From Flavobacteriaceae bacterium (lineage in GTDB: Bacteria; Bacteroidota; Bacteroidia; Flavobacteriales; Flavobacteriaceae), in assembly GCA_013373105.1 (NCBI GenBank), contig JABXIJ010000026.1, positions 62,001-126,000 of the forward strand: a DNA stretch of 64,000 bases, read 5' to 3'. Shown here piece after piece: positions 1 through 64,000 of this stretch (position 1 is the stretch's first letter; every line of letters begins with the position of its first letter). The translations under genes and the position numbers were made by a program. Under the pieces are notes generated by a model, which searched no databases, was not told where the DNA came from, and saw only the letters and a list, made by a program, of their open reading frames with translations.

Positions 1-1059
1 CCTGGTAAAGACCCCATTTCAATGAAAATTGATAGTCTAACTTTAGATGGAGAGCCTACAACTATAAAAGGACGTTTTTTATCTGATGCTGAATTAAATA
101 TTACAAATACCAAACCAACTGTAATTTATGGTTATGCAGCTGTACCAGCAAACAAAACACTAACAATTGAAGCTGGTTCAAAAATTTATTTTCACAATAA
201 TTCTGGATTAATAGTAGACAATGGCGCTACTCTAAAAGTAAACGGAACATTAACTGAAAAGGTAACTTTTCAAGGTGATCGTTTAGAAAATAATTTCTCA
301 AAAATTCCAGGACAATGGGGTACTATTTGGATGCGTTCTGGAAGCAAAGACAATGAAATTAAACATGCACAAATTAAAAATAGCATTATAGGTATTTTAG
401 TAGACAGTATTGGTTCTAGCACAACCCCTACTCTAAAGCTAGAAAATTCAGAAATCTATAATAATTCAAATTTTGGTATTCTTGCTAGAGAAACAAATAT
501 TGAAGCATATAATATTGTTGTAGGCTCTGCTGGTGAAGCATCACTTGCAGCAACTGTTGGTGGTACTTATAACTTTACACATTGTACTTTTGCTAACTTT
601 TGGAATAATGGAATACGACAATTACCAGCGGTTTTAGTTAACAATTTTTTTGTTTATCAAAATTCAAATGGACAAGAGATTATAGAAACAAGAGGTTTAA
701 AAGAAGCTAATTTTACCAATTGTATTATAGATGGAAATAACAATATTGAATTTGTTCTAGACAAAGTTGATGGCAGCCTATTTAACTATAATATAAGTAA
801 TTGCATGATTTCTTTTAATGATACTTCTAATGCTTTTGATGGAGTACCTGAACTAGATTTTTCAAATTCTAATTATCAAAATATCATTTTAAATGGAGTT
901 ACCAATTTTAGAAATTCACAAAATGAAGACTTTATTATTGGCGAACAATCAGAAGCAATTAATAAAGCAATTTCAACTTCTTTTATGTTAGATATTTTAG
1001 GAGTTGATAGAAGTGCAGCTCCAGATTTAGGTGCTTATCAGCACATAATATTTAATTAA
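1..1059 (+). CDS. Surface beta-helix (choice-of-anchor Q-like) protein, 5' end outside window
   Basis: This is the C-terminal part (about 352 residues) of a larger secreted or surface protein. The frame is already open at base 1, with codons for P-G-K-D-P before the first Met at 22, so the true start lies outside the window. The sequence is built of short repeats rich in Asn, Ile and Thr that suggest a right-handed parallel beta-helix (about residues 45-280). It ends with a D-L-G-A-Y-Q motif close to the DIGAYE signature found at the end of many Bacteroidota beta-helix surface proteins. No catalytic residues are recognisable, so adhesion, glycan binding or a lyase-like fold are all possible. 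No clear terminator follows; the next gene is convergent. Confidence 0.75.
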   Translation, partial: PGKDPISMKIDSLTLDGEPTTIKGRFLSDAELNITNTKPTVIYGYAAVPANKTLTIEAGSKIYFHNNSGLIVDNGATLKVNGTLTEKVTFQGDRLENNFSKIPGQWGTIWMRSGSKDNEIKHAQIKNSIIGILVDSIGSSTTPTLKLENSEIYNNSNFGILARETNIEAYNIVVGSAGEASLAATVGGTYNFTHCTFANFWNNGIRQLPAVLVNNFFVYQNSNGQEIIETRGLKEANFTNCIIDGNNNIEFVLDKVDGSLFNYNISNCMISFNDTSNAFDGVPELDFSNSNYQNIILNGVTNFRNSQNEDFIIGEQSEAINKAISTSFMLDILGVDRSAAPDLGAYQHIIFN

Positions 1060-1154
1060 CGATATTTTTTTAAATCAATTTTTTTAAGCTATTACCTTAG
1101 AATAAAAAATTGAAAAACTTATTTAAAACTAACAAGGAGAACATTCTCTAATTA

Positions 1155-2429
1155 TTATTTTTTATACACTACACCTTCCTTCATTACAAACACCACTTTT
1201 TCCATTGTAGCAATATTTTTAATTGGATCTTCGTCAACTGCAATAATATCTGCTAAAAAGCCCTTTTTAATTTGACCAAGCTCATTTTCCATTTTTAAGA
1301 GTTTAGCATTGGTAATTGTAGCTGATTGTAATGCTTCTATAGCAGGCATACCTGCTTCTACCATAAACTTAAATTCTTTACCATTTTCACCATGTTTAAA
1401 TACACCAGCATCAGTTCCAAATGCAATTGGCACACCTTTTTTATAAGCTCTACTAAAAGTTCCTTGAATTTGAGGCCCTACAGCTAAAGCCTTTGGAACT
1501 ACAATTTCAGGATAAAATCCTTTTACTTTAGCTTTCGCTTCAACTTCTTTACCTGCAGTAATAGTTGGCACTAAATATGCATTGTGTTTTATCATTAAAT
1601 TCATAGTTTCATCACTCATATAAGTACCATGTTCTATGGTTTTTACACCTCCTAAAATTGCTCTTTGCATACCTAAATCGCCATGTGCATGAGCTGCCAC
1701 ATGCATACCATAATCTTTTGCTGTTTCTGTAATTGATTTTATTTCTTCGATGGTAAACTGAGGATTATCTCCTGACTTTGCTACACTTAAAACACCTCCT
1801 GTTGCTGTTATTTTAATTAAATCTGCACCATTTTTATAACGTTGTCTTACTGCTTTTTTTCCATCCTCTACACTATTAACTACACCTTCTTTTGGACCAG
1901 GATTACCAATTAATTTTCTATTTCCTCCATTTGTAGGATCTCCATGACCACCTGTAGATGCTAAAAACTGACCAGCAGTAAAAATTCTTGGTCCTTTAAT
2001 TTTGGAATTATTGATTGCGTTTCTAACTGAAATATTTACACCTGTACCACCTAAATCTCTAACCGTTGTAAAACCTGCCAATAAAGTTTTCTCTGCATAA
2101 CCAACAGCATTTAAAGCAATGTCAGATTCATTTAAAATATAACCCTCTAACCTAGTATTTGGATTAAATTGGTCTTCAATATGAACATGCATATCTATTA
2201 AACCTGGCATAACAACTTTGTCTCTTAAGTCTATAAGATTACCATTTTTTGGCATAATAAAACCATCTTTTACATCAACAATTTTATTTCCTTCAACTAA
2301 AATTGTTTGTTTTGATTTAAGGTTTCCTGATTCTGTATCTAATAATTTACCACATAATATATAAGTTGTCTGTGCAAAAGATTGCCCTATAAAAAATAGG
2401 CTAATAACGAATAATAAAAGATGTCTCAT
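1155..2429 (-). CDS. Exported amidohydrolase family protein (imidazolonepropionase/prolidase-like)
   Basis: A 424-residue metal-dependent hydrolase with an N-terminal signal peptide cleaved near Ala19-Gln20, so it should act in the periplasm or at the cell surface. Amidohydrolase metal ligands are visible: the HxH pair H81/H83 after MPGLIDM, a probable carboxylated lysine K206 in LIKITATGG, H247 and H249 in the HAHG motif, H267 in EHGTY, and D340 in FGTDAG. These residues and the length fit the subfamily containing exported Xaa-Pro dipeptidase-like and imidazolonepropionase-like enzymes. The substrate cannot be told from sequence. The gene is divergent from the SDR gene at 2495, with a short shared upstream region. 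Confidence 0.88.
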   Translation of the reverse strand: MRHLLLFVISLFFIGQSFAQTTYILCGKLLDTESGNLKSKQTILVEGNKIVDVKDGFIMPKNGNLIDLRDKVVMPGLIDMHVHIEDQFNPNTRLEGYILNESDIALNAVGYAEKTLLAGFTTVRDLGGTGVNISVRNAINNSKIKGPRIFTAGQFLASTGGHGDPTNGGNRKLIGNPGPKEGVVNSVEDGKKAVRQRYKNGADLIKITATGGVLSVAKSGDNPQFTIEEIKSITETAKDYGMHVAAHAHGDLGMQRAILGGVKTIEHGTYMSDETMNLMIKHNAYLVPTITAGKEVEAKAKVKGFYPEIVVPKALAVGPQIQGTFSRAYKKGVPIAFGTDAGVFKHGENGKEFKFMVEAGMPAIEALQSATITNAKLLKMENELGQIKKGFLADIIAVDEDPIKNIATMEKVVFVMKEGVVYKK

Positions 2430-2494
2430 TTCTTAAGTTTTAATTCTTAAATGTATGAAATTTTAAGTAGATTGCTATCACAAAAGAATTTGTA

Positions 2495-3175
2495 ATGAAG
2501 AATGTAGTTATAACTGGTACAAGTAGAGGAATAGGGTTTGAACTTGCAAAATACTTTGCGAAAAATAATCATAATGTACTAGCATTATCGAGGAATTCAG
2601 AGCCTTTACAAGAAGTAAATCATAAAAATATATCTGTCTTATCTGTAGACATATGTAATACTAATGATATTGAAAAGGTAAATTCATTCGTTAAAAACAA
2701 TTGGAAAAAAGTAGATATCTTAATTAATAATGCTGGTAAATTAATTAACAAACCATTTACAGAATTAAGCTCTGTTGATTTTTTAGAAGTTTATAAAGTA
2801 AACGTTTTTGCAGTTGCTGAACTTACCAAAACATTAATACCCTACTTGCAAAAAGGGAGTCATGTAGTAACAATTAGCTCAATGGGAGGTATTCAAGGAA
2901 GCATGAAATTTCCTGGTTTAGCTGCATATTCTTCTGCAAAAGGAGCTGTGATTACTTTATCTGAATTATTAGCAGAAGAGTATAAAGAACAACAAATTTC
3001 TTTTAATGTTTTAGCAATTGGCGCAGTGCAAACAGAAATGTTAGCAGAAGCTTTTCCTGGCTATCAAGCACCACTAACAGCTTCTGAAATGGCAAGTTAT
3101 ATTTATGATTTTTCGCTTACAGGTCATAAATTTTACAATGGTAAAGTACTACAAGTTTCATCTACTACTCCTTAA
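2495..3175 (+). CDS. SDR family oxidoreductase
   Basis: A cytoplasmic short-chain dehydrogenase/reductase of 226 residues, a normal length for classical SDRs. The dinucleotide-binding glycine motif TGTSRGIG covers residues 7-14, the NNAG motif residues 78-81, and the catalytic triad is Ser128 or Ser129, Tyr145 and Lys149 (YSSAK). The substrate is unknown. The residues after the first strand do not by themselves settle NADP versus NAD. The start is the first ATG after the divergent intergenic region. The SprT-like gene follows 14 bp downstream on the same strand and is probably co-transcribed. Confidence 0.9.
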   Translation: MKNVVITGTSRGIGFELAKYFAKNNHNVLALSRNSEPLQEVNHKNISVLSVDICNTNDIEKVNSFVKNNWKKVDILINNAGKLINKPFTELSSVDFLEVYKVNVFAVAELTKTLIPYLQKGSHVVTISSMGGIQGSMKFPGLAAYSSAKGAVITLSELLAEEYKEQQISFNVLAIGAVQTEMLAEAFPGYQAPLTASEMASYIYDFSLTGHKFYNGKVLQVSSTTP

Positions 3176-3189
3176 GAATTTTAATAAAA

Positions 3190-3783
3190 TTGAGTTTAAG
3201 TTATCAAAATTACATTCCAGACAAAGCAGTACCTTTTGTACAGTTTTTAATTGATGAACACTCATTTGATTTAAAAATTGTAAACCAAAGACAAACCAAG
3301 CATGGTGATTTTAGAAAATTACCCAATGGCAAATATCAAATTACTGTAAACAACAACTTAAACCCTTATCAATTTTTATTGACATTAATTCATGAGATTG
3401 CTCATCATGTTACGCATCAAAAATTTGGAAGAGTACAGCCTCATGGTAAAGAATGGAAAGCAATATTTCAACATTTAATGCTTCCATTTTTACAACCTCA
3501 AATTTATCCAAAACATATATTGCCTTACCTTGCCAATTATTTAAAAAACCCAAAAGCTAGCACAGATAGTGATTCAAAACTATCCTTAGCTTTAAAAGAT
3601 TTTAAAGCCAAAAATGGCAAATCTTTTATTTTTGAATTAGCTAGCAACTCTTATTTTAAGTACAAAGACACTATTTACAAAAAAGGAAAATTGAGACGAA
3701 CAAGAGTAGAGTGTTTAAATACTAAAAACCAAAAAGTATACTTATTTAATAAGAATGTTGAAGTTGATTTAGTTAACAACTAA
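3190..3783 (+). CDS. SprT-like zinc metallopeptidase-domain protein
   Basis: A 197-residue protein with the SprT-like zincin motif HEIAHH (H68, E69, H72) and a downstream third ligand candidate H85 in QPHGKEWK. Bacterial SprT-like proteins resemble the protease domain of eukaryotic Spartan, but their role in bacteria is unclear. The start codon is TTG at 3190, which gives the MSLSYQNY N terminus; no ATG lies nearby in frame. Its stop shares the bases CTAA (3780-3783) with the stop of the convergent glpK-glpD fusion gene. Confidence 0.85.
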   Translation: MSLSYQNYIPDKAVPFVQFLIDEHSFDLKIVNQRQTKHGDFRKLPNGKYQITVNNNLNPYQFLLTLIHEIAHHVTHQKFGRVQPHGKEWKAIFQHLMLPFLQPQIYPKHILPYLANYLKNPKASTDSDSKLSLALKDFKAKNGKSFIFELASNSYFKYKDTIYKKGKLRRTRVECLNTKNQKVYLFNKNVEVDLVNN

Positions 3784-6700
3784 GCTTCAAACTCATTATC
3801 GTAAAATGTTTTAGCGTCTTGTATTAGTAACTTCATTTTTTGGGTTTCTTCTTGAATTCTTAAATCATCCCAACCTAAAAATTTAATGAAATCTTTTTGT
3901 ACCAAATCAAAATACTGAGTCACACTTGTTATATTAAAATACAAACTTCCAGTTCTTCTAATGAAAAAATCTGCTAAACTATTAACCATCTCATAATGAA
4001 TAGTATACCAAACCTCTGCTCTTACAAATTTTTCTATTGCAGATCCTTTCGCATAAAATTCTATTCTATTTAATATTAGAGTAGCATTTTTACCATAAGT
4101 TGATGCTAGATACCAAGCGTAATAAGTATTATCAATTCCTTTTGAAAGCAATTCTTTTTGTAGTTCAATTATGAATTCATCAACCTCTTCATAAGTGTTT
4201 AAATTTGGAGTTACCAAAGGAATTTTATCAGTATAAGATTTACTTAATTTTTTCTTTCTTTTAGTTGGTAATTCTTTAACTACGACCTCTAAAATTCTTT
4301 GTGCCATTTTTCGATAACCAGTTAATTTACCTCCAGCAATTGAGATTAAACCGCTTTTAGAAATAAATATTTCATCTTTTCTAGACAACTCAGATGGATC
4401 TTTATCTTCTTCATGAATTAATGGTCGTAAACCTGCCCAATTAGATTCTATATCTTCTAACTTTAAATTGATGTCTGGAAATGCATCATTAGCTGCTTTT
4501 ACTAGATATTCAGCATCTTCTTTTGTAGCTACTACCCTATTTAAACTACCAGAATAGTTTGTATCTGTTGTACCTACGTATGTAACTCTACCTCTAGGAA
4601 TTGCAAAAACCATTCTACCATCTTCAACATCAAAATAAACAGATTGTTGTATTGGTAATTTTTCATGAGGAAAAACAATATGAACACCTTTAGTTAAGTG
4701 TAAATATTTATGATTTATTGAGTTGTCTTTTTTACGAATATCATCAACCCAAGGACCTGCAGCAGAAACGTAATTTCTTGCACGAATATTGAATTTTTTT
4801 CCTGTATTATGATCTACACAGTTAAGACTTTCAATTTTACCTTCTGAATCATAAACAAAAGATTCCATCTCACAATAATTGATTATTGTAGCACCAAAAT
4901 CTGCAGCCTTTTTAAGTAATTCTATGGTTAACCTAGCATCATCTGTTCTATACTCTGCATAATATCCACTTCCTAAAACTGTTTTTTTATCTAACAAAGG
5001 TTCTTTATAAAATGTCTCTTCTTTATCTAACATTCTTCTTCTATCATCTCCTCCAACATTGGCTAATAAATCATAAACTTTAAGTCCAATAGCTGTCATC
5101 ATTTTACCATAAGTTCCTCCTTCTGTTAATGGTAGAAGCATTTTTTCGGGTATCACTAAATGAGGAGCTAATTTGTGTACAATAGCTCTTTCAGATCCAG
5201 ATTCGCGCACTAAACCAATTTCTAATTGTTTTAAATAGCGTAAGCCTCCATGAATTAGTTTTGTAGATTTACTACTTGTTCCTGATGCAAAATCATTTTT
5301 TTCAATCAAGCAAACTTTCATTCCTCTTGAAGATGCATCTAAAGCAATTCCAGCACCAGTTACACCACCACCAATAATTACTAAATCGAAATTTTTAGTA
5401 ACTATTTTTTTTAAAATTTTATCTCTGTCTAAATTAGAAAATCGTAAATCTTCTTTTTTTATCTCTGCTGATTTGGTTATAGTTTTCTCAACTGCTTTTA
5501 ACCATCCTTTGTATTTTTTTTCTCTTTGTTTGGTTTTCATTTCAGGAGTAAAAACCTTATCTGAAATTCTAAGCTTTTCAATAGCATCTTTATGCCAAAA
5601 TCCAGATTGCAAACCTGCTAACAATGCTGCTCCAAAAGCAGTAACTTCAATCATTTTTGGCCTGTCTACATCTACATTTAGAATATCAGATTGAAACTGC
5701 ATTAAATAATTATTAGCACTTGCACCACCATCTACTTTAAGTGCAATGATTTCTTTTCCTGAATCTTGAATCATAGCATCTAAAACATCTCTTGTTTGAT
5801 AAGCTAAAGACTCAACAGTCGCTTTAATGATTTCGTTTTTCCTAGTATCTAATGTCATACCATAAATACTTCCTTTAGCATTAGAATCCCAATAAGGAGC
5901 TCCTAAACCTGCAAAAGCTGGCACTACATAAATATCTTTTAATGGTGGAATATTATTACATATTTCTTCTGTTTCACTTGCTGATTTTATTAGATTAAGT
6001 TTATCTCTTAACCACTTAATAGAAGCTCCACCAACAAAAACACTACCTTCTAGTGCATAATTAATTTTTTCTGATGGTAAACTACATGCTAATGTTGTTA
6101 ATAATCCTTTTTTAGATACTACTTGCGATTCTCCAACATTTAGCAACATAAAACAGCCTGTCCCATATGTGTTTTTTGCAATACCTGGCTTAAAACCTCC
6201 TTGCCCAAACAATGCTGCTTGTTGATCTCCAGCAACTCCATGAATAGGAATTTCAATACCATCTATTGAAATATTTCCGAAGTTCGAAGATGATTTTTGA
6301 ACATATGGAAGTAAAGATTTTGGAATTTCTAAAGCATTTAAAATAGTTTCATCCCATTCTAAACTTTTAATATTATACAGCAAAGTTCTTGATGCATTTG
6401 TGTGATCTGTTACATGGTGTTTTCCTTTAGTGAATTTATAAATCAACCAAGAATCTATTGTACCAAAACACAGTTCGTTGTTCTTTGCTTTTTCGTTTGC
6501 GCCTTCAACATTATCTAGAATCCATTTTAATTTAGTTCCAGAAAAATATGGATCTATAACTAAACCTGTATTTTCTTGAATGTAAACTTGTAATCCTTGT
6601 TGTTTTAAATGATTACAAATGGTTTCACTTCTTTTATCTAGCCATACAATTGCATTATAAATTGGTTTACCTGAAATCTTATCCCAAACAACTGTTGTTT

Positions 6701-6950
6701 CTCTTTGGTTGGTAATACCTACAGAGTCAATTTCAAAAAGATTGATATTTGCCCTTTTTAGTGCAGCATGAAAAGTTTCTTGTTGATCTTTAAAAATTTC
6801 TTCAGGATCATGTTCTACCCAACTAGTTTTTGGATAGTATTGTGTAAGTTCTTTTTGAGCAGTAGCTACAATTTCTCCTTCTTTGTTAAATATGATAGTT
6901 CTTGTACTTGTAGTTCCTTGATCGAAAGCAACTACATATTTCTTATGCAT
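3780..6950 (-). CDS. GlpK-GlpD fusion: glycerol kinase joined to FAD-dependent glycerol-3-phosphate dehydrogenase
   Basis: One uninterrupted 1056-residue frame carries two full enzymes of glycerol use. Residues 1 to about 495 are glycerol kinase (FGGY family): FDQGTTSTR phosphate loop at 9-17, WLDKR substrate region, GTGCF motif and the terminal YKGWLKAV. Residues from about 503 to 1056 are GlpD: a native-looking start RFSNLDRDK, the FAD motif VIIGGGVTGAG, GTSSKSTKLIHGG, and AGGKLTGYRK near the end, followed by a C-terminal DAO_C-type domain. Between them there is no ATG, GTG or TTG start in frame, only a short charged linker, so this is a real fusion as sequenced. It would phosphorylate glycerol and oxidise the product to DHAP, passing electrons to quinone. 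No glycerol facilitator gene lies next to it. Confidence 0.93.
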   Translation of the reverse strand: MHKKYVVAFDQGTTSTRTIIFNKEGEIVATAQKELTQYYPKTSWVEHDPEEIFKDQQETFHAALKRANINLFEIDSVGITNQRETTVVWDKISGKPIYNAIVWLDKRSETICNHLKQQGLQVYIQENTGLVIDPYFSGTKLKWILDNVEGANEKAKNNELCFGTIDSWLIYKFTKGKHHVTDHTNASRTLLYNIKSLEWDETILNALEIPKSLLPYVQKSSSNFGNISIDGIEIPIHGVAGDQQAALFGQGGFKPGIAKNTYGTGCFMLLNVGESQVVSKKGLLTTLACSLPSEKINYALEGSVFVGGASIKWLRDKLNLIKSASETEEICNNIPPLKDIYVVPAFAGLGAPYWDSNAKGSIYGMTLDTRKNEIIKATVESLAYQTRDVLDAMIQDSGKEIIALKVDGGASANNYLMQFQSDILNVDVDRPKMIEVTAFGAALLAGLQSGFWHKDAIEKLRISDKVFTPEMKTKQREKKYKGWLKAVEKTITKSAEIKKEDLRFSNLDRDKILKKIVTKNFDLVIIGGGVTGAGIALDASSRGMKVCLIEKNDFASGTSSKSTKLIHGGLRYLKQLEIGLVRESGSERAIVHKLAPHLVIPEKMLLPLTEGGTYGKMMTAIGLKVYDLLANVGGDDRRRMLDKEETFYKEPLLDKKTVLGSGYYAEYRTDDARLTIELLKKAADFGATIINYCEMESFVYDSEGKIESLNCVDHNTGKKFNIRARNYVSAAGPWVDDIRKKDNSINHKYLHLTKGVHIVFPHEKLPIQQSVYFDVEDGRMVFAIPRGRVTYVGTTDTNYSGSLNRVVATKEDAEYLVKAANDAFPDINLKLEDIESNWAGLRPLIHEEDKDPSELSRKDEIFISKSGLISIAGGKLTGYRKMAQRILEVVVKELPTKRKKKLSKSYTDKIPLVTPNLNTYEEVDEFIIELQKELLSKGIDNTYYAWYLASTYGKNATLILNRIEFYAKGSAIEKFVRAEVWYTIHYEMVNSLADFFIRRTGSLYFNITSVTQYFDLVQKDFIKFLGWDDLRIQEETQKMKLLIQDAKTFYDNEFEA

Positions 6951-6972
6951 ATTATGATTTTTAAAGTAAAGC

Positions 6973-8433
6973 TTATTTTTTTCTACTTATAAAAAGTGTA
7001 TCTAAATTCATTTCTTTCTGCAGCCAAGTTCTTAACTCTCTTTCTTTGGGTCTAATAACGCTATCACGAACTTTTGAATTCCATTTAATTGTAGCTAAAG
7101 GAATAGTATCAATTTTTATAAAATCTTTAGATGATAAAACATTTGCAAAATTAATTTCTTCAATTTCATTATACCTTATTTTAGCGTCTTTTGCTATTCT
7201 GCTAAAAGCAATTACTTTTTCATTTCTATTCTCTGCATTTTGTTCTATTCTAGCATTTAAAGTTGAAATAGTTTCTTGTAACTCTGTAATTTGTTTTTGT
7301 AAGCCTGCAATTATGTTTTTACTTTCTTGTAATTCTTCTCGCTTTTCATTGTATGCAGTAGTAATTAATTCAAAACTCTTAGTATCACTACCTTTTATTT
7401 TTATTTGAAAATCTTTTAATCGTTGATACTCTACATCCTTTAATTGATTCGCTAACAGACTTCTTTCTCCATCAGTTACCTCATTAAAAAAACTCATTCT
7501 AATTTCTTTATTATTGAAATCTAATTCTGGATCTCCTATCAATTGAAAATTAGGTATTGTTCTTACTTCATTTTTTATAAAAGCTCTATATTGGATTTCT
7601 ATCTGGCTTTCTTCGAATACTTTAATGAATGTAAAAATTGCAGGTATCATAACTGCAATACCAATAACTGTTGCTATTGTTGCATATCTTTTTCTTGTTG
7701 CAGTGTTTGCATATTTATGCATAGGAAACTTTAATAGTTTAAGCACAATAAATCCTGCTAATGCTATAAAAATGGTGTTGATTGTAAACAAGTACATTGC
7801 TCCACCAAAATAGATAAGATTGCCCTTAGCTAGTCCATAACCTGCTGTACATAAAGGTGGCATTAAAGCTGTAGCAATAGCAACTCCAAAAATAACAGAA
7901 GCAATTGTTCCTTTTTTTGTTTTGGCAACCATTAAGGCTAAACCACCAAAAAATGCAATTAAAACATCTCTAATATCTGGTTTTGTTCTACCTAACAATT
8001 CAGAAGTATCTTCGCTTAATGGAAAAAAATAAAAGAACATAAATGATGCAAACAAACTTAGGCCAATCATTACACCTAAGTTAATTAACGACTTCTTAAA
8101 TGTATCAATATCATTAATAGCAAAAGACATTCCTAAGCCTACAATTGGACCCATTAAAGGTGATATAAGCATGGCACCAATTACTACAGCTGTTGAATCT
8201 GCATTTAAACCAATTGAAGCTACAAAAACTGCGAAAATTAAAATCCAGGCTGTAGCTCCTTTAAAGGGAATTCCTTCTTTAATTTCCTCTAAAGCTGCTT
8301 TTTGATCAGCATCATCTCTATAATCAAATAATTCAGTTAAAAAATTTTTGACTTTCTTTTTAATGTCTGAACTAATCTCTTTACTACTAGGTGTAGAATT
8401 GTCGTTGTTTTCGTTATTAATAATATCTGACAT
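6973..8433 (-). CDS. DUF389 (TIGR00341-type) membrane protein with C-terminal coiled coil
   Basis: A 486-residue integral membrane protein. A charged cytoplasmic N terminus leads into a DUF389 core (about residues 50-270) with several hydrophobic segments, including GADSTAVVIGAMLISPLMGPIVG-type glycine-rich helices and a LMPPLCTAGYG motif. The last third (about 275-486) is soluble, with a predicted coiled coil at about 365-400. The function of the DUF389 family is not established; transport or sensing has been suggested. The gene lies 22 bp upstream of the glpK-glpD fusion on the same strand, so the two may be co-transcribed. Confidence 0.82.
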   Translation of the reverse strand: MSDIINNENNDNSTPSSKEISSDIKKKVKNFLTELFDYRDDADQKAALEEIKEGIPFKGATAWILIFAVFVASIGLNADSTAVVIGAMLISPLMGPIVGLGMSFAINDIDTFKKSLINLGVMIGLSLFASFMFFYFFPLSEDTSELLGRTKPDIRDVLIAFFGGLALMVAKTKKGTIASVIFGVAIATALMPPLCTAGYGLAKGNLIYFGGAMYLFTINTIFIALAGFIVLKLLKFPMHKYANTATRKRYATIATVIGIAVMIPAIFTFIKVFEESQIEIQYRAFIKNEVRTIPNFQLIGDPELDFNNKEIRMSFFNEVTDGERSLLANQLKDVEYQRLKDFQIKIKGSDTKSFELITTAYNEKREELQESKNIIAGLQKQITELQETISTLNARIEQNAENRNEKVIAFSRIAKDAKIRYNEIEEINFANVLSSKDFIKIDTIPLATIKWNSKVRDSVIRPKERELRTWLQKEMNLDTLFISRKK

Positions 8434-8521
8434 AGGAATTATTTTACTGATGTAAGATACAAAAAGAACAATAAATTGAAATTAAATTAAGAGAAGTAAA
8501 TTTTTTAGAGATAAAAAACAA

Positions 8522-8548
8522 AAAAGCCTTGCAAATTGCAAGGCTTTT
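8522..8548 (-). terminator. Intrinsic terminator of tRNA-Lys
   Basis: A perfect 13-bp inverted repeat (AAAAGCCTTGCAA and its complement around one base) lies 5 bp beyond the tRNA 3' end. On the minus strand it is followed by a T-rich run. The symmetrical A and T flanks mean it could work in both directions. Confidence 0.85.
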
Positions 8549-8552
8549 AATG

Positions 8553-8625
8553 TGACCGGGCTGGGGCTCGAACCCAGGACCCTCTCCTTAAAAGGGAGAT
8601 GCTCTACCAACTGAGCTACCAGGTC
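8553..8625 (-). tRNA. tRNA-Lys (anticodon TTT)
   Basis: A 73-base cloverleaf without encoded CCA. The acceptor 5' strand is GACCTGG, the D arm is GCTC-AGTTGGTA-GAGC, the anticodon arm is TCTCC-CTTTTAA-GGAGA (anticodon TTT), the variable loop is GGGTC and the T arm is CTGGG-TTCGAGC-CCCAG. The acceptor 3' strand is CCCGGTC with discriminator A. Six of the seven acceptor pairs form; position 5 (T) faces C at 68, a mismatch. It is a single-gene unit between its own promoter and terminator. Confidence 0.95.
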
Positions 8626-8645
8626 ATAATTTCTTTTTAGCGGGT

Positions 8646-8677
8646 GCAAATATATAAGTTAATTTTCAAAAAACAAA
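8646..8677 (-). promoter_or_regulatory. Promoter of tRNA-Lys
   Basis: On the minus strand TTTG (8677-8674) is separated by exactly 19 bp from TATATTTG (8654-8647). This is the Bacteroidota primary sigma consensus TTTG-N19-TAnnTTTG. Transcription would start a few bases before the tRNA 5' end at 8625. Confidence 0.75.
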
Positions 8678-8688
8678 TCAACTTTATA

Positions 8689-9453
8689 TTAATTTTCATT
8701 AAAATTTACTGATCGTATTTTCTTGAATAAATTTGAAGAATACACAAAATCAACAACTGCCTCATTATCAGTTTTGAATATATCTTTTTTTGATCCTTCC
8801 CATGCTTTAATACCATTTTTTAAAAAAATAATTTTTTCTCCAATTTCCATTACAGAATTCATATCATGAGTATTTATTACCGTAGTAATTTTATATTCTT
8901 CTGTAATTTCTTGTATTAAATTATCAATTACAATAGCTGTTTGTGGATCTAAACCAGAATTTGGTTCATCACAGAATAAATATTTTGGATTCATAACTAT
9001 TGCTCTAGCAATAGCTACTCTTTTTTGCATACCTCCAGAAAGTTCAGCTGGTAATTTTGAATTAGAGTTTTCGAGATTGACTCTATTTAAAACAAAATTA
9101 ACTCGTTCTAACATCTCTTTTTGAGATTCATTAGTGAACATTTTTAAAGGAAACATTACATTTTCTTCAACTGTTTGAGAATCGAACAAAGCACTACCTT
9201 GAAAAACCATTCCAATTTCTTGACGCCATTGTCTTTTTTGCTCTGTAGTAAATTCTGTATTTATTCTTCCATCAAAAGCAATAGTTCCTTGCTCTGGTGT
9301 CTGCAATCCTATAAGCGATTTTAAAAAAACTGTTTTTCCAGAACCACTTTGTCCAATTATTAAACTTGTTTTTCCAGGTTCAAAAGATGTTGATATTCCT
9401 TTTAAAACTTGAACTCCTCCAAATCCCTTATGTAAATTATTTACTTCTATCAT
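8689..9453 (-). CDS. mlaF: ABC transporter ATP-binding protein, MlaF-type
   Basis: A 254-residue ATPase. The start chosen is the ATG at 9453 (MIEVNNLHKGF), which overlaps the permease stop as TAATG; a longer frame reaches 9513 but adds 20 unconserved residues inside the permease gene. Walker A is GQSGSGKT (34-41), the Q-loop region is MVFQGSALF, the signature is LSGG (138-141) and Walker B is LFCDEP (159-164). It closely matches the MlaF/TTG2A family that drives phospholipid trafficking between membranes. With the overlapping MlaE-type permease it forms an ABC core; the MlaD-type substrate-binding subunit is not in this window. Confidence 0.9.
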   Translation of the reverse strand: MIEVNNLHKGFGGVQVLKGISTSFEPGKTSLIIGQSGSGKTVFLKSLIGLQTPEQGTIAFDGRINTEFTTEQKRQWRQEIGMVFQGSALFDSQTVEENVMFPLKMFTNESQKEMLERVNFVLNRVNLENSNSKLPAELSGGMQKRVAIARAIVMNPKYLFCDEPNSGLDPQTAIVIDNLIQEITEEYKITTVINTHDMNSVMEIGEKIIFLKNGIKAWEGSKKDIFKTDNEAVVDFVYSSNLFKKIRSVNFNEN

Positions 9454-10193
9454 TATGTTAGTAACATTTGAGTTAATAAATAATTTGCTATAACAATTAA
9501 AATGGTAGTCCAAACTACAGATTGTGTACTAGCTTTACCTACAGCAATTGACCCTCCTTTTACATAATATCCATGATAAGATGGTACTGTTGCAATTAAA
9601 AAAGCAAACACTAATGTTTTAATAATTGCATATGTAATTAAAAATGGATTAAAATCGGTTTGAATTCCTGTTACATAATCTACTCCACTGAATAAACCTG
9701 AGAATACACCTGCAATCCAACCTCCAAAAATTCCTAGTGCCATAGCTAAAGCTATTAAAAATGGATAGAAAAATAAGGTTGCTAATATTTTTGGAAAAAC
9801 TAAATGATTAAGAGAATTAATACCCATAACTTCTAATGCGTCTATTTGCTCAGTAACACGCATTGTACCAATGCTAGAGGTTATATAAGAACCTACTTTA
9901 CCAGCTAAAATTATAGAACAAAATGTTGGTGCAAATTCTAAAATAACTGAACGTTTAGCTGCAAAACCAATTAAAGATTTTGGTATAAAAGGACTCTCTA
10001 AGTTTAATGCAGTTTGTAATGCTATAACACCACCAATAAAAAAGGATATAAACATTATTATACCCAGTGATTTAAGCCCCAACTCTTCAATTTCTTTAAA
10101 AAGTGACTCATAAAAAACTCGCCATTTCTGTGGTTTTCTAAAAACTTGAGAAAGCATTAAAAAATATTTCCCTATGTGTTCTATGTAATTCAA
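9453..10193 (-). CDS. mlaE: MlaE family lipid ABC transporter permease
   Basis: A 246-residue membrane protein of the MlaE/TTG2B family, with about five hydrophobic segments and the family stretch SIGTMRVTEQIDALEVMG that contacts the ATPase. It pairs with the downstream MlaF-type ATPase, sharing one base (TAATG), which implies translational coupling. The known role of the family is retrograde or anterograde phospholipid transport that maintains outer-membrane asymmetry. The divergent gene at 10294 is PafA phosphatase. Confidence 0.9.
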   Translation of the reverse strand: MNYIEHIGKYFLMLSQVFRKPQKWRVFYESLFKEIEELGLKSLGIIMFISFFIGGVIALQTALNLESPFIPKSLIGFAAKRSVILEFAPTFCSIILAGKVGSYITSSIGTMRVTEQIDALEVMGINSLNHLVFPKILATLFFYPFLIALAMALGIFGGWIAGVFSGLFSGVDYVTGIQTDFNPFLITYAIIKTLVFAFLIATVPSYHGYYVKGGSIAVGKASTQSVVWTTILIVIANYLLTQMLLT

Positions 10194-10293
10194 TAGAGTA
10201 ATTTTAAAGCTAAATTAATAAATAACATTAATACAATATTAGAATTGCCTGTACAATCTCTAAATTATTTAATTTTGTTACTTTAAATATATA

Positions 10294-11934
10294 ATGATGA
10301 ATAAAAATATTCTTGTTTTACTAGTGTTAGTTTTATTAGCTTTTGGTTGTAATAAAAAAATTGAAACAAAACAAAAGCCAAAATTAGTAGTTGGTATTGT
10401 AGTAGATCAAATGCGATATGATTACTTAACAAGGTTTAAAGATAGATTTGGTAAAGGCGGATTTAATAGATTATTAAATGATGGATTTTCAGTTGAAAAC
10501 GGTCATTTTAACTATATTCCTACCTATACTGCAGTAGGCCATACTTCTGTTTATACTGGTACAACTCCAAATAATCATGGAATTATTTCTAATAATTGGT
10601 ACGATAAATTTTTAAAGAAATCTATTTATTGCGTTACTGACACCAGTTATAATTCTGTTGGCACAAATTCAAGAAGTGGGCAAAGATCTCCATACAGATT
10701 ACAAACTACTACTATTACTGATGAATTACATTTAGCTCAAAGTATGAAAGGTAAAACTATTGGAGTTGCTATAAAAGATAGATCTTCTATTTTACCTGCA
10801 GGTCATACAGCCAATGCTGCATATTGGTATAATGGAGGTAAAGAAGGAAAATGGATAACCTCATCATTTTACATGAATAGTTTACCTAAATGGGTTGAAG
10901 ATTTTAATGCTAAAGAATTACCAAAAAAATATTTGTCTCAAACTTGGAATACTTTATACGATATTAATACATATACAAAAAGTATAAACGACAACAATGA
11001 GTTTGAAGGTGTGTTTAGAGGAAAGCAATCACCAACTTTCCCTTATAATTTAGATAGTTTAAAAACTAATAATGGTAATTATAGTTTACTTAACACAACT
11101 CCATTTGGCAATACATTTACGGTAGATTTTGCTAAAACAGCTATTGAAAAAGAAAACTTAGGTAAAGGAGAATATACAGATTTTTTAGCTGTAAGTTTTT
11201 CTTCAACAGATTATGTTGGTCACAAATTTGGTCCTCAATCAGTTGAAATTGAAGATACTTATTTAAGATTAGATAAAGATTTAGAAGATTTTCTAAACTA
11301 TCTTGATACACAAATTGGTGTAAATAACTACACTGTTTTTTTAACAGCAGATCATGGAGTGGTAGAAGTTCCATCTTATTTACAATCTATAAAAATTCCT
11401 GCTCATTATTTAGACACAAATTCATTAATTAGATATGTTAACTCTGTTACTAAAAAATATTTTAACTCATCAAAATTGGTCGAAAACATCTCTAACTATC
11501 AGATCTTTTTAAATAAAGAAAAAATTGAATCTCTTAGATTAGACAAAAACGAAGTTGCAGAAAAATTAGTTGATGAATTAGTAAATTATAAAGGAATTTA
11601 TAAGTCAATATCCGCAAAATCTCTGCAAAATACTCACTTTACAAGTGGTGTTTTAAATTCATTACAAAATGGGTATAACCAAAAACTTTCTGGCGATGTT
11701 TTACTAATTCCACTTCCTGCAACACTTACAGGTAGTAAAACTGGTACATCTCATGGTTCTGGTTATAACTACGACACTCATGTACCTATTATATTTTATG
11801 GGAATGGAATAAATAAAGGAAGTAGCAAAAAAAGACATCATATTATTGACATAGCTCCAACTATTGCAAACTTGTTAGAAATTGAACCTTCTAATGCATC
11901 AACAGGTAAAATAATAACTAAGGCATTAAAGTAA
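10294..11934 (+). CDS. pafA: PafA-type alkaline phosphatase (lipoprotein)
   Basis: A 546-residue phosphatase of the alkaline phosphatase superfamily. The N terminus is a lipoprotein signal with Cys19 in LLAFGCN, so the enzyme is probably anchored and faces the periplasm or outside. Residues match the Elizabethkingia PafA active site: metal ligand D38 in VVDQMR, nucleophile T79 in PTYTAVGH, N100 in IISNNW, and a K-x-R pair (K161, R163) in IKDRSS that corresponds to K162/R164. Other metal ligands appear in STDYVGH, TADHG and GSHGS-like motifs further on. PafA is a phosphate-monoesterase that in other Bacteroidota works even when phosphate is plentiful. The next gene starts 1 bp after the stop. 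Confidence 0.9.
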   Translation: MMNKNILVLLVLVLLAFGCNKKIETKQKPKLVVGIVVDQMRYDYLTRFKDRFGKGGFNRLLNDGFSVENGHFNYIPTYTAVGHTSVYTGTTPNNHGIISNNWYDKFLKKSIYCVTDTSYNSVGTNSRSGQRSPYRLQTTTITDELHLAQSMKGKTIGVAIKDRSSILPAGHTANAAYWYNGGKEGKWITSSFYMNSLPKWVEDFNAKELPKKYLSQTWNTLYDINTYTKSINDNNEFEGVFRGKQSPTFPYNLDSLKTNNGNYSLLNTTPFGNTFTVDFAKTAIEKENLGKGEYTDFLAVSFSSTDYVGHKFGPQSVEIEDTYLRLDKDLEDFLNYLDTQIGVNNYTVFLTADHGVVEVPSYLQSIKIPAHYLDTNSLIRYVNSVTKKYFNSSKLVENISNYQIFLNKEKIESLRLDKNEVAEKLVDELVNYKGIYKSISAKSLQNTHFTSGVLNSLQNGYNQKLSGDVLLIPLPATLTGSKTGTSHGSGYNYDTHVPIIFYGNGINKGSSKKRHHIIDIAPTIANLLEIEPSNASTGKIITKALK

Positions 11935-11935
11935 T

Positions 11936-13063
11936 ATGGTAAAAAAAGTAATTCTATTTCTATTCATTTTTGCATTATCAAATGCTGTAAAAGGTCAAGT
12001 ATCAAACTTTATCGAGAAGTTTGAATTATCAAATAATTTAAATGAAAGTTCTGGATTACTTTTTTTTAATGATAAAATCTTAACCCATAATGATAGTGGT
12101 GACTCTCCAAATTTATATGAGTTAGATAAAAACTCAGGAACTATTCTTAGAACAATATCTATAACTAATGCAACTCATATTGATTGGGAAGATATTGCAC
12201 ATGATGAAACCTATATTTATATTGGAGATTTTGGCAACAATAATGGTAATAGAACTAATCTAAAGGTTTATAAAATATCTAAAACAGATTACTTAAATAA
12301 CACTTCTATTACCGCAGAAGAAATAGAGTTTAATTATGAAGATCAAACCGATTTTACCTCAAGACCCAACAATAATAATTTTGATGCTGAAGCTTTAATA
12401 GAATATAGAGGCACTCTATATATTTTTAGTAAAAATTGGGAAAACTCTCAAACAAAAGTTTATAAATTACCTACAATTGCTGGTACACATACAGCCGTTA
12501 AAGTTAGTGAAGCTAATGTAGAAGGATTAATTACTGGAGCAACAACTGTAAACGATCATATTGTACTTTGTGGTTCTGACACAGTAGGCCCTTTTATTGT
12601 TTTTATTAGTGGTAATAGAAGTCCTGGTGATGATATTTTTAGTAGTGGTTTTGAAAAATCTACGCTTAACGAAAATCTTGAAGTTACAAGTCAAGTTGAA
12701 GCTATAGCAGCAACTAATGATGGTGAGTTTTATCTTTCTAGAGAACAAAATAACGCTTTTGGCAATGCACTTTCTGCAAAAGTATATGAGTTTAAAGACA
12801 ATAGAAGTTTAGTTTTAAATACAAATGATTATAAACTAAACTCTTTTGAAGTTTATCCAAATCCAACACTTAATGTTATTAATATAAACACACCTGATTC
12901 AATTAAAGAAATTGCTATTTATAATGTTTTAGGTAAAAAAATAGTAAGCACATCAACTTTTAAAAAAAGGCTCGATGTTTCTTTTTTGGCAAAAGGAATT
13001 TACTTGCTTAAAGTTACTTTTAGTGATAATAAAGAAAAGACAAAAAAGATAATTAAACTTTAA
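11936..13063 (+). CDS. T9SS type A sorting domain-containing secreted protein
   Basis: A 375-residue exported protein with a signal peptide ending near VKGQ (about residue 21). Its last ~75 residues form a type IX secretion sorting domain: FEVYPNPT, IAIYNVLGKK, L-D-V-S-F-L-A-K-G-I-Y-L-L-K-V and a final KKIIKL. The body (about 25-290) has repeated Asp/Gly-rich beta strands such as DWEDIAHD and YIGDFGNN, typical of beta-propeller-like folds, without a recognisable catalytic site. It should be carried across the outer membrane by the Por machinery. It starts 1 bp after pafA and is likely in the same operon. Its 3' end overlaps the convergent prsW-like gene by 11 bp. Confidence 0.85.
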   Translation: MVKKVILFLFIFALSNAVKGQVSNFIEKFELSNNLNESSGLLFFNDKILTHNDSGDSPNLYELDKNSGTILRTISITNATHIDWEDIAHDETYIYIGDFGNNNGNRTNLKVYKISKTDYLNNTSITAEEIEFNYEDQTDFTSRPNNNNFDAEALIEYRGTLYIFSKNWENSQTKVYKLPTIAGTHTAVKVSEANVEGLITGATTVNDHIVLCGSDTVGPFIVFISGNRSPGDDIFSSGFEKSTLNENLEVTSQVEAIAATNDGEFYLSREQNNAFGNALSAKVYEFKDNRSLVLNTNDYKLNSFEVYPNPTLNVININTPDSIKEIAIYNVLGKKIVSTSTFKKRLDVSFLAKGIYLLKVTFSDNKEKTKKIIKL

Positions 13064-13730
13064 AAAAAGAATTTTGTTGGTGATTTTTTATTGCTTTTTT
13101 TGATAAAACTATGCCAATAATTAAAGATATAAAAGCTCCAATAACTATTCCTGGAATATAATTTATGAATAAGAAAAAATCATAAGCTCCATGAAAAAGT
13201 ACGGCAATAAATAACCCAAAAAAATTATTATAGTTTTTGTTTTTAGAAAACTTTGCTTTACCCATATAAAATCCCATTAAAATTCCAAAAGTAGCGTGTG
13301 CAGGCACTGCTGTAAAAGCCCTTAAAATTCCAGTAGAAACTCCATATTGAAAAACATAAAGTATATTTTCTAATGCAGCAAAGCCCATAGAAACCATAAC
13401 AGCATATACAATACCATCAAAAGGTTCATTAAATTCAATATTCTTTTGAGCATAATATTTAACAACAATGAATTTCGAAAATTCCTCAACTAAAGCTACA
13501 ATAATAAATGCTCTAATAAATTCTTGAAGTATTTTTGGTAAACCTTCTAAAGGAATAATAACATTAAGAATTATTCCAAAAATTACGGTAATAAATACAC
13601 TAAAAAAGGCACCTAATAAAAAGTTTTTTGCTAAAAAAGGAATAGGTTCTTTCTCAAATTTATCTTTAAAATAAATGTGTAGCACCACAATCATAGCTGG
13701 TGCAACAGAAAGTAAAAGTAAGTTTATCAT
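13053..13730 (-). CDS. PrsW family intramembrane metalloprotease
   Basis: A 225-residue protein with about eight hydrophobic segments. It carries the family motifs ALVEEFSKF (EExxK type), a HATFGILMGFYMG helix and HGAYDFF, whose Glu and His residues form the predicted zinc site. PrsW of Bacillus cuts the anti-sigma factor RsiW within the membrane; the target here is unknown. It follows the CtlX-like gene directly (its ATG at 13730 abuts that stop), so the two form an operon. Confidence 0.85.
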   Translation of the reverse strand: MINLLLLSVAPAMIVVLHIYFKDKFEKEPIPFLAKNFLLGAFFSVFITVIFGIILNVIIPLEGLPKILQEFIRAFIIVALVEEFSKFIVVKYYAQKNIEFNEPFDGIVYAVMVSMGFAALENILYVFQYGVSTGILRAFTAVPAHATFGILMGFYMGKAKFSKNKNYNNFFGLFIAVLFHGAYDFFLFINYIPGIVIGAFISLIIGIVLSKKAIKNHQQNSFFKV

Positions 13731-14660
13731 TTATTGTTTTGGTAAAAAAACCTCAGCTATCATACAACGTGCACTTCCACCACCACATGTTTCAATAGTT
13801 TCTAAAGAACTATAAATTATTTTACAATGGCTTTCAATTCTTTCTATCTGTTGTTTTGTAAGTGATTCGTATGCAGCTAGACTCATTATTAAAAATCGTT
13901 CATCATTATTCCCTTGAACTTGTAGCATATTGCCAGCAAAATTATGCATTTGAGATTCACTAATTTTAATAATTTCTTTATTTGTATCTTTTAAATGTAG
14001 TATTACATTCTTCTTTTCTTTTTTATCATCTATTGTATCTAAACAAATTACAGCAAAAGTTTCTGCAATACACATCATTACATTCGTATGATAAATAGGT
14101 TGTCTAGTATTTTCAACTGTTTGATTAGCTGTAAAAATAACTGGAGTATACTCAAAATCTTCACAAAATTCAATAAAAAGTTCTTCATCTGCTCTTGGAG
14201 AAATTGCGCAATAGGCTTTTTTATGAACTCTATCTAAAATCATACTTCCAGTGCCTTCTAAGAAAAAACCTTCTTCTTCAGCAGAAGTATAGTCCATAAT
14301 ATTTTCAATATTAAAACCATTATTTTCTATATCTAATAGAATCTCTTCCCTACGTTCTAAGCGTCTATTTTCTGCAAACATCGGATATAAAACTACAGTA
14401 CCATCTTCATGAAATGAAACCCAGTTATTTGGAAATATAGAATCTGGAGTATCAAATTCGAGAGAATCAGAAACTACAATAACATTAATACCATACTTTT
14501 TTAATTTAGTTACGTAATTATCAAACTCTTCTTGTGCTTTCTTATTAATAGTAGCATTTCTTAAGTCTAAATCTTCTTGGAAATAATTATTAACAGCTGT
14601 TTGTTCGTTCATCCTAAAGTTAATTGGACGAACCATTAAAATATTATTTGTCGTTTGCAA
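13731..14660 (-). CDS. ctlX: CtlX-type citrulline/arginine hydrolase (amidinotransferase superfamily)
   Basis: A 309-residue cytoplasmic enzyme of the guanidino-group-modifying superfamily. Recognisable parts are the N-terminal MVRPINFRMN, the DSIFPNNWVS substrate-carboxylate region, the EGTGSM motif, the H-T-N-V-M-M segment with the catalytic His, and the C-terminal CGGGSARC with the nucleophilic Cys. These match the citrulline utilisation hydrolase family (CtlX) known from Francisella; deimination of arginine or hydrolysis of citrulline is likely, but substrate is not proven by sequence. A second superfamily member lies 1.9 kb away at 16515. Confidence 0.82.
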   Translation of the reverse strand: MQTTNNILMVRPINFRMNEQTAVNNYFQEDLDLRNATINKKAQEEFDNYVTKLKKYGINVIVVSDSLEFDTPDSIFPNNWVSFHEDGTVVLYPMFAENRRLERREEILLDIENNGFNIENIMDYTSAEEEGFFLEGTGSMILDRVHKKAYCAISPRADEELFIEFCEDFEYTPVIFTANQTVENTRQPIYHTNVMMCIAETFAVICLDTIDDKKEKKNVILHLKDTNKEIIKISESQMHNFAGNMLQVQGNNDERFLIMSLAAYESLTKQQIERIESHCKIIYSSLETIETCGGGSARCMIAEVFLPKQ

Positions 14661-14838
14661 TTGTAAAAAAATTTGAAAGCAAAAATAGGTTAAATTAAAA
14701 ATTGTTAGTTAAAATATTTTCAGAATTTTTAATTTTTGTTTAACAATTTTTAATTTTTATTTAACAAAAATAAACATACGTTTTGTTTAAATTTATAATG
14801 TTTTTATTAAACAATATTAACTTTTAAACCCTCAAATT

Positions 14839-15789
14839 ATGAAAACTATTTTAAAATCGTTCGTATTATTAGTAACAGTATCATTCTTTGTATCATGTAG
14901 TGATAATGATGATATAACAATACAAACTAACACAATTGTAGATGTTGCAATTCAAAATGATTTAACAGCCCTTGCAGCAGCTGTAACTAGAGCAAATTTA
15001 GTAGAAACACTATCAGCAGATGGTGACTTTACAGTTCTAGCACCAACAAACCAAGCATTTACCTCTTTTTTACAAGATAAAGGTTTTGCCTCTGTAAATG
15101 ATGTTCCTGTACCTGTTTTAAGAAACATTTTATTAAACCATGTAATTAATGGAAGATTAAGAGATGCAGATTTATCAACTGGTTATGCAAATACAAACGC
15201 AACTAGTGATGTTAACGGAAATCCACTTTCTATATATATAAACACTGAAAACGGAGTTGAATTTAATGGGGTCTCAACTGTACAAACAGCAAACGTAACT
15301 GCAGATAATGGTATTGTTCACGTGGTTGATGCTGTAATAGATTTACCTACAGTAGTGACTTTTGCTACAGCAGACCCCAATTTTTCAATATTAGTACAAG
15401 CATTAACTCGTGAAAGTTCATTTAACTATGTACAAACGTTATCTACTGATGCTAATACATCTCCTGCACCTTTTACAGTTTTTGCTCCAAATAATGATGC
15501 TTTTGTGGACTTACTAGGAGAATTACAAGTACAAGGATTGGGTGATATACCTACAGCAACATTGTCTTCTACATTAAATACACATGTTGTTGCTGGTGCT
15601 AATGTTTTAGAGAGTAATTTATCTGATAATTTACCTGTTGATACACTAGGTGGAGATTTAACAGTAAATATTACTTCTAGTGGTGCTACTTTAACTGATT
15701 CACAAGGTAGAATAAGCTCTATAATTGCTACAGATATTCAAGCAAACAATGGAGTAATTCATGCTATAAATAAAGTTGTTTTAGAGTAA
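14839..15789 (+). CDS. Fasciclin-domain lipoprotein
   Basis: A 316-residue lipoprotein with a Cys20 lipobox (FFVSC). Two fasciclin (FAS1) domains follow, about residues 33-172 and 173-316; each contains the FTVLAPTNQAF / FTVFAPNNDAF box and the later GIVHVVDAV / GVIHAINKV box. FAS1 proteins are usually surface adhesion or matrix-binding proteins. The gene stands alone, with an AT-rich upstream region holding TAACTTTT at about 14818 and a strong terminator at 15813. Confidence 0.9.
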   Translation: MKTILKSFVLLVTVSFFVSCSDNDDITIQTNTIVDVAIQNDLTALAAAVTRANLVETLSADGDFTVLAPTNQAFTSFLQDKGFASVNDVPVPVLRNILLNHVINGRLRDADLSTGYANTNATSDVNGNPLSIYINTENGVEFNGVSTVQTANVTADNGIVHVVDAVIDLPTVVTFATADPNFSILVQALTRESSFNYVQTLSTDANTSPAPFTVFAPNNDAFVDLLGELQVQGLGDIPTATLSSTLNTHVVAGANVLESNLSDNLPVDTLGGDLTVNITSSGATLTDSQGRISSIIATDIQANNGVIHAINKVVLE

Positions 15790-15812
15790 AAAAACATTCT
15801 TTTGAATTAATG

Positions 15813-15839
15813 AAAAGCTGCCAAATGGCAGCTTTTTTA
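15813..15839 (+). terminator. Terminator after the fasciclin gene
   Basis: An 11-bp stem (AAAAGCTGCCA / TGGCAGCTTTT) with a two-base loop followed by a T run, 24 bp after the stop codon. Confidence 0.85.
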
Positions 15840-15973
15840 TTTAATATAATCAGGTATTCTATACTTTAATCAAATAAAATCCTTTTCATAATAAGAAGTT
15901 AAAATTTATAACTAAAAAAATCAATAATATTATTTACTACCTTAACATTACTATTAATCAATTAAATTATATT

Positions 15974-16445
15974 ATGAAAAAAAATCATTTTACTTTTTGC
16001 AATTACTTTAGGTTTTGCAATTAACACAACTGCTCAAGAAGGATTAAGAGTTGGAGCTCATTATGCTTTTCCTGTTGGTAATGCATCTAATGCTTACTCA
16101 GGTAATTTTGGTGCTGATATTTCATATTTATGGAATGTGAAAGATAATTTAGCACTTGGTGTTGCATCTGGATACTCAATTTTTAATGGTGATAATGGAT
16201 TACCAAATTATTCTTTTATTCCTGTGGGTTTAACAGGTAGAGCTTCTTACGGAGAACACTTTTTCTACACTGGAAAACTTGGTTATGCAATTGCAACTGA
16301 AAGTGGCTCAGAAGGAGGTTTTCATTATGAATCTAAATTAGGTTATATGTTTGGGCAAACAGATGTTGGTGTTTTCTACAAAGGCATTAGTGTAAACGGT
16401 GGAAGTATAGGTGCACTTGGTTTAGGTGTTGCATTCAAAATTTAA
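15974..16445 (+). pseudogene. Small outer-membrane beta-barrel protein, frame broken at an A8 tract after the ATG
   Basis: The ATG at 15974 is followed by eight A residues (15977-15984). Read as seven A, the product starts MKKIILLFAITLGFA and continues to a signal peptide ending at TTAQ, then EGLRVGAHYAFPVGN and a beta-barrel that ends VAFKI at 16445. As sequenced, the ATG frame hits a stop within 20 codons. In the long frame a TGA lies immediately upstream, and no ATG occurs until 16137, which would omit the signal peptide. So the gene needs a one-base change or slippage to be expressed. The mature part (about 135 residues) has alternating Gly/aromatic strands like a small porin-like outer-membrane protein. 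Confidence 0.75.
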
Positions 16446-16464
16446 AAAAAACTTCATTTTTAAT

Positions 16465-16497
16465 AAAAAAAAGAGCACTAAATTAGTGCTCTTTTTA
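16465..16497. terminator. Bidirectional terminator between convergent genes
   Basis: AAAAGAGCACTAA pairs perfectly with TTAGTGCTCTTTT, with A and T runs on both sides. It can end transcription of the outer-membrane protein gene (plus) and of the amidinohydrolase gene at 16515 (minus). Confidence 0.85.
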
Positions 16498-16514
16498 TTT
16501 TAAGTTATTTATTA

Positions 16515-17429
16515 TTAATCTCTTATCAAGGGTAAAGTAGAGCATCTTAGTAAGCCTTCTTGTTTCGCAATTTCACTATAATTAACCTCTTCAACTGTAA
16601 ACCCTTTTTCTCTTAACCAAGTGTTTAATCTTGTAAAGTTTTTTTCAGAAATAATTACCTTTTCAGAAATTGAAAATACATTACTATTCATATGGTACAT
16701 TTCATCCTTATCTATTTCAAAGATATTTTCTTTACCAAAATAATTTACTAACCAGTTATATTCCTCTTCAATTAAAAAGCCATTCTTATGAATAATTGCT
16801 TTTTCTGTTCCTATAGGTTGAAAACAACAATCTAAATGTAAAGCATTTTCTTTAGGGTTTGTATTCGATTTTCGTAAATCAAAAGATTTTACTTTCTTTT
16901 CAGGAAATAATTTTCTAATCTCTTCAACAGCTTTTAGGTTTGTTCTTGCTGTTATAAAATCAGAATAATCATCACCAGAATAAGTTCCAATAAAAATATA
17001 ATCGTTCCAAGGCATTACATCTCCACCTTCAATATGGCATTCTTCTGGAAGTACAATAATATCTTTGGGATTAATATGGCGTGTTAAATGTTCTATTGCT
17101 TCATATTCCTTTTCTCTATCTGGTAAAATATTAGCTTTAATTAGTTTATCTTCAATTACAAAAGCAATATCTCTAGAAAATATTTGATTGTAATCTTCAA
17201 TTACTTTTGGTCTATAAACTTGAACATCGTATTTATTTAATACAGCTGCAACAGCTTCAATTTCCAATACCATATCTTTTTCTTTAGGGTAGGTTCCCAT
17301 TTTGATATGTTGAATGCTTTTTGGATCGTAAGCTTCCTCTAAAGAAGGAATTGGGCCATTTGAATTGGCAATACCTAATACAACTGCTTTTAATCTAGAA
17401 GTTTCGTTTTTTATATTAAGTTTTAGCAT
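16515..17429 (-). CDS. Arginine deiminase / dimethylargininase-like amidinohydrolase
   Basis: A 304-residue enzyme of the amidinotransferase fold. I start it at the ATG at 17429 (MLKLNIKNETS), because the longer frame to 17453 would begin inside the terminator of the upstream gltA gene. Visible motifs are FSRDIAFVI, the HIEGGDVMP segment, LHLDCCFQP with the catalytic-region His, and the C-terminal LRCSTLPLIRD with the nucleophilic Cys. It resembles the DDAH/ADI group that hydrolyses arginine or methylarginines to citrulline; the exact substrate is open. It lies downstream of citrate synthase on the same strand but beyond that gene's terminator. Confidence 0.83.
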   Translation of the reverse strand: MLKLNIKNETSRLKAVVLGIANSNGPIPSLEEAYDPKSIQHIKMGTYPKEKDMVLEIEAVAAVLNKYDVQVYRPKVIEDYNQIFSRDIAFVIEDKLIKANILPDREKEYEAIEHLTRHINPKDIIVLPEECHIEGGDVMPWNDYIFIGTYSGDDYSDFITARTNLKAVEEIRKLFPEKKVKSFDLRKSNTNPKENALHLDCCFQPIGTEKAIIHKNGFLIEEEYNWLVNYFGKENIFEIDKDEMYHMNSNVFSISEKVIISEKNFTRLNTWLREKGFTVEEVNYSEIAKQEGLLRCSTLPLIRD

Positions 17430-17439
17430 TTTTAAATAT

Positions 17440-17467
17440 AAAAAAAGCTTCATATTTATGAAGCTTT
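17440..17467 (-). terminator. Terminator of gltA
   Basis: An 11-bp inverted repeat AAAGCTTCATA / TATGAAGCTTT lies 24 bp after the gltA stop. On the minus strand it is followed by a run of T. Confidence 0.8.
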
Positions 17468-17490
17468 ATATCTAACAAATATAATTTATT

Positions 17491-18777
17491 TTATCTTTTA
17501 TCGATAGTTACAAATGGTCTTTCATTTTCTCCAATATAGATTTGACGTGGTCTACCTATTGGCTCTTTTCTTGACCTCATTTCTTTCCATTGAGCTATCC
17601 AACCTGGTAAGCGACCTAGAGCAAACATTACTGTAAACATCTCAACAGGAATACCCATTGCTCTATAAATTATTCCTGAATAAAAATCTACATTAGGATA
17701 TAATTTTCTTTCTACAAAATATGGATCACTTAAAGCTTCTTTCTCTAATCCTTTAGCAATTTCTAATATTGGATCTTCTACTCCTAACTGAGTTAATACT
17801 TCATCAGCAGCTTTTTTAATGATTTTTGCTCTTGGATCGAAATTCTTATAAACTCTATGACCAAAGCCCATTAATCTAAATGGATCTGATTTATCTTTAG
17901 CCTTAGCCATATATTTTTTAGTATCTCCACCATCTTCTTTAATTGCCTCTAACATCTCAAGTACAGCTTGATTTGCTCCACCATGTAATGGTCCCCAAAG
18001 CGCTGAAATACCAGTAGATAGAGATGCAAATAAACCTACATGAGATGAACCTGCAATTCTTACTGTAGATGTAGAACAGTTTTGCTCATGGTCTGCATGT
18101 AAGATTAATAATTTATCTAAAGCGTTCTTTATAACAGGATTTATAGAATAGTCTTCATTAGGTTTTTCGAACATCATTTTTAACATGTTGTCTACATACC
18201 CTAAAGAAGTTGATCCATAATTTAATGGTAATCCTAATTTTTTACGCATTGTATAAGCGACTAAAACTGGGAATTTACCCATAATTTTAACAACAGCTTT
18301 ATATACTTGCTCTTCTGAGTCTGTATTTACTGAAGAAGGATTAAATGCTGTTAATGCACTTGTTAATGAAGATAAAATTCCCATTGGATGTGCAGACTTT
18401 GGAAAAGCGTCTAAAATCTTTTTTACATCATCATCTACAACAGACATTTCTTTAATATCTGCATGAAATTTATCTAATTGTTCTTTGGTTGGTAAATCAC
18501 CAAATATTAAGGCATATGATACTTCTAAAAAGCTTGCATTTTCTGCTAATTGTTCTATTGGATATCCTCTATATCTTAAAATTCCTTTTTCACCATCCAA
18601 GAATGTTATAGCACTTTCACATGAACCAGTATTTTTAAAACCAGGGTCTAAAGTAATAATACCATTTGTAGAACCTCTTAACGATTTAATATCTATGGCA
18701 ACCTCATTTTCAGTACCTTTTATTAAAGGTAATTCATAACTCTTATCTCCAATTTGTAGTTTTGCTATATCTGACAT
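17491..18777 (-). CDS. gltA: Citrate synthase
   Basis: Condenses acetyl-CoA with oxaloacetate to make citrate, the entry step of the TCA cycle. The start chosen at 18777 (MSDIAKLQIGDKSYELP) gives 428 residues, the normal length for hexameric type I enzymes; the longer frame to 18852 adds 25 residues with no family match. Catalytic motifs are ILHADHEQNCSTSTVR (His), GPLHGGANQAVL (His) and MGFGHRVYKNFDPRAK, with a later Asp in the PNVDFYSG segment. It is followed by a terminator and preceded by enolase on the same strand, with a separate terminator between them. Confidence 0.96.
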   Translation of the reverse strand: MSDIAKLQIGDKSYELPLIKGTENEVAIDIKSLRGSTNGIITLDPGFKNTGSCESAITFLDGEKGILRYRGYPIEQLAENASFLEVSYALIFGDLPTKEQLDKFHADIKEMSVVDDDVKKILDAFPKSAHPMGILSSLTSALTAFNPSSVNTDSEEQVYKAVVKIMGKFPVLVAYTMRKKLGLPLNYGSTSLGYVDNMLKMMFEKPNEDYSINPVIKNALDKLLILHADHEQNCSTSTVRIAGSSHVGLFASLSTGISALWGPLHGGANQAVLEMLEAIKEDGGDTKKYMAKAKDKSDPFRLMGFGHRVYKNFDPRAKIIKKAADEVLTQLGVEDPILEIAKGLEKEALSDPYFVERKLYPNVDFYSGIIYRAMGIPVEMFTVMFALGRLPGWIAQWKEMRSRKEPIGRPRQIYIGENERPFVTIDKR

Positions 18778-18906
18778 TATCTGTTTATTTATTGTAAAAA
18801 TTCGTTGCACGAAGATACCAAATTTTGATACATTTTTAAAATAAGACAACATAGATTTTTGATATGAAAAAATAACTGTTAACGATTTAACAATACTTTA
18901 ATAAAT

Positions 18907-18937
18907 AAAAAACCTCACAGCGATTGTGAGGTTTTTT
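18907..18937 (-). terminator. Terminator of eno
   Basis: CCTCACA pairs with TGTGAGG around a five-base loop, with A6 and T6 flanks. It lies 25 bp after the enolase stop, and the flanks make it usable on either strand. Confidence 0.85.
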
Positions 18938-18961
18938 GATTAACAAAAATCAATAAAATAT

Positions 18962-20519
<1,558 letters not shown>

Positions 20520-21638
20520 TTAATATACAGGTGATTTATATTTTTTTACATTTTCTATAAACTGATCAAATAAATATTCAGAATCATGTGGGCCAGGACT
20601 TGCTTCTGGGTGATACTGAACTGAAAATACATTTTTATCTTTTAAACGAATACCTGCTACTGTATTATCATTTAAATGAACATGTGTAATTTCTACTTCT
20701 TTATTCGCTTCTGTTTCTTCTCTATTAATTGCAAAACCATGGTTTTGAGAAGTAATTTCTCCCTTACCTGTTATTAAGTTTTTAACTGGGTGATTTATTC
20801 CTCTATGACCATTGTGCATTTTGTAAGTAGAAATTCCTTGTGATAAAGCAATAACTTGATGTCCTAGACAAATACCAAATAAAGGTAAATCTTTAGATAT
20901 TATATCTTTTGCTACTTGAATAGCTTCTGTTAAAGGTTCTGGATCTCCAGGTCCATTTGAAATAAAATAACCATCTGGATTGAATGATGCTAAATCTGAA
21001 AAACTAGAATTGTAAGGAAACACTTTAATATAAGCTCCTCTTTTTGCTAAATTTCGTAAAATATTCTTCTTAATACCAATATCTAAAGCAGAAATTTTAA
21101 TATTAGAATTTTCATCACCAATAAAATAAGGTTCTTTGGTAGATACTTTAGAAGCTAACTCTAAACCTTCCATACTTGGCACTTCTGCAAGTTGTTTTTT
21201 TAACGCTTCAATATCTTCTGTTTCTGTAGTTATAATGGCATTCATAGCTCCATTATCTCTTATATAAGAAACTAATGCTCTTGTATCAACATCAGATATT
21301 GCAACTAAATTATGTTTAATAAACCAATCTTTTAAATTTCCATCAGAGTCAACCCTAGAATGAGTAAAACTAAAGTTTCTACAAATTAATCCAGCAATTT
21401 TAATTCCTTCTGATTCTACTTCATTATCATTAACTCCATAGTTTCCTATATGTGCATTTGTAGTTACCATTAGTTGACCAAAATAAGAAGGGTCTGTAAA
21501 TATTTCTTGGTAACCTGTCATACCTGTATTAAAACAGATTTCACCAGTTGCTGTTCCTTCTATTCCCACAGATTTTCCGTGAAAAATTGTACCATCTGCT
21601 AATAATACTAATGCTTTTTTTCTAGTTTGATATTTCAT
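20520..21638 (-). CDS. carA: Carbamoyl-phosphate synthase small subunit
   Basis: The glutaminase subunit that supplies ammonia to CarB for carbamoyl phosphate, used in arginine and pyrimidine synthesis. It is 372 residues long. The N-terminal CPSase_sm_chain domain (about 1-140) shows ALVLLADGTIFHGKS, TGEICFNTGMTGYQEIFTDPSY and the TRALV site. The C-terminal class I amidotransferase domain (about 185-372) has the nucleophile motif GICLGHQ and the His-Glu pair in QYHPEASPGPHD. CarB is not in this window. It follows the ribosomal cluster on the same strand, beyond the rplQ terminator. Confidence 0.96.
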   Translation of the reverse strand: MKYQTRKKALVLLADGTIFHGKSVGIEGTATGEICFNTGMTGYQEIFTDPSYFGQLMVTTNAHIGNYGVNDNEVESEGIKIAGLICRNFSFTHSRVDSDGNLKDWFIKHNLVAISDVDTRALVSYIRDNGAMNAIITTETEDIEALKKQLAEVPSMEGLELASKVSTKEPYFIGDENSNIKISALDIGIKKNILRNLAKRGAYIKVFPYNSSFSDLASFNPDGYFISNGPGDPEPLTEAIQVAKDIISKDLPLFGICLGHQVIALSQGISTYKMHNGHRGINHPVKNLITGKGEITSQNHGFAINREETEANKEVEITHVHLNDNTVAGIRLKDKNVFSVQYHPEASPGPHDSEYLFDQFIENVKKYKSPVY

Positions 21639-21731
21639 TTATCTGATGTAATATTTAGAGTACAAATTTAATAATTATCTTATTGATTATTGGATTTAAA
21701 TAGTCTTGTCTTTTCAACAAATTAATAACAT

Positions 21732-21767
21732 AAAAAAAGGATAAACCTCAATAGATTTATCCTTTTT
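21732..21767 (-). terminator. Terminator of the ribosomal cluster, after rplQ
   Basis: A 12-bp stem AAAAAGGATAAA / TTTATCCTTTTT with a 10-base loop and T run on the minus strand, about 25 bp after the rplQ stop. It closes the alpha operon. Confidence 0.85.
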
Positions 21768-21792
21768 AATATTTCTTGAAAAATAAAGCATG

Positions 21793-22281
21793 TTATTCTT
21801 CAGTCTTTTCTTCTGTTGTAGTTTCTTCAACTTGAGCAGTAGTAGTCTCTTCTTTTTTCTTACTTCCTCTTCTACTTCTTCTTGTTGATTTTTTAGCTTT
21901 ATTCCCTTTTGGATCGTATAGTTCGTTATAATCTACTAATTCAACCATTGCCATTGGAGCATTATCTCCTTGACGATTTCCTAATTTGATAATACGAACA
22001 TAACCTCCTGGTCTGTCTGCTACTTTTACAGAAACTTCTCTGAATAATTCTGTAACTGCATACTTATTTCTTAAATGAGAAAATACAACACGTCTATTGT
22101 GAGTAGTATCTGATTTAGACTTTGTAATTAATGGCTCTACAAATACTCTTAAAGCTTTAGCTTTAGCCACAGTTGTGTTAATACGCTTGTGTTCTATTAA
22201 AGAACATGCCATATTAGCTAACATCGCTTTTCTATGCGCTGTTTTTCTTCCTAAGTGATTGTGTTTTTTTCCGTGTCTCAT
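21793..22281 (-). CDS. rplQ: 50S ribosomal protein L17
   Basis: A 162-residue bL17, last gene of the cluster. The core (about 1-118) starts [19 protein letters not shown] and contains [13 protein letters not shown]. The remaining ~40 residues form a low-complexity tail: a basic patch ([13 protein letters not shown]) followed by a Glu/Thr-rich end. Such acidic extensions are common in Bacteroidota L17. An 81-bp leader with a 9-bp hairpin separates it from rpoA. Confidence 0.97.
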
Positions 22282-22297
22282 AATTGACGTTTGTTTT

Positions 22298-22345
22298 AAC
22301 TTTCATCTAGCATCAACCCACTTTGAGGAGCAAAATATGAAAGTT
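22298..22345 (-). promoter_or_regulatory. Candidate structured leader of rplQ
   Basis: In the rpoA-rplQ spacer AACTTTCAT pairs perfectly with ATGAAAGTT (9 bp) around a 30-base loop, and a TCAA-AGTGGG-TTGA hairpin can form inside. It ends 17 bases before the rplQ ATG. A role in translation control or RNA processing is inference. Confidence 0.45.
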
Positions 22346-22362
22346 GTTAATTTCTAATTTAA

Positions 22363-23355
22363 TTAGTCTCTATCTAATTTATATTTTGATAAATCCATTC
22401 CGAAACTTAATCCTTTAACTACAACTAATTCTTCTAATTCAGTTAAAGATTTTTTACCAAAGTTTCTAAACTTCATTAAATCGCTTTTGTTAAACGAAAC
22501 TAAATCACCTAATGTATCTACTTCAGCTGCTTTTAAACAATTTAAAGCTCTTACAGATAAATCCATATCGATTAATCTAGTTTTTAATAATTGACGCATG
22601 TGTAATGATTCTTCATCATATGTTTCTGTTTGTGCAATTTCATCAGCTTCTAATGTTATACGCTCATCTGAGAATAACATAAAGTGATGAATTAATATTT
22701 TTGCAGCTTCAGTTAATGCATCTTTTGGGTTTATTGAACCATCTGTATCGATATCAAAAATTAACTTTTCGTAGTCAGTTTTTTGCTCAACACGATAGTT
22801 TTCTATAGAATATTTTACATTCTTAATTGGTGTGTAAATTGAATCTGTAAAAATTGTACCAATTGGTGAAGAAGGTTTTTTGTTTTCTTCAGCAGGTACA
22901 AATCCTCTACCTTTTTCAATTGTAATTTCTGCATTTAATTTTACAGAACTATCCATATTACAGATAACTAGGTCTGGATTTAATACTTGAAAACCAGAAA
23001 TAAATTTCTGTAAATCACCAGCAGTAAATTGCTCTTGACCAGATACTGAAATAGATACAGTTTCTTTGTCAGTTTCATCGATTTGCTTTTTAAAACGTAC
23101 TTGTTTTAAGTTTAAGATGATTTCAGTTACATCTTCTACAATTCCTGAAACTGTAGAAAACTCATGTTCTACACCATCTATTCTTAATGATGTAATTGCA
23201 AAACCTTCTAATGAAGATAATAATACTCTTCTTAGAGCATTACCTACAGTTAAACCATAACCTGGTTCAAGAGGTCTAAATTCGAATCTTCCAGAAAAAT
23301 CTGTAGATTCAATCATTATTACCTTATCTGGTTTTTGAAAATTTAATATTGCCAT
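22363..23355 (-). CDS. rpoA: DNA-directed RNA polymerase subunit alpha
   Basis: A 330-residue alpha subunit that starts assembly of RNA polymerase. The N-terminal domain (about 1-230) has [21 protein letters not shown] and LLSSLEG dimer motifs. A linker leads to the C-terminal domain (about 250-330) with [20 protein letters not shown], the region that touches upstream DNA and activators. It lies between rpsD and rplQ, as in the alpha operon of other bacteria, with spacers of 93 and 81 bp. Confidence 0.98.
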
Positions 23356-23389
23356 TTTTTTCTTCGTTTTAATTGTTATTTAGTTGCGC

Positions 23390-23437
23390 GGTTTATAAGT
23401 TTGAAGAGAACTAATAAACCCTTTGGCTAAATACCAA
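23390..23437 (-). promoter_or_regulatory. Candidate tandem-hairpin leader of rpoA
   Basis: In the rpsD-rpoA spacer, reading the minus strand, TTGG-TATTTAG-CCAA is followed by a 7-bp stem GGTTTAT / ATAAACC with a 17-base loop. The second stem ends 34 bases before the rpoA ATG. Function is inferred only from position and pairing. Confidence 0.4.
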
Positions 23438-23448
23438 TGGATTAATTA

Positions 23449-24054
23449 TTATTTAGAGTATAATTCTACGATTAATTGCTCTTTTATGTTTTCAGGAATT
23501 TGTAATCTTTCTGGTACTTTTACAAAAGTTCCTTCTTTTTTATCTGCATTCCAAGTTAACCACTCGTAAACAGCATTATTTGATGCTAAAGCATCTTCAA
23601 TAATTTGTAAAGATTTAGACTTTTCTCTTACACCAATTACATCTCCTTCTCTTAATCTGTATGATGGAATATTTACGATTTCACCATTAACAGTAATGTG
23701 TCTATGAGATACTAATTGACGTGCACCACTTCTAGAATTTGAAATACCCATTCTGTAAACTACGTTATCTAAACGAGATTCACATAATTGTAATAAGATT
23801 TCACCTGTAATTCCAGATGCTGCTTGAGCACTTTTAAATAAGTTAGAGAACTGACGCTCTAATATACCATAAGTATATTTTGCTTTTTGCTTTTCAGCTA
23901 ATTGAGTAGCGTATTCAGATTTTTTTCCTCTACGTCTGTTGTTTCCATGTTGTCCTGGAGGATAATTTCTTTTTTCGAAGTTTTTATCTTCTCCAAAAAT
24001 TGCTTCACCAAATTTACGAGCAATTTTAGTTTTTGGTCCTGTATATCTTGCCAT
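23449..24054 (-). CDS. rpsD: 30S ribosomal protein S4
   Basis: A 201-residue uS4, a primary 16S rRNA-binding assembly protein. The N-terminal region lacks the zinc cysteines found in some S4 proteins. NYPPGQHG is present, and the S4 RNA-binding domain (about 93-155) shows [14 protein letters not shown] and [14 protein letters not shown]. In E. coli S4 represses its own alpha operon. Here it is preceded by a 107-bp spacer with a long-range stem, which fits autoregulation. Confidence 0.98.
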
Positions 24055-24068
24055 TTTTTAATTATTGT

Positions 24069-24120
24069 GATTAGGGATTATGAATTAAGGCTTATCCTTC
24101 GACAATCGTAGTTCCTAATC
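24069..24120 (-). promoter_or_regulatory. Candidate S4-type leader upstream of rpsD
   Basis: On the minus strand GATTAGG (24120-24114) pairs with CCTAATC (24075-24069), enclosing a smaller AAGG-ATAAG-CCTT hairpin. It ends 14 bases before the rpsD ATG. S4 is a known translational repressor in other bacteria, so an S4 target is a reasonable but unproven reading. Confidence 0.5.
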
Positions 24121-24161
24121 TGTTAAGTTTATTATTTATTTAAACTGATTAATAACTCAGT

Positions 24162-24557
24162 TTAAACTCTTCTTCTCTTTGGTGGTCGACATCCATTATG
24201 AGGAATTGGAGTAACGTCTATAATTTCTGTTACCTCAATACCAGCATTGTGAATAGATCTTATTGCAGATTCTCTACCATTACCAGGTCCTTTTACGAAA
24301 ACTTTTACTTTACGTAAACCTGCTTCCTTTGCTACTTCTGCACAATCTTCAGCTGCTAATTGAGCTGCATAAGGAGTGTTCTTTTTAGAACCTCTAAAGC
24401 CCATTTTTCCTGAAGAAGACCAAGCTACTACATCACCTTTTTTGTTTGTTAAAGAAATAATGATGTTGTTAAAAGAAGCATTTATATGAGCCTCTCCAAT
24501 AGCATCTACTATTACTTTACGCTTCTTAGAAGCTGTTTTTTTTGTTGCTTTTGCCAT
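24162..24557 (-). CDS. rpsK: 30S ribosomal protein S11
   Basis: A 131-residue uS11 of the small-subunit platform. Typical motifs are [44 protein letters not shown] and the C-terminal [13 protein letters not shown]. The Lys/Ala-rich first 14 residues are a normal extension. It follows rpsM after a 79-bp spacer with a hairpin. Confidence 0.98.
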
Positions 24558-24574
24558 AATATTAATGTTTAACT

Positions 24575-24617
24575 ATTCTATTTAGTAAATTGTGTAAACA
24601 CGGCACACTAAATGAAT
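24575..24617 (-). promoter_or_regulatory. Candidate hairpin leader of rpsK
   Basis: In the rpsM-rpsK spacer ATTCATTTAGT-type arms pair (ATTTAGT with ACTAAAT plus a bulged ATTC/GAAT extension) and enclose a GTGT/ACAC stem. It ends 17 bases before the rpsK ATG. Its role is unknown. Confidence 0.4.
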
Positions 24618-24636
24618 AATTAGGTTAATCTCTAAC

Positions 24637-25002
24637 TTATTTTTTCTTGTTAGCTACTGTTTTTCTCTTACCTTTTCTTGTACGAGAATTGTTTTTAGTT
24701 CTTTGACCTCTTAAAGGTAGACCTAATCTATGACGAATACCTCTTTGACAACCAATATCCATTAAGCGTTTAATGCTTAACTGCACTTCAGAACGTAACT
24801 CACCTTCTATAGTAAAGCTACCTACTTGTTCTCTAATTGCAGCAATTTGGTCATCAGTCCAATCTTGAACTTTAATGTTTTCGTCTACTTTTGCTTCTGC
24901 TAAAATGTGTTTAGCTCTACTTTTTCCAATACCAAAGATGTAAGTTAAAGCAATAACTCCTCTTTTATTTTTTGGAATATCTATACCTGCTATTCTTGCC
25001 AT
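24637..25002 (-). CDS. rpsM: 30S ribosomal protein S13
   Basis: A 121-residue uS13 of the small-subunit head. It starts [19 protein letters not shown], contains [10 protein letters not shown] and the [19 protein letters not shown] motif, and ends with the basic [11 protein letters not shown] tail. Its ATG overlaps the rpmJ stop by one base (TAATG), so translation is coupled. Confidence 0.98.
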
Positions 25003-25118
25003 TACCCTTGTCTTTGTTTAAATCTAGGATTTTGTTTGTTAATTACGTATAATCTACCTTTTCTGCGTACTATTTTGCAGTCGGCACTTCTTTTCTTAAC
25101 TGATGCTCTTACTTTCAT
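25002..25118 (-). CDS. rpmJ: 50S ribosomal protein L36
   Basis: A 38-residue bL36: [19 protein letters not shown], then [19 protein letters not shown]. It has only one cysteine (Cys14) and no histidine, so it is the zinc-free C-minus form. It lies 12 bp after infA, and its TAA shares a base with the rpsM ATG. It is too short for ordinary gene-length cut-offs. Confidence 0.97.
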
Positions 25119-25130
25119 CTGTTTGTTTTT

Positions 25131-25346
25131 TTAGTATCTGTATGTAATTCTAGCCTTGGTTAAATCGTAAGGACTCATTTCTAATTTTACCTTATCACCT
25201 GGCAATAATTTTATATAATGCATGCGCATTTTACCTGATATATGTGCTGTAACAATATGTCCATTTTCTAATTCTACACGAAACATTGCATTTGATAATG
25301 CCTCTGTTATTGTTCCATCTTGTTGAATTGCTGGTTGTTTAGCCAT
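25131..25346 (-). CDS. infA: Translation initiation factor IF-1
   Basis: A 71-residue OB-fold protein that binds the ribosomal A site during initiation. It shows the family sequence [20 protein letters not shown], the [17 protein letters not shown] core and the [12 protein letters not shown] end. It sits 3 bp after secY; the adk and map genes often found between secY and infA in other bacteria are absent here. Confidence 0.97.
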
Positions 25347-25349
25347 ATC

Positions 25350-26672
25350 TTATTTAGTTTTTCTTTTTGAATTTCCTGCTTTCATTAAACCATCGTAATG
25401 ACGATTTAATAAATAGGAATTAATTTGCTGTAACGTATCTATTGCAACACCTACCATAATGATTAATGAAGTTCCTCCATAAAACATTGCCCAACTTTGT
25501 TGTACTCCAAATTGAACTACTATTGCTGGTAATATAGATAATGCTGCTAAAAACAAAGATCCTGGGAAAGTTATTCTTGATAGGATTGTATCTAACTTAT
25601 CTGCTGTATCTTTACCTGGTCTAATTCCAGGAATAAATCCACCACTTCTCTTTAAGTCTTCGGCCATCTTATTTGTTGGTATTGTAATAGCTGTATAGAA
25701 ATAACTAAAAATTATTATCAATAACGCAAATATGATATTATAACCTAACCCATTTATATCTTGTAAACTAGCTATTGCTGGAAACTTTTGAGCTAATGCT
25801 ATTGGAATAAACATAATTGCTTGTGCAAAAATGATTGGCATTACTCCTGCTGCATTTAATTTTAATGGAATGTAATCTCTTGAACCTGCAACATTTTGAA
25901 TGTTTCCTGCGACAGTTCTTCTAGCATATTGTACTGCAATTTTTCTAACTGCTGTTACTAATAAAACAGTTAATAATATAACCACAAACCATACAATAAC
26001 TTCAATTAAAATCATCATTATACCACCTGCTCCAGCATTTGTAGTTTTGGCTACAAATTCTTGTAAAAATGCTGCTGGAAAGTTAGCAATAATACCAACT
26101 GTAATTAATAATGAAATTCCGTTTCCTACACCTTTATCAGTAATACGCTCACCTAACCACATTGCAAAAATTGTTCCTGCAGTTAAAATGATAACAGATG
26201 AAATCCAAAACGTAGCACCACTTACTAAAAATGCCTCTGGTCCTAAACCAAATTGAGTTTTAATAGCTGTAATATACGTTGGTGCTTGTACTAGTGTAAT
26301 ACCAATAGTTAACCATCTTGTTATTTGAGTGATTTTTTTACGACCACTTTCTCCATCTTTCTGAAGTTTCTGTAGATAAGGCACTGCAATACCCATTAAT
26401 TGCACCACAATAGATGCAGAAATGTAAGGCATAATACCTAGTGCCATTACAGAAGCTCTAGCAAATGCTCCTCCTGTAAATGCGTTCAATAAACCTAAAA
26501 GACCACCATCAGTACTTTCTTTTAGTGCAGCTAATTGTAATGGATCTACACCTGGTAAAGGTACAGCTGCCATAAAACGATAAACTGCAATTAATCCAAT
26601 GGTTAAAAGAATTTTATCTTTTAACTCTTCTATACTAAATATGTCTTTTAATCTATTAATTAAATTCATCAT
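25350..26672 (-). CDS. secY: Protein translocase subunit SecY
   Basis: A 440-residue membrane protein forming the Sec channel, with ten hydrophobic segments. Visible motifs are VPLPGVDP, GALARASVMALGIMPYISASIV-like TM2 plug region (GGAFARASVMALG), GNGISLLI, and the cytoplasmic loop RSGGFIPGIRPGKDTADKLD that contacts SecA or the ribosome. Start codons ATG-ATG (26672/26669) are equivalent. It lies in its usual place after rplO. Confidence 0.98.
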   Translation of the reverse strand: MMNLINRLKDIFSIEELKDKILLTIGLIAVYRFMAAVPLPGVDPLQLAALKESTDGGLLGLLNAFTGGAFARASVMALGIMPYISASIVVQLMGIAVPYLQKLQKDGESGRKKITQITRWLTIGITLVQAPTYITAIKTQFGLGPEAFLVSGATFWISSVIILTAGTIFAMWLGERITDKGVGNGISLLITVGIIANFPAAFLQEFVAKTTNAGAGGIMMILIEVIVWFVVILLTVLLVTAVRKIAVQYARRTVAGNIQNVAGSRDYIPLKLNAAGVMPIIFAQAIMFIPIALAQKFPAIASLQDINGLGYNIIFALLIIIFSYFYTAITIPTNKMAEDLKRSGGFIPGIRPGKDTADKLDTILSRITFPGSLFLAALSILPAIVVQFGVQQSWAMFYGGTSLIIMVGVAIDTLQQINSYLLNRHYDGLMKAGNSKRKTK

Positions 26673-26682
26673 TTATAATCTC

Positions 26683-27138
26683 TTATAAAGTAACAGCTTC
26701 ACCACCTGCTGCTTCAATAGCTGCTTTTGCTGATGCTGTAAATTTATGAACAGTTACATTTAATTTAGCTTTTAGCTCTCCACCACCTAGTATCTTAACT
26801 AAATCGTTCTTACTTGCTAATCTGTTTGCTACTAAAACTTCTAAGTTTACTGTGTCTTTTACTTTACCACTGTCTACTAAAGCTTGTAACGTATCTAAAT
26901 TAATTCCTTGATATTCTTTACGGTTTATGTTAGTGAAACCAAATTTTGGTACACGTCTTTGTAAAGGCATTTGACCACCTTCAAAACCAACTTTACGTGA
27001 ATATCCTGAACGAGATTTTGCTCCTTTATGACCTCTTGTTGAAGTTCCTCCATGACCAGAACCTTCACCACGTGCGATTCTTTTCTCTTTTTTGATAGAT
27101 CCTTCTGCAGGAGTCAAATTATGTAAACTACTACTCAT
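26683..27138 (-). CDS. rplO: 50S ribosomal protein L15
   Basis: A 151-residue uL15. The Gly/Arg-rich N-terminal extension IARGEGSGHGGTSTRGHKG and SRSGYSRKVGFEGGQMPLQR are diagnostic, followed by a globular C-terminal half. It is in standard spc order between rpmD and secY, with 10-bp gaps. Confidence 0.98.
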   Translation of the reverse strand: MSSSLHNLTPAEGSIKKEKRIARGEGSGHGGTSTRGHKGAKSRSGYSRKVGFEGGQMPLQRRVPKFGFTNINRKEYQGINLDTLQALVDSGKVKDTVNLEVLVANRLASKNDLVKILGGGELKAKLNVTVHKFTASAKAAIEAAGGEAVTL

Positions 27139-27148
27139 TTTAAATATC

Positions 27149-27331
27149 TTATTTTAGTTCCTCTACAGAAACTAAATGTGAAACTTTATTTACCATACCA
27201 ATAATTGATGGAGTTGCCTCATGCTCAACTGTTTGGTTTAATCTACGTAAACCTAATGCTTCTAAAGTTCTTTTTTGGTTCTTTAGACGCCCGATTTGAC
27301 TTTTTACTTGTGTAACTTTTATTTTTGCCAT
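27149..27331 (-). CDS. rpmD: 50S ribosomal protein L30
   Basis: A 60-residue uL30 with the family pattern [30 protein letters not shown] and a short C-terminal strand. It lies 11 bp after rpsE and 10 bp before rplO. Confidence 0.97.
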
Positions 27332-27342
27332 CGTTCTTAGAT

Positions 27343-27864
27343 TTATCCGTTAAATACTTTCTCTAAAGAAATTCCTCTTTGCTTAGCTACAGTTGCAGCA
27401 CTACGTAATTGTAATAAAGCATCGAAAGTTGCTTTTACTGCGTTGTGAGGGTTAGAAGATCCTTGAGATTTTGATAATACATCATGTACCCCAACAGATT
27501 CTAATACTGCACGTACTGCACCACCTGCAATTACTCCTGTACCAGGAGATGCTGGTTTAATGAATACTTTTGCACCACCAAACTTTCCTTTTTGTTCGTG
27601 TGGTAAAGTACCATCTAAAATTGGAATTCTTACTAAATTCTTCTTAGCGTCTTCTACTGCTTTTGCAATTGCAGAAGATACGTCTTTAGATTTTCCTAAT
27701 CCATGACCTACAACTCCATTACCATCTCCAACAACAACAATTGCTGAAAAACCAAATGCTCTACCACCTTTAGTTACTTTGGTAACACGTTGTACACCAA
27801 CTAATCTATCTACAAGCTCTAATCCGCTTGGTTTTACTCTTTCTACGTTTTTATAACCTTGCAT
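27343..27864 (-). CDS. rpsE: 30S ribosomal protein S5
   Basis: A 173-residue uS5, important for decoding accuracy. The double-stranded RNA-binding N-terminal domain holds [23 protein letters not shown] and the C-terminal domain [19 protein letters not shown] and [15 protein letters not shown]. It has normal length for Bacteroidota. Confidence 0.98.
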
Positions 27865-27870
27865 AATTTC

Positions 27871-28221
27871 TTAAAATTTTAAACCAGCTTCTCTTGCAGC
27901 GTCTGCTAATACTTTAACTCTACCATGGTATAAATAACCATTTCTATCAAAAGCAACTGAATCTACACCAGCTTTACTAGCTTTTTCAGCAATTGCTTTT
28001 CCTACAGCAACAGAAGCCTCAACTTTAGTGCTTGCTTTTATATCTTTATCTCTAGATGAAACTGAAGCAATTGTTACTCCATTTACATCATCTACTAATT
28101 GAGCATAAATTTCTTTATTACTTCTGAAAACAGATAATCTTGGTTTATTAGCTGTACCAGAAACAATCTTTCTAATTCTTTGCTTAATTCTTGTTCTTCT
28201 TTCTAGCTTTGATAATGCCAT
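27871..28221 (-). CDS. rplR: 50S ribosomal protein L18
   Basis: A 116-residue uL18 that carries 5S rRNA into the large subunit with L5. Motifs are [33 protein letters not shown], and [20 protein letters not shown] with the GLKF end. It is in normal spc order. Confidence 0.98.
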
Positions 28222-28233
28222 AATTCTTTATAA

Positions 28234-28779
28234 TTATGCAGATTTACCTGCTTTTCTTCTTAATTGTTCTCCTACAAACTTAACTCCTTTTCCTTTGTAT
28301 GGTTCTGGTCTACGGAAACCTCTAATTTTAGCTGCTACTTGACCTACCAATTGTTTGTCGAAAGAAGTTAGTTTAATGATAGGGTTTTTACCCTTTTCTG
28401 ATACAGTTTCTACTTTAACTTCTGGAGCTAACTCTAAAATAATATTATGAGAAAAACCTAAAGCTAAATCTAATTTCTGACCTTGATTTGATGCTCTATA
28501 ACCTACACCAACTAATTCTAACTCTTTAGTCCATCCTTTAGAAACACCTTCAACCATATTATTGACTAAAGATCTCATTAAACCATGTTGTGCTTTGTGA
28601 GTTTTACTATCTGAAGCTCTTTCACATACAACTGCATTATCTTCTACTTTTACAGCAACTCCTTCGGAAATTGTTTGAGACAATTCTCCTAATTTACCTT
28701 TTACTGTAATAGTGTTTTCGTTAATGTTTACATCTACACCTTGTGGAATGTTAACTGGATTATTTCCTATTCTACTCAT
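28234..28779 (-). CDS. rplF: 50S ribosomal protein L6
   Basis: A 181-residue uL6 near the GTPase-associated region. It starts MSRIGNNPVNIPQGV, with two repeated L6 folds, the VGVGYRA motif and the C-terminal signature EPYKGKGVKFVGEQLRRKAGKSA region (about 155-181). Gaps to its neighbours are 11 and 12 bp. Confidence 0.98.
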   Translation of the reverse strand: MSRIGNNPVNIPQGVDVNINENTITVKGKLGELSQTISEGVAVKVEDNAVVCERASDSKTHKAQHGLMRSLVNNMVEGVSKGWTKELELVGVGYRASNQGQKLDLALGFSHNIILELAPEVKVETVSEKGKNPIIKLTSFDKQLVGQVAAKIRGFRRPEPYKGKGVKFVGEQLRRKAGKSA

Positions 28780-28790
28780 TGCTCAAGATT

Positions 28791-29189
28791 TTAATAAACG
28801 TAACATAAAACTTCACCTCCAACATTTTCTAGACGTGCCTTTTTGTTGGTCATAACACCTTTAGATGTAGACACAATAGCAATACCAAGACCATTTAATA
28901 CTCTAGGCATTTCTTTAGAGCTTACGTACTTACGCAAACCTGGTGTACTAATACGTTGGATTTTTCTAATTACTGATTCTTTTGTTTCTCTATCGTATTT
29001 TAAAGCTATTTTTATAGTTCCTTGAACCTTATCTTCATTGAACTGGTAGCTTAAAATATACCCTTGATCAAACAAAATTTTAGTCATTTCCTTCTTCAAG
29101 TTCGAAGCTGGAACTTCTACTACTCTGTGACCAGCAGAGATAGCGTTTCTTACTCTTGTAAGAAAATCCGCAATTGGATCTGTATACAT
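28791..29189 (-). CDS. rpsH: 30S ribosomal protein S8
   Basis: A 132-residue uS8, a primary 16S rRNA binder. It starts [17 protein letters not shown] and contains [16 protein letters not shown] and the C-terminal [20 protein letters not shown]. In E. coli S8 represses translation of the spc operon. Here rpsH, unlike its neighbours, follows a 161-bp gap with its own -7 box and a folded leader. Confidence 0.98.
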
Positions 29190-29300
29190 ATTTATTTAAA
29201 TTGCGATTACGGTTTTCAATCATCTCTATTTTACCTACAGATTTCTCTGTGATAATTGAACCTATAATCAGTTAATTTTCTATACTCAAAAAAAATAGAG
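29190..29300 (-). promoter_or_regulatory. Structured 5' leader of rpsH
   Basis: Reading the minus strand, CTCTATTTT at the predicted transcript start (29300-29292) pairs perfectly with AAAATAGAG (29232-29224). Inside lie TGATTAT/ATTATCA (29270-29250, one U-U mismatch) and a GNRA-capped hairpin ACAGA-GAAA-TCTGT (29250-29237). The closed multi-stem shape begins at the 5' end of the RNA and stops 34 bases before the ATG. An S8 autoregulatory site is a guess by analogy. Confidence 0.55.
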
Positions 29301-29303
29301 CGT

Positions 29304-29312
29304 GCAAAGGTA
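29304..29312 (-). promoter_or_regulatory. Internal promoter -7 box before rpsH
   Basis: TACCTTTGC on the minus strand matches the Bacteroidota -7 element TAnnTTTG. No TTTG lies 19 bp upstream, so the promoter lacks a good -33 element. It would give rpsH and the genes behind it a second transcript. Confidence 0.55.
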
Positions 29313-29350
29313 CACATTCTATTTTTATTTTAAGATCTTTATTAAGGTTT

Positions 29351-29620
29351 TTACCAGCTAGCTTTTTTAACACCTGGTATTAAACCTTGATTTGCCATTT
29401 CACGGAAAGTTACACGTGAAATTCCAAATTGACGCATATACCCTTTTGGACGACCTGTTAATTTACATCTGTTGTGCATTCTAACTGGTGATGCGTTTTT
29501 TGGTAACTTTTGTAATGCTTCGTAATCTCCAGCTTCTTTTAAAGCTTTTCTTTTCTCTGCATATTTAGCTACTGTTTTTGCTCTTTTGCGCTCACGCGCT
29601 TTCATTGATTCTTTAGCCAT
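29351..29620 (-). CDS. rpsN: 30S ribosomal protein S14
   Basis: An 89-residue uS14 of the long zinc-free type: [20 protein letters not shown] at the start and [19 protein letters not shown] later, with a single Cys instead of two CxxC pairs. The end is [22 protein letters not shown]. It is the last gene before the 161-bp promoter-containing gap. Confidence 0.98.
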
Positions 29621-29623
29621 CTA

Positions 29624-30175
29624 TTAATTCTTTTTGAATGGTAAACCTAATTCAGCTAATAACGATTTTGCTTCTTTGTCTGTTTCTGCAGACGTAACAA
29701 AAGTTATATCCATACCATTTATCTTCTTAACTTGATCTATGTTAATTTCTGGATAAATGATTTGTTCTTTAATACCTAAGTTATAGTTTCCTCTACCATC
29801 AAATCCGTTAGATTTTATTCCGTTAAAATCTCTTACACGTGGTAAAGATGCTGTAACTAATCTATCTAAAAACTCATACATTTTATCTCCTCGTAAAGTA
29901 ACTTTTACACCAATTGGCATTCCTTTACGTAATTTAAAAGATGCAACGTCTTTTTTAGACATTGTAGCAATAGCTTTTTGACCAGTTATTTTTGTCAATT
30001 CTTCTATTGCATAATCAATAAGTTTTTTGTCTGCAATTGCAGCACCAACACCTTTAGAAACAACAATTTTTTCTAATTTAGGCACTTGCATTACATTCTT
30101 ATAACTAAATTCTTCAGTAAGAGCACTAACTACTCTTTCCTTATATTCTGCTTTTAATCTTGGTACGTAACTCAT
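29624..30175 (-). CDS. rplE: 50S ribosomal protein L5
   Basis: A 183-residue uL5 that binds 5S rRNA. It shows [41 protein letters not shown] core ([23 protein letters not shown]) and [15 protein letters not shown]. It lies 8 bp after rplX and 3 bp before rpsN. Confidence 0.98.
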
Positions 30176-30183
30176 GATTACTC

Positions 30184-30486
30184 TTATTTTTTAGTTTTTT
30201 TAGAGATTCTTGTTTTAGTATCTCCATCAACTTTATATCCAACTCTAACTGCAGTACCATCTTCTACTAACATAACATTAGAAATGTGTAATGAAGCTTC
30301 TTTTTTTACAATACCACCTTGAGGATTTTGAGCACTTGGTTTGTTATGCTTAGAAACTAAGTTAACACCTTCTACTAAAACTCTATCCTTATCTTTAATG
30401 ATTTGTAAAACTTTACCTTCAGAACCTTTATGGTCTCCAGCAATAACCTTTACAGTATCTCCTGATTTTATTTTAAACTTCTTCAT
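30184..30486 (-). CDS. rplX: 50S ribosomal protein L24
   Basis: A 100-residue uL24, an early assembly starter. The KOW motif is [20 protein letters not shown], followed by [16 protein letters not shown] and the [18 protein letters not shown] stretch. It lies 12 bp after rplN. Confidence 0.98.
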
Positions 30487-30498
30487 CTTTACTTCTTA

Positions 30499-30867
30499 TT
30501 AAAGCACTTCAGGCGCTAATGATACTATTTTCATAAATTGTTTCTCACGAAGTTCACGAGCAACAGGTCCAAAAACACGAGTTCCTCTCATTTCCTCAGC
30601 AGGATTTAAAAGAACACAAGCGTTATCATCGAATCTAATGTAAGATCCGTCTTTACGTCTAACTTCTTTTTTAGTTCTTACAACAACTGCTCTAGATACT
30701 TGACCTTTTTTTACAGTTCCGTTAGGAGTTGCAGTTTTAACAGTTACAACAATTTTGTCTCCAATACTTGCATAACGTTTTTTTGTACCTCCTAAAACTC
30801 TAATTACTAAAACTTCTTTAGCTCCAGTATTATCTGCTACCTTTAATCTTGATTCTGTCTGTAACAT
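30499..30867 (-). CDS. rplN: 50S ribosomal protein L14
   Basis: A 122-residue uL14 with the signature [39 protein letters not shown] and the C-terminal [12 protein letters not shown]. It lies 2 bp after rpsQ. Confidence 0.98.
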
Positions 30868-30869
30868 AA

Positions 30870-31127
30870 TTATTTAGCTCTTTCTAGGATTTCTACTAAT
30901 CTCCAACGTTTAGATTTACTCATAGGTCTTGTTTCCATGATTCTAACTGTATCTCCTTCGTTGCAATCATTCTTTTCGTCGTGTGCAACGTACTTTTTCG
31001 TTTTTAAAACGAATTTTCCGTACATTGGGTGCTTAACTCTTTTCGTTTCAGAAACAACAATAGATTTTTCCATTTTGTTACTTGAAACTACACCAATTCT
31101 CTCTTTTCTAAGATTTCTTTTTTCCAT
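30870..31127 (-). CDS. rpsQ: 30S ribosomal protein S17
   Basis: An 85-residue uS17 OB-fold protein: [39 protein letters not shown] and [19 protein letters not shown]. It is in normal order between rpmC and rplN. Confidence 0.98.
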
Positions 31128-31146
31128 CTTTAAAATGACTATAGAA

Positions 31147-31338
31147 TTATTGTAATTCTCTTTTTGTTAATTCTGTTGCAACTCTTGCTACAGTTCTTCT
31201 TAAGCTTCTCAGTTGCAATGGGTTCTCTAATGGAGTAATTGCATGAGCCATCTTAAGATCAGTATAACTTTTCTGTAAAGTTTCGAACTTTTCAGATAAA
31301 TCAGCTGTTGATAATTCTTTAATTTCAGATTGTTTCAT
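31147..31338 (-). CDS. rpmC: 50S ribosomal protein L29
   Basis: A 63-residue two-helix uL29 near the exit tunnel: [19 protein letters not shown] and the conserved [19 protein letters not shown]. It lies between rplP and rpsQ. Confidence 0.97.
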
Positions 31339-31351
31339 AATGCTCTATAAA

Positions 31352-31783
31352 TTATGCTTTGAAATCGAAATCTCTAGCAATTACAAATTTTGTTTTAACC
31401 GGTAACTTTTGTGCTGCTAAACGTAATGCTTCTTTTGCTATATCCATTGGTACTCCACCAACTTCAAACAAAATTCTACCTGGTTTTACAACAGCTACAA
31501 AATGATCTGGTGCACCTTTACCTTTACCCATACGTACTTCTAAAGGCTTTTTAGTAATAGGCTTATCTGGAAATATTTTAATCCATAACTGGCCTTCTCT
31601 TTTCATATAACGAGTTGCAGCAATACGTGCAGCTTCTATTTGACGAGAAGTTAAAAGGTTCTGGTCTAAAGATTTTATACCAAACATTCCGTTAGAAAGC
31701 TGGTTTCCTCTTTGAGAGTTACCAGACATATTTCCTTTACCTTTCTGTACCTTACGATATTTTACTCTTTTTGGTTGTAACAT
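31352..31783 (-). CDS. rplP: 50S ribosomal protein L16
   Basis: A 143-residue uL16 beside the A-site tRNA. It starts [19 protein letters not shown] and contains [39 protein letters not shown] and the [12 protein letters not shown] end. It lies 20 bp after rpsC. Confidence 0.98.
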
Positions 31784-31803
31784 CTTAAGTCTCTAATTTT
31801 AAA

Positions 31804-32517
31804 TTATTTTCTTCTACGAGGTTGACGTTTTCTATCACCACCTTTAGTACCTTGCTTTTTAGATAAGCCAACTAAAGGAGATAATTCTCTCTTACCATAC
31901 ACCTCACCTTTCATAATCCAAACTTTTACACCTAATCTACCATAAGTAGTATGTGCTTCTTCTAAAGCGTAATCAATATCTGCTCTAAAAGTAGATAAAG
32001 GAATTCTACCTTCTTTGTAATGTTCAGACCTTGCCATTTCTGCTCCATTTAAACGACCTGAAATTTGTACCTTAATACCTTCAGCATTCATTCTCATTGT
32101 AGCAGTTATTGCCATCTTAATAGCTCTCTTATAAGAAATTCTATTTTCGATTTGACGTGCTATACTAGAAGCAACTAATCTTGCATCTAATTCTGGACGT
32201 TTAATTTCAAAAATGTTAATTTGAACTTCTTTACCTGTAATTTTTTTAAGCTCTTCTTTTAATTTATCAACTTCTTGACCACCTTTACCAATAATGATTC
32301 CTGGACGTGAAGTAGTAATTGTTACTGTAATTAACTTTAAAGTACGCTCTATAATTACTCTAGACACACTTGCTTTAGATAAACGAGCGTGAATATATTT
32401 TCTAATTTTATCGTCTTCTGCAATTTTATCTCCGTAATCATTGCCACCATACCAGTTAGATTCCCAACCTCTTATGATTCCTAAACGATTTCCTATTGGA
32501 TTAGTTTTTTGTCCCAT
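31804..32517 (-). CDS. rpsC: 30S ribosomal protein S3
   Basis: A 237-residue uS3 at the mRNA entry. It starts [18 protein letters not shown], has a KH domain with [20 protein letters not shown], and ends with the S3 C-terminal domain ([30 protein letters not shown]) and a basic tail. Confidence 0.98.
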
Positions 32518-32529
32518 TTCTTACTTTGA

Positions 32530-32934
32530 TTAATTGCTTAAATTTTTACTACCTAACTCAACTGTTACGTGATTAGAACGCTTACGAATTCTGTGTGCAC
32601 GACCTTGTGGAGCTGGTCTTAATCTTTTTAACATTCCTGCGCTATCAACACAAATTGATTTTACAAATAAACCTGCATCTTCAATAGAAGCATCTTCATT
32701 TTTAGCTTGCCAGTTAGCAATTGCAGATAATAATAACTTTTCTAAATTTATTGATGCCTCTTTAGGACTAAATCTTAAAATTTGTAAAGCTTTTTCTACT
32801 TCTACACCTCTAATTTGATCTGCTACTAAGCGCATTTTTCTTGGTGACGTAGGACAGTTAGTAAGCTTTGCAAAAGCTTTTTGCTTTTTAGCTTCTTTTA
32901 ACTGTTGTGCCATGTTGTGTTTACGACTTCCCAT
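32530..32934 (-). CDS. rplV: 50S ribosomal protein L22
   Basis: A 134-residue uL22 lining the exit tunnel. It has [20 protein letters not shown] and the tunnel hairpin region [20 protein letters not shown]. The first ~20 residues are a basic extension; the Met at 32934 is the only upstream start. Confidence 0.97.
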
Positions 32935-32943
32935 AATATCCTA

Positions 32944-33222
32944 CTATTTTTTTCCTTTATTTTTAGCACCAGCATGCCCTCTAAAAGAACGTGTTGGTGA
33001 AAATTCACCTAATTTGTGACCTACCATGTTTTCTGTAACATATACTGGCACAAACTGACGTCCATTATGAACTGCAATAGTTTGTCCAACAAAATCAGGA
33101 GTAATCATACTTGCTCTAGACCAAGTTTTAATTACTGATTTGTTACCAGACTCTACATTTGCCAATACCTTTTTCTCTAACTTATAGTGAACGTAAGGTC
33201 CTTTTTTTAATGATCTTGCCAT
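32944..33222 (-). CDS. rpsS: 30S ribosomal protein S19
   Basis: A 92-residue uS19 of the head: [35 protein letters not shown], and [19 protein letters not shown]. It lies 5 bp after rplB. Confidence 0.98.
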
Positions 33223-33227
33223 AATAA

Positions 33228-34052
33228 TTATTTCTTTCTACGTTCTATAATGTATTTATTACTTGCTTTAGTTTTAGACCTAGTCTTGTAACCTTTTGCT
33301 GGAATACCATTTCTAGATCTTGGATGACCTCCTGAAGAACGTCCTTCACCACCTCCCATTGGGTGATCAACTGGGTTCATTCTTACTGCATTAGTTCTTG
33401 GTCTTCTACCTAACCATCTGCTTCTACCTGCTTTACCAGAAACTAATAATTGGTGATCTGAATTAGATACTACACCAATAGTAGCCATACAAGTTAACAA
33501 CACTAATCTTGTTTCACCTGAAGGTAATTTTACAGTTGCATATTTATCTTCTCTTGCCATTAATTGAGCAAAAGATCCAGCAGAGCGCGCCATAACCGCA
33601 CCTTGTCCTGGATGTAATTCAATACATGAAATAGTGGTTCCTAAAGGAATTTCACTTAAAGGCATTGCATTTCCAATTTCAGGAGCAACTCCTGAACCTG
33701 AAACAACAGTTTGACCAACCTGTAAACCATTTTGAGCAATAATGTAACGCTTTTCACCATCAGCATAATTTACTAATGCAATAAAAGCAGTACGATTTGG
33801 ATCATACTCAATTGTTTTTACAACGGCTGGAACACCGTTTTTATCTCTTTTAAAATCGATTAAACGATACTTTTTCTTATGACCTCCACCTATATTACGT
33901 GTAGTCATTCTACCTTGATTGTTACGACCTCCAGATCTTTTTTGCGGAACAAGTAAACTTTTTTCCGGCTTATCAGTAGTAATGGTGTCGAACCCATTTA
34001 CAACTCTAAAACGCTGACCTGGTGTTATTGGTTTTAATTTTCTAACTGACAT
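33228..34052 (-). CDS. rplB: 50S ribosomal protein L2
   Basis: A 274-residue uL2 needed for subunit joining and peptidyl transferase. It has [40 protein letters not shown] and the conserved [20 protein letters not shown] with the essential His. Length is standard. Confidence 0.98.
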
Positions 34053-34063
34053 CCTGTCTTTTC

Positions 34064-34354
34064 TTAAAGATTGTTATAAAAATCAATACTTTCTCCTTCT
34101 GCTAATTGAACGATAGCTTTTTTGTATCCGCTTTTAATACCAGACACTAAACCTTTTTTAGTATACTTAGTACTTCTTTTTATTGGATAGTTCATAGTCT
34201 TAACGCTCGATATAGAAACTCCGTAAGCTGCTTCTACAGCATCTTTAATTTCTACTTTATTAGCATTTTTATCTACTACAAAAGTGTAACGATTGAATAA
34301 TTCGCTATCACTAGTAGCTTTTTCTGTAATAATAGGTTTTATTAAAATGCTCAT
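34064..34354 (-). CDS. rplW: 50S ribosomal protein L23
   Basis: A 96-residue uL23 at the tunnel exit, the docking site for trigger factor and SRP. It shows [34 protein letters not shown] and [18 protein letters not shown]. It lies 3 bp after rplD. Confidence 0.98.
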
Positions 34355-34357
34355 ACC

Positions 34358-34987
34358 CTATTTACTTAAATTCGAATTAATACCTTCTAAAGAACCTTCA
34401 GTAATTATTACTTTATTAGCGTTTAATACACCATAAGTATTAATTTCTGAAGCTTTTACAACTTTAGAGTTTTTTAAATTACGAGATGATAAATACACAT
34501 TTGTATTTTCACTTTCTAACACAAATAATGATTTCTTTGTATCTACTTCTAATGCTTTTAATACATCTACGAAGTTTTTTGTTTTTGGAGATTCAAAATT
34601 GAAATCTTCAATTACAACAACATTTTTATCATTTGCTTGAATACTTAAAGCTGACTTTCTAGCTAAACGCTTTAAGTTCTTATTTAACTTAAAAGAATAG
34701 TTTCTTGGTCTTGGTCCAAACATACGTCCTCCACCTCTAAAAACACCAGATTTAATAGATCCTGCTCTAGCAGTACCAGTACCTTTTTGTTTTTTTATCT
34801 TTCTAGTTGAACCAGTAATCTCACTTCTTTCTTTAGATTTGTGAGTTCCTTGACGTTGATTTGCTAAATATTGCTTTACATCTAAATAAATAGCATGGTC
34901 ATTAGGCTCTATACCAAATACATCTTTAGAAAGCTCAACCTTTCTTCCTGTATCTTTTCCTGTTATATCTAAAACTGCTACTTTCAT
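34358..34987 (-). CDS. rplD: 50S ribosomal protein L4
   Basis: A 209-residue uL4. The tunnel loop contains [36 protein letters not shown] and [20 protein letters not shown]. In E. coli L4 also represses the S10 operon through its leader, by attenuation and translation control. Its gene shares one base with rplC, and both lie behind the attenuator-like leader at 35605-35750. Confidence 0.98.
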
Positions 34988-35604
34988 TATTTCTGAATAG
35001 TTACATAAGCGTTTTTGTGTCCAGGAACAGCTCCTTTAACAACAAGTAAGTTCTTTTCAGCAACTACTTTTAACACTCTTAAGTTTTGAACTTTCACTTT
35101 ATCTCCACCCATTCTTCCTGCCATACGCATTCCTTTGAATACTCTTGCAGGGTAAGATGCAGCACCAATTGAACCAGGAGCTCTTAAACGGTTATGCTGA
35201 CCGTGAGTAGCTTGACCTACACCACCAAAACCATGTCGTTTAACAACACCTTGAAAACCTTTACCTTTAGATACACCAGATACATCAACGAATTCGCCTT
35301 CTTCAAAGTGTTCTACAGTAATAGAATCTCCTAGTTTATACTCATTTTCAAATCCTTGGAATTCAACGACTTTCTTTTTGGCAGTTGTACCAGCTTTTTT
35401 AAAGTGGCCATCTAACGCTTTGTTAGAGCTTTTTGCCTTTTTGTCATCGAAACCAAGCTGTAACGCATTGTAGCCGTCAACCTCTTTGGTTCTGACTTGG
35501 GTAACAACGCAAGGACCTGCCTCTATAACAGTACATGGAATATTCTTTCCATTTTCGTCATATAAGCTGGTCATTCCAATTTTTCTTCCTATTAACCCAG
35601 ACAT
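34987..35604 (-). CDS. rplC: 50S ribosomal protein L3
   Basis: A 205-residue uL3, an early assembly protein, and the first gene behind the S10 leader. It starts [19 protein letters not shown] and contains the [20 protein letters not shown] and [17 protein letters not shown] signatures. Its ATG lies about 143 bases from the predicted transcription start. Confidence 0.98.
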
Positions 35605-35750
35605 TTTTAATTATTAATTATTAATTTAATTCTTTAAACAGAGTTGGTTTCTAAAAAAAATCAGCGTAAAAACACTTTCTTACACTGAATTTGTTTTTAC
35701 CGTTTTTCCTTTGCGAAACGCTCTGGACATGTTTATCCCAATTTTTTGGG
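35605..35750 (-). promoter_or_regulatory. rplC (S10 operon) leader with terminator/antiterminator stems
   Basis: Reading the minus strand 5' to 3': a hairpin CCCAA-AAAA-TTGGG (35750-35737); a TCC-AGA-GCG-TTT-CGC-AAA-GGA hairpin; GTAAAAACA (35700-35692); then a 9-bp stem TCAGTGTAA / TTACGCTGA (35688-35661, one G-U pair) followed directly by eight U (35660-35653), a typical intrinsic terminator. TGTTTTTAC (35674-35666), in the loop and 3' arm of that terminator, is exactly complementary to the upstream GTAAAAACA, so terminator and antiterminator cannot form together. This is the layout of an attenuator. L4 control is known for the E. coli S10 leader; the ligand here is unknown. Confidence 0.7.
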
Positions 35751-35753
35751 ACT

Positions 35754-35785
35754 GCAAAAGTATAAATAACTTTCGATTTATCAAA
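35754..35785 (-). promoter_or_regulatory. Promoter of the S10 operon
   Basis: On the minus strand TTTTG ends at 35782, followed by exactly 19 bp and TACTTTTG (35762-35755) plus C. This is the full Bacteroidota consensus. Transcription should begin near 35747, right at the CCCAA hairpin. Confidence 0.75.
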
Positions 35786-35804
35786 ATATAAACCGAAAGT
35801 TATT
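35765..35804 (-). terminator. Hairpin after rpsJ, around the S10 promoter
   Basis: An 11-bp stem AATAACTTTCG / CGAAAGTTATT starts 12 bases after the rpsJ stop. It may end the str transcript, though the T run behind it is poor. Its loop contains the -33 box and one arm abuts the -7 box of the rplC promoter. Confidence 0.4.
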
Positions 35805-35815
35805 CAAATATTTTG

Positions 35816-36121
35816 TTATACTTTTATTTCAACTTCAACTCCACTTGGTAATTCAAGCTTCATTAAGGCATCAATAGTTTTTGATGATGAACTATAAATG
35901 TCTAATAAACGCTTGTAAGCAGCAAGTTGAAATTGCTCTCTAGATTTTTTGTTTACGTGTGGTGAACGTAATACTGTAAAAATCTTTTTATGTGTTGGTA
36001 ATGGTATTGGGCCATTTACAACAGCTCCAGTACTTTTTACCGTCTTTACAATTTTTTCAGCAGATTTATCTACTAAATTGTAATCGTAAGACTTTAACTT
36101 TATTCTAATTTTTTGACTCAT
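35816..36121 (-). CDS. rpsJ: 30S ribosomal protein S10
   Basis: A 101-residue uS10, also the NusG/NusB partner in antitermination. It starts [20 protein letters not shown] and contains [25 protein letters not shown]. It sits 20 bp after fusA, so it belongs to the str transcript, while the S10 genes behind it have their own promoter. Confidence 0.98.
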
Positions 36122-36141
36122 CGTTTTTTATATTTAGTAGA

Positions 36142-38259
36142 TTAACCTTTAGCAGCTGCTATTACTTCTTCTGAAATATTTGATGGAGTTTCTGCATAAT
36201 GAGAAAATTCCATTGTAGATGTTGCTCTACCAGAAGACATAGTTCTTAAAGCTGTTACATAACCAAACATTTCTGATAATGGAACTGTAGCTTTAACAAC
36301 TTTAGAACCAGCTCTGTCTGACATGTCAGAAACTTGACCCCTTCTTCTGTTTAAGTCACCTACGATATCACCCATATTTTCTTCTGGAGTTAATACCTCT
36401 AACTTCATAATAGGCTCCATAATTTTAGCTTGAGCAGCTTTAGCAGCAGCTTTATAACCTAATTTAGCAGCTAATTCGAAAGATAACTGATCTGAATCTA
36501 CTGGATGGAAAGAACCATCTTTTAATGTTATTTTCATAGAATCCATTTCATAACCAGCTAAAGGTCCATTCTTCATCGCTTCTCTGAAACCTTTTTCTAC
36601 TGAAGGTACAAATTCTTTAGGTACATTACCTCCTTTAATTTCCGAGACAAATTCTAAACCTTGTTTACCTTCTTCTGCTGGCTCCATAGTAAATACGATA
36701 TCAGCAAATTTACCACGACCACCAGATTGCTTCTTATACACCTCTCTATGATCTGCAGATGCAGTAATAGCTTCTTTATACTCAACTTGAGGTTGACCTT
36801 GATTTACATCAACTTTGAATTCACGCTTTAAACGATCTACAATAATATCTAAGTGTAACTCACCCATTCCTGATATAATTGTCTGACCTGAAGCTTCATC
36901 AGTTCTAACTGTAAATGTTGGATCCTCTTCTGCTAATTTACCTAAAGCCATACCTAATTTATCTACATCAGCTTTTGTTTTAGGCTCAACAGCGATACCA
37001 ATTACTGGATCTGGGAAATTCATAGATTCTAATACAATAGGGTGCTTTTCATCTGAAAGTGTATCTCCAGTTTTAATTGCTTTAAATCCTACAGCTGCAC
37101 CTATATCTCCAGCTTCAATAAAATCAATTGCGTTTTGCTTATTAGCATGCATTTGGTAAATACGAGAAATACGCTCTTTTTTACCTGATGTATTATTTAA
37201 TACGTAAGAACCAGCATCTAATCTACCAGAATAAGATCTAAAGAATGCTAAACGACCTACGAATGGGTCTGTAGCAATTTTAAATGCTAAAGCCGAAAAT
37301 GGTTCTTTTACATCTGGTTTTCTAGAAATCTGCTCACCTGTATTAGGATCTGTTCCTACAATGTTATCTCTATCTAATGGAGAAGGTAAATAACGACATA
37401 CAGCATCTAATAAGAATTGTACACCTTTATTTTTAAAAGAAGAACCACAAATCATTGGAATGATTGCCATATCCATAACAGCAGCTCTTAAAGCAGCATG
37501 AATTTCTTCTTCTGTAATAGAATCTTCATCTTCCATGAACTTTTCTAATAAGTTCTCATCGTATGAAGCTACTTCTTCGATTAATAAAGCTCTATATTCT
37601 CTTGCTTCTGCTTTTAATTCTTCTGGAATATCAATTACGTCAAACGTAGCTCCTTGAGTTTCATCGTGCCAAACAATAGCTCTGTTTTTAACTAAATCAA
37701 CAATTCCTTTAAAATCAGCTTCTTCACCAATTGGTAATACAATTGGAACTGCGTTAGAACCTAACATTTCTTTAACTTGAGTGTTCACGTTTAAGAAATC
37801 TGATCCTTGGCGATCCATTTTGTTAACGAAACCAATTCTTGGTACTTTATAGTTATCAGCTAATCTCCAGTTAGTTTCAGACTGAGGCTCTACACCATCA
37901 ACTGCACTAAATAAGAATACTAAACCATCTAATACACGTAAAGATCTGTTAACCTCTACAGTAAAATCTACGTGGCCTGGAGTATCAATAATATTAAAGT
38001 GATATCCTTCAGTTTCTGGAGTTGGCTTTGCATTTTCTAATGGAAATTGCCATGTACAAGTTGTAGCGGCAGAAGTAATTGTAATACCTCTTTCTTGCTC
38101 TTGCTCCATCCAGTCCATAGTTGCAGCACCATCATGCACCTCACCTATTTTATGAGAAACACCTGTATAATAAAGAATACGTTCTGTTGTTGTTGTTTTA
38201 CCAGCATCAATATGTGCTGCAATACCTATATTTCTTGTAAATCTTAAATCTCTTGCCAT
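36142..38259 (-). CDS. fusA: Elongation factor G
   Basis: The 705-residue translocation GTPase. GTP motifs are [19 protein letters not shown] (G1), RGITI (G2), DTPGHVDFT (G3), NKMD (G4). Domains II-V follow, including the domain IV/V region [17 protein letters not shown] and [17 protein letters not shown]. It lies between rpsG and rpsJ; tuf is not next to it. Confidence 0.98.
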
Positions 38260-38262
38260 TTC

Positions 38263-38739
38263 TTAAAATCTGAAGTGTGAGAATGCTTTATTAGCTTCTG
38301 CCATTTTATGAGTATCAATTCTTTTCTTAACTGCAGCTCCTTCTTCTTTTGCAGCAGCTAAAATTTCTGCAGCTAAACGTTGAGCCATAGTTTTTTCATT
38401 ACGCTTACGCGCATAAGAAATCATCCATTTAATAGCCATAGATACTTTACGATCTGGTCTAATTTGCATTGGAATCTGGAACGTTGCTCCACCAACTCTT
38501 CTAGAACGCACTTCTACGTGTGGCATTACATTAGATAAACCATCTTTCCAAATTTCTAAAGCTGATTTCTCATCATCAGTCTTTTTTTCTTCTACGATTT
38601 CTAAAGCATCGTAAAATACTTTGAACGCTACAGATTTTTTACCATCCCACATTAAGTTATTCACAAAACGTGTAGCTAATTGATCATTAAACTTTGGATC
38701 TGGTAAAAGCTCCCTTTTTTTCGCTCTTCTTTTTCTCAT
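38263..38739 (-). CDS. rpsG: 30S ribosomal protein S7
   Basis: A 158-residue uS7, the head assembly starter. It starts [19 protein letters not shown] and contains [25 protein letters not shown] core ([14 protein letters not shown]) and [10 protein letters not shown] end. It lies 3 bp before fusA. Confidence 0.98.
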
Positions 38740-38766
38740 GTCTTTACATTAAAAAAGTTAATAATT

Positions 38767-39141
38767 TTACTTCTTTGGGCGTTTTGCACCGTACTTAGAT
38801 CTACGTTGAGTTCTTCCCTCAACACCTGCAGTATCTAATGCACCACGTACCACGTGATATTTAACACCTGGTAAATCTTTTACCCTTCCACCTCTAACTA
38901 ATACTATCGAGTGCTCTTGTAAATTGTGTCCTTCACCTGGAATGTATGCGTTTATCTCATTACCGTTAGTTAATCTAACTCTGGCAACTTTACGCATTGC
39001 TGAGTTAGGTTTCTTTGGCGTTGTAGTATAAACACGAGTACAAACTCCACGTCTTTGAGGACATGATGACAAAGCAGCCGATTTACTCTTCTTAGTTATT
39101 TTGGTTCTTCCTTTACGAACTAATTGTTGAATAGTTGGCAT
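38767..39141 (-). CDS. rpsL: 30S ribosomal protein S12
   Basis: A 124-residue uS12 of the decoding centre. It has [10 protein letters not shown], the [19 protein letters not shown] segment, [20 protein letters not shown] with the Lys at the usual streptomycin-sensitivity position, and [19 protein letters not shown]. It is the first gene of the str operon, under a consensus promoter. Confidence 0.98.
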
Positions 39142-39180
39142 ACTAAATAATTGTTGTTTTTCGTTTTTATATTAAACATT

Positions 39181-39197
39181 ACCCTTTTTTAAAAGGT
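39181..39197 (-). promoter_or_regulatory. 5'-end hairpin of the str mRNA
   Basis: On the minus strand ACCTTTT-AAA-AAAGGGT forms a 7-bp stem (one G-U pair) right at the expected transcription start. A hairpin at the extreme 5' end may protect the mRNA from decay; that role is inferred. Confidence 0.45.
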
Positions 39198-39199
39198 GT

Positions 39200-39231
39200 G
39201 CAAATGTACAACTAATTTCTAATTATTCAAA
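39200..39231 (-). promoter_or_regulatory. Promoter of the str operon (rpsL)
   Basis: On the minus strand TTTG (39231-39228), a 19-bp spacer and TACATTTG (39208-39201) followed by C. This is a perfect match to the Bacteroidota consensus, about 60 bp before the rpsL ATG. Confidence 0.8.
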
Positions 39232-39290
39232 TATCAGTGAGTTATTTTTTAGTAATGTTTAAACACTTATGATTATTATTGTATTTAAAG

Positions 39291-39298
39291 TACATTTG
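39291..39298 (+). promoter_or_regulatory. -7 box of the BamA/TamA-like gene
   Basis: TACATTTG fits the -7 consensus and lies 19 bp before the TTG start at 39318. A weak TATG sits at the -33 spacing. The mRNA leader would be only about 12 bases. Confidence 0.5.
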
Positions 39299-39317
39299 AA
39301 GCAGAAGAAAAATTGAT

Positions 39318-40937
39318 TTGAAAAGTAATTTTTACACCTATACATATAGCCTATTTTTTCTATTTATTTCTTTTGGAGTTTTTTCACAAGATTTTAAACT
39401 AAAAATAACCTCTAAAATTGAGGTTGAAAATATAGCCTTAAAGAATATAGAATTTAATCAAAATCACAAAGATAGTTCTAGTGTTTATAAAGAAATTTCT
39501 AAAATTCATGAGCATTTAAAAAATCAAGGATATTTTATTTCAACTATAGATTCCATCAGAAGAAATAACAGCATTTTTACTACTTATTTTAGTTTAAAAA
39601 CAAAGGTTGAAAGAGCTATTTTATTTATAAAAAATAAAGACAGCATTAACATACCTATAAATACCTTAAAAGCCAAACTGAATGAAATAACCAACTCTTT
39701 AGATAAAGAAGGAAAATCTTTTTCAAAAGTATCTTTAAAAAATATTAATATAAAAAATGATCTTCTATTTGCTAACCTTATTGTTGAAGAATCTAGATCA
39801 AGAAAAATTAAAAAAACAATTGTTAAAGGGTATGAAAAATTTCCAAAATCGTATTTAAAAAATTACTTTAAACTCAAGAAGCGTAAAACTTTTTCTAAAG
39901 ACTTAATTGAAAAAATCTCTGAAAATTCAAATAACTTAAATTTTGTAAACGAGATAAAAGCACCAGAAGTACTTTTTACTAAAGATTCTACTTTGCTTTA
40001 TCTTTATTTTAAAAAAATATCCAACAATAGTATTGATGCGCTTATTAGTTTTGCATCGCAAGAAAATGGTGGAGTTCTTTTTAATGGTAATGTAGATTTA
40101 AAACTATCTAACATTTTTAATACTGGTGAGCAATTTGAATTATTTTGGAATAGCATTGGTAATGAAAGACAAGAGTTTAGAGTAAAAACCATTTTACCTT
40201 ATATATTAAACTCTCCTGTATCAACTAATTTAGAGTTTTCAATATACAGGCAAGACTCATCCTTTACGAATACTAAGTTTAACTCTATTTTTAATTATGA
40301 TATTAATCAAAAACTAAAAATAGGACTTTACTACTCATCAGAGTCTTCTGAAGAACTTGAGAAAGCAACAAACACAACATCTTTCGACAATTACTTTATA
40401 GGAATTAATGTAAACTTTAATGAAATTAAAAACGATATTTTTAGAAATAAAAAACTGTTTTTTAATATTGCCAGTTCTTTTGGTAAAAGAAATGGAGAAG
40501 CAGCTACCTCAAATCAATTTAAAATACAATCTAAAGCAAATTATCTTTGGGAGTTTAATTCGAGAAACTCACTCTACATTAATAATGAAATTGGTGTCTT
40601 AAATTCAGACCAGTATTTCTTAAACGAACTCTTTAGAGTTGGTGGAGTAAATTCAATCAGAGGGTTTAATGAACAAAGTATTTTTACAAAAAACTACACT
40701 TTTATAAACTTAGAATACAGATATCTAACCTCTAACTCATCCTACCTATATACCATAACAGATTTTGGGATTATAAACACTACTTCAAACCAAAGTATTA
40801 TTGGCTTAGGGTTAGGCTATTTATTTGTCAATAAAAATTCTAAAATAAATCTAAATATTGCCATCGGAAAAACTAGCGATAATCCCTTTAATTTTAGTGA
40901 TACAAAGCTTGCTGTTAGCTGGATTAACTATTTTTAA
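39318..40937 (+). CDS. BamA/TamA-like outer-membrane beta-barrel protein
   Basis: A 539-residue protein with a signal peptide ending near GVFSQ. About residues 25-210 contain a POTRA-like region (KTIVKGYEKFPKSYLKNYF is typical of a POTRA start). The rest forms a beta-barrel with the FRVGGVNSIRGFNE motif, which matches the conserved RGF loop of Omp85 proteins, and ends with an aromatic residue (WINYF). It may insert or export outer-membrane proteins or be a specialised relative. The start is TTG at 39318; no ATG precedes the signal peptide. The next 70 bp lead into the SusD relic. Confidence 0.8.
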   Translation: MKSNFYTYTYSLFFLFISFGVFSQDFKLKITSKIEVENIALKNIEFNQNHKDSSSVYKEISKIHEHLKNQGYFISTIDSIRRNNSIFTTYFSLKTKVERAILFIKNKDSINIPINTLKAKLNEITNSLDKEGKSFSKVSLKNINIKNDLLFANLIVEESRSRKIKKTIVKGYEKFPKSYLKNYFKLKKRKTFSKDLIEKISENSNNLNFVNEIKAPEVLFTKDSTLLYLYFKKISNNSIDALISFASQENGGVLFNGNVDLKLSNIFNTGEQFELFWNSIGNERQEFRVKTILPYILNSPVSTNLEFSIYRQDSSFTNTKFNSIFNYDINQKLKIGLYYSSESSEELEKATNTTSFDNYFIGINVNFNEIKNDIFRNKKLFFNIASSFGKRNGEAATSNQFKIQSKANYLWEFNSRNSLYINNEIGVLNSDQYFLNELFRVGGVNSIRGFNEQSIFTKNYTFINLEYRYLTSNSSYLYTITDFGIINTTSNQSIIGLGLGYLFVNKNSKINLNIAIGKTSDNPFNFSDTKLAVSWINYF

Positions 40938-41010
40938 ATTGAGTGATAAAAATTTACTGAAAATTTAATTTTTTAACACATAAAAGAGAATTTGATAAAT
41001 TTTAATGTAA

Positions 41011-41886
41011 AGCATCAGATTTAATCAGATATATAAAGACTTAAATGAAGCTTTATCTTTACTAGCTAATTTTAACAGAACTGAAAAAAATCAGATTAAT
41101 ACAGATGTTGTTAAATTGTTATTAGCATATTCTTATGCCTCAAAAGATAAAAACTGGGATCAAGTAAAAACTTTAACAGCTGATGTAATTAATAACGGTG
41201 GTTATACTTTACTAGCTAAAAGCGAAGTTTTAAACGGGTTAAACTTTATTTCTAACCCAGGTTGGATTTGGGGATCAGATATAACCATAAACGATGGTGT
41301 AAGTTTAACATCATTTTTCTCTCAAATGGATTACTTTACTTATGGTTATGCATCAGTAGGTAATAACAAATCAATAGATGAGTCTTTATAAAGCCAAATA
41401 CCAGCAAACGATGTAAGACGTGATTGGTTTAGAGATTATGGTACAGGAGACATTATTAACTGGAGAAAGTATTTTGATCCAGCAAGAGTTTGGGATGGTC
41501 AAAGACCAGTAGTAACAGACGTACATTATATGAGAATTGCAGAAGTATATCTATTACATACAGAAGCTGCTGTAAAATCTAACGATGAAGGCGCTGCAAG
41601 AACAGCATTAAAAACACTGGTTGCTGAAAGAGTAAATGACGCTAGTTACATAGATGCTTTATCTGGAAATGCACTTTTAGATGAAATTCTATTACAAAGT
41701 AGAATAGAGTTATGGGCAGAAGGAAAAAGCTATATTTTATAGAGAAGAAATAAAATGAATATTGTAAGAGGTTCTAACCACTTAATATTTGTAGGTGAAG
41801 TTATGAGTTATGATGACAATAGATTAAGTTATGAAATACCTCAGTTAGAAATTCAAAACAATCCTTTTATATCATCTGAAAATTAA
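41011..41886 (+). pseudogene. SusD/RagB relic, 5' part missing, two in-frame stops
   Basis: One frame from 41011 to the stop at 41884-41886 aligns with the middle and C-terminal part of the intact SusD at 46825: QIYKDLNEALSLLANF against LIIKDFTDAISFLNGY, NPGWIWGSDITINDG against TPGWMWGFDLTVANG, and YMRIAEVYLLHTEAAV against YMRVTEMYLLNAELNA. Two codons have become stops: TAA in ESL-stop-SQIPAND (intact copy has Tyr) and TAG in SYIL-stop-RRNK. The N-terminal ~200 residues and any partner SusC are missing, so this is a decayed remnant of a second SusC/SusD locus. Confidence 0.88.
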
Positions 41887-41893
41887 GAATAAC

Positions 41894-41932
41894 ATGAATA
41901 AGTTAAAACTATATTTAGTTACAGATTTTTAA
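41894..41932 (+). pseudogene. Possible lipoprotein-gene remnant behind the SusD relic
   Basis: An ATG 7 bp after the relic's stop gives MNKLKLYLVTDF and then TAA. This resembles the first residues of a lipoprotein signal peptide (compare MKNIKIYLIALVTS at 42069) cut short. It is too short for firm identification. Confidence 0.3.
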
Positions 41933-41994
41933 TACTTTAAAGCAATTCTTAAATTATTTATAGCATAAAAACAAAGTATGAAATTTTTTTTACA

Positions 41995-42068
41995 ACTTTT
42001 TTGTTAAAAAATTGTTTTATTAACTTTAATTTAAGATTTTTGACACAATTAATTCAAATAATTATACA
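41995..42068 (+). repeat. Duplicated promoter-leader, copy 1 (lipoprotein gene)
   Basis: This stretch is nearly identical to 43484-43559, which precedes susC: apart from a few substitutions and single-base length changes both run from ACTTTTTTG through TTAACTTTAATTTAAG to AATAATTATACA and the ATG. It includes a promoter-like TTTTTTG, a 17-bp spacer and TAACTTTA (42021-42028). Confidence 0.8.
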
Positions 42069-42797
42069 ATGAAAAACATTAAAATTTATCTAATTGCACT
42101 AGTTACATCTGTATTTGCATTTTACGGATGTGAAGAAGAGTCAGAACCACAAAACACAAATTTCATCACATTTGCTAAATCAGCAACATCTACACAAGTT
42201 GATGCAGGTTCTAGTACAACTGCTTCAATAACAGTATATACTGCTAATATTTCAAGTAGTGATAGAGCTTTTAACGTAACTGTTGATGGATCAGGCGCTC
42301 CTGATGGATCATATAGTGTACCTTCTACAGTTACTGTACCAGGGGGGACTAACGAAGGTACTTTAGAAGTAACAATTAACGACCCTAAGAATATTGCTCA
42401 AAACTCTATTGTTATAAGTTTTTCAAGCTCAGATGGTCTTTTTACTGGAGATCCAACTACATTAACTTTTTCACAAAGTTGTAACGAAGTAGAAGCTACT
42501 TTAGAATTTGTTTTTGACGGATATGGAAGTGAGATTTCTTGGGAAGTAGTAGATGAATTAGGAGCAGTTATTGCATCTAAAGCTACAGCATCTTATGCTG
42601 ATGGACAAGCATCTGCTACAGAAACTTTTAATTTATGCCAAAGCAGATTATACACATTTACTATTTATGATAGCTATGGTGATGGATTAAGCTTCCCAGC
42701 TGATGGAACATATACCTTATCAGTAGGTGGTGTTACTAAAGCATCAGGTAGTGGAAATTTTGGTTCTTCTGAAACAACTAACTTTAATACGAACTAG
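42069..42797 (+). CDS. Surface lipoprotein with C-terminal YDSYGDGL domain
   Basis: A 242-residue lipoprotein; the lipobox Cys is residue 21 in FYGC. Residues about 35-135 form a Ser/Thr-rich immunoglobulin-like or Calx-beta-like domain. The C-terminal ~105 residues show FDGYGSEISWEVVDELG and YTFTIYDSYGDGL, a pattern seen at the C terminus of many secreted Flavobacteriia proteins, with two Cys (in QSC and NLC) that may form a disulfide. It has no known function. It sits beside susC/susD and shares their promoter-leader, so it may be an accessory SusE/F-like binding protein of this locus. A strong terminator follows. Confidence 0.7.
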   Translation: MKNIKIYLIALVTSVFAFYGCEEESEPQNTNFITFAKSATSTQVDAGSSTTASITVYTANISSSDRAFNVTVDGSGAPDGSYSVPSTVTVPGGTNEGTLEVTINDPKNIAQNSIVISFSSSDGLFTGDPTTLTFSQSCNEVEATLEFVFDGYGSEISWEVVDELGAVIASKATASYADGQASATETFNLCQSRLYTFTIYDSYGDGLSFPADGTYTLSVGGVTKASGSGNFGSSETTNFNTN

Positions 42798-42821
42798 AAT
42801 TTTATTTATAAAATTATAATT

Positions 42822-42852
42822 GAAGTCGTCTTTTTAAGACGACTTCTTTTTT
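42822..42852 (+). terminator. Terminator of the lipoprotein gene
   Basis: An 11-bp stem GAAGTCGTCTT / AAGACGACTTC with a three-base loop and T7 tail, 24 bp after the stop. Confidence 0.9.
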
Positions 42853-42853
42853 T

Positions 42854-43483
42854 ATATAATTCTCTTACAGCAATACTTTATCAATATTTAAATAAGCAAT
42901 CAATCATGGCTTCATTATAAAATAACTTTTATTAAGAGAATATTAGCCAATCGTTTTTTCTAGAAAATTCTAAATATCATTTTTTTGATCAAATTCTATT
43001 TATTTAAAAAGATTAAGCTTTGCTTGCTTAGAAAATCTGTAAAATGAAGAGAAACAATAGAAATGAATTTGAAGCACCTTTTATATTGATACAGTTACTG
43101 CTCAAATTAATATACCTTACACCTAAATATCAATAATATTTTGTGGAGGTTCTTAGTTTAAGTAATAGGTAAAATAAATAGAACACACACCACTTATATA
43201 CATACTTGAATTAAAATAAATGATCGATAACAGAATCAATCCTATTACTAAATATTTTGGATGGTCGTCTTTTTGATTAGTGTAAAACTTTAATTAAAAG
43301 CTTAAGATTAAGAAAACATAATATTTTTAAGACACTACCTTTAAAATTATGTGTGTTTTTTAATTATAAATCACAATTACAAGGCCATATGTAAAAACTA
43401 TATTAAGCTATTGATTTTCCTATACTTTCAAACTATATTTAAAGTATTCATAACTTATGAACTAAATTTTATACTTTTTTTAT
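42854..43483. other. Long intergenic region without a recognisable gene
   Basis: About 630 bp with stops in all frames and no protein over ~25 residues that I recognise. It is very AT-rich. A GTCGTCTTTTT at about 43264 repeats part of the preceding terminator, and short stretches could be decayed coding DNA. Given the SusD relic close by, this may be residual DNA of the same deleted locus. I see no tRNA, riboswitch or clear RNA structure. Confidence 0.4.
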
Positions 43484-43559
43484 AACTTTTTTGTTAAAAA
43501 AATTGGTTTATTAACTTTAATTTAAGATTTTTGGAACAATTAATTCAAATAATTATACA
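43484..43559 (+). repeat. Duplicated promoter-leader, copy 2 (susC)
   Basis: The second copy of the leader at 41995-42068. It holds TTTTTTG (43487-43493), an 18-bp spacer and TAACTTTA (43512-43519), which resembles the TTTG/TAnnTTTG promoter with the last G changed. The RNA leader would be about 35-40 bases. Confidence 0.8.
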
Positions 43560-46500
43560 ATGAAAACAAAGTTTAATGGATTTTTAACGCTATTACTAGC
43601 GTTTGTCGTGCAAATAACATTTGCACAAGAAAAAACTATTTCTGGTGTAGTTTCTGATGCTTCAGGATCTTTACCAGGTGTTAGTGTCGTAATTAAAGGA
43701 AGTACTACTGGTACTGAAACTGATTTTGACGGTAAATACTCATTAAAAGCAAAAAGCGGAGACGTTATTGTTTTTAGATATTTAGGTTATAAAGTGGTTG
43801 AAAGAACTGTAGGTGCTTCTACTACTATTAATGTAAAATTAGTAGAAGACGCTAACGTTTTAGATGAAATAGTAGTTGTTGGTTATGGTACAACTACACA
43901 AAAAGCTTTTACAGGTACAGCAACTGTTGTAAATCAAGAAAACATTGATGCAAAAGCAGTATCTAACGTAGCACAAGCACTTCAAGGTGAAGCTTCTGGT
44001 GTATTCGTTTCAAGAGCGAATGGTAGACCAGGTGCTGGTGCAACTATACGTATTAGAGGTTTTGCTTCTATCCAAGGAAATAGCGCTCCTTTATATGTTG
44101 TGGATGGTGTACCGTTTTCTGGTGATGTTAACGCAATTAACCCAAATGATATTGCAACTACAACTATTCTTAAAGATGCATCTGCAACAGCTATTTATGG
44201 AGCTAGAGGTGCTAATGGTGTAGTTTTAATTACAACTAAAAGAGGTAAAACTGGTAAAAGTGTTATCGAGTTTGATTTTCAAACTTCTGTAAACTCTAGA
44301 GATTTACCTTTTTACGAACTAATTGAGGATGAAGAGGAATACATTGGTGTTGCTTGGCAAGCTCTTAGAAACAAGGCTGAATTTGTAGGTAGAGCAAACC
44401 CAGCTCAATGGGCTTCAGACAACTTATTTAATCAAAGTACTGGAGGTTTTGCACAATTATATAACATGTGGAATGCTGCCGATGGAAATGCTCTTATAGA
44501 TCCTGCTACTGGTGAGGTTCGTCCAGGTATTACAAGAAAGTATACGCCAACAGACTGGAGAGATGCTGGGTATAGAGACGGTTTAAGACAAGAAATGAAC
44601 TTTAAGGTATCAGGTGGTGCAGGTGATACTAGATACTATTTTTCTTTAGGTTATTTATCGGATGAAGGTTTTATTAATAATTCTCAGTTCGATAGATATT
44701 CAACTAGGTTTAATTTAACAATGAAGCCAGTTGAAAGAGTAAAAGTTTCTTCTAACTTAGATTACTCTTTTAGTGAGTATAATGATGCTACTGGTTATGG
44801 TGGTGGTAACGTAACATACATGTTAGATTTTACACCTACAATATTCCCATTATATTTAAGAGATACAAATGGTGATATTGTTAATAACCCAAATACTGGA
44901 TTACCATTCTATGATTTTGGTGATAACTCTGCAGGAAATGCTAGAAACTGGTCTCCAACTTATAATGGTGTTGGTGAATCTATCTATAACATAAATAGAA
45001 CAAGAAGACACAATGTTAATGGTAACATAAATATGGTAATTGACCTTATGGAAGGGCTTACTTTCGAGACTACTTACGGTATGAACATGTACTCTAGTAA
45101 TCTTGACAACGTAAGAAACTCTATTCAGGGTAGTGCTGGTGTAGCTTTAGGTGGTACTTTATTTAAGTCTAATACTACTTATGTTTCTCAAAACTTTAAC
45201 CAAATATTAAGATATAAGACTAATTTTGGTGATGATCATAACTTCGATATTTTCGTTGCACATGAATCATTTGAAGATAAAGTTGAAGATTTTAATCTTA
45301 ATAAAAAGGGTATTGTTAACTTAAACCCTAATGCTTATGCAGTTCCTGAAAACTATTTAGATCAAAATGGTAACTCAACCGGTTCTATTACAGAAACTTC
45401 ATTAGAAAGTTACTTTGCTCAAGCAAACTACAGTTTTGCAAACAAATATTACTTAACAGGTACCGTAAGACGTGATGGTTCTTCAAGATTCTTAAACAAT
45501 AAGTGGGGTACTTTCTGGTCAGTTGGTGCTGGTTGGGTTTTATCTGAAGAAGAATTCTTAAAAGGTTCTGAATTATTTAACTACTTAAAAGCTAAAGCAA
45601 GTTACGGTGTTCTTGGTGATCAAGGTAACGCAGCATTTGGTGGTCAATTAGGATTTAACATCCAAAACTTATTAGGTCTTCCTTCTCTTGCTCCAAGACC
45701 TGTTGTAGATCCTAATATTACATGGGAGTCAAGTAACCAGTTCCAGTTTGGTGTAGAATTAGGTATGTTTGATGGTTTCTTACAAGCTAACTTAGACTAC
45801 TATATTAAGAAAACTTCTAATTTATATGTTAACAAAAGATTACCACCTTCAACTGGTGATGCTGTAATCTTAACTAACGATGGATCTCTAGAAAACAGAG
45901 GTTTTGAATTTGATGTTACTGCTAACTTAGTAAGATCTGCAGACTTTAACTTATCTCTTACTGTTAACGGTGAAATGTTTAACAACGAGATTACAGAAAT
46001 GCCTATTGAAAATGCTACAGGAGAAAGAAAAGTTATCAATATTAGTGGTTTATATGGACAAGCATTAGGATATAGTATTTTTGATTTCTATACAAGAGAA
46101 TGGGCTGGTGTAGATCCAGCAAATGGTAACCCACAATGGATTCAGCACTGGTCTGATGAAAACGGAAATGGTGTTTACGATAATGGTGAAGGATTTACTG
46201 ATTATGAAGTATTTAGAGCTGCAAATCCAAACGCTGTAATTGAAGAAAGAATTACTAACAACTATCCTGATGCAACTCAGAAGTTTGTTGGCTTAAGTGC
46301 AATTCCAAAAGTAAGAGGTGCTTTCAGATTAAATACTTCTTATAAAGGATTTACTTTAGGAGCTCAATTTGCTTATAGTTTAGGTGGACATGGATATGAC
46401 TCTACGTATGCTACTCTTATGGGTAATGGTGCTGTTGGTTCTAACAGCTGGCACGTAGATATGAGAAATAGATGGCAGAATCCTGGTGATATAACAGATG

Positions 46501-46793
46501 TTCCAAGACATTACTCTAATGAAAGAGTAAGAGTGAACTCTTCATCAACAAGATTCATTACTAGCACAGATTATTTAGCATTAAATAACATTAGGTTAGG
46601 TTATAATGTTCCTTCAAAATACCTTTCAGGTATAGGACTTTCTGCACTTAACATATGGGTATCTGGAGATAATGTATTCTTATTAAGTGCTAGAGATGGT
46701 TATAACCCTACTACATCTGTGACAGGACAGTCTGATGTTTATAGATATAACCCAATTTCTAACTACACATTAGGTGTAAGAGTTAGATTTTAA
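43560..46793 (+). CDS. SusC/RagA family TonB-linked outer-membrane protein
   Basis: A 1077-residue outer-membrane importer. After the signal peptide (ends TFAQ, residue 22) comes a carboxypeptidase-D-like domain (about 24-98: ISGVVSDASGSLPGVSVVIKG, TDFDGKYSL), the TonB-box-like DEIVVVGYG (102-110), a plug domain with NVAQALQGEASGV, GFASIQGNSAPLYVVDGVP and GARGANGVVLITTKRG (about 115-230), then a 22-strand-type barrel that ends VRVRF. It works with the SusD lipoprotein behind it in TonB-driven uptake of glycans or peptides. No sugar hydrolase or sensor lies near, so the substrate is unknown. Confidence 0.95.
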   Translation: MKTKFNGFLTLLLAFVVQITFAQEKTISGVVSDASGSLPGVSVVIKGSTTGTETDFDGKYSLKAKSGDVIVFRYLGYKVVERTVGASTTINVKLVEDANVLDEIVVVGYGTTTQKAFTGTATVVNQENIDAKAVSNVAQALQGEASGVFVSRANGRPGAGATIRIRGFASIQGNSAPLYVVDGVPFSGDVNAINPNDIATTTILKDASATAIYGARGANGVVLITTKRGKTGKSVIEFDFQTSVNSRDLPFYELIEDEEEYIGVAWQALRNKAEFVGRANPAQWASDNLFNQSTGGFAQLYNMWNAADGNALIDPATGEVRPGITRKYTPTDWRDAGYRDGLRQEMNFKVSGGAGDTRYYFSLGYLSDEGFINNSQFDRYSTRFNLTMKPVERVKVSSNLDYSFSEYNDATGYGGGNVTYMLDFTPTIFPLYLRDTNGDIVNNPNTGLPFYDFGDNSAGNARNWSPTYNGVGESIYNINRTRRHNVNGNINMVIDLMEGLTFETTYGMNMYSSNLDNVRNSIQGSAGVALGGTLFKSNTTYVSQNFNQILRYKTNFGDDHNFDIFVAHESFEDKVEDFNLNKKGIVNLNPNAYAVPENYLDQNGNSTGSITETSLESYFAQANYSFANKYYLTGTVRRDGSSRFLNNKWGTFWSVGAGWVLSEEEFLKGSELFNYLKAKASYGVLGDQGNAAFGGQLGFNIQNLLGLPSLAPRPVVDPNITWESSNQFQFGVELGMFDGFLQANLDYYIKKTSNLYVNKRLPPSTGDAVILTNDGSLENRGFEFDVTANLVRSADFNLSLTVNGEMFNNEITEMPIENATGERKVINISGLYGQALGYSIFDFYTREWAGVDPANGNPQWIQHWSDENGNGVYDNGEGFTDYEVFRAANPNAVIEERITNNYPDATQKFVGLSAIPKVRGAFRLNTSYKGFTLGAQFAYSLGGHGYDSTYATLMGNGAVGSNSWHVDMRNRWQNPGDITDVPRHYSNERVRVNSSSTRFITSTDYLALNNIRLGYNVPSKYLSGIGLSALNIWVSGDNVFLLSARDGYNPTTSVTGQSDVYRYNPISNYTLGVRVRF

Positions 46794-46824
46794 TTAAATT
46801 TTTTAAATATATATTTTTATAATT

Positions 46825-48345
46825 ATGAGTAAATTTAGATTATTAATGACAGTTGTCTTTGCGAGTGTAATACTTGCATCTTGTAACGACGACTTTTTAG
46901 ACAAGAGGCCTACGTCTTTCATTTCGAATGCAGATTTAGGTGAGACTGCTCTTATTAATCCAGAGATTGTTGAAGCTAACCTTAGAGGTATCTTCAATCA
47001 GATGATTACAGCAGGTATTGGTGGAACTGGAAGTCAAGAAGATTTTGGATGGAAATCTTTTGACTTAATGAGTGATTTATTGTCTAGTGACCTAGCGCAA
47101 GTAGGAGCTGCTTATAACAGATTTGTAGGTTTAGCTAACTTAGTTTGGACAACAGATAGAACTATTAATTTACCAAACTATACTGCTTGGAGATTTTACT
47201 ACAGAATAATCAATAGTGCAAACCTTATTATTGATTCAAATGGTGGTAACGATGTAGTGCCTACTAATCCAGGTGTTGCTGGAGTTTTAGGTCAGGCAAA
47301 AGCAATGAGAGCTATTTGTTATTGGTATTTAACTCAGTATTATCAGGTTGAGTACAATCCAACTGAGGAGATTTTACCTATTTACACTGAACCGGGTATG
47401 CCTGGTCAGCCTAAATCTCCAGCAAGTGATGTTTATGATTTAATTATTAAAGACTTTACGGATGCAATTTCATTTTTAAATGGTTATCAAAGACCTAACA
47501 AAGCGTTCTTAAACCAAAATGTCGCAAAAGGATACCTTGCTTATGTTTATGCATCTATGGGTGGAAGCGCTAATAACCAAAAGGCTATTCAATTAACAAA
47601 AGAAGTTATCGATTCTGGTGAATTCCCAATGATGAGTAGAGACGAGGTTGTTTTAAGTGGGTTTAATGATTTAAGTACACCAGGATGGATGTGGGGATTT
47701 GACCTTACAGTTGCAAACGGTGCTAACTTACTTTCTTGGGCTGGATTTATGTGTTACTATAGCTATTCTTACCAAGCAGTTGGTAACTATAGAGGTATAG
47801 ACTCAGATTTATATGCTCAAATTGATGCTAATGATATTAGAAGACATCAATTTGGTGCACCAGGTGTTCCTTACGATATTAGAGAAGGTGCTTATCCATT
47901 AATTCCTGTAGGAAAATTCTACAATGAAAACTTTGTACATTTTGGACAAAACCCAATGACAGATGATTATGTATACATGAGAGTTACAGAAATGTATCTT
48001 TTAAATGCAGAATTAAATGCTGTTGAAGGTAATACTGCTGCTGCTAGAACAATGTTAAAAGCAGTATTAGCAAACAGAATGGCTAGTCCAGCTGATTACG
48101 CTTATGTAGATGGTTTAAGTGGACAAGCTTTAGTAGATGATATAGTTTTCCATGAAAGAGTTGAATTCTTAGCAGAAGGAAAAGCTTACTTATTAATGAA
48201 GAGAAGAAAATTAACTAAAACTAGAGGTGCAAACCACTTGAACAGAGCTGGTGAGTCTTTTGCTCATAACGACCCTAGGTTAACTTTCGAAATTCACCAA
48301 AGAGAGCTTACAGATAATCCTATGATTACTGATGGAAACAAATAA
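46825..48345 (+). CDS. SusD/RagB family nutrient-binding lipoprotein
   Basis: A 506-residue surface lipoprotein with Cys20 in the LASC lipobox, 31 bp after susC. It has the SusD N-terminal domain, TPR-like helices (AKAMRAICYWYLTQYY, NVAKGYLAYVYASMG) and the RagB/SusD C-terminal part (VTEMYLLNAELNAVEG, VEFLAEGKAYLLMKRRK). SusD forms the lid of the SusC transporter and captures the ligand. A terminator follows. Confidence 0.95.
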   Translation: MSKFRLLMTVVFASVILASCNDDFLDKRPTSFISNADLGETALINPEIVEANLRGIFNQMITAGIGGTGSQEDFGWKSFDLMSDLLSSDLAQVGAAYNRFVGLANLVWTTDRTINLPNYTAWRFYYRIINSANLIIDSNGGNDVVPTNPGVAGVLGQAKAMRAICYWYLTQYYQVEYNPTEEILPIYTEPGMPGQPKSPASDVYDLIIKDFTDAISFLNGYQRPNKAFLNQNVAKGYLAYVYASMGGSANNQKAIQLTKEVIDSGEFPMMSRDEVVLSGFNDLSTPGWMWGFDLTVANGANLLSWAGFMCYYSYSYQAVGNYRGIDSDLYAQIDANDIRRHQFGAPGVPYDIREGAYPLIPVGKFYNENFVHFGQNPMTDDYVYMRVTEMYLLNAELNAVEGNTAAARTMLKAVLANRMASPADYAYVDGLSGQALVDDIVFHERVEFLAEGKAYLLMKRRKLTKTRGANHLNRAGESFAHNDPRLTFEIHQRELTDNPMITDGNK

Positions 48346-48370
48346 AATTTGATTTTCAAATATTTATATG

Positions 48371-48401
48371 AAAAACCACCTTTTTTAAGGTGGTTTTTTT
48401 T
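48371..48401 (+). terminator. Terminator of the susC-susD operon
   Basis: AAAAACCACCTT pairs with AAGGTGGTTTTT around a short T loop and is followed by more T, 25 bp after the susD stop. Confidence 0.9.
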
Positions 48402-48426
48402 ATGATATACTATACAATATTTCAAT

Positions 48427-48434
48427 TACCTTTG
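48427..48434 (+). promoter_or_regulatory. -7 box of rlmB
   Basis: TACCTTTG fits the -7 consensus, 13 bp before the ATG at 48448. No good -33 match. The transcript leader would be only a few bases, so the second ATG at 48454 is also a possible start. Confidence 0.5.
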
Positions 48435-48447
48435 TTGCTTATAAAGT

Positions 48448-49173
48448 ATGTATATGAAGATTTTTGGTATTAGAGCTATTATTGAGGCAATAGAAAGTAA
48501 AGAATCAATTAATAAAATTTACTTACAAAAAGGTGTTAGAAGCAACTTGTATGTAGAATTACAGCAACTTATTAAGTTGCATAAAATATCTAGTAGTACA
48601 GTTCCTGTAGAAAAATTAAATAGACTTTCTAAAAATAATAATCATCAAGGTGCTGTAGCAGAAATATCACCTGTAAAATACTTCAATTTAGAAGATCTTT
48701 TAGAAAAAGAATCTACTACTACTCCACTCTATCTGGTTTTAGATCAAGTATCAGATGTTAGAAATTTTGGAGCAATTATTAGAACGGCTGAATGTACAGG
48801 TGTTACAGCAATTATTATTCAAAAAAGTGGTAGTGCACCTGTAAATGCAGAGGCAATAAAAACTTCAGCTGGAGCTGCATTTAAAATACCAATATGTAAA
48901 GTAGACCATATAAAAGATGCCTTATTTTTATTTAAAGCTTATGATATTAAAACTGTTGCAGCAACAGAAAAAACAGAAAATTCTTTATATGATTTAGATT
49001 TAACTTCTCCTCTAGCTATTATTATGGGTTCTGAAGATAAAGGTGTGAATCCTTCTGTATTAAAAATGGTTGATAATAAGGCTAAATTACCATTATTAGG
49101 TGAAATAGAATCGTTAAATGTGTCTGTAGCTTGTGGAGTTTTCTTGTACGAAACTATTAGACAACGTAACTAA
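48448..49173 (+). CDS. rlmB: 23S rRNA (guanosine-2'-O)-methyltransferase RlmB-like
   Basis: A 241-residue SpoU-family methyltransferase. The N-terminal substrate-binding domain (about 4-77) starts KIFGIRAIIEAIESKESINK. The knotted SPOUT domain (about 95-240) has DQVSDVRNFGAIIRTAECTG, MGSEDKGVNPSVL and LPLLGEIESLNVSVACGVFL. RlmB methylates G2251 in the P loop of 23S rRNA. A start at 48454 (MKIFGIRA) is equally plausible. Its TAA shares CTAA with the stop of the convergent rhomboid gene. Confidence 0.93.
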   Translation: MYMKIFGIRAIIEAIESKESINKIYLQKGVRSNLYVELQQLIKLHKISSSTVPVEKLNRLSKNNNHQGAVAEISPVKYFNLEDLLEKESTTTPLYLVLDQVSDVRNFGAIIRTAECTGVTAIIIQKSGSAPVNAEAIKTSAGAAFKIPICKVDHIKDALFLFKAYDIKTVAATEKTENSLYDLDLTSPLAIIMGSEDKGVNPSVLKMVDNKAKLPLLGEIESLNVSVACGVFLYETIRQRN

Positions 49174-49844
49174 TATTCTTTAACTTTTTCTGTATCATTT
49201 TCTTGTTCTTGAATTAAGTTGCCATTTTCATCAAAAAAGGTATCAAAATCTGTTTTTGAAAATTGATGTTGTTTGGTAACAATTCCTTTTCTTCTATATA
49301 GAAAAGCAAAAATTAAACCTATTAAAAACCCACTTAAATGTCCTTCCCAAGACATTCCTTTTTTTATTGGTAATATATACCAAATCATACCTCCATATAG
49401 AAAGATAACTATTAAAGAAAGTGCAACAAGCCTATAATGCCTTTTTATGATTCCGCTAAAAAAAATAAAACTAAAAAGCATGTAAACTACACCACTTGCA
49501 CCAATATGATAAGAATCTCTTGCTATTAACCAAGTTAACAAACCAGTAAAAAAAGAGCCCAATAATAGGGTTTTAAAAGCTACATCTTTGTAGAAATATA
49601 AAAGACTAGAAATAAGAACAAATAAAGGAATAGAATTATTAAAAAGATGATTTACATTACTATGTATAAAATGTGTTAAGAAAACACCTCTAAAACCAAT
49701 CAAATTTCTAGGATAAACACCAAATTTGTTAAAATTTAATCCAAATTTTATTTCAATCCAATAAACAAACCAGATTAACATTACTAGTATCGTTGGAATC
49801 AAAAACACATTTGGATGATATTTTAGTTCATCGTTATTAGTCAT
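49170..49844 (-). CDS. Rhomboid family intramembrane serine protease
   Basis: A 224-residue membrane protein with about six hydrophobic segments. The catalytic Ser is in HIGASGVVYMLF (GxSG) and the catalytic His in WEGHLSGFLIGL; NHLFNN supplies the usual oxyanion Asn/His region. Rhomboids cut transmembrane segments; the substrate is unknown. The polar C-terminal ~40 residues are an Asp/Glu-rich cytoplasmic tail. Confidence 0.92.
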   Translation of the reverse strand: MTNNDELKYHPNVFLIPTILVMLIWFVYWIEIKFGLNFNKFGVYPRNLIGFRGVFLTHFIHSNVNHLFNNSIPLFVLISSLLYFYKDVAFKTLLLGSFFTGLLTWLIARDSYHIGASGVVYMLFSFIFFSGIIKRHYRLVALSLIVIFLYGGMIWYILPIKKGMSWEGHLSGFLIGLIFAFLYRRKGIVTKQHQFSKTDFDTFFDENGNLIQEQENDTEKVKEY

Positions 49845-49919
49845 ACTAAATCATTAACAAATTTTTATCCAAATATAATTTATACAAATTCTGTCAGAAA
49901 ACTTTTCTATTTTTACTTT

Positions 49920-51191
49920 ATGAATGCACCTTTGGCAGAAAGAATTAGACCAAAATCTATAGAAGAATATATAAGTCAACAACATTTAATTGGTAAAAAT
50001 GGGGTATTGACTAAATTAATAAAACAAGGTGTAATACCTTCATTAATTTTATGGGGTCCACCTGGAATAGGAAAAACTACACTGGCCAATATAATTGCAA
50101 AAGAAACCAATAGACCTTTTTATACATTAAGTGCTATAAGTTCTGGAGTAAAAGATGTAAGAGAAGTTATAGAAAAAGCTAAAAAGAATACTGGGTTATT
50201 TACTACTAAAAATCCAATTGTATTTATTGATGAAATTCATAGGTTTAGCAAATCTCAACAAGATTCTTTATTAGGTGCAGTAGAAAAAGGATGGGTTACA
50301 TTAATTGGTGCTACAACAGAAAACCCTAGTTTCGAAGTTATTCCTGCTTTATTATCTAGGTGTCAAGTTTATATTCTAAATTCTTTTGATAAAAATGAAT
50401 TACATCAATTACTCAATAGAGCTATTGAAAAAGATGAAATTTTAGCCTCTAAAACCATTGAATTAAAAGAAATTGATGCGCTTTTACAAGTTTCTGGAGG
50501 TGATGCTAGAAAGTTACTCAACATATTTGAACTCTTGGTTTCTGAAGGTGATAATATTACTATAACAAATAGTTTGGTGCTTGAGAAAATTCAGAGTAAT
50601 ACAGCTAAATACGACAAAACTGGAGAACAACATTACGATATAATTTCAGCGTTTATAAAGTCTATTAGAGGGAGTGACCCTAATGGAGCTGTATATTGGC
50701 TAGCTAGAATGATTGAAGGTGGAGAAGATGTAAAATTTATTGCAAGACGCCTACTAATTGCTGCGTCTGAAGATATTGGTAATGCAAATCCAACAGCTTT
50801 AATTTTAGCCAATAATACTTTTCAAGCTGTTTCTGTAATTGGTAATCCTGAATCTAGAATATTATTGAGTCAATGTGCAGTATATTTAGCAAATTCTCCA
50901 AAAAGTAATGCTTCTTATTTAGCAATAAAAGATGCTCAGAATTTAGTAAAACAAACTGGAGATTTAAGTGTTCCATTACATTTAAGAAATGCACCTACTA
51001 AATTAATGAAAGATTTAGATTATGGTAAAAATTATAAGTATGCTCATGATTATCCAAATAATTTTGTGAATCAGGAATTTTTACCTGATGAAATTTCAGG
51101 AACAACTTTATATAAACCTGGCCATAATTCTAGAGAAAATCAATTTAAAGACTTCTTAAAAAAAAGATGGCAAGATAAGTATGATTACTAA
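49920..51191 (+). CDS. rarA: Replication-associated recombination protein A (RarA/MgsA)
   Basis: A 423-residue AAA+ ATPase of the clamp-loader type that acts at stalled forks. Walker A is GPPGIGKTT (residues 45-53), Walker B FIDEIHRF, sensor 1 [10 protein letters not shown], Arg finger LLSRC, then the MgsA C-terminal tetramerisation domain (about 240-423) with [20 protein letters not shown] and [14 protein letters not shown]. Its stop shares CTAA with the convergent gene at 51188. Confidence 0.95.
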
Positions 51192-51967
51192 AATTTAATA
51201 GTATACTTCTCTTTAACTATCTGACCATTAGCATAATATTCAGCAACCCAATATTCACCAGATTTATATAATCTTCCATTTTTATCTTTAATGATATAAG
51301 AATCTTTTTCTGAAGTTTTAAGAATTATAAAAACTACTTTAGGATCTGTATTTACCAATTGAAAACCCAATCCTTTTGGCTGAGCATATAATACAGGAAT
51401 TGTGTTTGGTTTTTCAGTTGTTTTAGTTTCTACTTTTGGTTTAATTAGAATTTTTGGTTTTTCATCAACATTAACAGCATCTTTTTTTACTATTTTTTCT
51501 TCAACAATTGGCTTTTCAGTTACTTTTTCTTTTGTATTATAACTGTACTCAAAGTCTGTCATGGTTTCATAGGTGTTTCGAATAGCATCTTGAAAACCTC
51601 TTTTATATTCTTTATTTATCGATTGCCCTTCTTGTGATGTATAAATTACTTTACCAAAACAATCTAAAAATTCAATAGCTGTTTTTATTTTGAACATGGA
51701 AGATTTGTCTGTAACTCTAGCTACTAAAGCAAGGCATCTATCATTGGCTAGTTCTTTTGGCAACTCTTCGTTGCTAAGGTAAACTTCAAAACCTTTTTTC
51801 TTTAATAAAAACTTAGTTAGTGAGCTGGTTTGATATTGATCAGCCTCTTTTAAAAAATCGAATTTTTCCTGAACAATTATATATTTGTAATTACTTAAGT
51901 TTACTTCTTGAGCATAGGTACTCAAGGCTAAAATAAATAGTATAAATGCAAATGTTTTTTTTATCAT
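51188..51967 (-). CDS. Exported protein of unknown function
   Basis: A 259-residue protein with a signal peptide (MIKKTFAFILFILALSTYAQ). The next ~125 residues form a compact domain that begins NLSNYKYIIVQEKFDFLKEAD, reminiscent of Bacteroidota proteins that appear beside outer-membrane genes. A Lys/Glu/Pro-rich linker (about 147-190) leads to a C-terminal beta-rich domain that ends EKYTIKF. It follows the DUF5723-type gene with a 1-bp gap and probably acts with it at the envelope. I do not recognise a family with a known function. Confidence 0.6.
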   Translation of the reverse strand: MIKKTFAFILFILALSTYAQEVNLSNYKYIIVQEKFDFLKEADQYQTSSLTKFLLKKKGFEVYLSNEELPKELANDRCLALVARVTDKSSMFKIKTAIEFLDCFGKVIYTSQEGQSINKEYKRGFQDAIRNTYETMTDFEYSYNTKEKVTEKPIVEEKIVKKDAVNVDEKPKILIKPKVETKTTEKPNTIPVLYAQPKGLGFQLVNTDPKVVFIILKTSEKDSYIIKDKNGRLYKSGEYWVAEYYANGQIVKEKYTIKF

Positions 51968-51968
51968 A

Positions 51969-53345
51969 TTAGTTGAATAATAAGTTAAAGCCTAATTGAA
52001 AAGACAAACTATTAGCAGCAGACAAATTACTAAATTCTAAAAGATTATCTGCCATAATATAAAAATTAAACTTACTAACTTGAGTTGAAAAACCAAAACT
52101 AATATTAGTATAGGAAAAGTCATCTACTGTATAAGTTAGTTTAGCCCAAGTGTTTTTTATAAGTTCTTTTTCGTAAAACAAAGTTAGTGCTAATTGGGTA
52201 GTAAGAGGTCTAGAAACACTAAATAACTGAGCTCCTATAGCATTTTCGTAATAATCTTTGTAGACCTCATTATAACAAAGTAACCTTCTTTTTTCTCCAA
52301 AACTATATTTTAAAGCTGCATTTAATTTAACTGGTCTAAATGATGTATAGGCAACTTCATCTTCTGTATTTGGTAATTGATCTTTAAAAGCTTGATCTAT
52401 TTGCCCCCAATAATCTAGATTACTATTTGCATCGTACTCAAATTCTACTCCTTCAAATATATGATCTCCTCTTATTCTTGTATTTTTTACATTGTTTTTA
52501 TAAGTAATAAATCCAACATCTAAAAGACTTGCAGAAAATTGTAATTGATCAGAAATTTTATAATTTAATCCAAAATCAAAACCTAATCCAACATTAGAAT
52601 TACTTCCAAAAAAAGTGTTTTTTATAATTGATTTAGCATCATCAACAAATTCATTATCCTCAATTAATCCTGAGGTTAATAAGTTTATATTAACATTACT
52701 AAAAATATGTCTGTAAATACTATTTTGACCATTAACTGTTGTAAAAGTACCTGTATTATTGTTCGATTGTAAATTTATTGAAGACGAATAGATTTTTAAT
52801 CTACCTCCTACAGAAAGCTTATCATTTATTATTTTTGAAATACCAGCATGTAATACCCCTAAATAATCAAATTTATACCTTATGTGGGAAGCACTAAATG
52901 GTCTGTTCAAATTTGTTGCATTACCTTCATTAAAGAAAACTAATAAATCTCTAGGAAAGTATCCAATTGCATCTATTTCTTGATAAAATCCAAAATTGAT
53001 GTAATAATTATCTCTTAAACGAAATCCAGCATTTATAATTTCTATTTGAGTATTTATAGTTCCAAAGTCTCTTGAGGATATAGAATTTATTATAGAAGAT
53101 ATCTTATCATTTATACTTCTACCATCGTTAGCAAAAATGTCAGTTAACTTAAAATTAGAAGAACCTATATTTGAAGAAATACCTGACAAAAAAGGCAACC
53201 CCACATGAAATTTATAACTAGGTTCTATTGCTGGATTTAAAAGAAGCGTTTGAGGTAAATCTGCAAAATCATAAAGTATTTGTTTATTCTGAGATTGCAG
53301 TTGTAAAACACTAAATAAGCAGGTAAATAAAAATAATTTTTTCAT
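51969..53345 (-). CDS. DUF5723-like outer-membrane protein
   Basis: A 458-residue outer-membrane protein. The start chosen at 53345 (MKKLFLFTCLFSVLQLQSQ) gives a clean signal peptide 1 bp after the upstream stop; a longer frame to 53363 overlaps that gene. The body alternates hydrophobic and polar residues as a beta-barrel (for example NFGFYQEIDAIGYFPRDLL, LSVGGRLKIYSSSI, ISFGFSTQVSKFNFYIMADN) and ends with a hydrophobic FNLLFN. It resembles the DUF5723 group near the PorV/FadL-like barrels. Function is unknown. Confidence 0.7.
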   Translation of the reverse strand: MKKLFLFTCLFSVLQLQSQNKQILYDFADLPQTLLLNPAIEPSYKFHVGLPFLSGISSNIGSSNFKLTDIFANDGRSINDKISSIINSISSRDFGTINTQIEIINAGFRLRDNYYINFGFYQEIDAIGYFPRDLLVFFNEGNATNLNRPFSASHIRYKFDYLGVLHAGISKIINDKLSVGGRLKIYSSSINLQSNNNTGTFTTVNGQNSIYRHIFSNVNINLLTSGLIEDNEFVDDAKSIIKNTFFGSNSNVGLGFDFGLNYKISDQLQFSASLLDVGFITYKNNVKNTRIRGDHIFEGVEFEYDANSNLDYWGQIDQAFKDQLPNTEDEVAYTSFRPVKLNAALKYSFGEKRRLLCYNEVYKDYYENAIGAQLFSVSRPLTTQLALTLFYEKELIKNTWAKLTYTVDDFSYTNISFGFSTQVSKFNFYIMADNLLEFSNLSAANSLSFQLGFNLLFN

Positions 53346-53346
53346 A

Positions 53347-53889
53347 TTAAAAGTCTGCTTCAATGTATACAGTTATTGCTGATTTAAACTCAAATTCTTC
53401 TGTGCTATTAGGATTCATTTGTGTACCAGTATTCTCTAAAACTGCTTCAACTCTTATCTTAAAAGTTTCACTTAATGTTGGGTTTGAAGCAATAGCAATC
53501 TCCTCTAGATATGTAAAATCTAGTTCTTTACTTTGCACTTGAATTGGAGTAAAACTATAAACCACATTATTATTTCTATCTAAAAAATCGATATTGATAG
53601 TTACTGCTCTATCAAAATCATTTTTTATTTCGGAATAAAAATCAATTTTAACAATGTTATCTTTTACAAAATCATCTGTAAAAACTTCGAAATTGGTAAT
53701 ATCTGTTATTGAATTTTGTTGTACTCCATTGCTATCAAATAGTTGTGCAGGTAACAATGTAAATGAAGTTAGTGCAGAGGTATAAATTGGCCTTAACACA
53801 TAATCGTTAACTTGATCGAAATCTAAATCTTCTGCACAAGAATTAAATATAAGTGCTGATGTAATAAATAATATTCTAAAGAATTTCAT
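53347..53889 (-). CDS. Lipoprotein of unknown function
   Basis: A 180-residue lipoprotein: MKFFRILFITSALIFNSCAE with the lipobox Cys18. The start at 53889 is chosen over 53913 because it directly begins the signal peptide. The mature part is beta-rich and acidic (DLDFDQVNDYVLRPIYTSA; ITVYIEADF end) without a recognised domain. It is the first of three envelope genes in one run (53889 to 51188), so the products may form one complex. Confidence 0.7.
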   Translation of the reverse strand: MKFFRILFITSALIFNSCAEDLDFDQVNDYVLRPIYTSALTSFTLLPAQLFDSNGVQQNSITDITNFEVFTDDFVKDNIVKIDFYSEIKNDFDRAVTINIDFLDRNNNVVYSFTPIQVQSKELDFTYLEEIAIASNPTLSETFKIRVEAVLENTGTQMNPNSTEEFEFKSAITVYIEADF

Positions 53890-53921
53890 TATTAAAACTT
53901 TTAATAAGAACAAAAAATTGG

Positions 53922-54605
53922 TTAGAGATATTGTTTGATTTCATGAAGTGATTTTACTGAAATAAACCCATTTTCTTCAATGTTTTCACTTTCAAAATTA
54001 CAATGAATGGCATGCATTCCAGAATTTATGGCCCCTAATATATCTGCTTCAATACTATCACCAATCATAATAGATTGACTAGATTTTGCGCCAGAAGTTT
54101 CTAAAGCATAATGAAACACTTTTACATTTGGTTTTTTTACGCCTACTGATTCTGAGGTTATAATTTTATCAAAATAATGTATAATATTAGATGAAGTAAG
54201 TTTTTTGGTTTGCACTTCCTCAAATCCATTAGTTATAATATGAAGCTGATATTTATCTTGCAAATAATCTAATACTTCAAAAGTTCCATCAAATAAATGA
54301 CTGTATTCTGGTAAGTAAGCAATATAATCTAAGGCTATTTGATGAATTACATCATCTGATATTGTATAGTTTATTTTATCAAAAGCAGTTTTTAAACGCT
54401 GGTATCTTAAGTCTGCTTTACTAATTTTTTCTTCTCTGTAAAGTTTCCAAAACTCTCTATTTATAGGCTTATAAACTCTTAAAAAACTAGTTGTATCTAT
54501 GGTAATTTTTTGTTCTTGAAAAATTTTGTTAAAGGTTAAGTCTGAGTTTTTTTCAAAATCCCAAAGGGTGTGATCTAAGTCGAAGAAAACATGTTTTATA
54601 TCCAT
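53922..54605 (-). CDS. HAD hydrolase, YjjG-type nucleotidase
   Basis: A 227-residue HAD phosphatase. Motif I is FFDLDHTLWDF (nucleophile Asp10), motif II Thr in IITNG, motif III Lys in VGVKKPNVKVF and motif IV IGDSIEADILGA. Sequence and length fit the YjjG family of non-canonical pyrimidine nucleotidases, which clean up toxic nucleotides. It is 32 bp upstream of the lipoprotein gene and may share its transcript. Confidence 0.87.
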   Translation of the reverse strand: MDIKHVFFDLDHTLWDFEKNSDLTFNKIFQEQKITIDTTSFLRVYKPINREFWKLYREEKISKADLRYQRLKTAFDKINYTISDDVIHQIALDYIAYLPEYSHLFDGTFEVLDYLQDKYQLHIITNGFEEVQTKKLTSSNIIHYFDKIITSESVGVKKPNVKVFHYALETSGAKSSQSIMIGDSIEADILGAINSGMHAIHCNFESENIEENGFISVKSLHEIKQYL

Positions 54606-54652
54606 TAAATAAAAGTAAGGATTATCGAGTAATAAATAGTAATTGAAGTTGT

Positions 54653-54660
54653 TATATTTG
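54653..54660 (+). promoter_or_regulatory. -7 box of the GT4 gene
   Basis: TATATTTG lies 18 bp before the TTG start at 54679. There is no TTTG at the -33 spacing. Confidence 0.4.
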
Positions 54661-54678
54661 TTTTAAATGATTTTATAA

Positions 54679-55797
54679 TTGAAAAAAGAATTATCTATTT
54701 TATTTCTATGTGGTTGGTACCCCAGTAAAGTTTCACCTTTAAATGGCGATTTTATTCAAAGGCATGCAGAAACTGTTGCAACAAAACATAAGGTTACTGT
54801 TTTTCATATTATAACTAACCCTAATTATAAATCAATACAAATAGAGGAATTTATAAAAAACAATGTTGTAACCCACATAGTTTATTTACCAAAAGTAAAT
54901 TTTAAAATTCAGAAAATTTTACTGTTTTTTAAAGCTTTTAAAAGTTTTCTAAAAGATAAAAAATTTGATGTATGCCACTTAAATGAAGTATATCCTTTTG
55001 GTTTACTTGCTTTGTATTTAAAGTGGTTTAAGAATTTACATTACATTATTTCTGAACATTGGACAGGTTACCATAAACCTCAATCAAAAAACATATCCTT
55101 TTTACAGAAAATTCTAACAAAAAGAATTGTAAGCAATGCAAAATTTGTATGCCCTGTTTCAAATGATCTAGCAAATTCTATGATTTCTTTAGGTTTAAAA
55201 GGAAATTACAGAATTGTACCAAATGTTGTTGATACAGATATTTTTTATCCAAGTACAAGTTCAACTAAAACTTTTACCATTACTCATATTTCTAATATGG
55301 TAAATGAGCATAAAAATGTAAAAGGTATTTTAAGGGTTATAAAGTCTATCACTGAAAAAGTTGATGATTATCATTTTAATCTAATAGGTCATAATTCTAA
55401 ACAGTATTTACCCTATATAAATGAGATTAATCTTGATGAAAGCCGTATTTCAATTATAGAGCAAATTCCACATAAAAAAGTAGCAGAATATTTACAAAAT
55501 AGCGATGTTTTTGTACTTTTTAGTAATTACGAAAATTTACCATGTGTTATTTTAGAGGCATTTGCTTGTGGTGTTCCTGTTGTATCGTCTAATGTTGGTG
55601 GTATTCATGAATTTTTTCCTAAAAATTTTGGTTATTTAGTTGAGCCTCGAAATGAAAGTGTATTTTTAAGTAAAATCTTAGACGTTTATTCTAAAAAAAA
55701 TAAAGCAGAAAAGGATGAAATGTTTACTTATGTAAAAGATAATTTCTCTAAGAAAAAAATTCTAAGTGATTTTGAAAATCTATATATAAAACTATAA
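54679..55797 (+). CDS. Glycosyltransferase family 4 (GT-B fold)
   Basis: A 372-residue retaining glycosyltransferase. The start is TTG at 54679, giving KKELSILFLCGWYPSKVSPL, the usual N-terminal strand. The C-terminal domain has VVDTDIFYPS, FSNYENLPCVILEAFACGVPVVSS with the E-x7-E nucleotide-sugar motif, and VGGIHEFF. It would add a sugar to a surface polysaccharide or glycan. The flippase follows 10 bp later. Confidence 0.9.
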   Translation: MKKELSILFLCGWYPSKVSPLNGDFIQRHAETVATKHKVTVFHIITNPNYKSIQIEEFIKNNVVTHIVYLPKVNFKIQKILLFFKAFKSFLKDKKFDVCHLNEVYPFGLLALYLKWFKNLHYIISEHWTGYHKPQSKNISFLQKILTKRIVSNAKFVCPVSNDLANSMISLGLKGNYRIVPNVVDTDIFYPSTSSTKTFTITHISNMVNEHKNVKGILRVIKSITEKVDDYHFNLIGHNSKQYLPYINEINLDESRISIIEQIPHKKVAEYLQNSDVFVLFSNYENLPCVILEAFACGVPVVSSNVGGIHEFFPKNFGYLVEPRNESVFLSKILDVYSKKNKAEKDEMFTYVKDNFSKKKILSDFENLYIKL

Positions 55798-55807
55798 AAA
55801 TTTAACT

Positions 55808-57064
55808 CTGGAACTCTTAAAAAACTATTTAGCAAACTTTATTCAAAGATCTGGTAGCTATGTATTTTTTGCTACGGTTTTCTCTAGGCTATTTTCATTT
55901 ATTGCGTCTATAATTGCATTAAAACTAATTCCTAATATAGAGCTTGGTGTGGTTTTATTTGCTTATAATATTATTGCTTTTATTCTTCCAATTAGTGGAT
56001 TTGGTCTACATCAAAGTTTAATTAGATATGGTTCATTAGCTAATTCTACTTTAGAAAAAAACAAGTTATTTGTTTATGTTTTTAAAAAGGGAATAGTTTC
56101 ATCTTTTGTAATTATCTTTTTAATTATAGTAACCAGTTTCTTTATAAATTTTCAGTTTGTTAATACAAGATTCTATATTATTCTTTTGTCATTTCTAATA
56201 TTACCATCATTTTTATTAGAAATTATAAGGGCTCAATTACGCTTAAATTATAACAATAAATTATACTCATTTACAGAAATAGTACAAAGTTTTCTTTTAA
56301 TAGTAAGTGTACTCGTTTTAAGTTTCTTTTTTAAAGAAGTTGGTTATGCAATTGCATTGTTATTCTCACCTTTGTTAACAGCTTTATTCTTTATCAATAA
56401 ACTAAACATAAACTTTAAAATTAAAGAAAAACTATGGCTTTCTAGATTTAGTTTCTGGAAATATGGTTTTTTTGCAAGTTTGTCTAATGTGGTTACTCAA
56501 CTCTTATTTGTAATAGATATTCTACTTATTGGTTATTTATTAAATAGCTCAGAATTAGTAACCGATTATAGGTATATTTCTTTAATTCCTTTTAGTTTAT
56601 TGTTTTTACCAAGAGTATTTATTACTACAGATTTTGTAGCTTTTACAGAAAAGATAAATAACAAAAAATTCATAAAAAATTATATAAAAAGTTACTTACT
56701 GTTGTTTTCTATTATAAGTTTTTTACTTTTTTTTACTTCGTGGTTTTTAGCTGAACCTATACTCTATTTATTTGATGAAAACTTTATACAATATAAAGAT
56801 GTTTTTACCATTTTAATATTTGGGGTAACAGGAATTTTTATCTTAAGAGGTTTATTTGGAAACTTATTGTCTTCCTTAGGCAAAGCCCATATAAATTACT
56901 ACATAGCAAGTATAGCTGTGTTAATTAACATTGTTTCAAATTATATACTAATACCAAAATATTCGTTACTTGGTGCTGCAATTACTTCTGCACTTTTAAT
57001 GTGGTTAACAGGCATTGCATCTTGTATTCTTTTCTATTATTATTATAAAAAAACTACTTCTTAA
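55808..57064 (+). CDS. Wzx-type polysaccharide flippase (MATE/MVF-like), probable CTG start
   Basis: A 418-residue, roughly 12-segment membrane protein that should flip lipid-linked glycans. The conserved first helix (SYVFFATVFSRLFSFIASII) lies in a frame open from 55790, after a stop at 55787. Within it there is no ATG, GTG or TTG before that helix. The best start is CTG at 55808 (reads ELLKNYLANFIQRSGS after the start). A GTG at 55949 would lose the first helix. The gene starts 10 bp after the GT4 stop and overlaps the convergent femAB-like gene by 11 bp. Confidence 0.8.
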   Translation: MELLKNYLANFIQRSGSYVFFATVFSRLFSFIASIIALKLIPNIELGVVLFAYNIIAFILPISGFGLHQSLIRYGSLANSTLEKNKLFVYVFKKGIVSSFVIIFLIIVTSFFINFQFVNTRFYIILLSFLILPSFLLEIIRAQLRLNYNNKLYSFTEIVQSFLLIVSVLVLSFFFKEVGYAIALLFSPLLTALFFINKLNINFKIKEKLWLSRFSFWKYGFFASLSNVVTQLLFVIDILLIGYLLNSSELVTDYRYISLIPFSLLFLPRVFITTDFVAFTEKINNKKFIKNYIKSYLLLFSIISFLLFFTSWFLAEPILYLFDENFIQYKDVFTILIFGVTGIFILRGLFGNLLSSLGKAHINYYIASIAVLINIVSNYILIPKYSLLGAAITSALLMWLTGIASCILFYYYYKKTTS

Positions 57065-57962
57065 AGAGTTTTATATACCAAGGTAAGTTGTTAACTTTTA
57101 AATAATTATAAAAACTGGTTTTTGCATTAAAGCTTTTAAAGTAATTTGCTATAGAATTTATAGACGATCCACCAAAATTAAAAGTTTTGTATTTGGTTTG
57201 ATATTTCTGAATAGCACTGTCTATTAAAAAAGTATTGGCTCCTTTTTTTCGTTCGTTAAAATCTGTTGACGAAACTAAAATTGTAATTTCTTTTTTATGT
57301 TTTAAAAACAATCCTGAAGCAAGTAATTGATTTTCTTTAGAATATATTGATAAGATTTCTGCTTTCTTTTTTTGAATACAAACTGTAATAATTTTCTCTA
57401 AATTATTGTAGTCTTTTTCCTTAATTTCAGGCAGTCTTGTACCAACATTTTTTTTATATAAGCTTAAAATATTTATAGCTGAATCGTTCCATTTTCTAAC
57501 TAATTTATGGCCTGTTGCTTTATGTAAATCTTTTTTTCTATCTTTTCTATAATTAGAAAACAAATCTTTATAAGAGTCTTTAATAACCAGTTTTTGTACC
57601 GCTCTTATTGTATGAGTCACATTCTTTTGATAAGAAAAATTACCTTCATTAAAATAAAATTCTACAAATCTAAAACGCTTTTTAAGTTCAACTTCAAACG
57701 GATTAATAGCTACGTTTTTTTGGGTAGAATAAACACCCAATTGTAAAATCCAAAAAGGTAAATAAACATAAGAAAATCCAAATTTTTTACGCCATGGAAT
57801 CGGCATTACAGCAGTATAATCATCGAACATTAAAACATCCCAATTGTCGCAAGCAATATCTAAATACCAAGAATAACCAAACATATTACCTTTTTTAGCT
57901 TTCTTGATACAAGAATTGTATTTTTCGACATCTAAATCATTTCTTTTGATGTAATGTATCAT
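57054..57962 (-). CDS. FemAB/GNAT-like acyltransferase
   Basis: A 302-residue protein with the double-GNAT pattern of FemAB-type transferases: an N-terminal half with GNMFGYSWYLDIACDNWDVL and a C-terminal half with LLASGLFLKHKKEITILVSS and FNFGGSSINSIANYFKSFNA. Such proteins add amino or acyl groups to cell-wall or surface glycans. The ATG at 57962 follows the upstream stop (TAA-TTG-ATG), so it is tightly coupled to the deacetylase gene. The substrate is unknown. Confidence 0.7.
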   Translation of the reverse strand: MIHYIKRNDLDVEKYNSCIKKAKKGNMFGYSWYLDIACDNWDVLMFDDYTAVMPIPWRKKFGFSYVYLPFWILQLGVYSTQKNVAINPFEVELKKRFRFVEFYFNEGNFSYQKNVTHTIRAVQKLVIKDSYKDLFSNYRKDRKKDLHKATGHKLVRKWNDSAINILSLYKKNVGTRLPEIKEKDYNNLEKIITVCIQKKKAEILSIYSKENQLLASGLFLKHKKEITILVSSTDFNERKKGANTFLIDSAIQKYQTKYKTFNFGGSSINSIANYFKSFNAKTSFYNYLKVNNLPWYIKLFKK

Positions 57963-57965
57963 CAA

Positions 57966-59270
57966 TTAGGCAGTTACAATTTTTAACATAGATTCATACA
58001 ATCTTCTCCAACCTTTCCAACGCAAATAGTCACTTAAACTCTCGTTATGAAACAAGGTAATAAAAGTTCCGTTAACAGCTTTAACTTCGTTTCTTAAATC
58101 TCTAATTTTACCTAAAGATTGTTTTGGAGTAAGTTTTAAATAATCGTTTAAAGTAGTATCCATTAAAGCAAATGGAAATATTTTTAAAGGAGTTTGAATT
58201 TCAAAATCTAAATCATAAAAATAAAATGGTGTACAAGTACTGGCTCTAAATCCAACATGACTTGCATAACCCATAGAGTACTCCTCTTCTACTTCTAAAT
58301 CAATTAAATTCTGATAGGTTTCTGGTAAATTAAATCGTAAATAATGCTGTCTTGTTCTATAAATTGGTGTATTAACAATTTGCTCCAATCTAATTTTTTC
58401 TTTCTTTAACATGTTTATATTTTGCATGGTAAAGTAAGATGGATGTAAACCTACTTGCGCGTAATCTTGCATCTCTTTAATAAGTAATCTATACCTATTT
58501 TTGGATGCAGAAACATTGGTGTCGAAAGTGGTATAATCGCCAATAGAAAAGAAAAATATTGTTTGAATATTAAAATCTTTTTTAAGCTTTAATATTTTTT
58601 GAAAAGTATTAAATGGGTCTTTTTTTAGATTAACATTTACAGCAAATCTTTGCCAAACATTACCCAATTTAAACTGAAATAAATCAGTAATAAAACCACC
58701 AAAACTTCGAATTAAACTTTTGTGTTTGTATGCATAAGCATTATCAATATCAATGGTAGAAATAAAATTATATGTTCTAGTTTTATAATTGTATTCTGGG
58801 AATTTAGTTTGCAATACTTTTAGAAATTTAAACGCCCAAATATCTACCAATGGTTTTTCTAAAAAATTATTTCTAAAAGCTAGGCTTTGCTCTGCATTAA
58901 AACGCCCATGTTTATCTTTTACATGTGGTAAATATTCTTCATATCTTGTAATTAAATAAAAGCTTGCGGCAAAAATATCGAAAGGAATTGCAGACTTGTT
59001 ATTGGTAGTAAAAAAACAAGGGACATCATCCCAATTTTGAATGTTTATATCTAAATCATTAACACCTTGTTCGTAAAGTAAATCGTTACTTTTTATAAAA
59101 AACTCATTACTCAAAGCAGTTTTTGTATACGATAGTTTTAAACCATTATGTGCAACAAAATCTTCGACTTTTGCAGTAAATTTTACAGGAATAAGTAATG
59201 TTCTAGTAAGAATATGCTTAAATATATAGCGAATTCTGGGTGTTATTTTATGAGAATAAACAAGTAACAT
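57966..59270 (-). CDS. Polysaccharide deacetylase family protein
   Basis: A 434-residue protein. An N-terminal domain of about 170 residues precedes the NodB-like fold, with the Asp-Asp motif in ISTIDIDNAYAYKH, QVGLHPSYFTM (second His) and the LFHNESLSDYLRWKGW end. It would remove acetyl groups from a glycan. It is coupled to the FemAB-like gene and convergent with the GT4-flippase pair, so the four genes probably serve one surface-glycan pathway. Confidence 0.85.
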   Translation of the reverse strand: MLLVYSHKITPRIRYIFKHILTRTLLIPVKFTAKVEDFVAHNGLKLSYTKTALSNEFFIKSNDLLYEQGVNDLDINIQNWDDVPCFFTTNNKSAIPFDIFAASFYLITRYEEYLPHVKDKHGRFNAEQSLAFRNNFLEKPLVDIWAFKFLKVLQTKFPEYNYKTRTYNFISTIDIDNAYAYKHKSLIRSFGGFITDLFQFKLGNVWQRFAVNVNLKKDPFNTFQKILKLKKDFNIQTIFFFSIGDYTTFDTNVSASKNRYRLLIKEMQDYAQVGLHPSYFTMQNINMLKKEKIRLEQIVNTPIYRTRQHYLRFNLPETYQNLIDLEVEEEYSMGYASHVGFRASTCTPFYFYDLDFEIQTPLKIFPFALMDTTLNDYLKLTPKQSLGKIRDLRNEVKAVNGTFITLFHNESLSDYLRWKGWRRLYESMLKIVTA

Positions 59271-59322
59271 TTATATAACTGAAAGGTTTTAAGTTTAAGC
59301 TTACGTTTGTTGATAAATAAAG

Positions 59323-60009
59323 TTACAACAAACCTTCATCTGCAAAGCTAAAATACGTTTTTTCAGTAACTATTAAGTGGTCTAAAAGTTTAATATCTAA
59401 AGTGGCACCAGAACTTTTTATTTTTAAGGTTAAATCTTTATCAGCTTTACTTGGTTGTAATTTTCCTGAAGGATGATTATGACATACCACAATAGCTACA
59501 GCACATAATTCTAAGGCTCTTTTGTACAGTAATCTAACATCTACAATTGTTGACGTTAATCCTCCTTTACTAACTTGATTTTTCTCTAAAACTTTATTTG
59601 AATTGTTTAAGTAAAGCACCCAAAACTCTTCATGATTTAAATCTCCAATTATTGGGTTCATTAATTTAAAAACATCATTACTACAGCTAATTTTGGGTAA
59701 GGTTTGTAGTTGTTCGAATTGTCTTCTTTTGCCCAATTCTAAAGCTGTAATTATACTAATCGCTTTAGCCTCTCCTATTCCTTTAAATGCCGTTAAATTT
59801 TCTAAATTCAGTTTTGCTAACTTATTTAAATTACCCTCTACTGCACTTAAAATTCGTTTAGATAAAGCTACAGCACTTTCTTCTTTATTACCAGAGCCTA
59901 TAAGTATAGCAAGCAGTTCTGCATCAGAAAGTACAGTTTTACCTTTTGTTATTAGTTTTTCTCTTGGTCTATCATCTAAAGCCCAAGATTTAATAGTTAG
60001 ATTTTTCAT
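59323..60009 (-). CDS. radC: RadC family JAB-domain protein
   Basis: A 228-residue protein. The start at 60009 (MKNLTIKSWALDDRPREKL) is the usual RadC N terminus; the longer frame adds MLV only. It has a helix-hairpin-helix-like region (LTAFKGIGEAKAISIITALELG) and the JAMM/JAB metal site HNHPSGKLQPSKAD (H-x-H, Asp) with an upstream Glu. The true role of RadC is unsettled. Confidence 0.93.
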   Translation of the reverse strand: MKNLTIKSWALDDRPREKLITKGKTVLSDAELLAILIGSGNKEESAVALSKRILSAVEGNLNKLAKLNLENLTAFKGIGEAKAISIITALELGKRRQFEQLQTLPKISCSNDVFKLMNPIIGDLNHEEFWVLYLNNSNKVLEKNQVSKGGLTSTIVDVRLLYKRALELCAVAIVVCHNHPSGKLQPSKADKDLTLKIKSSGATLDIKLLDHLIVTEKTYFSFADEGLL

Positions 60010-60091
60010 AACAAGCATTTTTTTAAAACTACAAAATAATAACCAAATGCTTAAAAATAAGATTTTTTCATGGTAGCTCAGCTAGACTTCA

Positions 60092-60099
60092 TATCTTTG
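60092..60099 (+). promoter_or_regulatory. -7 box of trkA-trkH
   Basis: TATCTTTG fits the -7 consensus, 23 bp before the trkA ATG. A good TTTG at -33 is not seen. Confidence 0.5.
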
Positions 60100-60122
60100 T
60101 AGCATATTTCTATATACTTTAT

Positions 60123-61469
60123 ATGAAAATTATTATAGCTGGTGCAGGAGATGTTGGTTTTCACTTGGCTAAACTACTTTCTTACGAATCTCAAGACACT
60201 TACATCATAGATTTTGATGGTGATAAGCTAAATTACATTAATAATCATTTAGATGTAATTACTAAAAAAGGTGATGCTACATCTATTAAATTATTAAAAG
60301 AAATTGGTATTTCATCTGCAGATTTATTAATTGCAGTAACAGATAGTCAAAATACTAATTTTACAATTTCTGTAATTGGTAAGTCTTTAGGAGTTAAAAA
60401 AACTATTGCAAGAATAGACAACCCAGAATTCTTGAATGAGTGTGAAGTTGATTTTACCAAATTTGGGGTTGACTTTATGATATCTCCACAAGAATTGGCA
60501 GCCAATGAAATTAAAATGCTGCTAAACCAATCTTCTTTTAACGATACTGTTGAGTTCGAAAGTGGTTTGTTTAATGTTATGGGAACCACGCTAAATTACA
60601 AATCGCCTTTAGTAGATTTAACCGTTAAAGAAGCCAAACAAAAGTTTGCTAATGTAGACTTTATTACCATTGCAATAAAGAGAGAAAATGTTGCTCAAAC
60701 TATAATTCCTAGAGGAGATACAGAGTATCAAATAGATGATCAAGTGTATTTTTCGGTACCAAAATACAGTGTTAAAGACTTATATCCTATTATTGGTAAA
60801 AAGCAGTTTAACATTAAAAATGTAATGATTTTAGGAGGTAGTAGTATTGGTGAAAAAACAGCTAGACATCTTTGTAACGATAACTTTAAAGTTAAGCTGA
60901 TAGAAAAAGACAAAGAAAGAGCGGAAACACTTGCAGAGACTTTAACTAACACACTTGTTATTAATGGAGATGGAAGAGATTTAGAGCTTTTAGAAGAAGA
61001 AAATATTCGTGAAACTGATGCTTTTATAGCCGTTACTGGTAACTCAGAAACAAACATCATGTCTTGTTTAGTTGCCAAATCTAAAGGGGTAAAAAAGACA
61101 GTAGCTTTAGTTGAAAACATGGATTATATTGATATTTCACAAACTATTGGTATTCAATCTTTAATTAATAAAAAACTTATTGCTGCTAGTAATATTTTTA
61201 AACATATTAGAAAAGGAAAAATTTTAGAACTTGCCAACCTACACAATATAGATGCAGAAGTTTTTGAGTTTGAAGTTAGACCAAATGCCAAAGTAACTAA
61301 AGCACCAATTCGCGATTTACGCTTTCCAAGAGAAGCTGTTTTTGGAGGTATTATTAGAAACGGAAAAGCACTTATGTCTTTTGGTGACATGCAAATAGAA
61401 AGTGGAGACAGAGTTGTTGTATTTTGTTTACCAGAAGCCATTGCTACTGTTGAGAAATTCTTTAATTAA
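60123..61469 (+). CDS. trkA: Trk system potassium transporter regulatory subunit TrkA
   Basis: A 448-residue cytoplasmic gating protein with two RCK repeats. The first NAD-binding motif is GAGDVGFHLAKLL (7-19) with Asp at the end of the second strand (IIDFDGD). The second is LGGSSIGEKTARHL (about 239-252). Each is followed by a TrkA-C domain. It gates TrkH in response to nucleotides. The trkH start overlaps its stop by one base (TAATG). Confidence 0.95.
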   Translation: MKIIIAGAGDVGFHLAKLLSYESQDTYIIDFDGDKLNYINNHLDVITKKGDATSIKLLKEIGISSADLLIAVTDSQNTNFTISVIGKSLGVKKTIARIDNPEFLNECEVDFTKFGVDFMISPQELAANEIKMLLNQSSFNDTVEFESGLFNVMGTTLNYKSPLVDLTVKEAKQKFANVDFITIAIKRENVAQTIIPRGDTEYQIDDQVYFSVPKYSVKDLYPIIGKKQFNIKNVMILGGSSIGEKTARHLCNDNFKVKLIEKDKERAETLAETLTNTLVINGDGRDLELLEEENIRETDAFIAVTGNSETNIMSCLVAKSKGVKKTVALVENMDYIDISQTIGIQSLINKKLIAASNIFKHIRKGKILELANLHNIDAEVFEFEVRPNAKVTKAPIRDLRFPREAVFGGIIRNGKALMSFGDMQIESGDRVVVFCLPEAIATVEKFFN

Positions 61470-62968
61470 TGACAGCTTTAAATACTAAAATAATCTATCG
61501 TTTTTTAGGCATTACAGCCATTTTAAACGGTATTTTTATGTTTATCGCTTTTCCTTTCAGTTTTTTTAACAATGAAAGTGCTGCTTGGGGAATTTTAAAT
61601 TCTGGTATTATTACCATATTTATTGGTTTGCTTTTGTATGTTTTTAACAAACCCAAAAGCACCAATATTCAAAAAAAAGAAGGGTATTTAATTGTAACTT
61701 TAGGTTGGTTAACACTTTCTATAACAGGAATGCTACCCTACATTTTGTCTGGTGCAATACCAAGCATACCTAATGCTTTTTTTGAAACTATTTCTGGGTA
61801 TTCAACCACAGGATCCTCTATTTTAACTGATATTGAAGTAATGCCAAAAGGTATTCTCTTTTGGAGAAGTGCCACACATTGGATTGGAGGAATGGGAATT
61901 ATTGTATTAACCATTGCTATTTTACCTCTACTAGGAATTGGAGGTATGCAGCTCTTTATGGCTGAAGCTCCTGGCCCATCTACAGATAAATTACATCCTA
62001 GAATTACAGATACTGCCAAACGTTTGTACTTAATTTATGTAACGTTAACGTTAGCTGAATTTCTACTGTTAAAAGTAGCTGGAATGACTTGGTTTGATGC
62101 TTTAAATCATGCAATGGCTACTATGAGTACTGGTGGATTTTCTACTAAAAATGCCAGTATAGCTTATTACAATCATTTGCCTTATGTGCAATACATTATT
62201 ATATTTTTTATGCTGGTAGCTGGTACCAACTTTGTATTGACGTATTTTGCATTAAAAGGTAAAATTCAAAAGGTATTTCAAAGTGAAGAATTCAAATATT
62301 ACTTGTTTGGTATTATAGGAGTTTCTTCGTTGATTGTTGTTTTAGTTGTACATTTTCAAGACCCAAGCTTAGAAAGTTCTATAAATCATCCAAAAGTTTT
62401 TGGTGATGTAGAATATGCCATAAGACACTCGCTCTTTATGGTAACATCTGTAATTACCACTACAGGTTTTGTTACTGCAGATTTTACCATGTGGAACTAC
62501 TTTGTTTCTGGTATTTTCTTCGCACTATTTTTTACTGGTGGTTCTGCAGGTTCTACAAGTGGTGGTGTAAAAGTAGTAAGGCATATTGTAATGCTAAAAA
62601 ACAGTTTTTTAGAATTTAAAAAAGCCTTGCACCCCAATGCGATAATTCCTGTACGTTTTGATGGAAAATCGGTAAGCCAAAATATTGTATTTAATATTCT
62701 GTCTTTCTTTATTATTTACATGTTTATTTTTATTATGTCTTCTGTAATCTTAAGTTTATTAGGCTTAGATTTTGTATCTGCCTTAGGTGCAGCAGCTTCT
62801 TCTTTGGGTAATATTGGCCCTGCAATTGGTACAGTAAGCCCTGTAGATAATTTTGCCCATCTTTCTACTGCTGCAAAGTGGTTCTGCTCTTTTTTAATGT
62901 TAATTGGTCGTTTAGAATTGTTTACAGTACTTATACTATTTACGCCTTTCTTTTGGAGGAAAAATTAA
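61469..62968 (+). CDS. trkH: Trk system potassium uptake protein TrkH
   Basis: A 499-residue potassium channel-like transporter with four membrane-pore-membrane repeats. The filter segments are GYSTTGSSIL, STGGFSTKNA, TTTGFVTADF and SLGNIGPAIG, each with the key Gly. The long region SAGSTSGGVKVVRH before the last repeat forms the gate loop. It makes one operon with trkA. Confidence 0.95.
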   Translation: MTALNTKIIYRFLGITAILNGIFMFIAFPFSFFNNESAAWGILNSGIITIFIGLLLYVFNKPKSTNIQKKEGYLIVTLGWLTLSITGMLPYILSGAIPSIPNAFFETISGYSTTGSSILTDIEVMPKGILFWRSATHWIGGMGIIVLTIAILPLLGIGGMQLFMAEAPGPSTDKLHPRITDTAKRLYLIYVTLTLAEFLLLKVAGMTWFDALNHAMATMSTGGFSTKNASIAYYNHLPYVQYIIIFFMLVAGTNFVLTYFALKGKIQKVFQSEEFKYYLFGIIGVSSLIVVLVVHFQDPSLESSINHPKVFGDVEYAIRHSLFMVTSVITTTGFVTADFTMWNYFVSGIFFALFFTGGSAGSTSGGVKVVRHIVMLKNSFLEFKKALHPNAIIPVRFDGKSVSQNIVFNILSFFIIYMFIFIMSSVILSLLGLDFVSALGAAASSLGNIGPAIGTVSPVDNFAHLSTAAKWFCSFLMLIGRLELFTVLILFTPFFWRKN

Positions 62969-63102
62969 CAAGGCTTTTTTGGGAAATACTTTACACTACA
63001 AGAAATTAGATTTTAGTTTATAAGCATCAAGCGATTATTCCCTAAGGAAACTTTCATCAATTGCTCTTGTGCCATTAAAAGTTTGGTAAAGGCGTATGTT
63101 GT

Positions 63103-63162
63103 AATTATTGTACAATAATTATATAAAAGTTGTACATTATTTTTATAAAATATGTACAATAA
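63103..63162. promoter_or_regulatory. Three TGTACA sites spaced 22 bp apart
   Basis: TGTACA palindromes lie at 63109-63114, 63131-63136 and 63153-63158, each exactly 22 bp from the next (about two helix turns). Flanks are similar: T(T/A)TGTACAATAA or TTGTACATTAT. They sit 93-142 bp before the HU-like gene and look like a phased operator array. A promoter-like TATTTTG follows at about 63182. Confidence 0.55.
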
Positions 63163-63250
63163 ATTTAAAAAGTTATACTGCTATTTTGTGTTTGTAAAGG
63201 AAGTGACTATTTTAACACACTAAAGCAAGTTACAAAAAATAAATTTAAAA

Positions 63251-63643
63251 ATGGCACTACGTTATAGAATTACAAAAAGAGCGAACAATATTGGCAACAA
63301 AGAACATAATTACATTCTACAAGCTGTAAATACAGGTACTATAGATTTAGATTTACTAAGTGACTATATTAGTAGCGAATGTACTTTAACCAGTGTAGAT
63401 GTAAAAGCTGTTTTAATTGCTTTAGGTAAAAAATTAGATTTTTTCTTAAAAGACGGTAAAATTGTAGATTTGGGTGATGTTGGTAAATTTAAAATGGGGT
63501 TTAAAGGCACTGCAGCAGCAAAACCAGAAATATTAAGTGTTAAAAAAAACATACAAAAATTTCATATCAATTACCAACCGTCTTTAAAACTTAAAAGACA
63601 ATTAAAAGGACATATTGATGTTTACAAAGAGAAGAAAAAGTAA
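63251..63643 (+). CDS. HU-like (DNABII) DNA-binding protein
   Basis: A 130-residue protein with the Bacteroidota HU-like pattern: a helical N-terminal half (ISSECTLTSVDVKAVLIALG) and a beta-arm half with VDLGDVGKFKMGFKGTAAAKPE, ending in a Lys-rich tail. It probably bends DNA or organises the nucleoid as a homodimer. It differs from canonical 90-residue HU by its longer ends. It is monocistronic and lies behind the TGTACA array. Confidence 0.82.
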   Translation: MALRYRITKRANNIGNKEHNYILQAVNTGTIDLDLLSDYISSECTLTSVDVKAVLIALGKKLDFFLKDGKIVDLGDVGKFKMGFKGTAAAKPEILSVKKNIQKFHINYQPSLKLKRQLKGHIDVYKEKKK

Positions 63644-63885
63644 TTTGCTTGTCCTGTTCTCCTTTTCTATTTTAGATATTATTCTTATCACTAAAATTTC
63701 GGACTATTTATAGGACTTTTAGAAATGTTTACAATTCTTAAATTATTTAAACTTTTCTTTAAGAGGAAAAACTAAGGCACTCTATTTTAAGACAACTTTA
63801 AGAAATCATTAAATCTGCTAACTAATAATAAGTTAGACGATTTTTGTCTCTATAAATTCATATTTTTAAAAAAAAATTATTTATA

Positions 63886-64000
63886 ATGAAAAAAAAAACT
63901 ATTTAAAAATTACAATATTCTTTGTTTTTGCAATAACTTCAAATTTTAGTACTGGTCAGATTATTAGCCAATATATTGAAACCAATAGTGGTACAACTCC
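63886..64000 (+). pseudogene. Secreted protein start, frame broken at an A10 tract; runs off window
   Basis: The ATG at 63886 is followed by ten A (63889-63898) and then a stop within seven codons. One more A (or two fewer) would join it to the open frame NYLKITIFFVFAITSNFSTG, a signal peptide, continuing QIISQYIETNSGTTP to the window end. The latter matches the start of Flavobacteriia lamin-tail/nuclease-type or T9SS-secreted proteins. No start codon exists in the long frame. The rest lies outside the window. Confidence 0.65.

Follow-up and report, generated by a model that had tools for sequence, protein, structure and literature searches.

Organization of the rpsJ-rplC intergenic region

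The window, by which we mean the whole stretch of 64,000 nucleotides analyzed here, carries on its minus strand the genes rpsL, rpsG, fusA, rpsJ, rplC, rplD, rplW, rplB, rpsS, rplV, and rpsC, followed by the spc genes, the open reading frames having been named from their translated sequences. Because rpsJ (S10) closes the run of str genes upstream, rplC is the first gene, and the operon is not S10-first. Relatives of this rplC were present in 53 of 59 genomes. Downstream of the rpsJ stop (35816) and ahead of the rplC start (35604) lies a putative attenuator, and its parts, with the flanking genes, are listed in the direction of transcription.

35816..36121, minus strand: rpsJ (uS10), open reading frame named from sequence, the gene upstream of the attenuator
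35763..35806, minus strand: hairpin ATAACTTTCGGTTTA.../TAAATCGAAAGTTAT behind rpsJ, from a terminator-like scan; it overlaps the promoter and probably terminates the str genes
35755..35786, minus strand: promoter TTTTG-N19-TACTTTTG, seen in the sequence, with a -33 element at 35786-35782 and a -7 element at 35762-35755; of the Bacteroidota type
35735..35752, minus strand: P1 hairpin GTCCCAA/TTGGGAT, from sequence and folding, with TCCCAA/TTGGGA at 35751-35736
35725..35732, minus strand: 5' strand of the core, ACAUGUCC, with AUGUC invariant in a 65-row alignment
35707..35727, minus strand: P2 hairpin UCC-AGA-GCG-UUU-CGC-AAA-GGA, from covariation in wider sets and a tree; weak on its own
35700..35707, minus strand: 3' strand of the core, AAAAACGG, almost without variation in the 65-row alignment; P2 ends on the first A of this strand
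35692..35700, minus strand: antiterminator 5' arm a, GTAAAAACA, seen in the sequence and covarying with a'
35680..35688, minus strand: terminator 5' arm b, TCAGTGTAA, from sequence, terminator-like scan, and covariation
35666..35674, minus strand: antiterminator 3' arm a', TGTTTTTAC, from sequence, covariation, and folding
35661..35669, minus strand: terminator 3' arm b', TTACGCTGA, from sequence, terminator-like scan, and covariation
35653..35660, minus strand: U8 tract (T8), seen in the sequence; expected 3' end of the terminated RNA
34987..35604, minus strand: rplC (uL3), open reading frame named from sequence, the first gene past the attenuator

A sequence-only reading of this DNA had claimed the TTTTG-N19-TACTTTTG promoter, a 5' CCCAA/TTGGG hairpin, a 9-bp stem running directly into U8, and a stretch upstream of the stem (GTAAAAACA) that is the exact complement of TGTTTTTAC, and all four are found in the sequence where the list places them. 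The promoter follows the Bacteroidota consensus; it is predicted to be active and to yield a leader RNA with its 5' end near 35750. The stem TCAGTGTAA/TTACGCTGA includes one G-U pair, and b' overlaps a' by four bases. The folding energy of the window leader beats that of all 200 dinucleotide shuffles (z -3.6). A 14-kb stretch contained 11 terminator-like sites, versus 4.7 +/- 1.9 in shuffled sequence, and the present terminator is one of the two with the most base pairs.

At 35806-35755, the probable terminator of the rpsJ transcript and the rplC promoter overlap: the loop of the hairpin holds the -33 TTTTG, and its tail holds the -7 element. This layout is common to many relatives in the genus, and by eye the post-rpsJ hairpin has a longer T-run in many same-genus loci.

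A conserved core and an interchangeable hairpin

The most conserved part of the leader, which had gone unnamed in the sequence-only reading, is a core of the form ACAUGUC-P2-AAAAACGG at 35732-35700, which reads ACAUGUCC-AGA-GCG-UUU-CGC-AAA-GGA-AAAACGG in the window. The layout in the family is A[C/A]AUG, P2 (UCC...GGA), AAAAACGG, the segments a-b-a'-b', and a U-tract. In alignment A2, which holds 65 of 66 parsed leaders (L006, truncated at the end of a contig, was left out), AUGUC and the AAA after P2 are invariant, and the remainder of AAAAACGG is nearly so.

The P2 hairpin stacks eight positions. Its commonest form, UCC-NGA-GC / GC-RAN-GGA, contains a tandem G.A mismatch; several lineages have a plain 8-pair helix with a cap that is mostly GANG, and further lineages have UCCC-ACCG-AUG-CGGU-CGC-GGGA. 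On a quick tree of 74 of the 113 leaders, built from 600 bases of fusA-rpsJ and with 35 of its 71 inner branches poorly supported, P2 changes type at least nine times, and in an alignment-free swap test the pairing of its own arms beats that of swapped partners. Counting P2 alone on 38 similar rows gave a weak result, the observed percentage being reached by 11 of 500 shuffles, and support for P2 therefore rests on the wider sets. Comparison of these sequences indicates that the P2 helix is kept while its sequence is swapped out and its flanks stay constant.

Leaders numbered L001-L030 come from the genus of the window, and those above L030 mainly from other genera, with a few loci of the Polaribacter/Tenacibaculum group. 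P1 is a hairpin that ends a few bases before ACAUG, with a mean energy of -10.2 versus -5.7 for shuffled sequence; two or fewer of 40 shuffles were as good in 66 of 113 leaders. The sequence of P1 is not conserved in relatives and the hairpin is sometimes absent. As a universal part of the element P1 was rejected, since no more than 10-12 bases separate the rpsJ stop from the core in 11 of the 83 leaders above L030.

Mutually exclusive terminator and antiterminator helices

The order of the segments, a-b-a'-b', means that a/a' (the antiterminator) and b/b' (the terminator) cannot coexist. Across all helices of A2, 73.5% of pair cells are standard, versus at most 47.9% when the partners are slid by 1-3 columns, and none of 500 shuffles reaches this value. 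Double-changed cells number 130 (59 +/- 7 in shuffles), and 15 pairs show a double change, versus 11.1, a count reached by 5 of 500 shuffles; further pair types in A2 are not above shuffles, 65 of 500 reaching the observed number. The terminator pairs b/b' covary in A2, and the terminator arms change type at least 25 times on the fusA-rpsJ tree. The count for a/a', helix 3 of A2, is 63% of cells, which understates the pairing because arm a is shifted by one column between groups.

In an alignment-free test on 109 of the 113 distinct leaders, the best a/a' helix of a leader's own arms averaged -7.6 kcal/mol (stacking only), versus -6.0 when arms were swapped. None of 2,000 permutations reached the own pairing, and the outcome was the same with 65 distinct loops and with nine representatives of dissimilar clusters. 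Compared with shuffled 5' arms, the means were -7.6 versus -5.1; only 51 of the 109 leaders came individually within 5 of 100 shuffles, because the region is A/U-rich. Four of the 113 leaders (L082, L109, L140, and L145), in which the terminator hairpin had been mis-picked, were dropped from these tests and from folding. A swap test of b/b' is biased, its arms having been picked as a helix, and carries no weight here.

Constrained folding of the 109 leaders gave mean energies of -15.0 for the terminator and -12.3 for the antiterminator. The antiterminator is the more stable fold in 44 of them, comprising 24 of 29 leaders of L001-L030 and 20 of the 80 others. The terminator is clearly stabler on average in the 80 leaders above L030 (-16.8 versus -12.2), and it is stabler in the window leader (-13.4 versus -10.2). 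At the point where a' is just complete, 102 of 109 leaders have a/a' more than half formed. The sequence-only reading had proposed an attenuator with mutually exclusive terminator and antiterminator, and comparison now supports it, with covariation of the terminator, a/a', and P2 pairs. As judged from sequence and folding, an intrinsic terminator stands before the first gene and competes with an exclusive antiterminator, which is the arrangement of a transcription attenuator.

Two further structures were considered and set aside. An H-type pseudoknot of a/a' with b/b' was set aside by reasoning, as only about 0-3 bases separate a' from b', or the two overlap, which is too short to span the a/a' helix. 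AAAAACGG can also pair with the end of b' and the U-tract as an outer helix, with at least six pairs in 96 of 109 leaders, but this is mostly A-U composition, and nothing is drawn from it.

Distribution among the Flavobacteriaceae

Core and terminator are present at all 30 same-genus rplC loci, a set that includes the locus of the window and one locus, L006, truncated at the end of a contig. In other genera of Flavobacteriaceae the element was found at 36 of 40 loci, being missing from L052, L059, L065, and L088, and 20 loci belonging to other families in the order all lacked it. A covariance model, R1 (65 rows, 82 positions), gave 164 matches at E <= 0.1 over 199 Flavobacteriaceae genomes, 160 of them strong (E <= 5e-8) and four at noise level. 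Of the 160 genomes with strong matches, 38 had supplied training rows for R1 and 122 were new; 39 of the 199 had no strong match, and 11 of the 199 had no match to rplC. Conservation of the leader in relatives, a check that the sequence-only reading had called for, is thus seen at both scales. At the 128 matches that were checkable, among 150 listed, the element always lies on the same strand as rplC and 23-134 bases (median 35) upstream of it, and together with the covarying secondary structure this steady position before a ribosomal-protein gene fits a ribosomal leader.

Weak matches, at 25-32 bits or E values of 0.001-0.1, were considered as real copies and taken as noise; they include four of the 164 family matches (G074, G118, G240, and G242) and four in other families. 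Each of the 10 genomes with extra matches, when searched again, had one strong copy (74-90 bits) and otherwise only matches of about 25-32 bits.

At the level of the order, 148 genomes yielded 11 strong matches, all in Flavobacteriaceae and none elsewhere. A core-only model, R2 (38 rows), was built on alignment A4; seven of the 45 rows of A3, short-P2 rows with a misplaced gap, were left out of both, so R2 hardly represents the plain 8-pair type of P2. With that composition, R2 gave three matches in 247 genomes of the class, all in Flavobacteriaceae, and none on 63 leader-less loci. Viral contigs scanned for one pattern of the core gave no hits.

Named loci, partly from the same genomes as the earlier sets, gave strong matches in 41 of 80 cases, among them Tenacibaculum, Polaribacter, Lutibacter, Aquimarina, Winogradskyella, Maribacter, Gramella, Mesonia, and Leeuwenhoekiella. 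Within the family, there was no strong match in ten genomes of genus g147, among the named loci of Nonlabens, or at 12 Flavobacterium-titled loci (one of which, L135, has only 183 bases upstream of rplC). The loci L185-L201, titled as members of other families or of higher groups, also had no strong match. In the samples searched, the element was found to be a conserved RNA family limited to Flavobacteriaceae. The suggestion of a Bacteroidota-specific ribosomal leader is therefore borne out as to a leader conserved before rplC and needs narrowing as to breadth, strong matches being confined to one family and lacking at all 12 named Flavobacterium loci. This absence may explain why the element would be invisible in studies of F. 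johnsoniae or F. psychrophilum, if both lack it. For the family itself, a covariation-supported RNA in about four fifths of the 199 sampled genomes provides a model usable for annotation.

Promoter and operon context

In 110 of 113 leaders, rpsJ lies directly upstream. The gap between rpsJ and the core has a median of 112 bases in the same-genus set and 35 bases in the other 83, and in 62 of these 83 leaders above L030 the rpsJ stop is at most 60 bases from the core. The pattern TTTG-N17-21-TAnnTTTG, which misses other promoter types, occurs in the gap in 18 of 27 same-genus leaders versus 3 of 83 others. Outside the genus of the window the attenuator seems to lie in the middle of one long str-S10-spc transcript rather than in a 5' leader, because a promoter of known type is mostly missing between rpsJ and the core. 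Within the genus of the window, the promoter and terminator would seem to have been added locally. The description of the element as a 5' leader of the S10 operon thus fits that genus, where the promoter pattern is found, and fails for most other genera, where the element sits between rpsJ and rplC without a promoter of known type.

Proposed mechanism and alternatives

We consider it probable that the element is a cis-acting RNA of the Flavobacteriaceae that attenuates transcription of rplC-rplD-rplW-rplB and the genes that follow, with an excess of a downstream-encoded ribosomal protein as the most likely signal. Comparison supports the RNA itself, the two exclusive helices, and their position; that the ligand is a ribosomal protein, which protein it is, and that binding leads to termination rather than antitermination we infer. 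The core, A[C/A]AUG-P2-AAAAACGG, would emerge first from RNA polymerase. Arm a would then pair with a' ahead of the synthesis of b', giving the antiterminator and read-through. If a/a' is disfavored when polymerase reaches b', b/b' would form just before the U-tract and transcription would stop. A ligand binding the core could occupy AAAAACGG and the adjoining a arm and so favor the terminator. Excess ribosomal protein is the usual signal for ribosomal leaders, and the candidate here would be one encoded downstream, uL4 by precedent, with uL3 or another protein of the cluster also possible. Such an attenuator probably keeps the output of ribosomal proteins in step with the needs of the cell, and it gives sharp predictions (a 3' end at the U-tract, named arms) together with a short list of candidate ligands.

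Ribosomal leaders often, though not always, resemble the rRNA site of their ligand. In the 23S and 16S loci of a same-genus genome, R1 and R2 found nothing above chance (best E values of 0.76 and 2.2, respectively), and core words in the 23S locus gave isolated matches only, CAUGUCC and ACAUGUC once each, which we judge to be chance. This failure to find mimicry would suit a ligand other than a repressor ribosomal protein, a reading with the same attenuator anatomy that we regard as unlikely. Its ligand might be uS10 (NusE) with NusB, another RNA-binding protein, or a factor stabilizing the antiterminator of a switch that is off by default. Because the terminator is the stabler fold in the window and in the mean above L030, the default could indeed be termination with an antiterminating ligand, and the stronger terminator of those 80 leaders is what a default-off switch would lead one to expect; a/a', however, can form first (102 of 109), which fits default read-through. 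The short distance from the end of rpsJ to the core (a median of 35 bases in the 83 leaders above L030) speaks for uS10/NusE, while the position before rplC at every checkable match fits the common pattern of ribosomal leaders and speaks against this reading. It is possible, though unlikely, that we are dealing with a new RNA family recognized through the single-stranded A[C/A]AUG and AAAAACGG, held by an interchangeable hairpin rather than copied from rRNA, that splits the str-S10-spc transcript in mid-operon and is possibly sensed by uS10/NusE or a factor favoring the antiterminator. Were this so, the genes from rplC on would be tuned separately from those for S12, S7, EF-G, and S10.

An unregulated partial terminator with stabilizing hairpins, lowering the ratio of S10-cluster to str-cluster mRNA with no ligand at all, strikes us as improbable. 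Plain terminators switch arm types often, as the arms do here (at least 25 changes on the tree), and the variability and occasional absence of P1 fit one too, but a plain terminator has no need of a covarying competing helix or of about 12 nearly invariant unpaired bases around P2. Translation-coupled attenuation, in which the invariant AUG is a start codon and ribosomes on a short open reading frame, or ending rpsJ, set the fold, is in our view very improbable. It would account for the invariance of AUGUC in 65 rows and for the closeness of rpsJ, which stops no more than 60 bases short of the core in 62 of the 83 leaders above L030. No peptide or stop is conserved, however: the stop comes two codons on in 35 of 113 leaders, at 4 to 32 codons in others, and nowhere in the stretch in 13; AAAACGG lies in another frame in 23 of 113; and the base at -3 is A in only 60 of 113. 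A leader peptide was accordingly rejected, neither stop nor frame being conserved. P2, moreover, covaries as a helix, and the promoter pattern between rpsJ and the core in 18 of 27 same-genus leaders argues against coupling to ribosomes on rpsJ.

Relation to known ribosomal leaders

Control of the rplC cluster, which encodes a large part of the ribosome, is to our knowledge little known in Bacteroidota. A ribosomal-protein attenuator is of a known kind. The S10 leader of E. coli precedes rpsJ, unlike the present element, which lies after rpsJ and before rplC. In E. coli, uL4 attenuates the S10 operon, with an intrinsic terminator in a structured leader (PMC10931766); the present element shares the gene cluster and this mode of termination. 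The RNA, as the sequence-only reading maintained, is different: a search of the window with Rfam relaxed to E 10 returned only unrelated families below their cut-offs and no S10/L4 leader. An Rfam search, which that reading had also recommended, found no family of Rfam 15 at the gathering cut-off on the leader in the window and 16 loci, eight of them with the leader.

Closest in position is the L4-Archaeoglobi leader, predicted upstream of rplC-rplD-rplW-rplB by Eckert and Weinberg (2020) and assigned to L4 on prior grounds (PMC7247131); unlike the present element, it is archaeal. Table 1 of that paper has no rplC leader for Flavobacteria or Bacteroidia. The rpsJ motif RLC-47-1 (2024), a candidate ribosomal leader of the S10 gene, differs in belonging to Peptostreptococcaceae and in lying upstream of rpsJ (PMC11109978). 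Transcription attenuation has been predicted or shown for other ribosomal-protein operons, such as the rpsL leader and rplJL (L10), the latter in Bacillus subtilis (PMC2965389, PMC4538822); these are the same type of control on other genes. The S4-Flavobacteria leader (RF03141) is a ribosomal leader family of the same lineage as the present element, with a model of 33 positions, and no such Rfam match falls on the present element. The passages compared from PMC7247131, PMC2965389, PMC2864571, PMC9723704, PMC11109978, and PMC6429828 hold no description of the element. The RNA family is likely, though not certainly, new; supplementary lists of published motifs, such as the 30 ribosomal-leader candidates counted in PMC11109978, may already include it.

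As a separate observation, the Rfam search placed a copy of the S4-Flavobacteria leader in the window, at 24107-24076 on the minus strand (47 bits).

Other leaders upstream of rplC

Several other candidate leaders were noticed before rplC. By eye, one strong hairpin takes the place of the element between rpsJ and rplC in family members without the core (L052, L059, L065, L142, L131, and L172). In Flavobacterium loci L148, L154, L158, and L160, where the present element is missing, a different conserved leader, CACTCCCTGTTTGGAAATTTCTGTTATTTTCAAATTGAAGGGAATTTTAG, stands behind a TANNTTTG element about 80 bases before rplC. Two loci of family f5 of the order (L042 and L043) share a near-identical leader, TTTTAGGGGCGTAGTATGCCTACATCAAACGTAGAAATTACTTCAGACTTCCTGAAAATnGTGATAA, before rplC, to which the leader before rplC in Weeksella (L187) is possibly related. 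Between the terminator and rplC, most of the 30 same-genus loci (L010, for example) have by eye a second conserved module, GAAACAnnnTGTTTC ... TAATAGACGCGCTGGAT ... ATCTATCGTCTA, which is missing from the window, L017, L025, and L030. This module may act on the translation of rplC.
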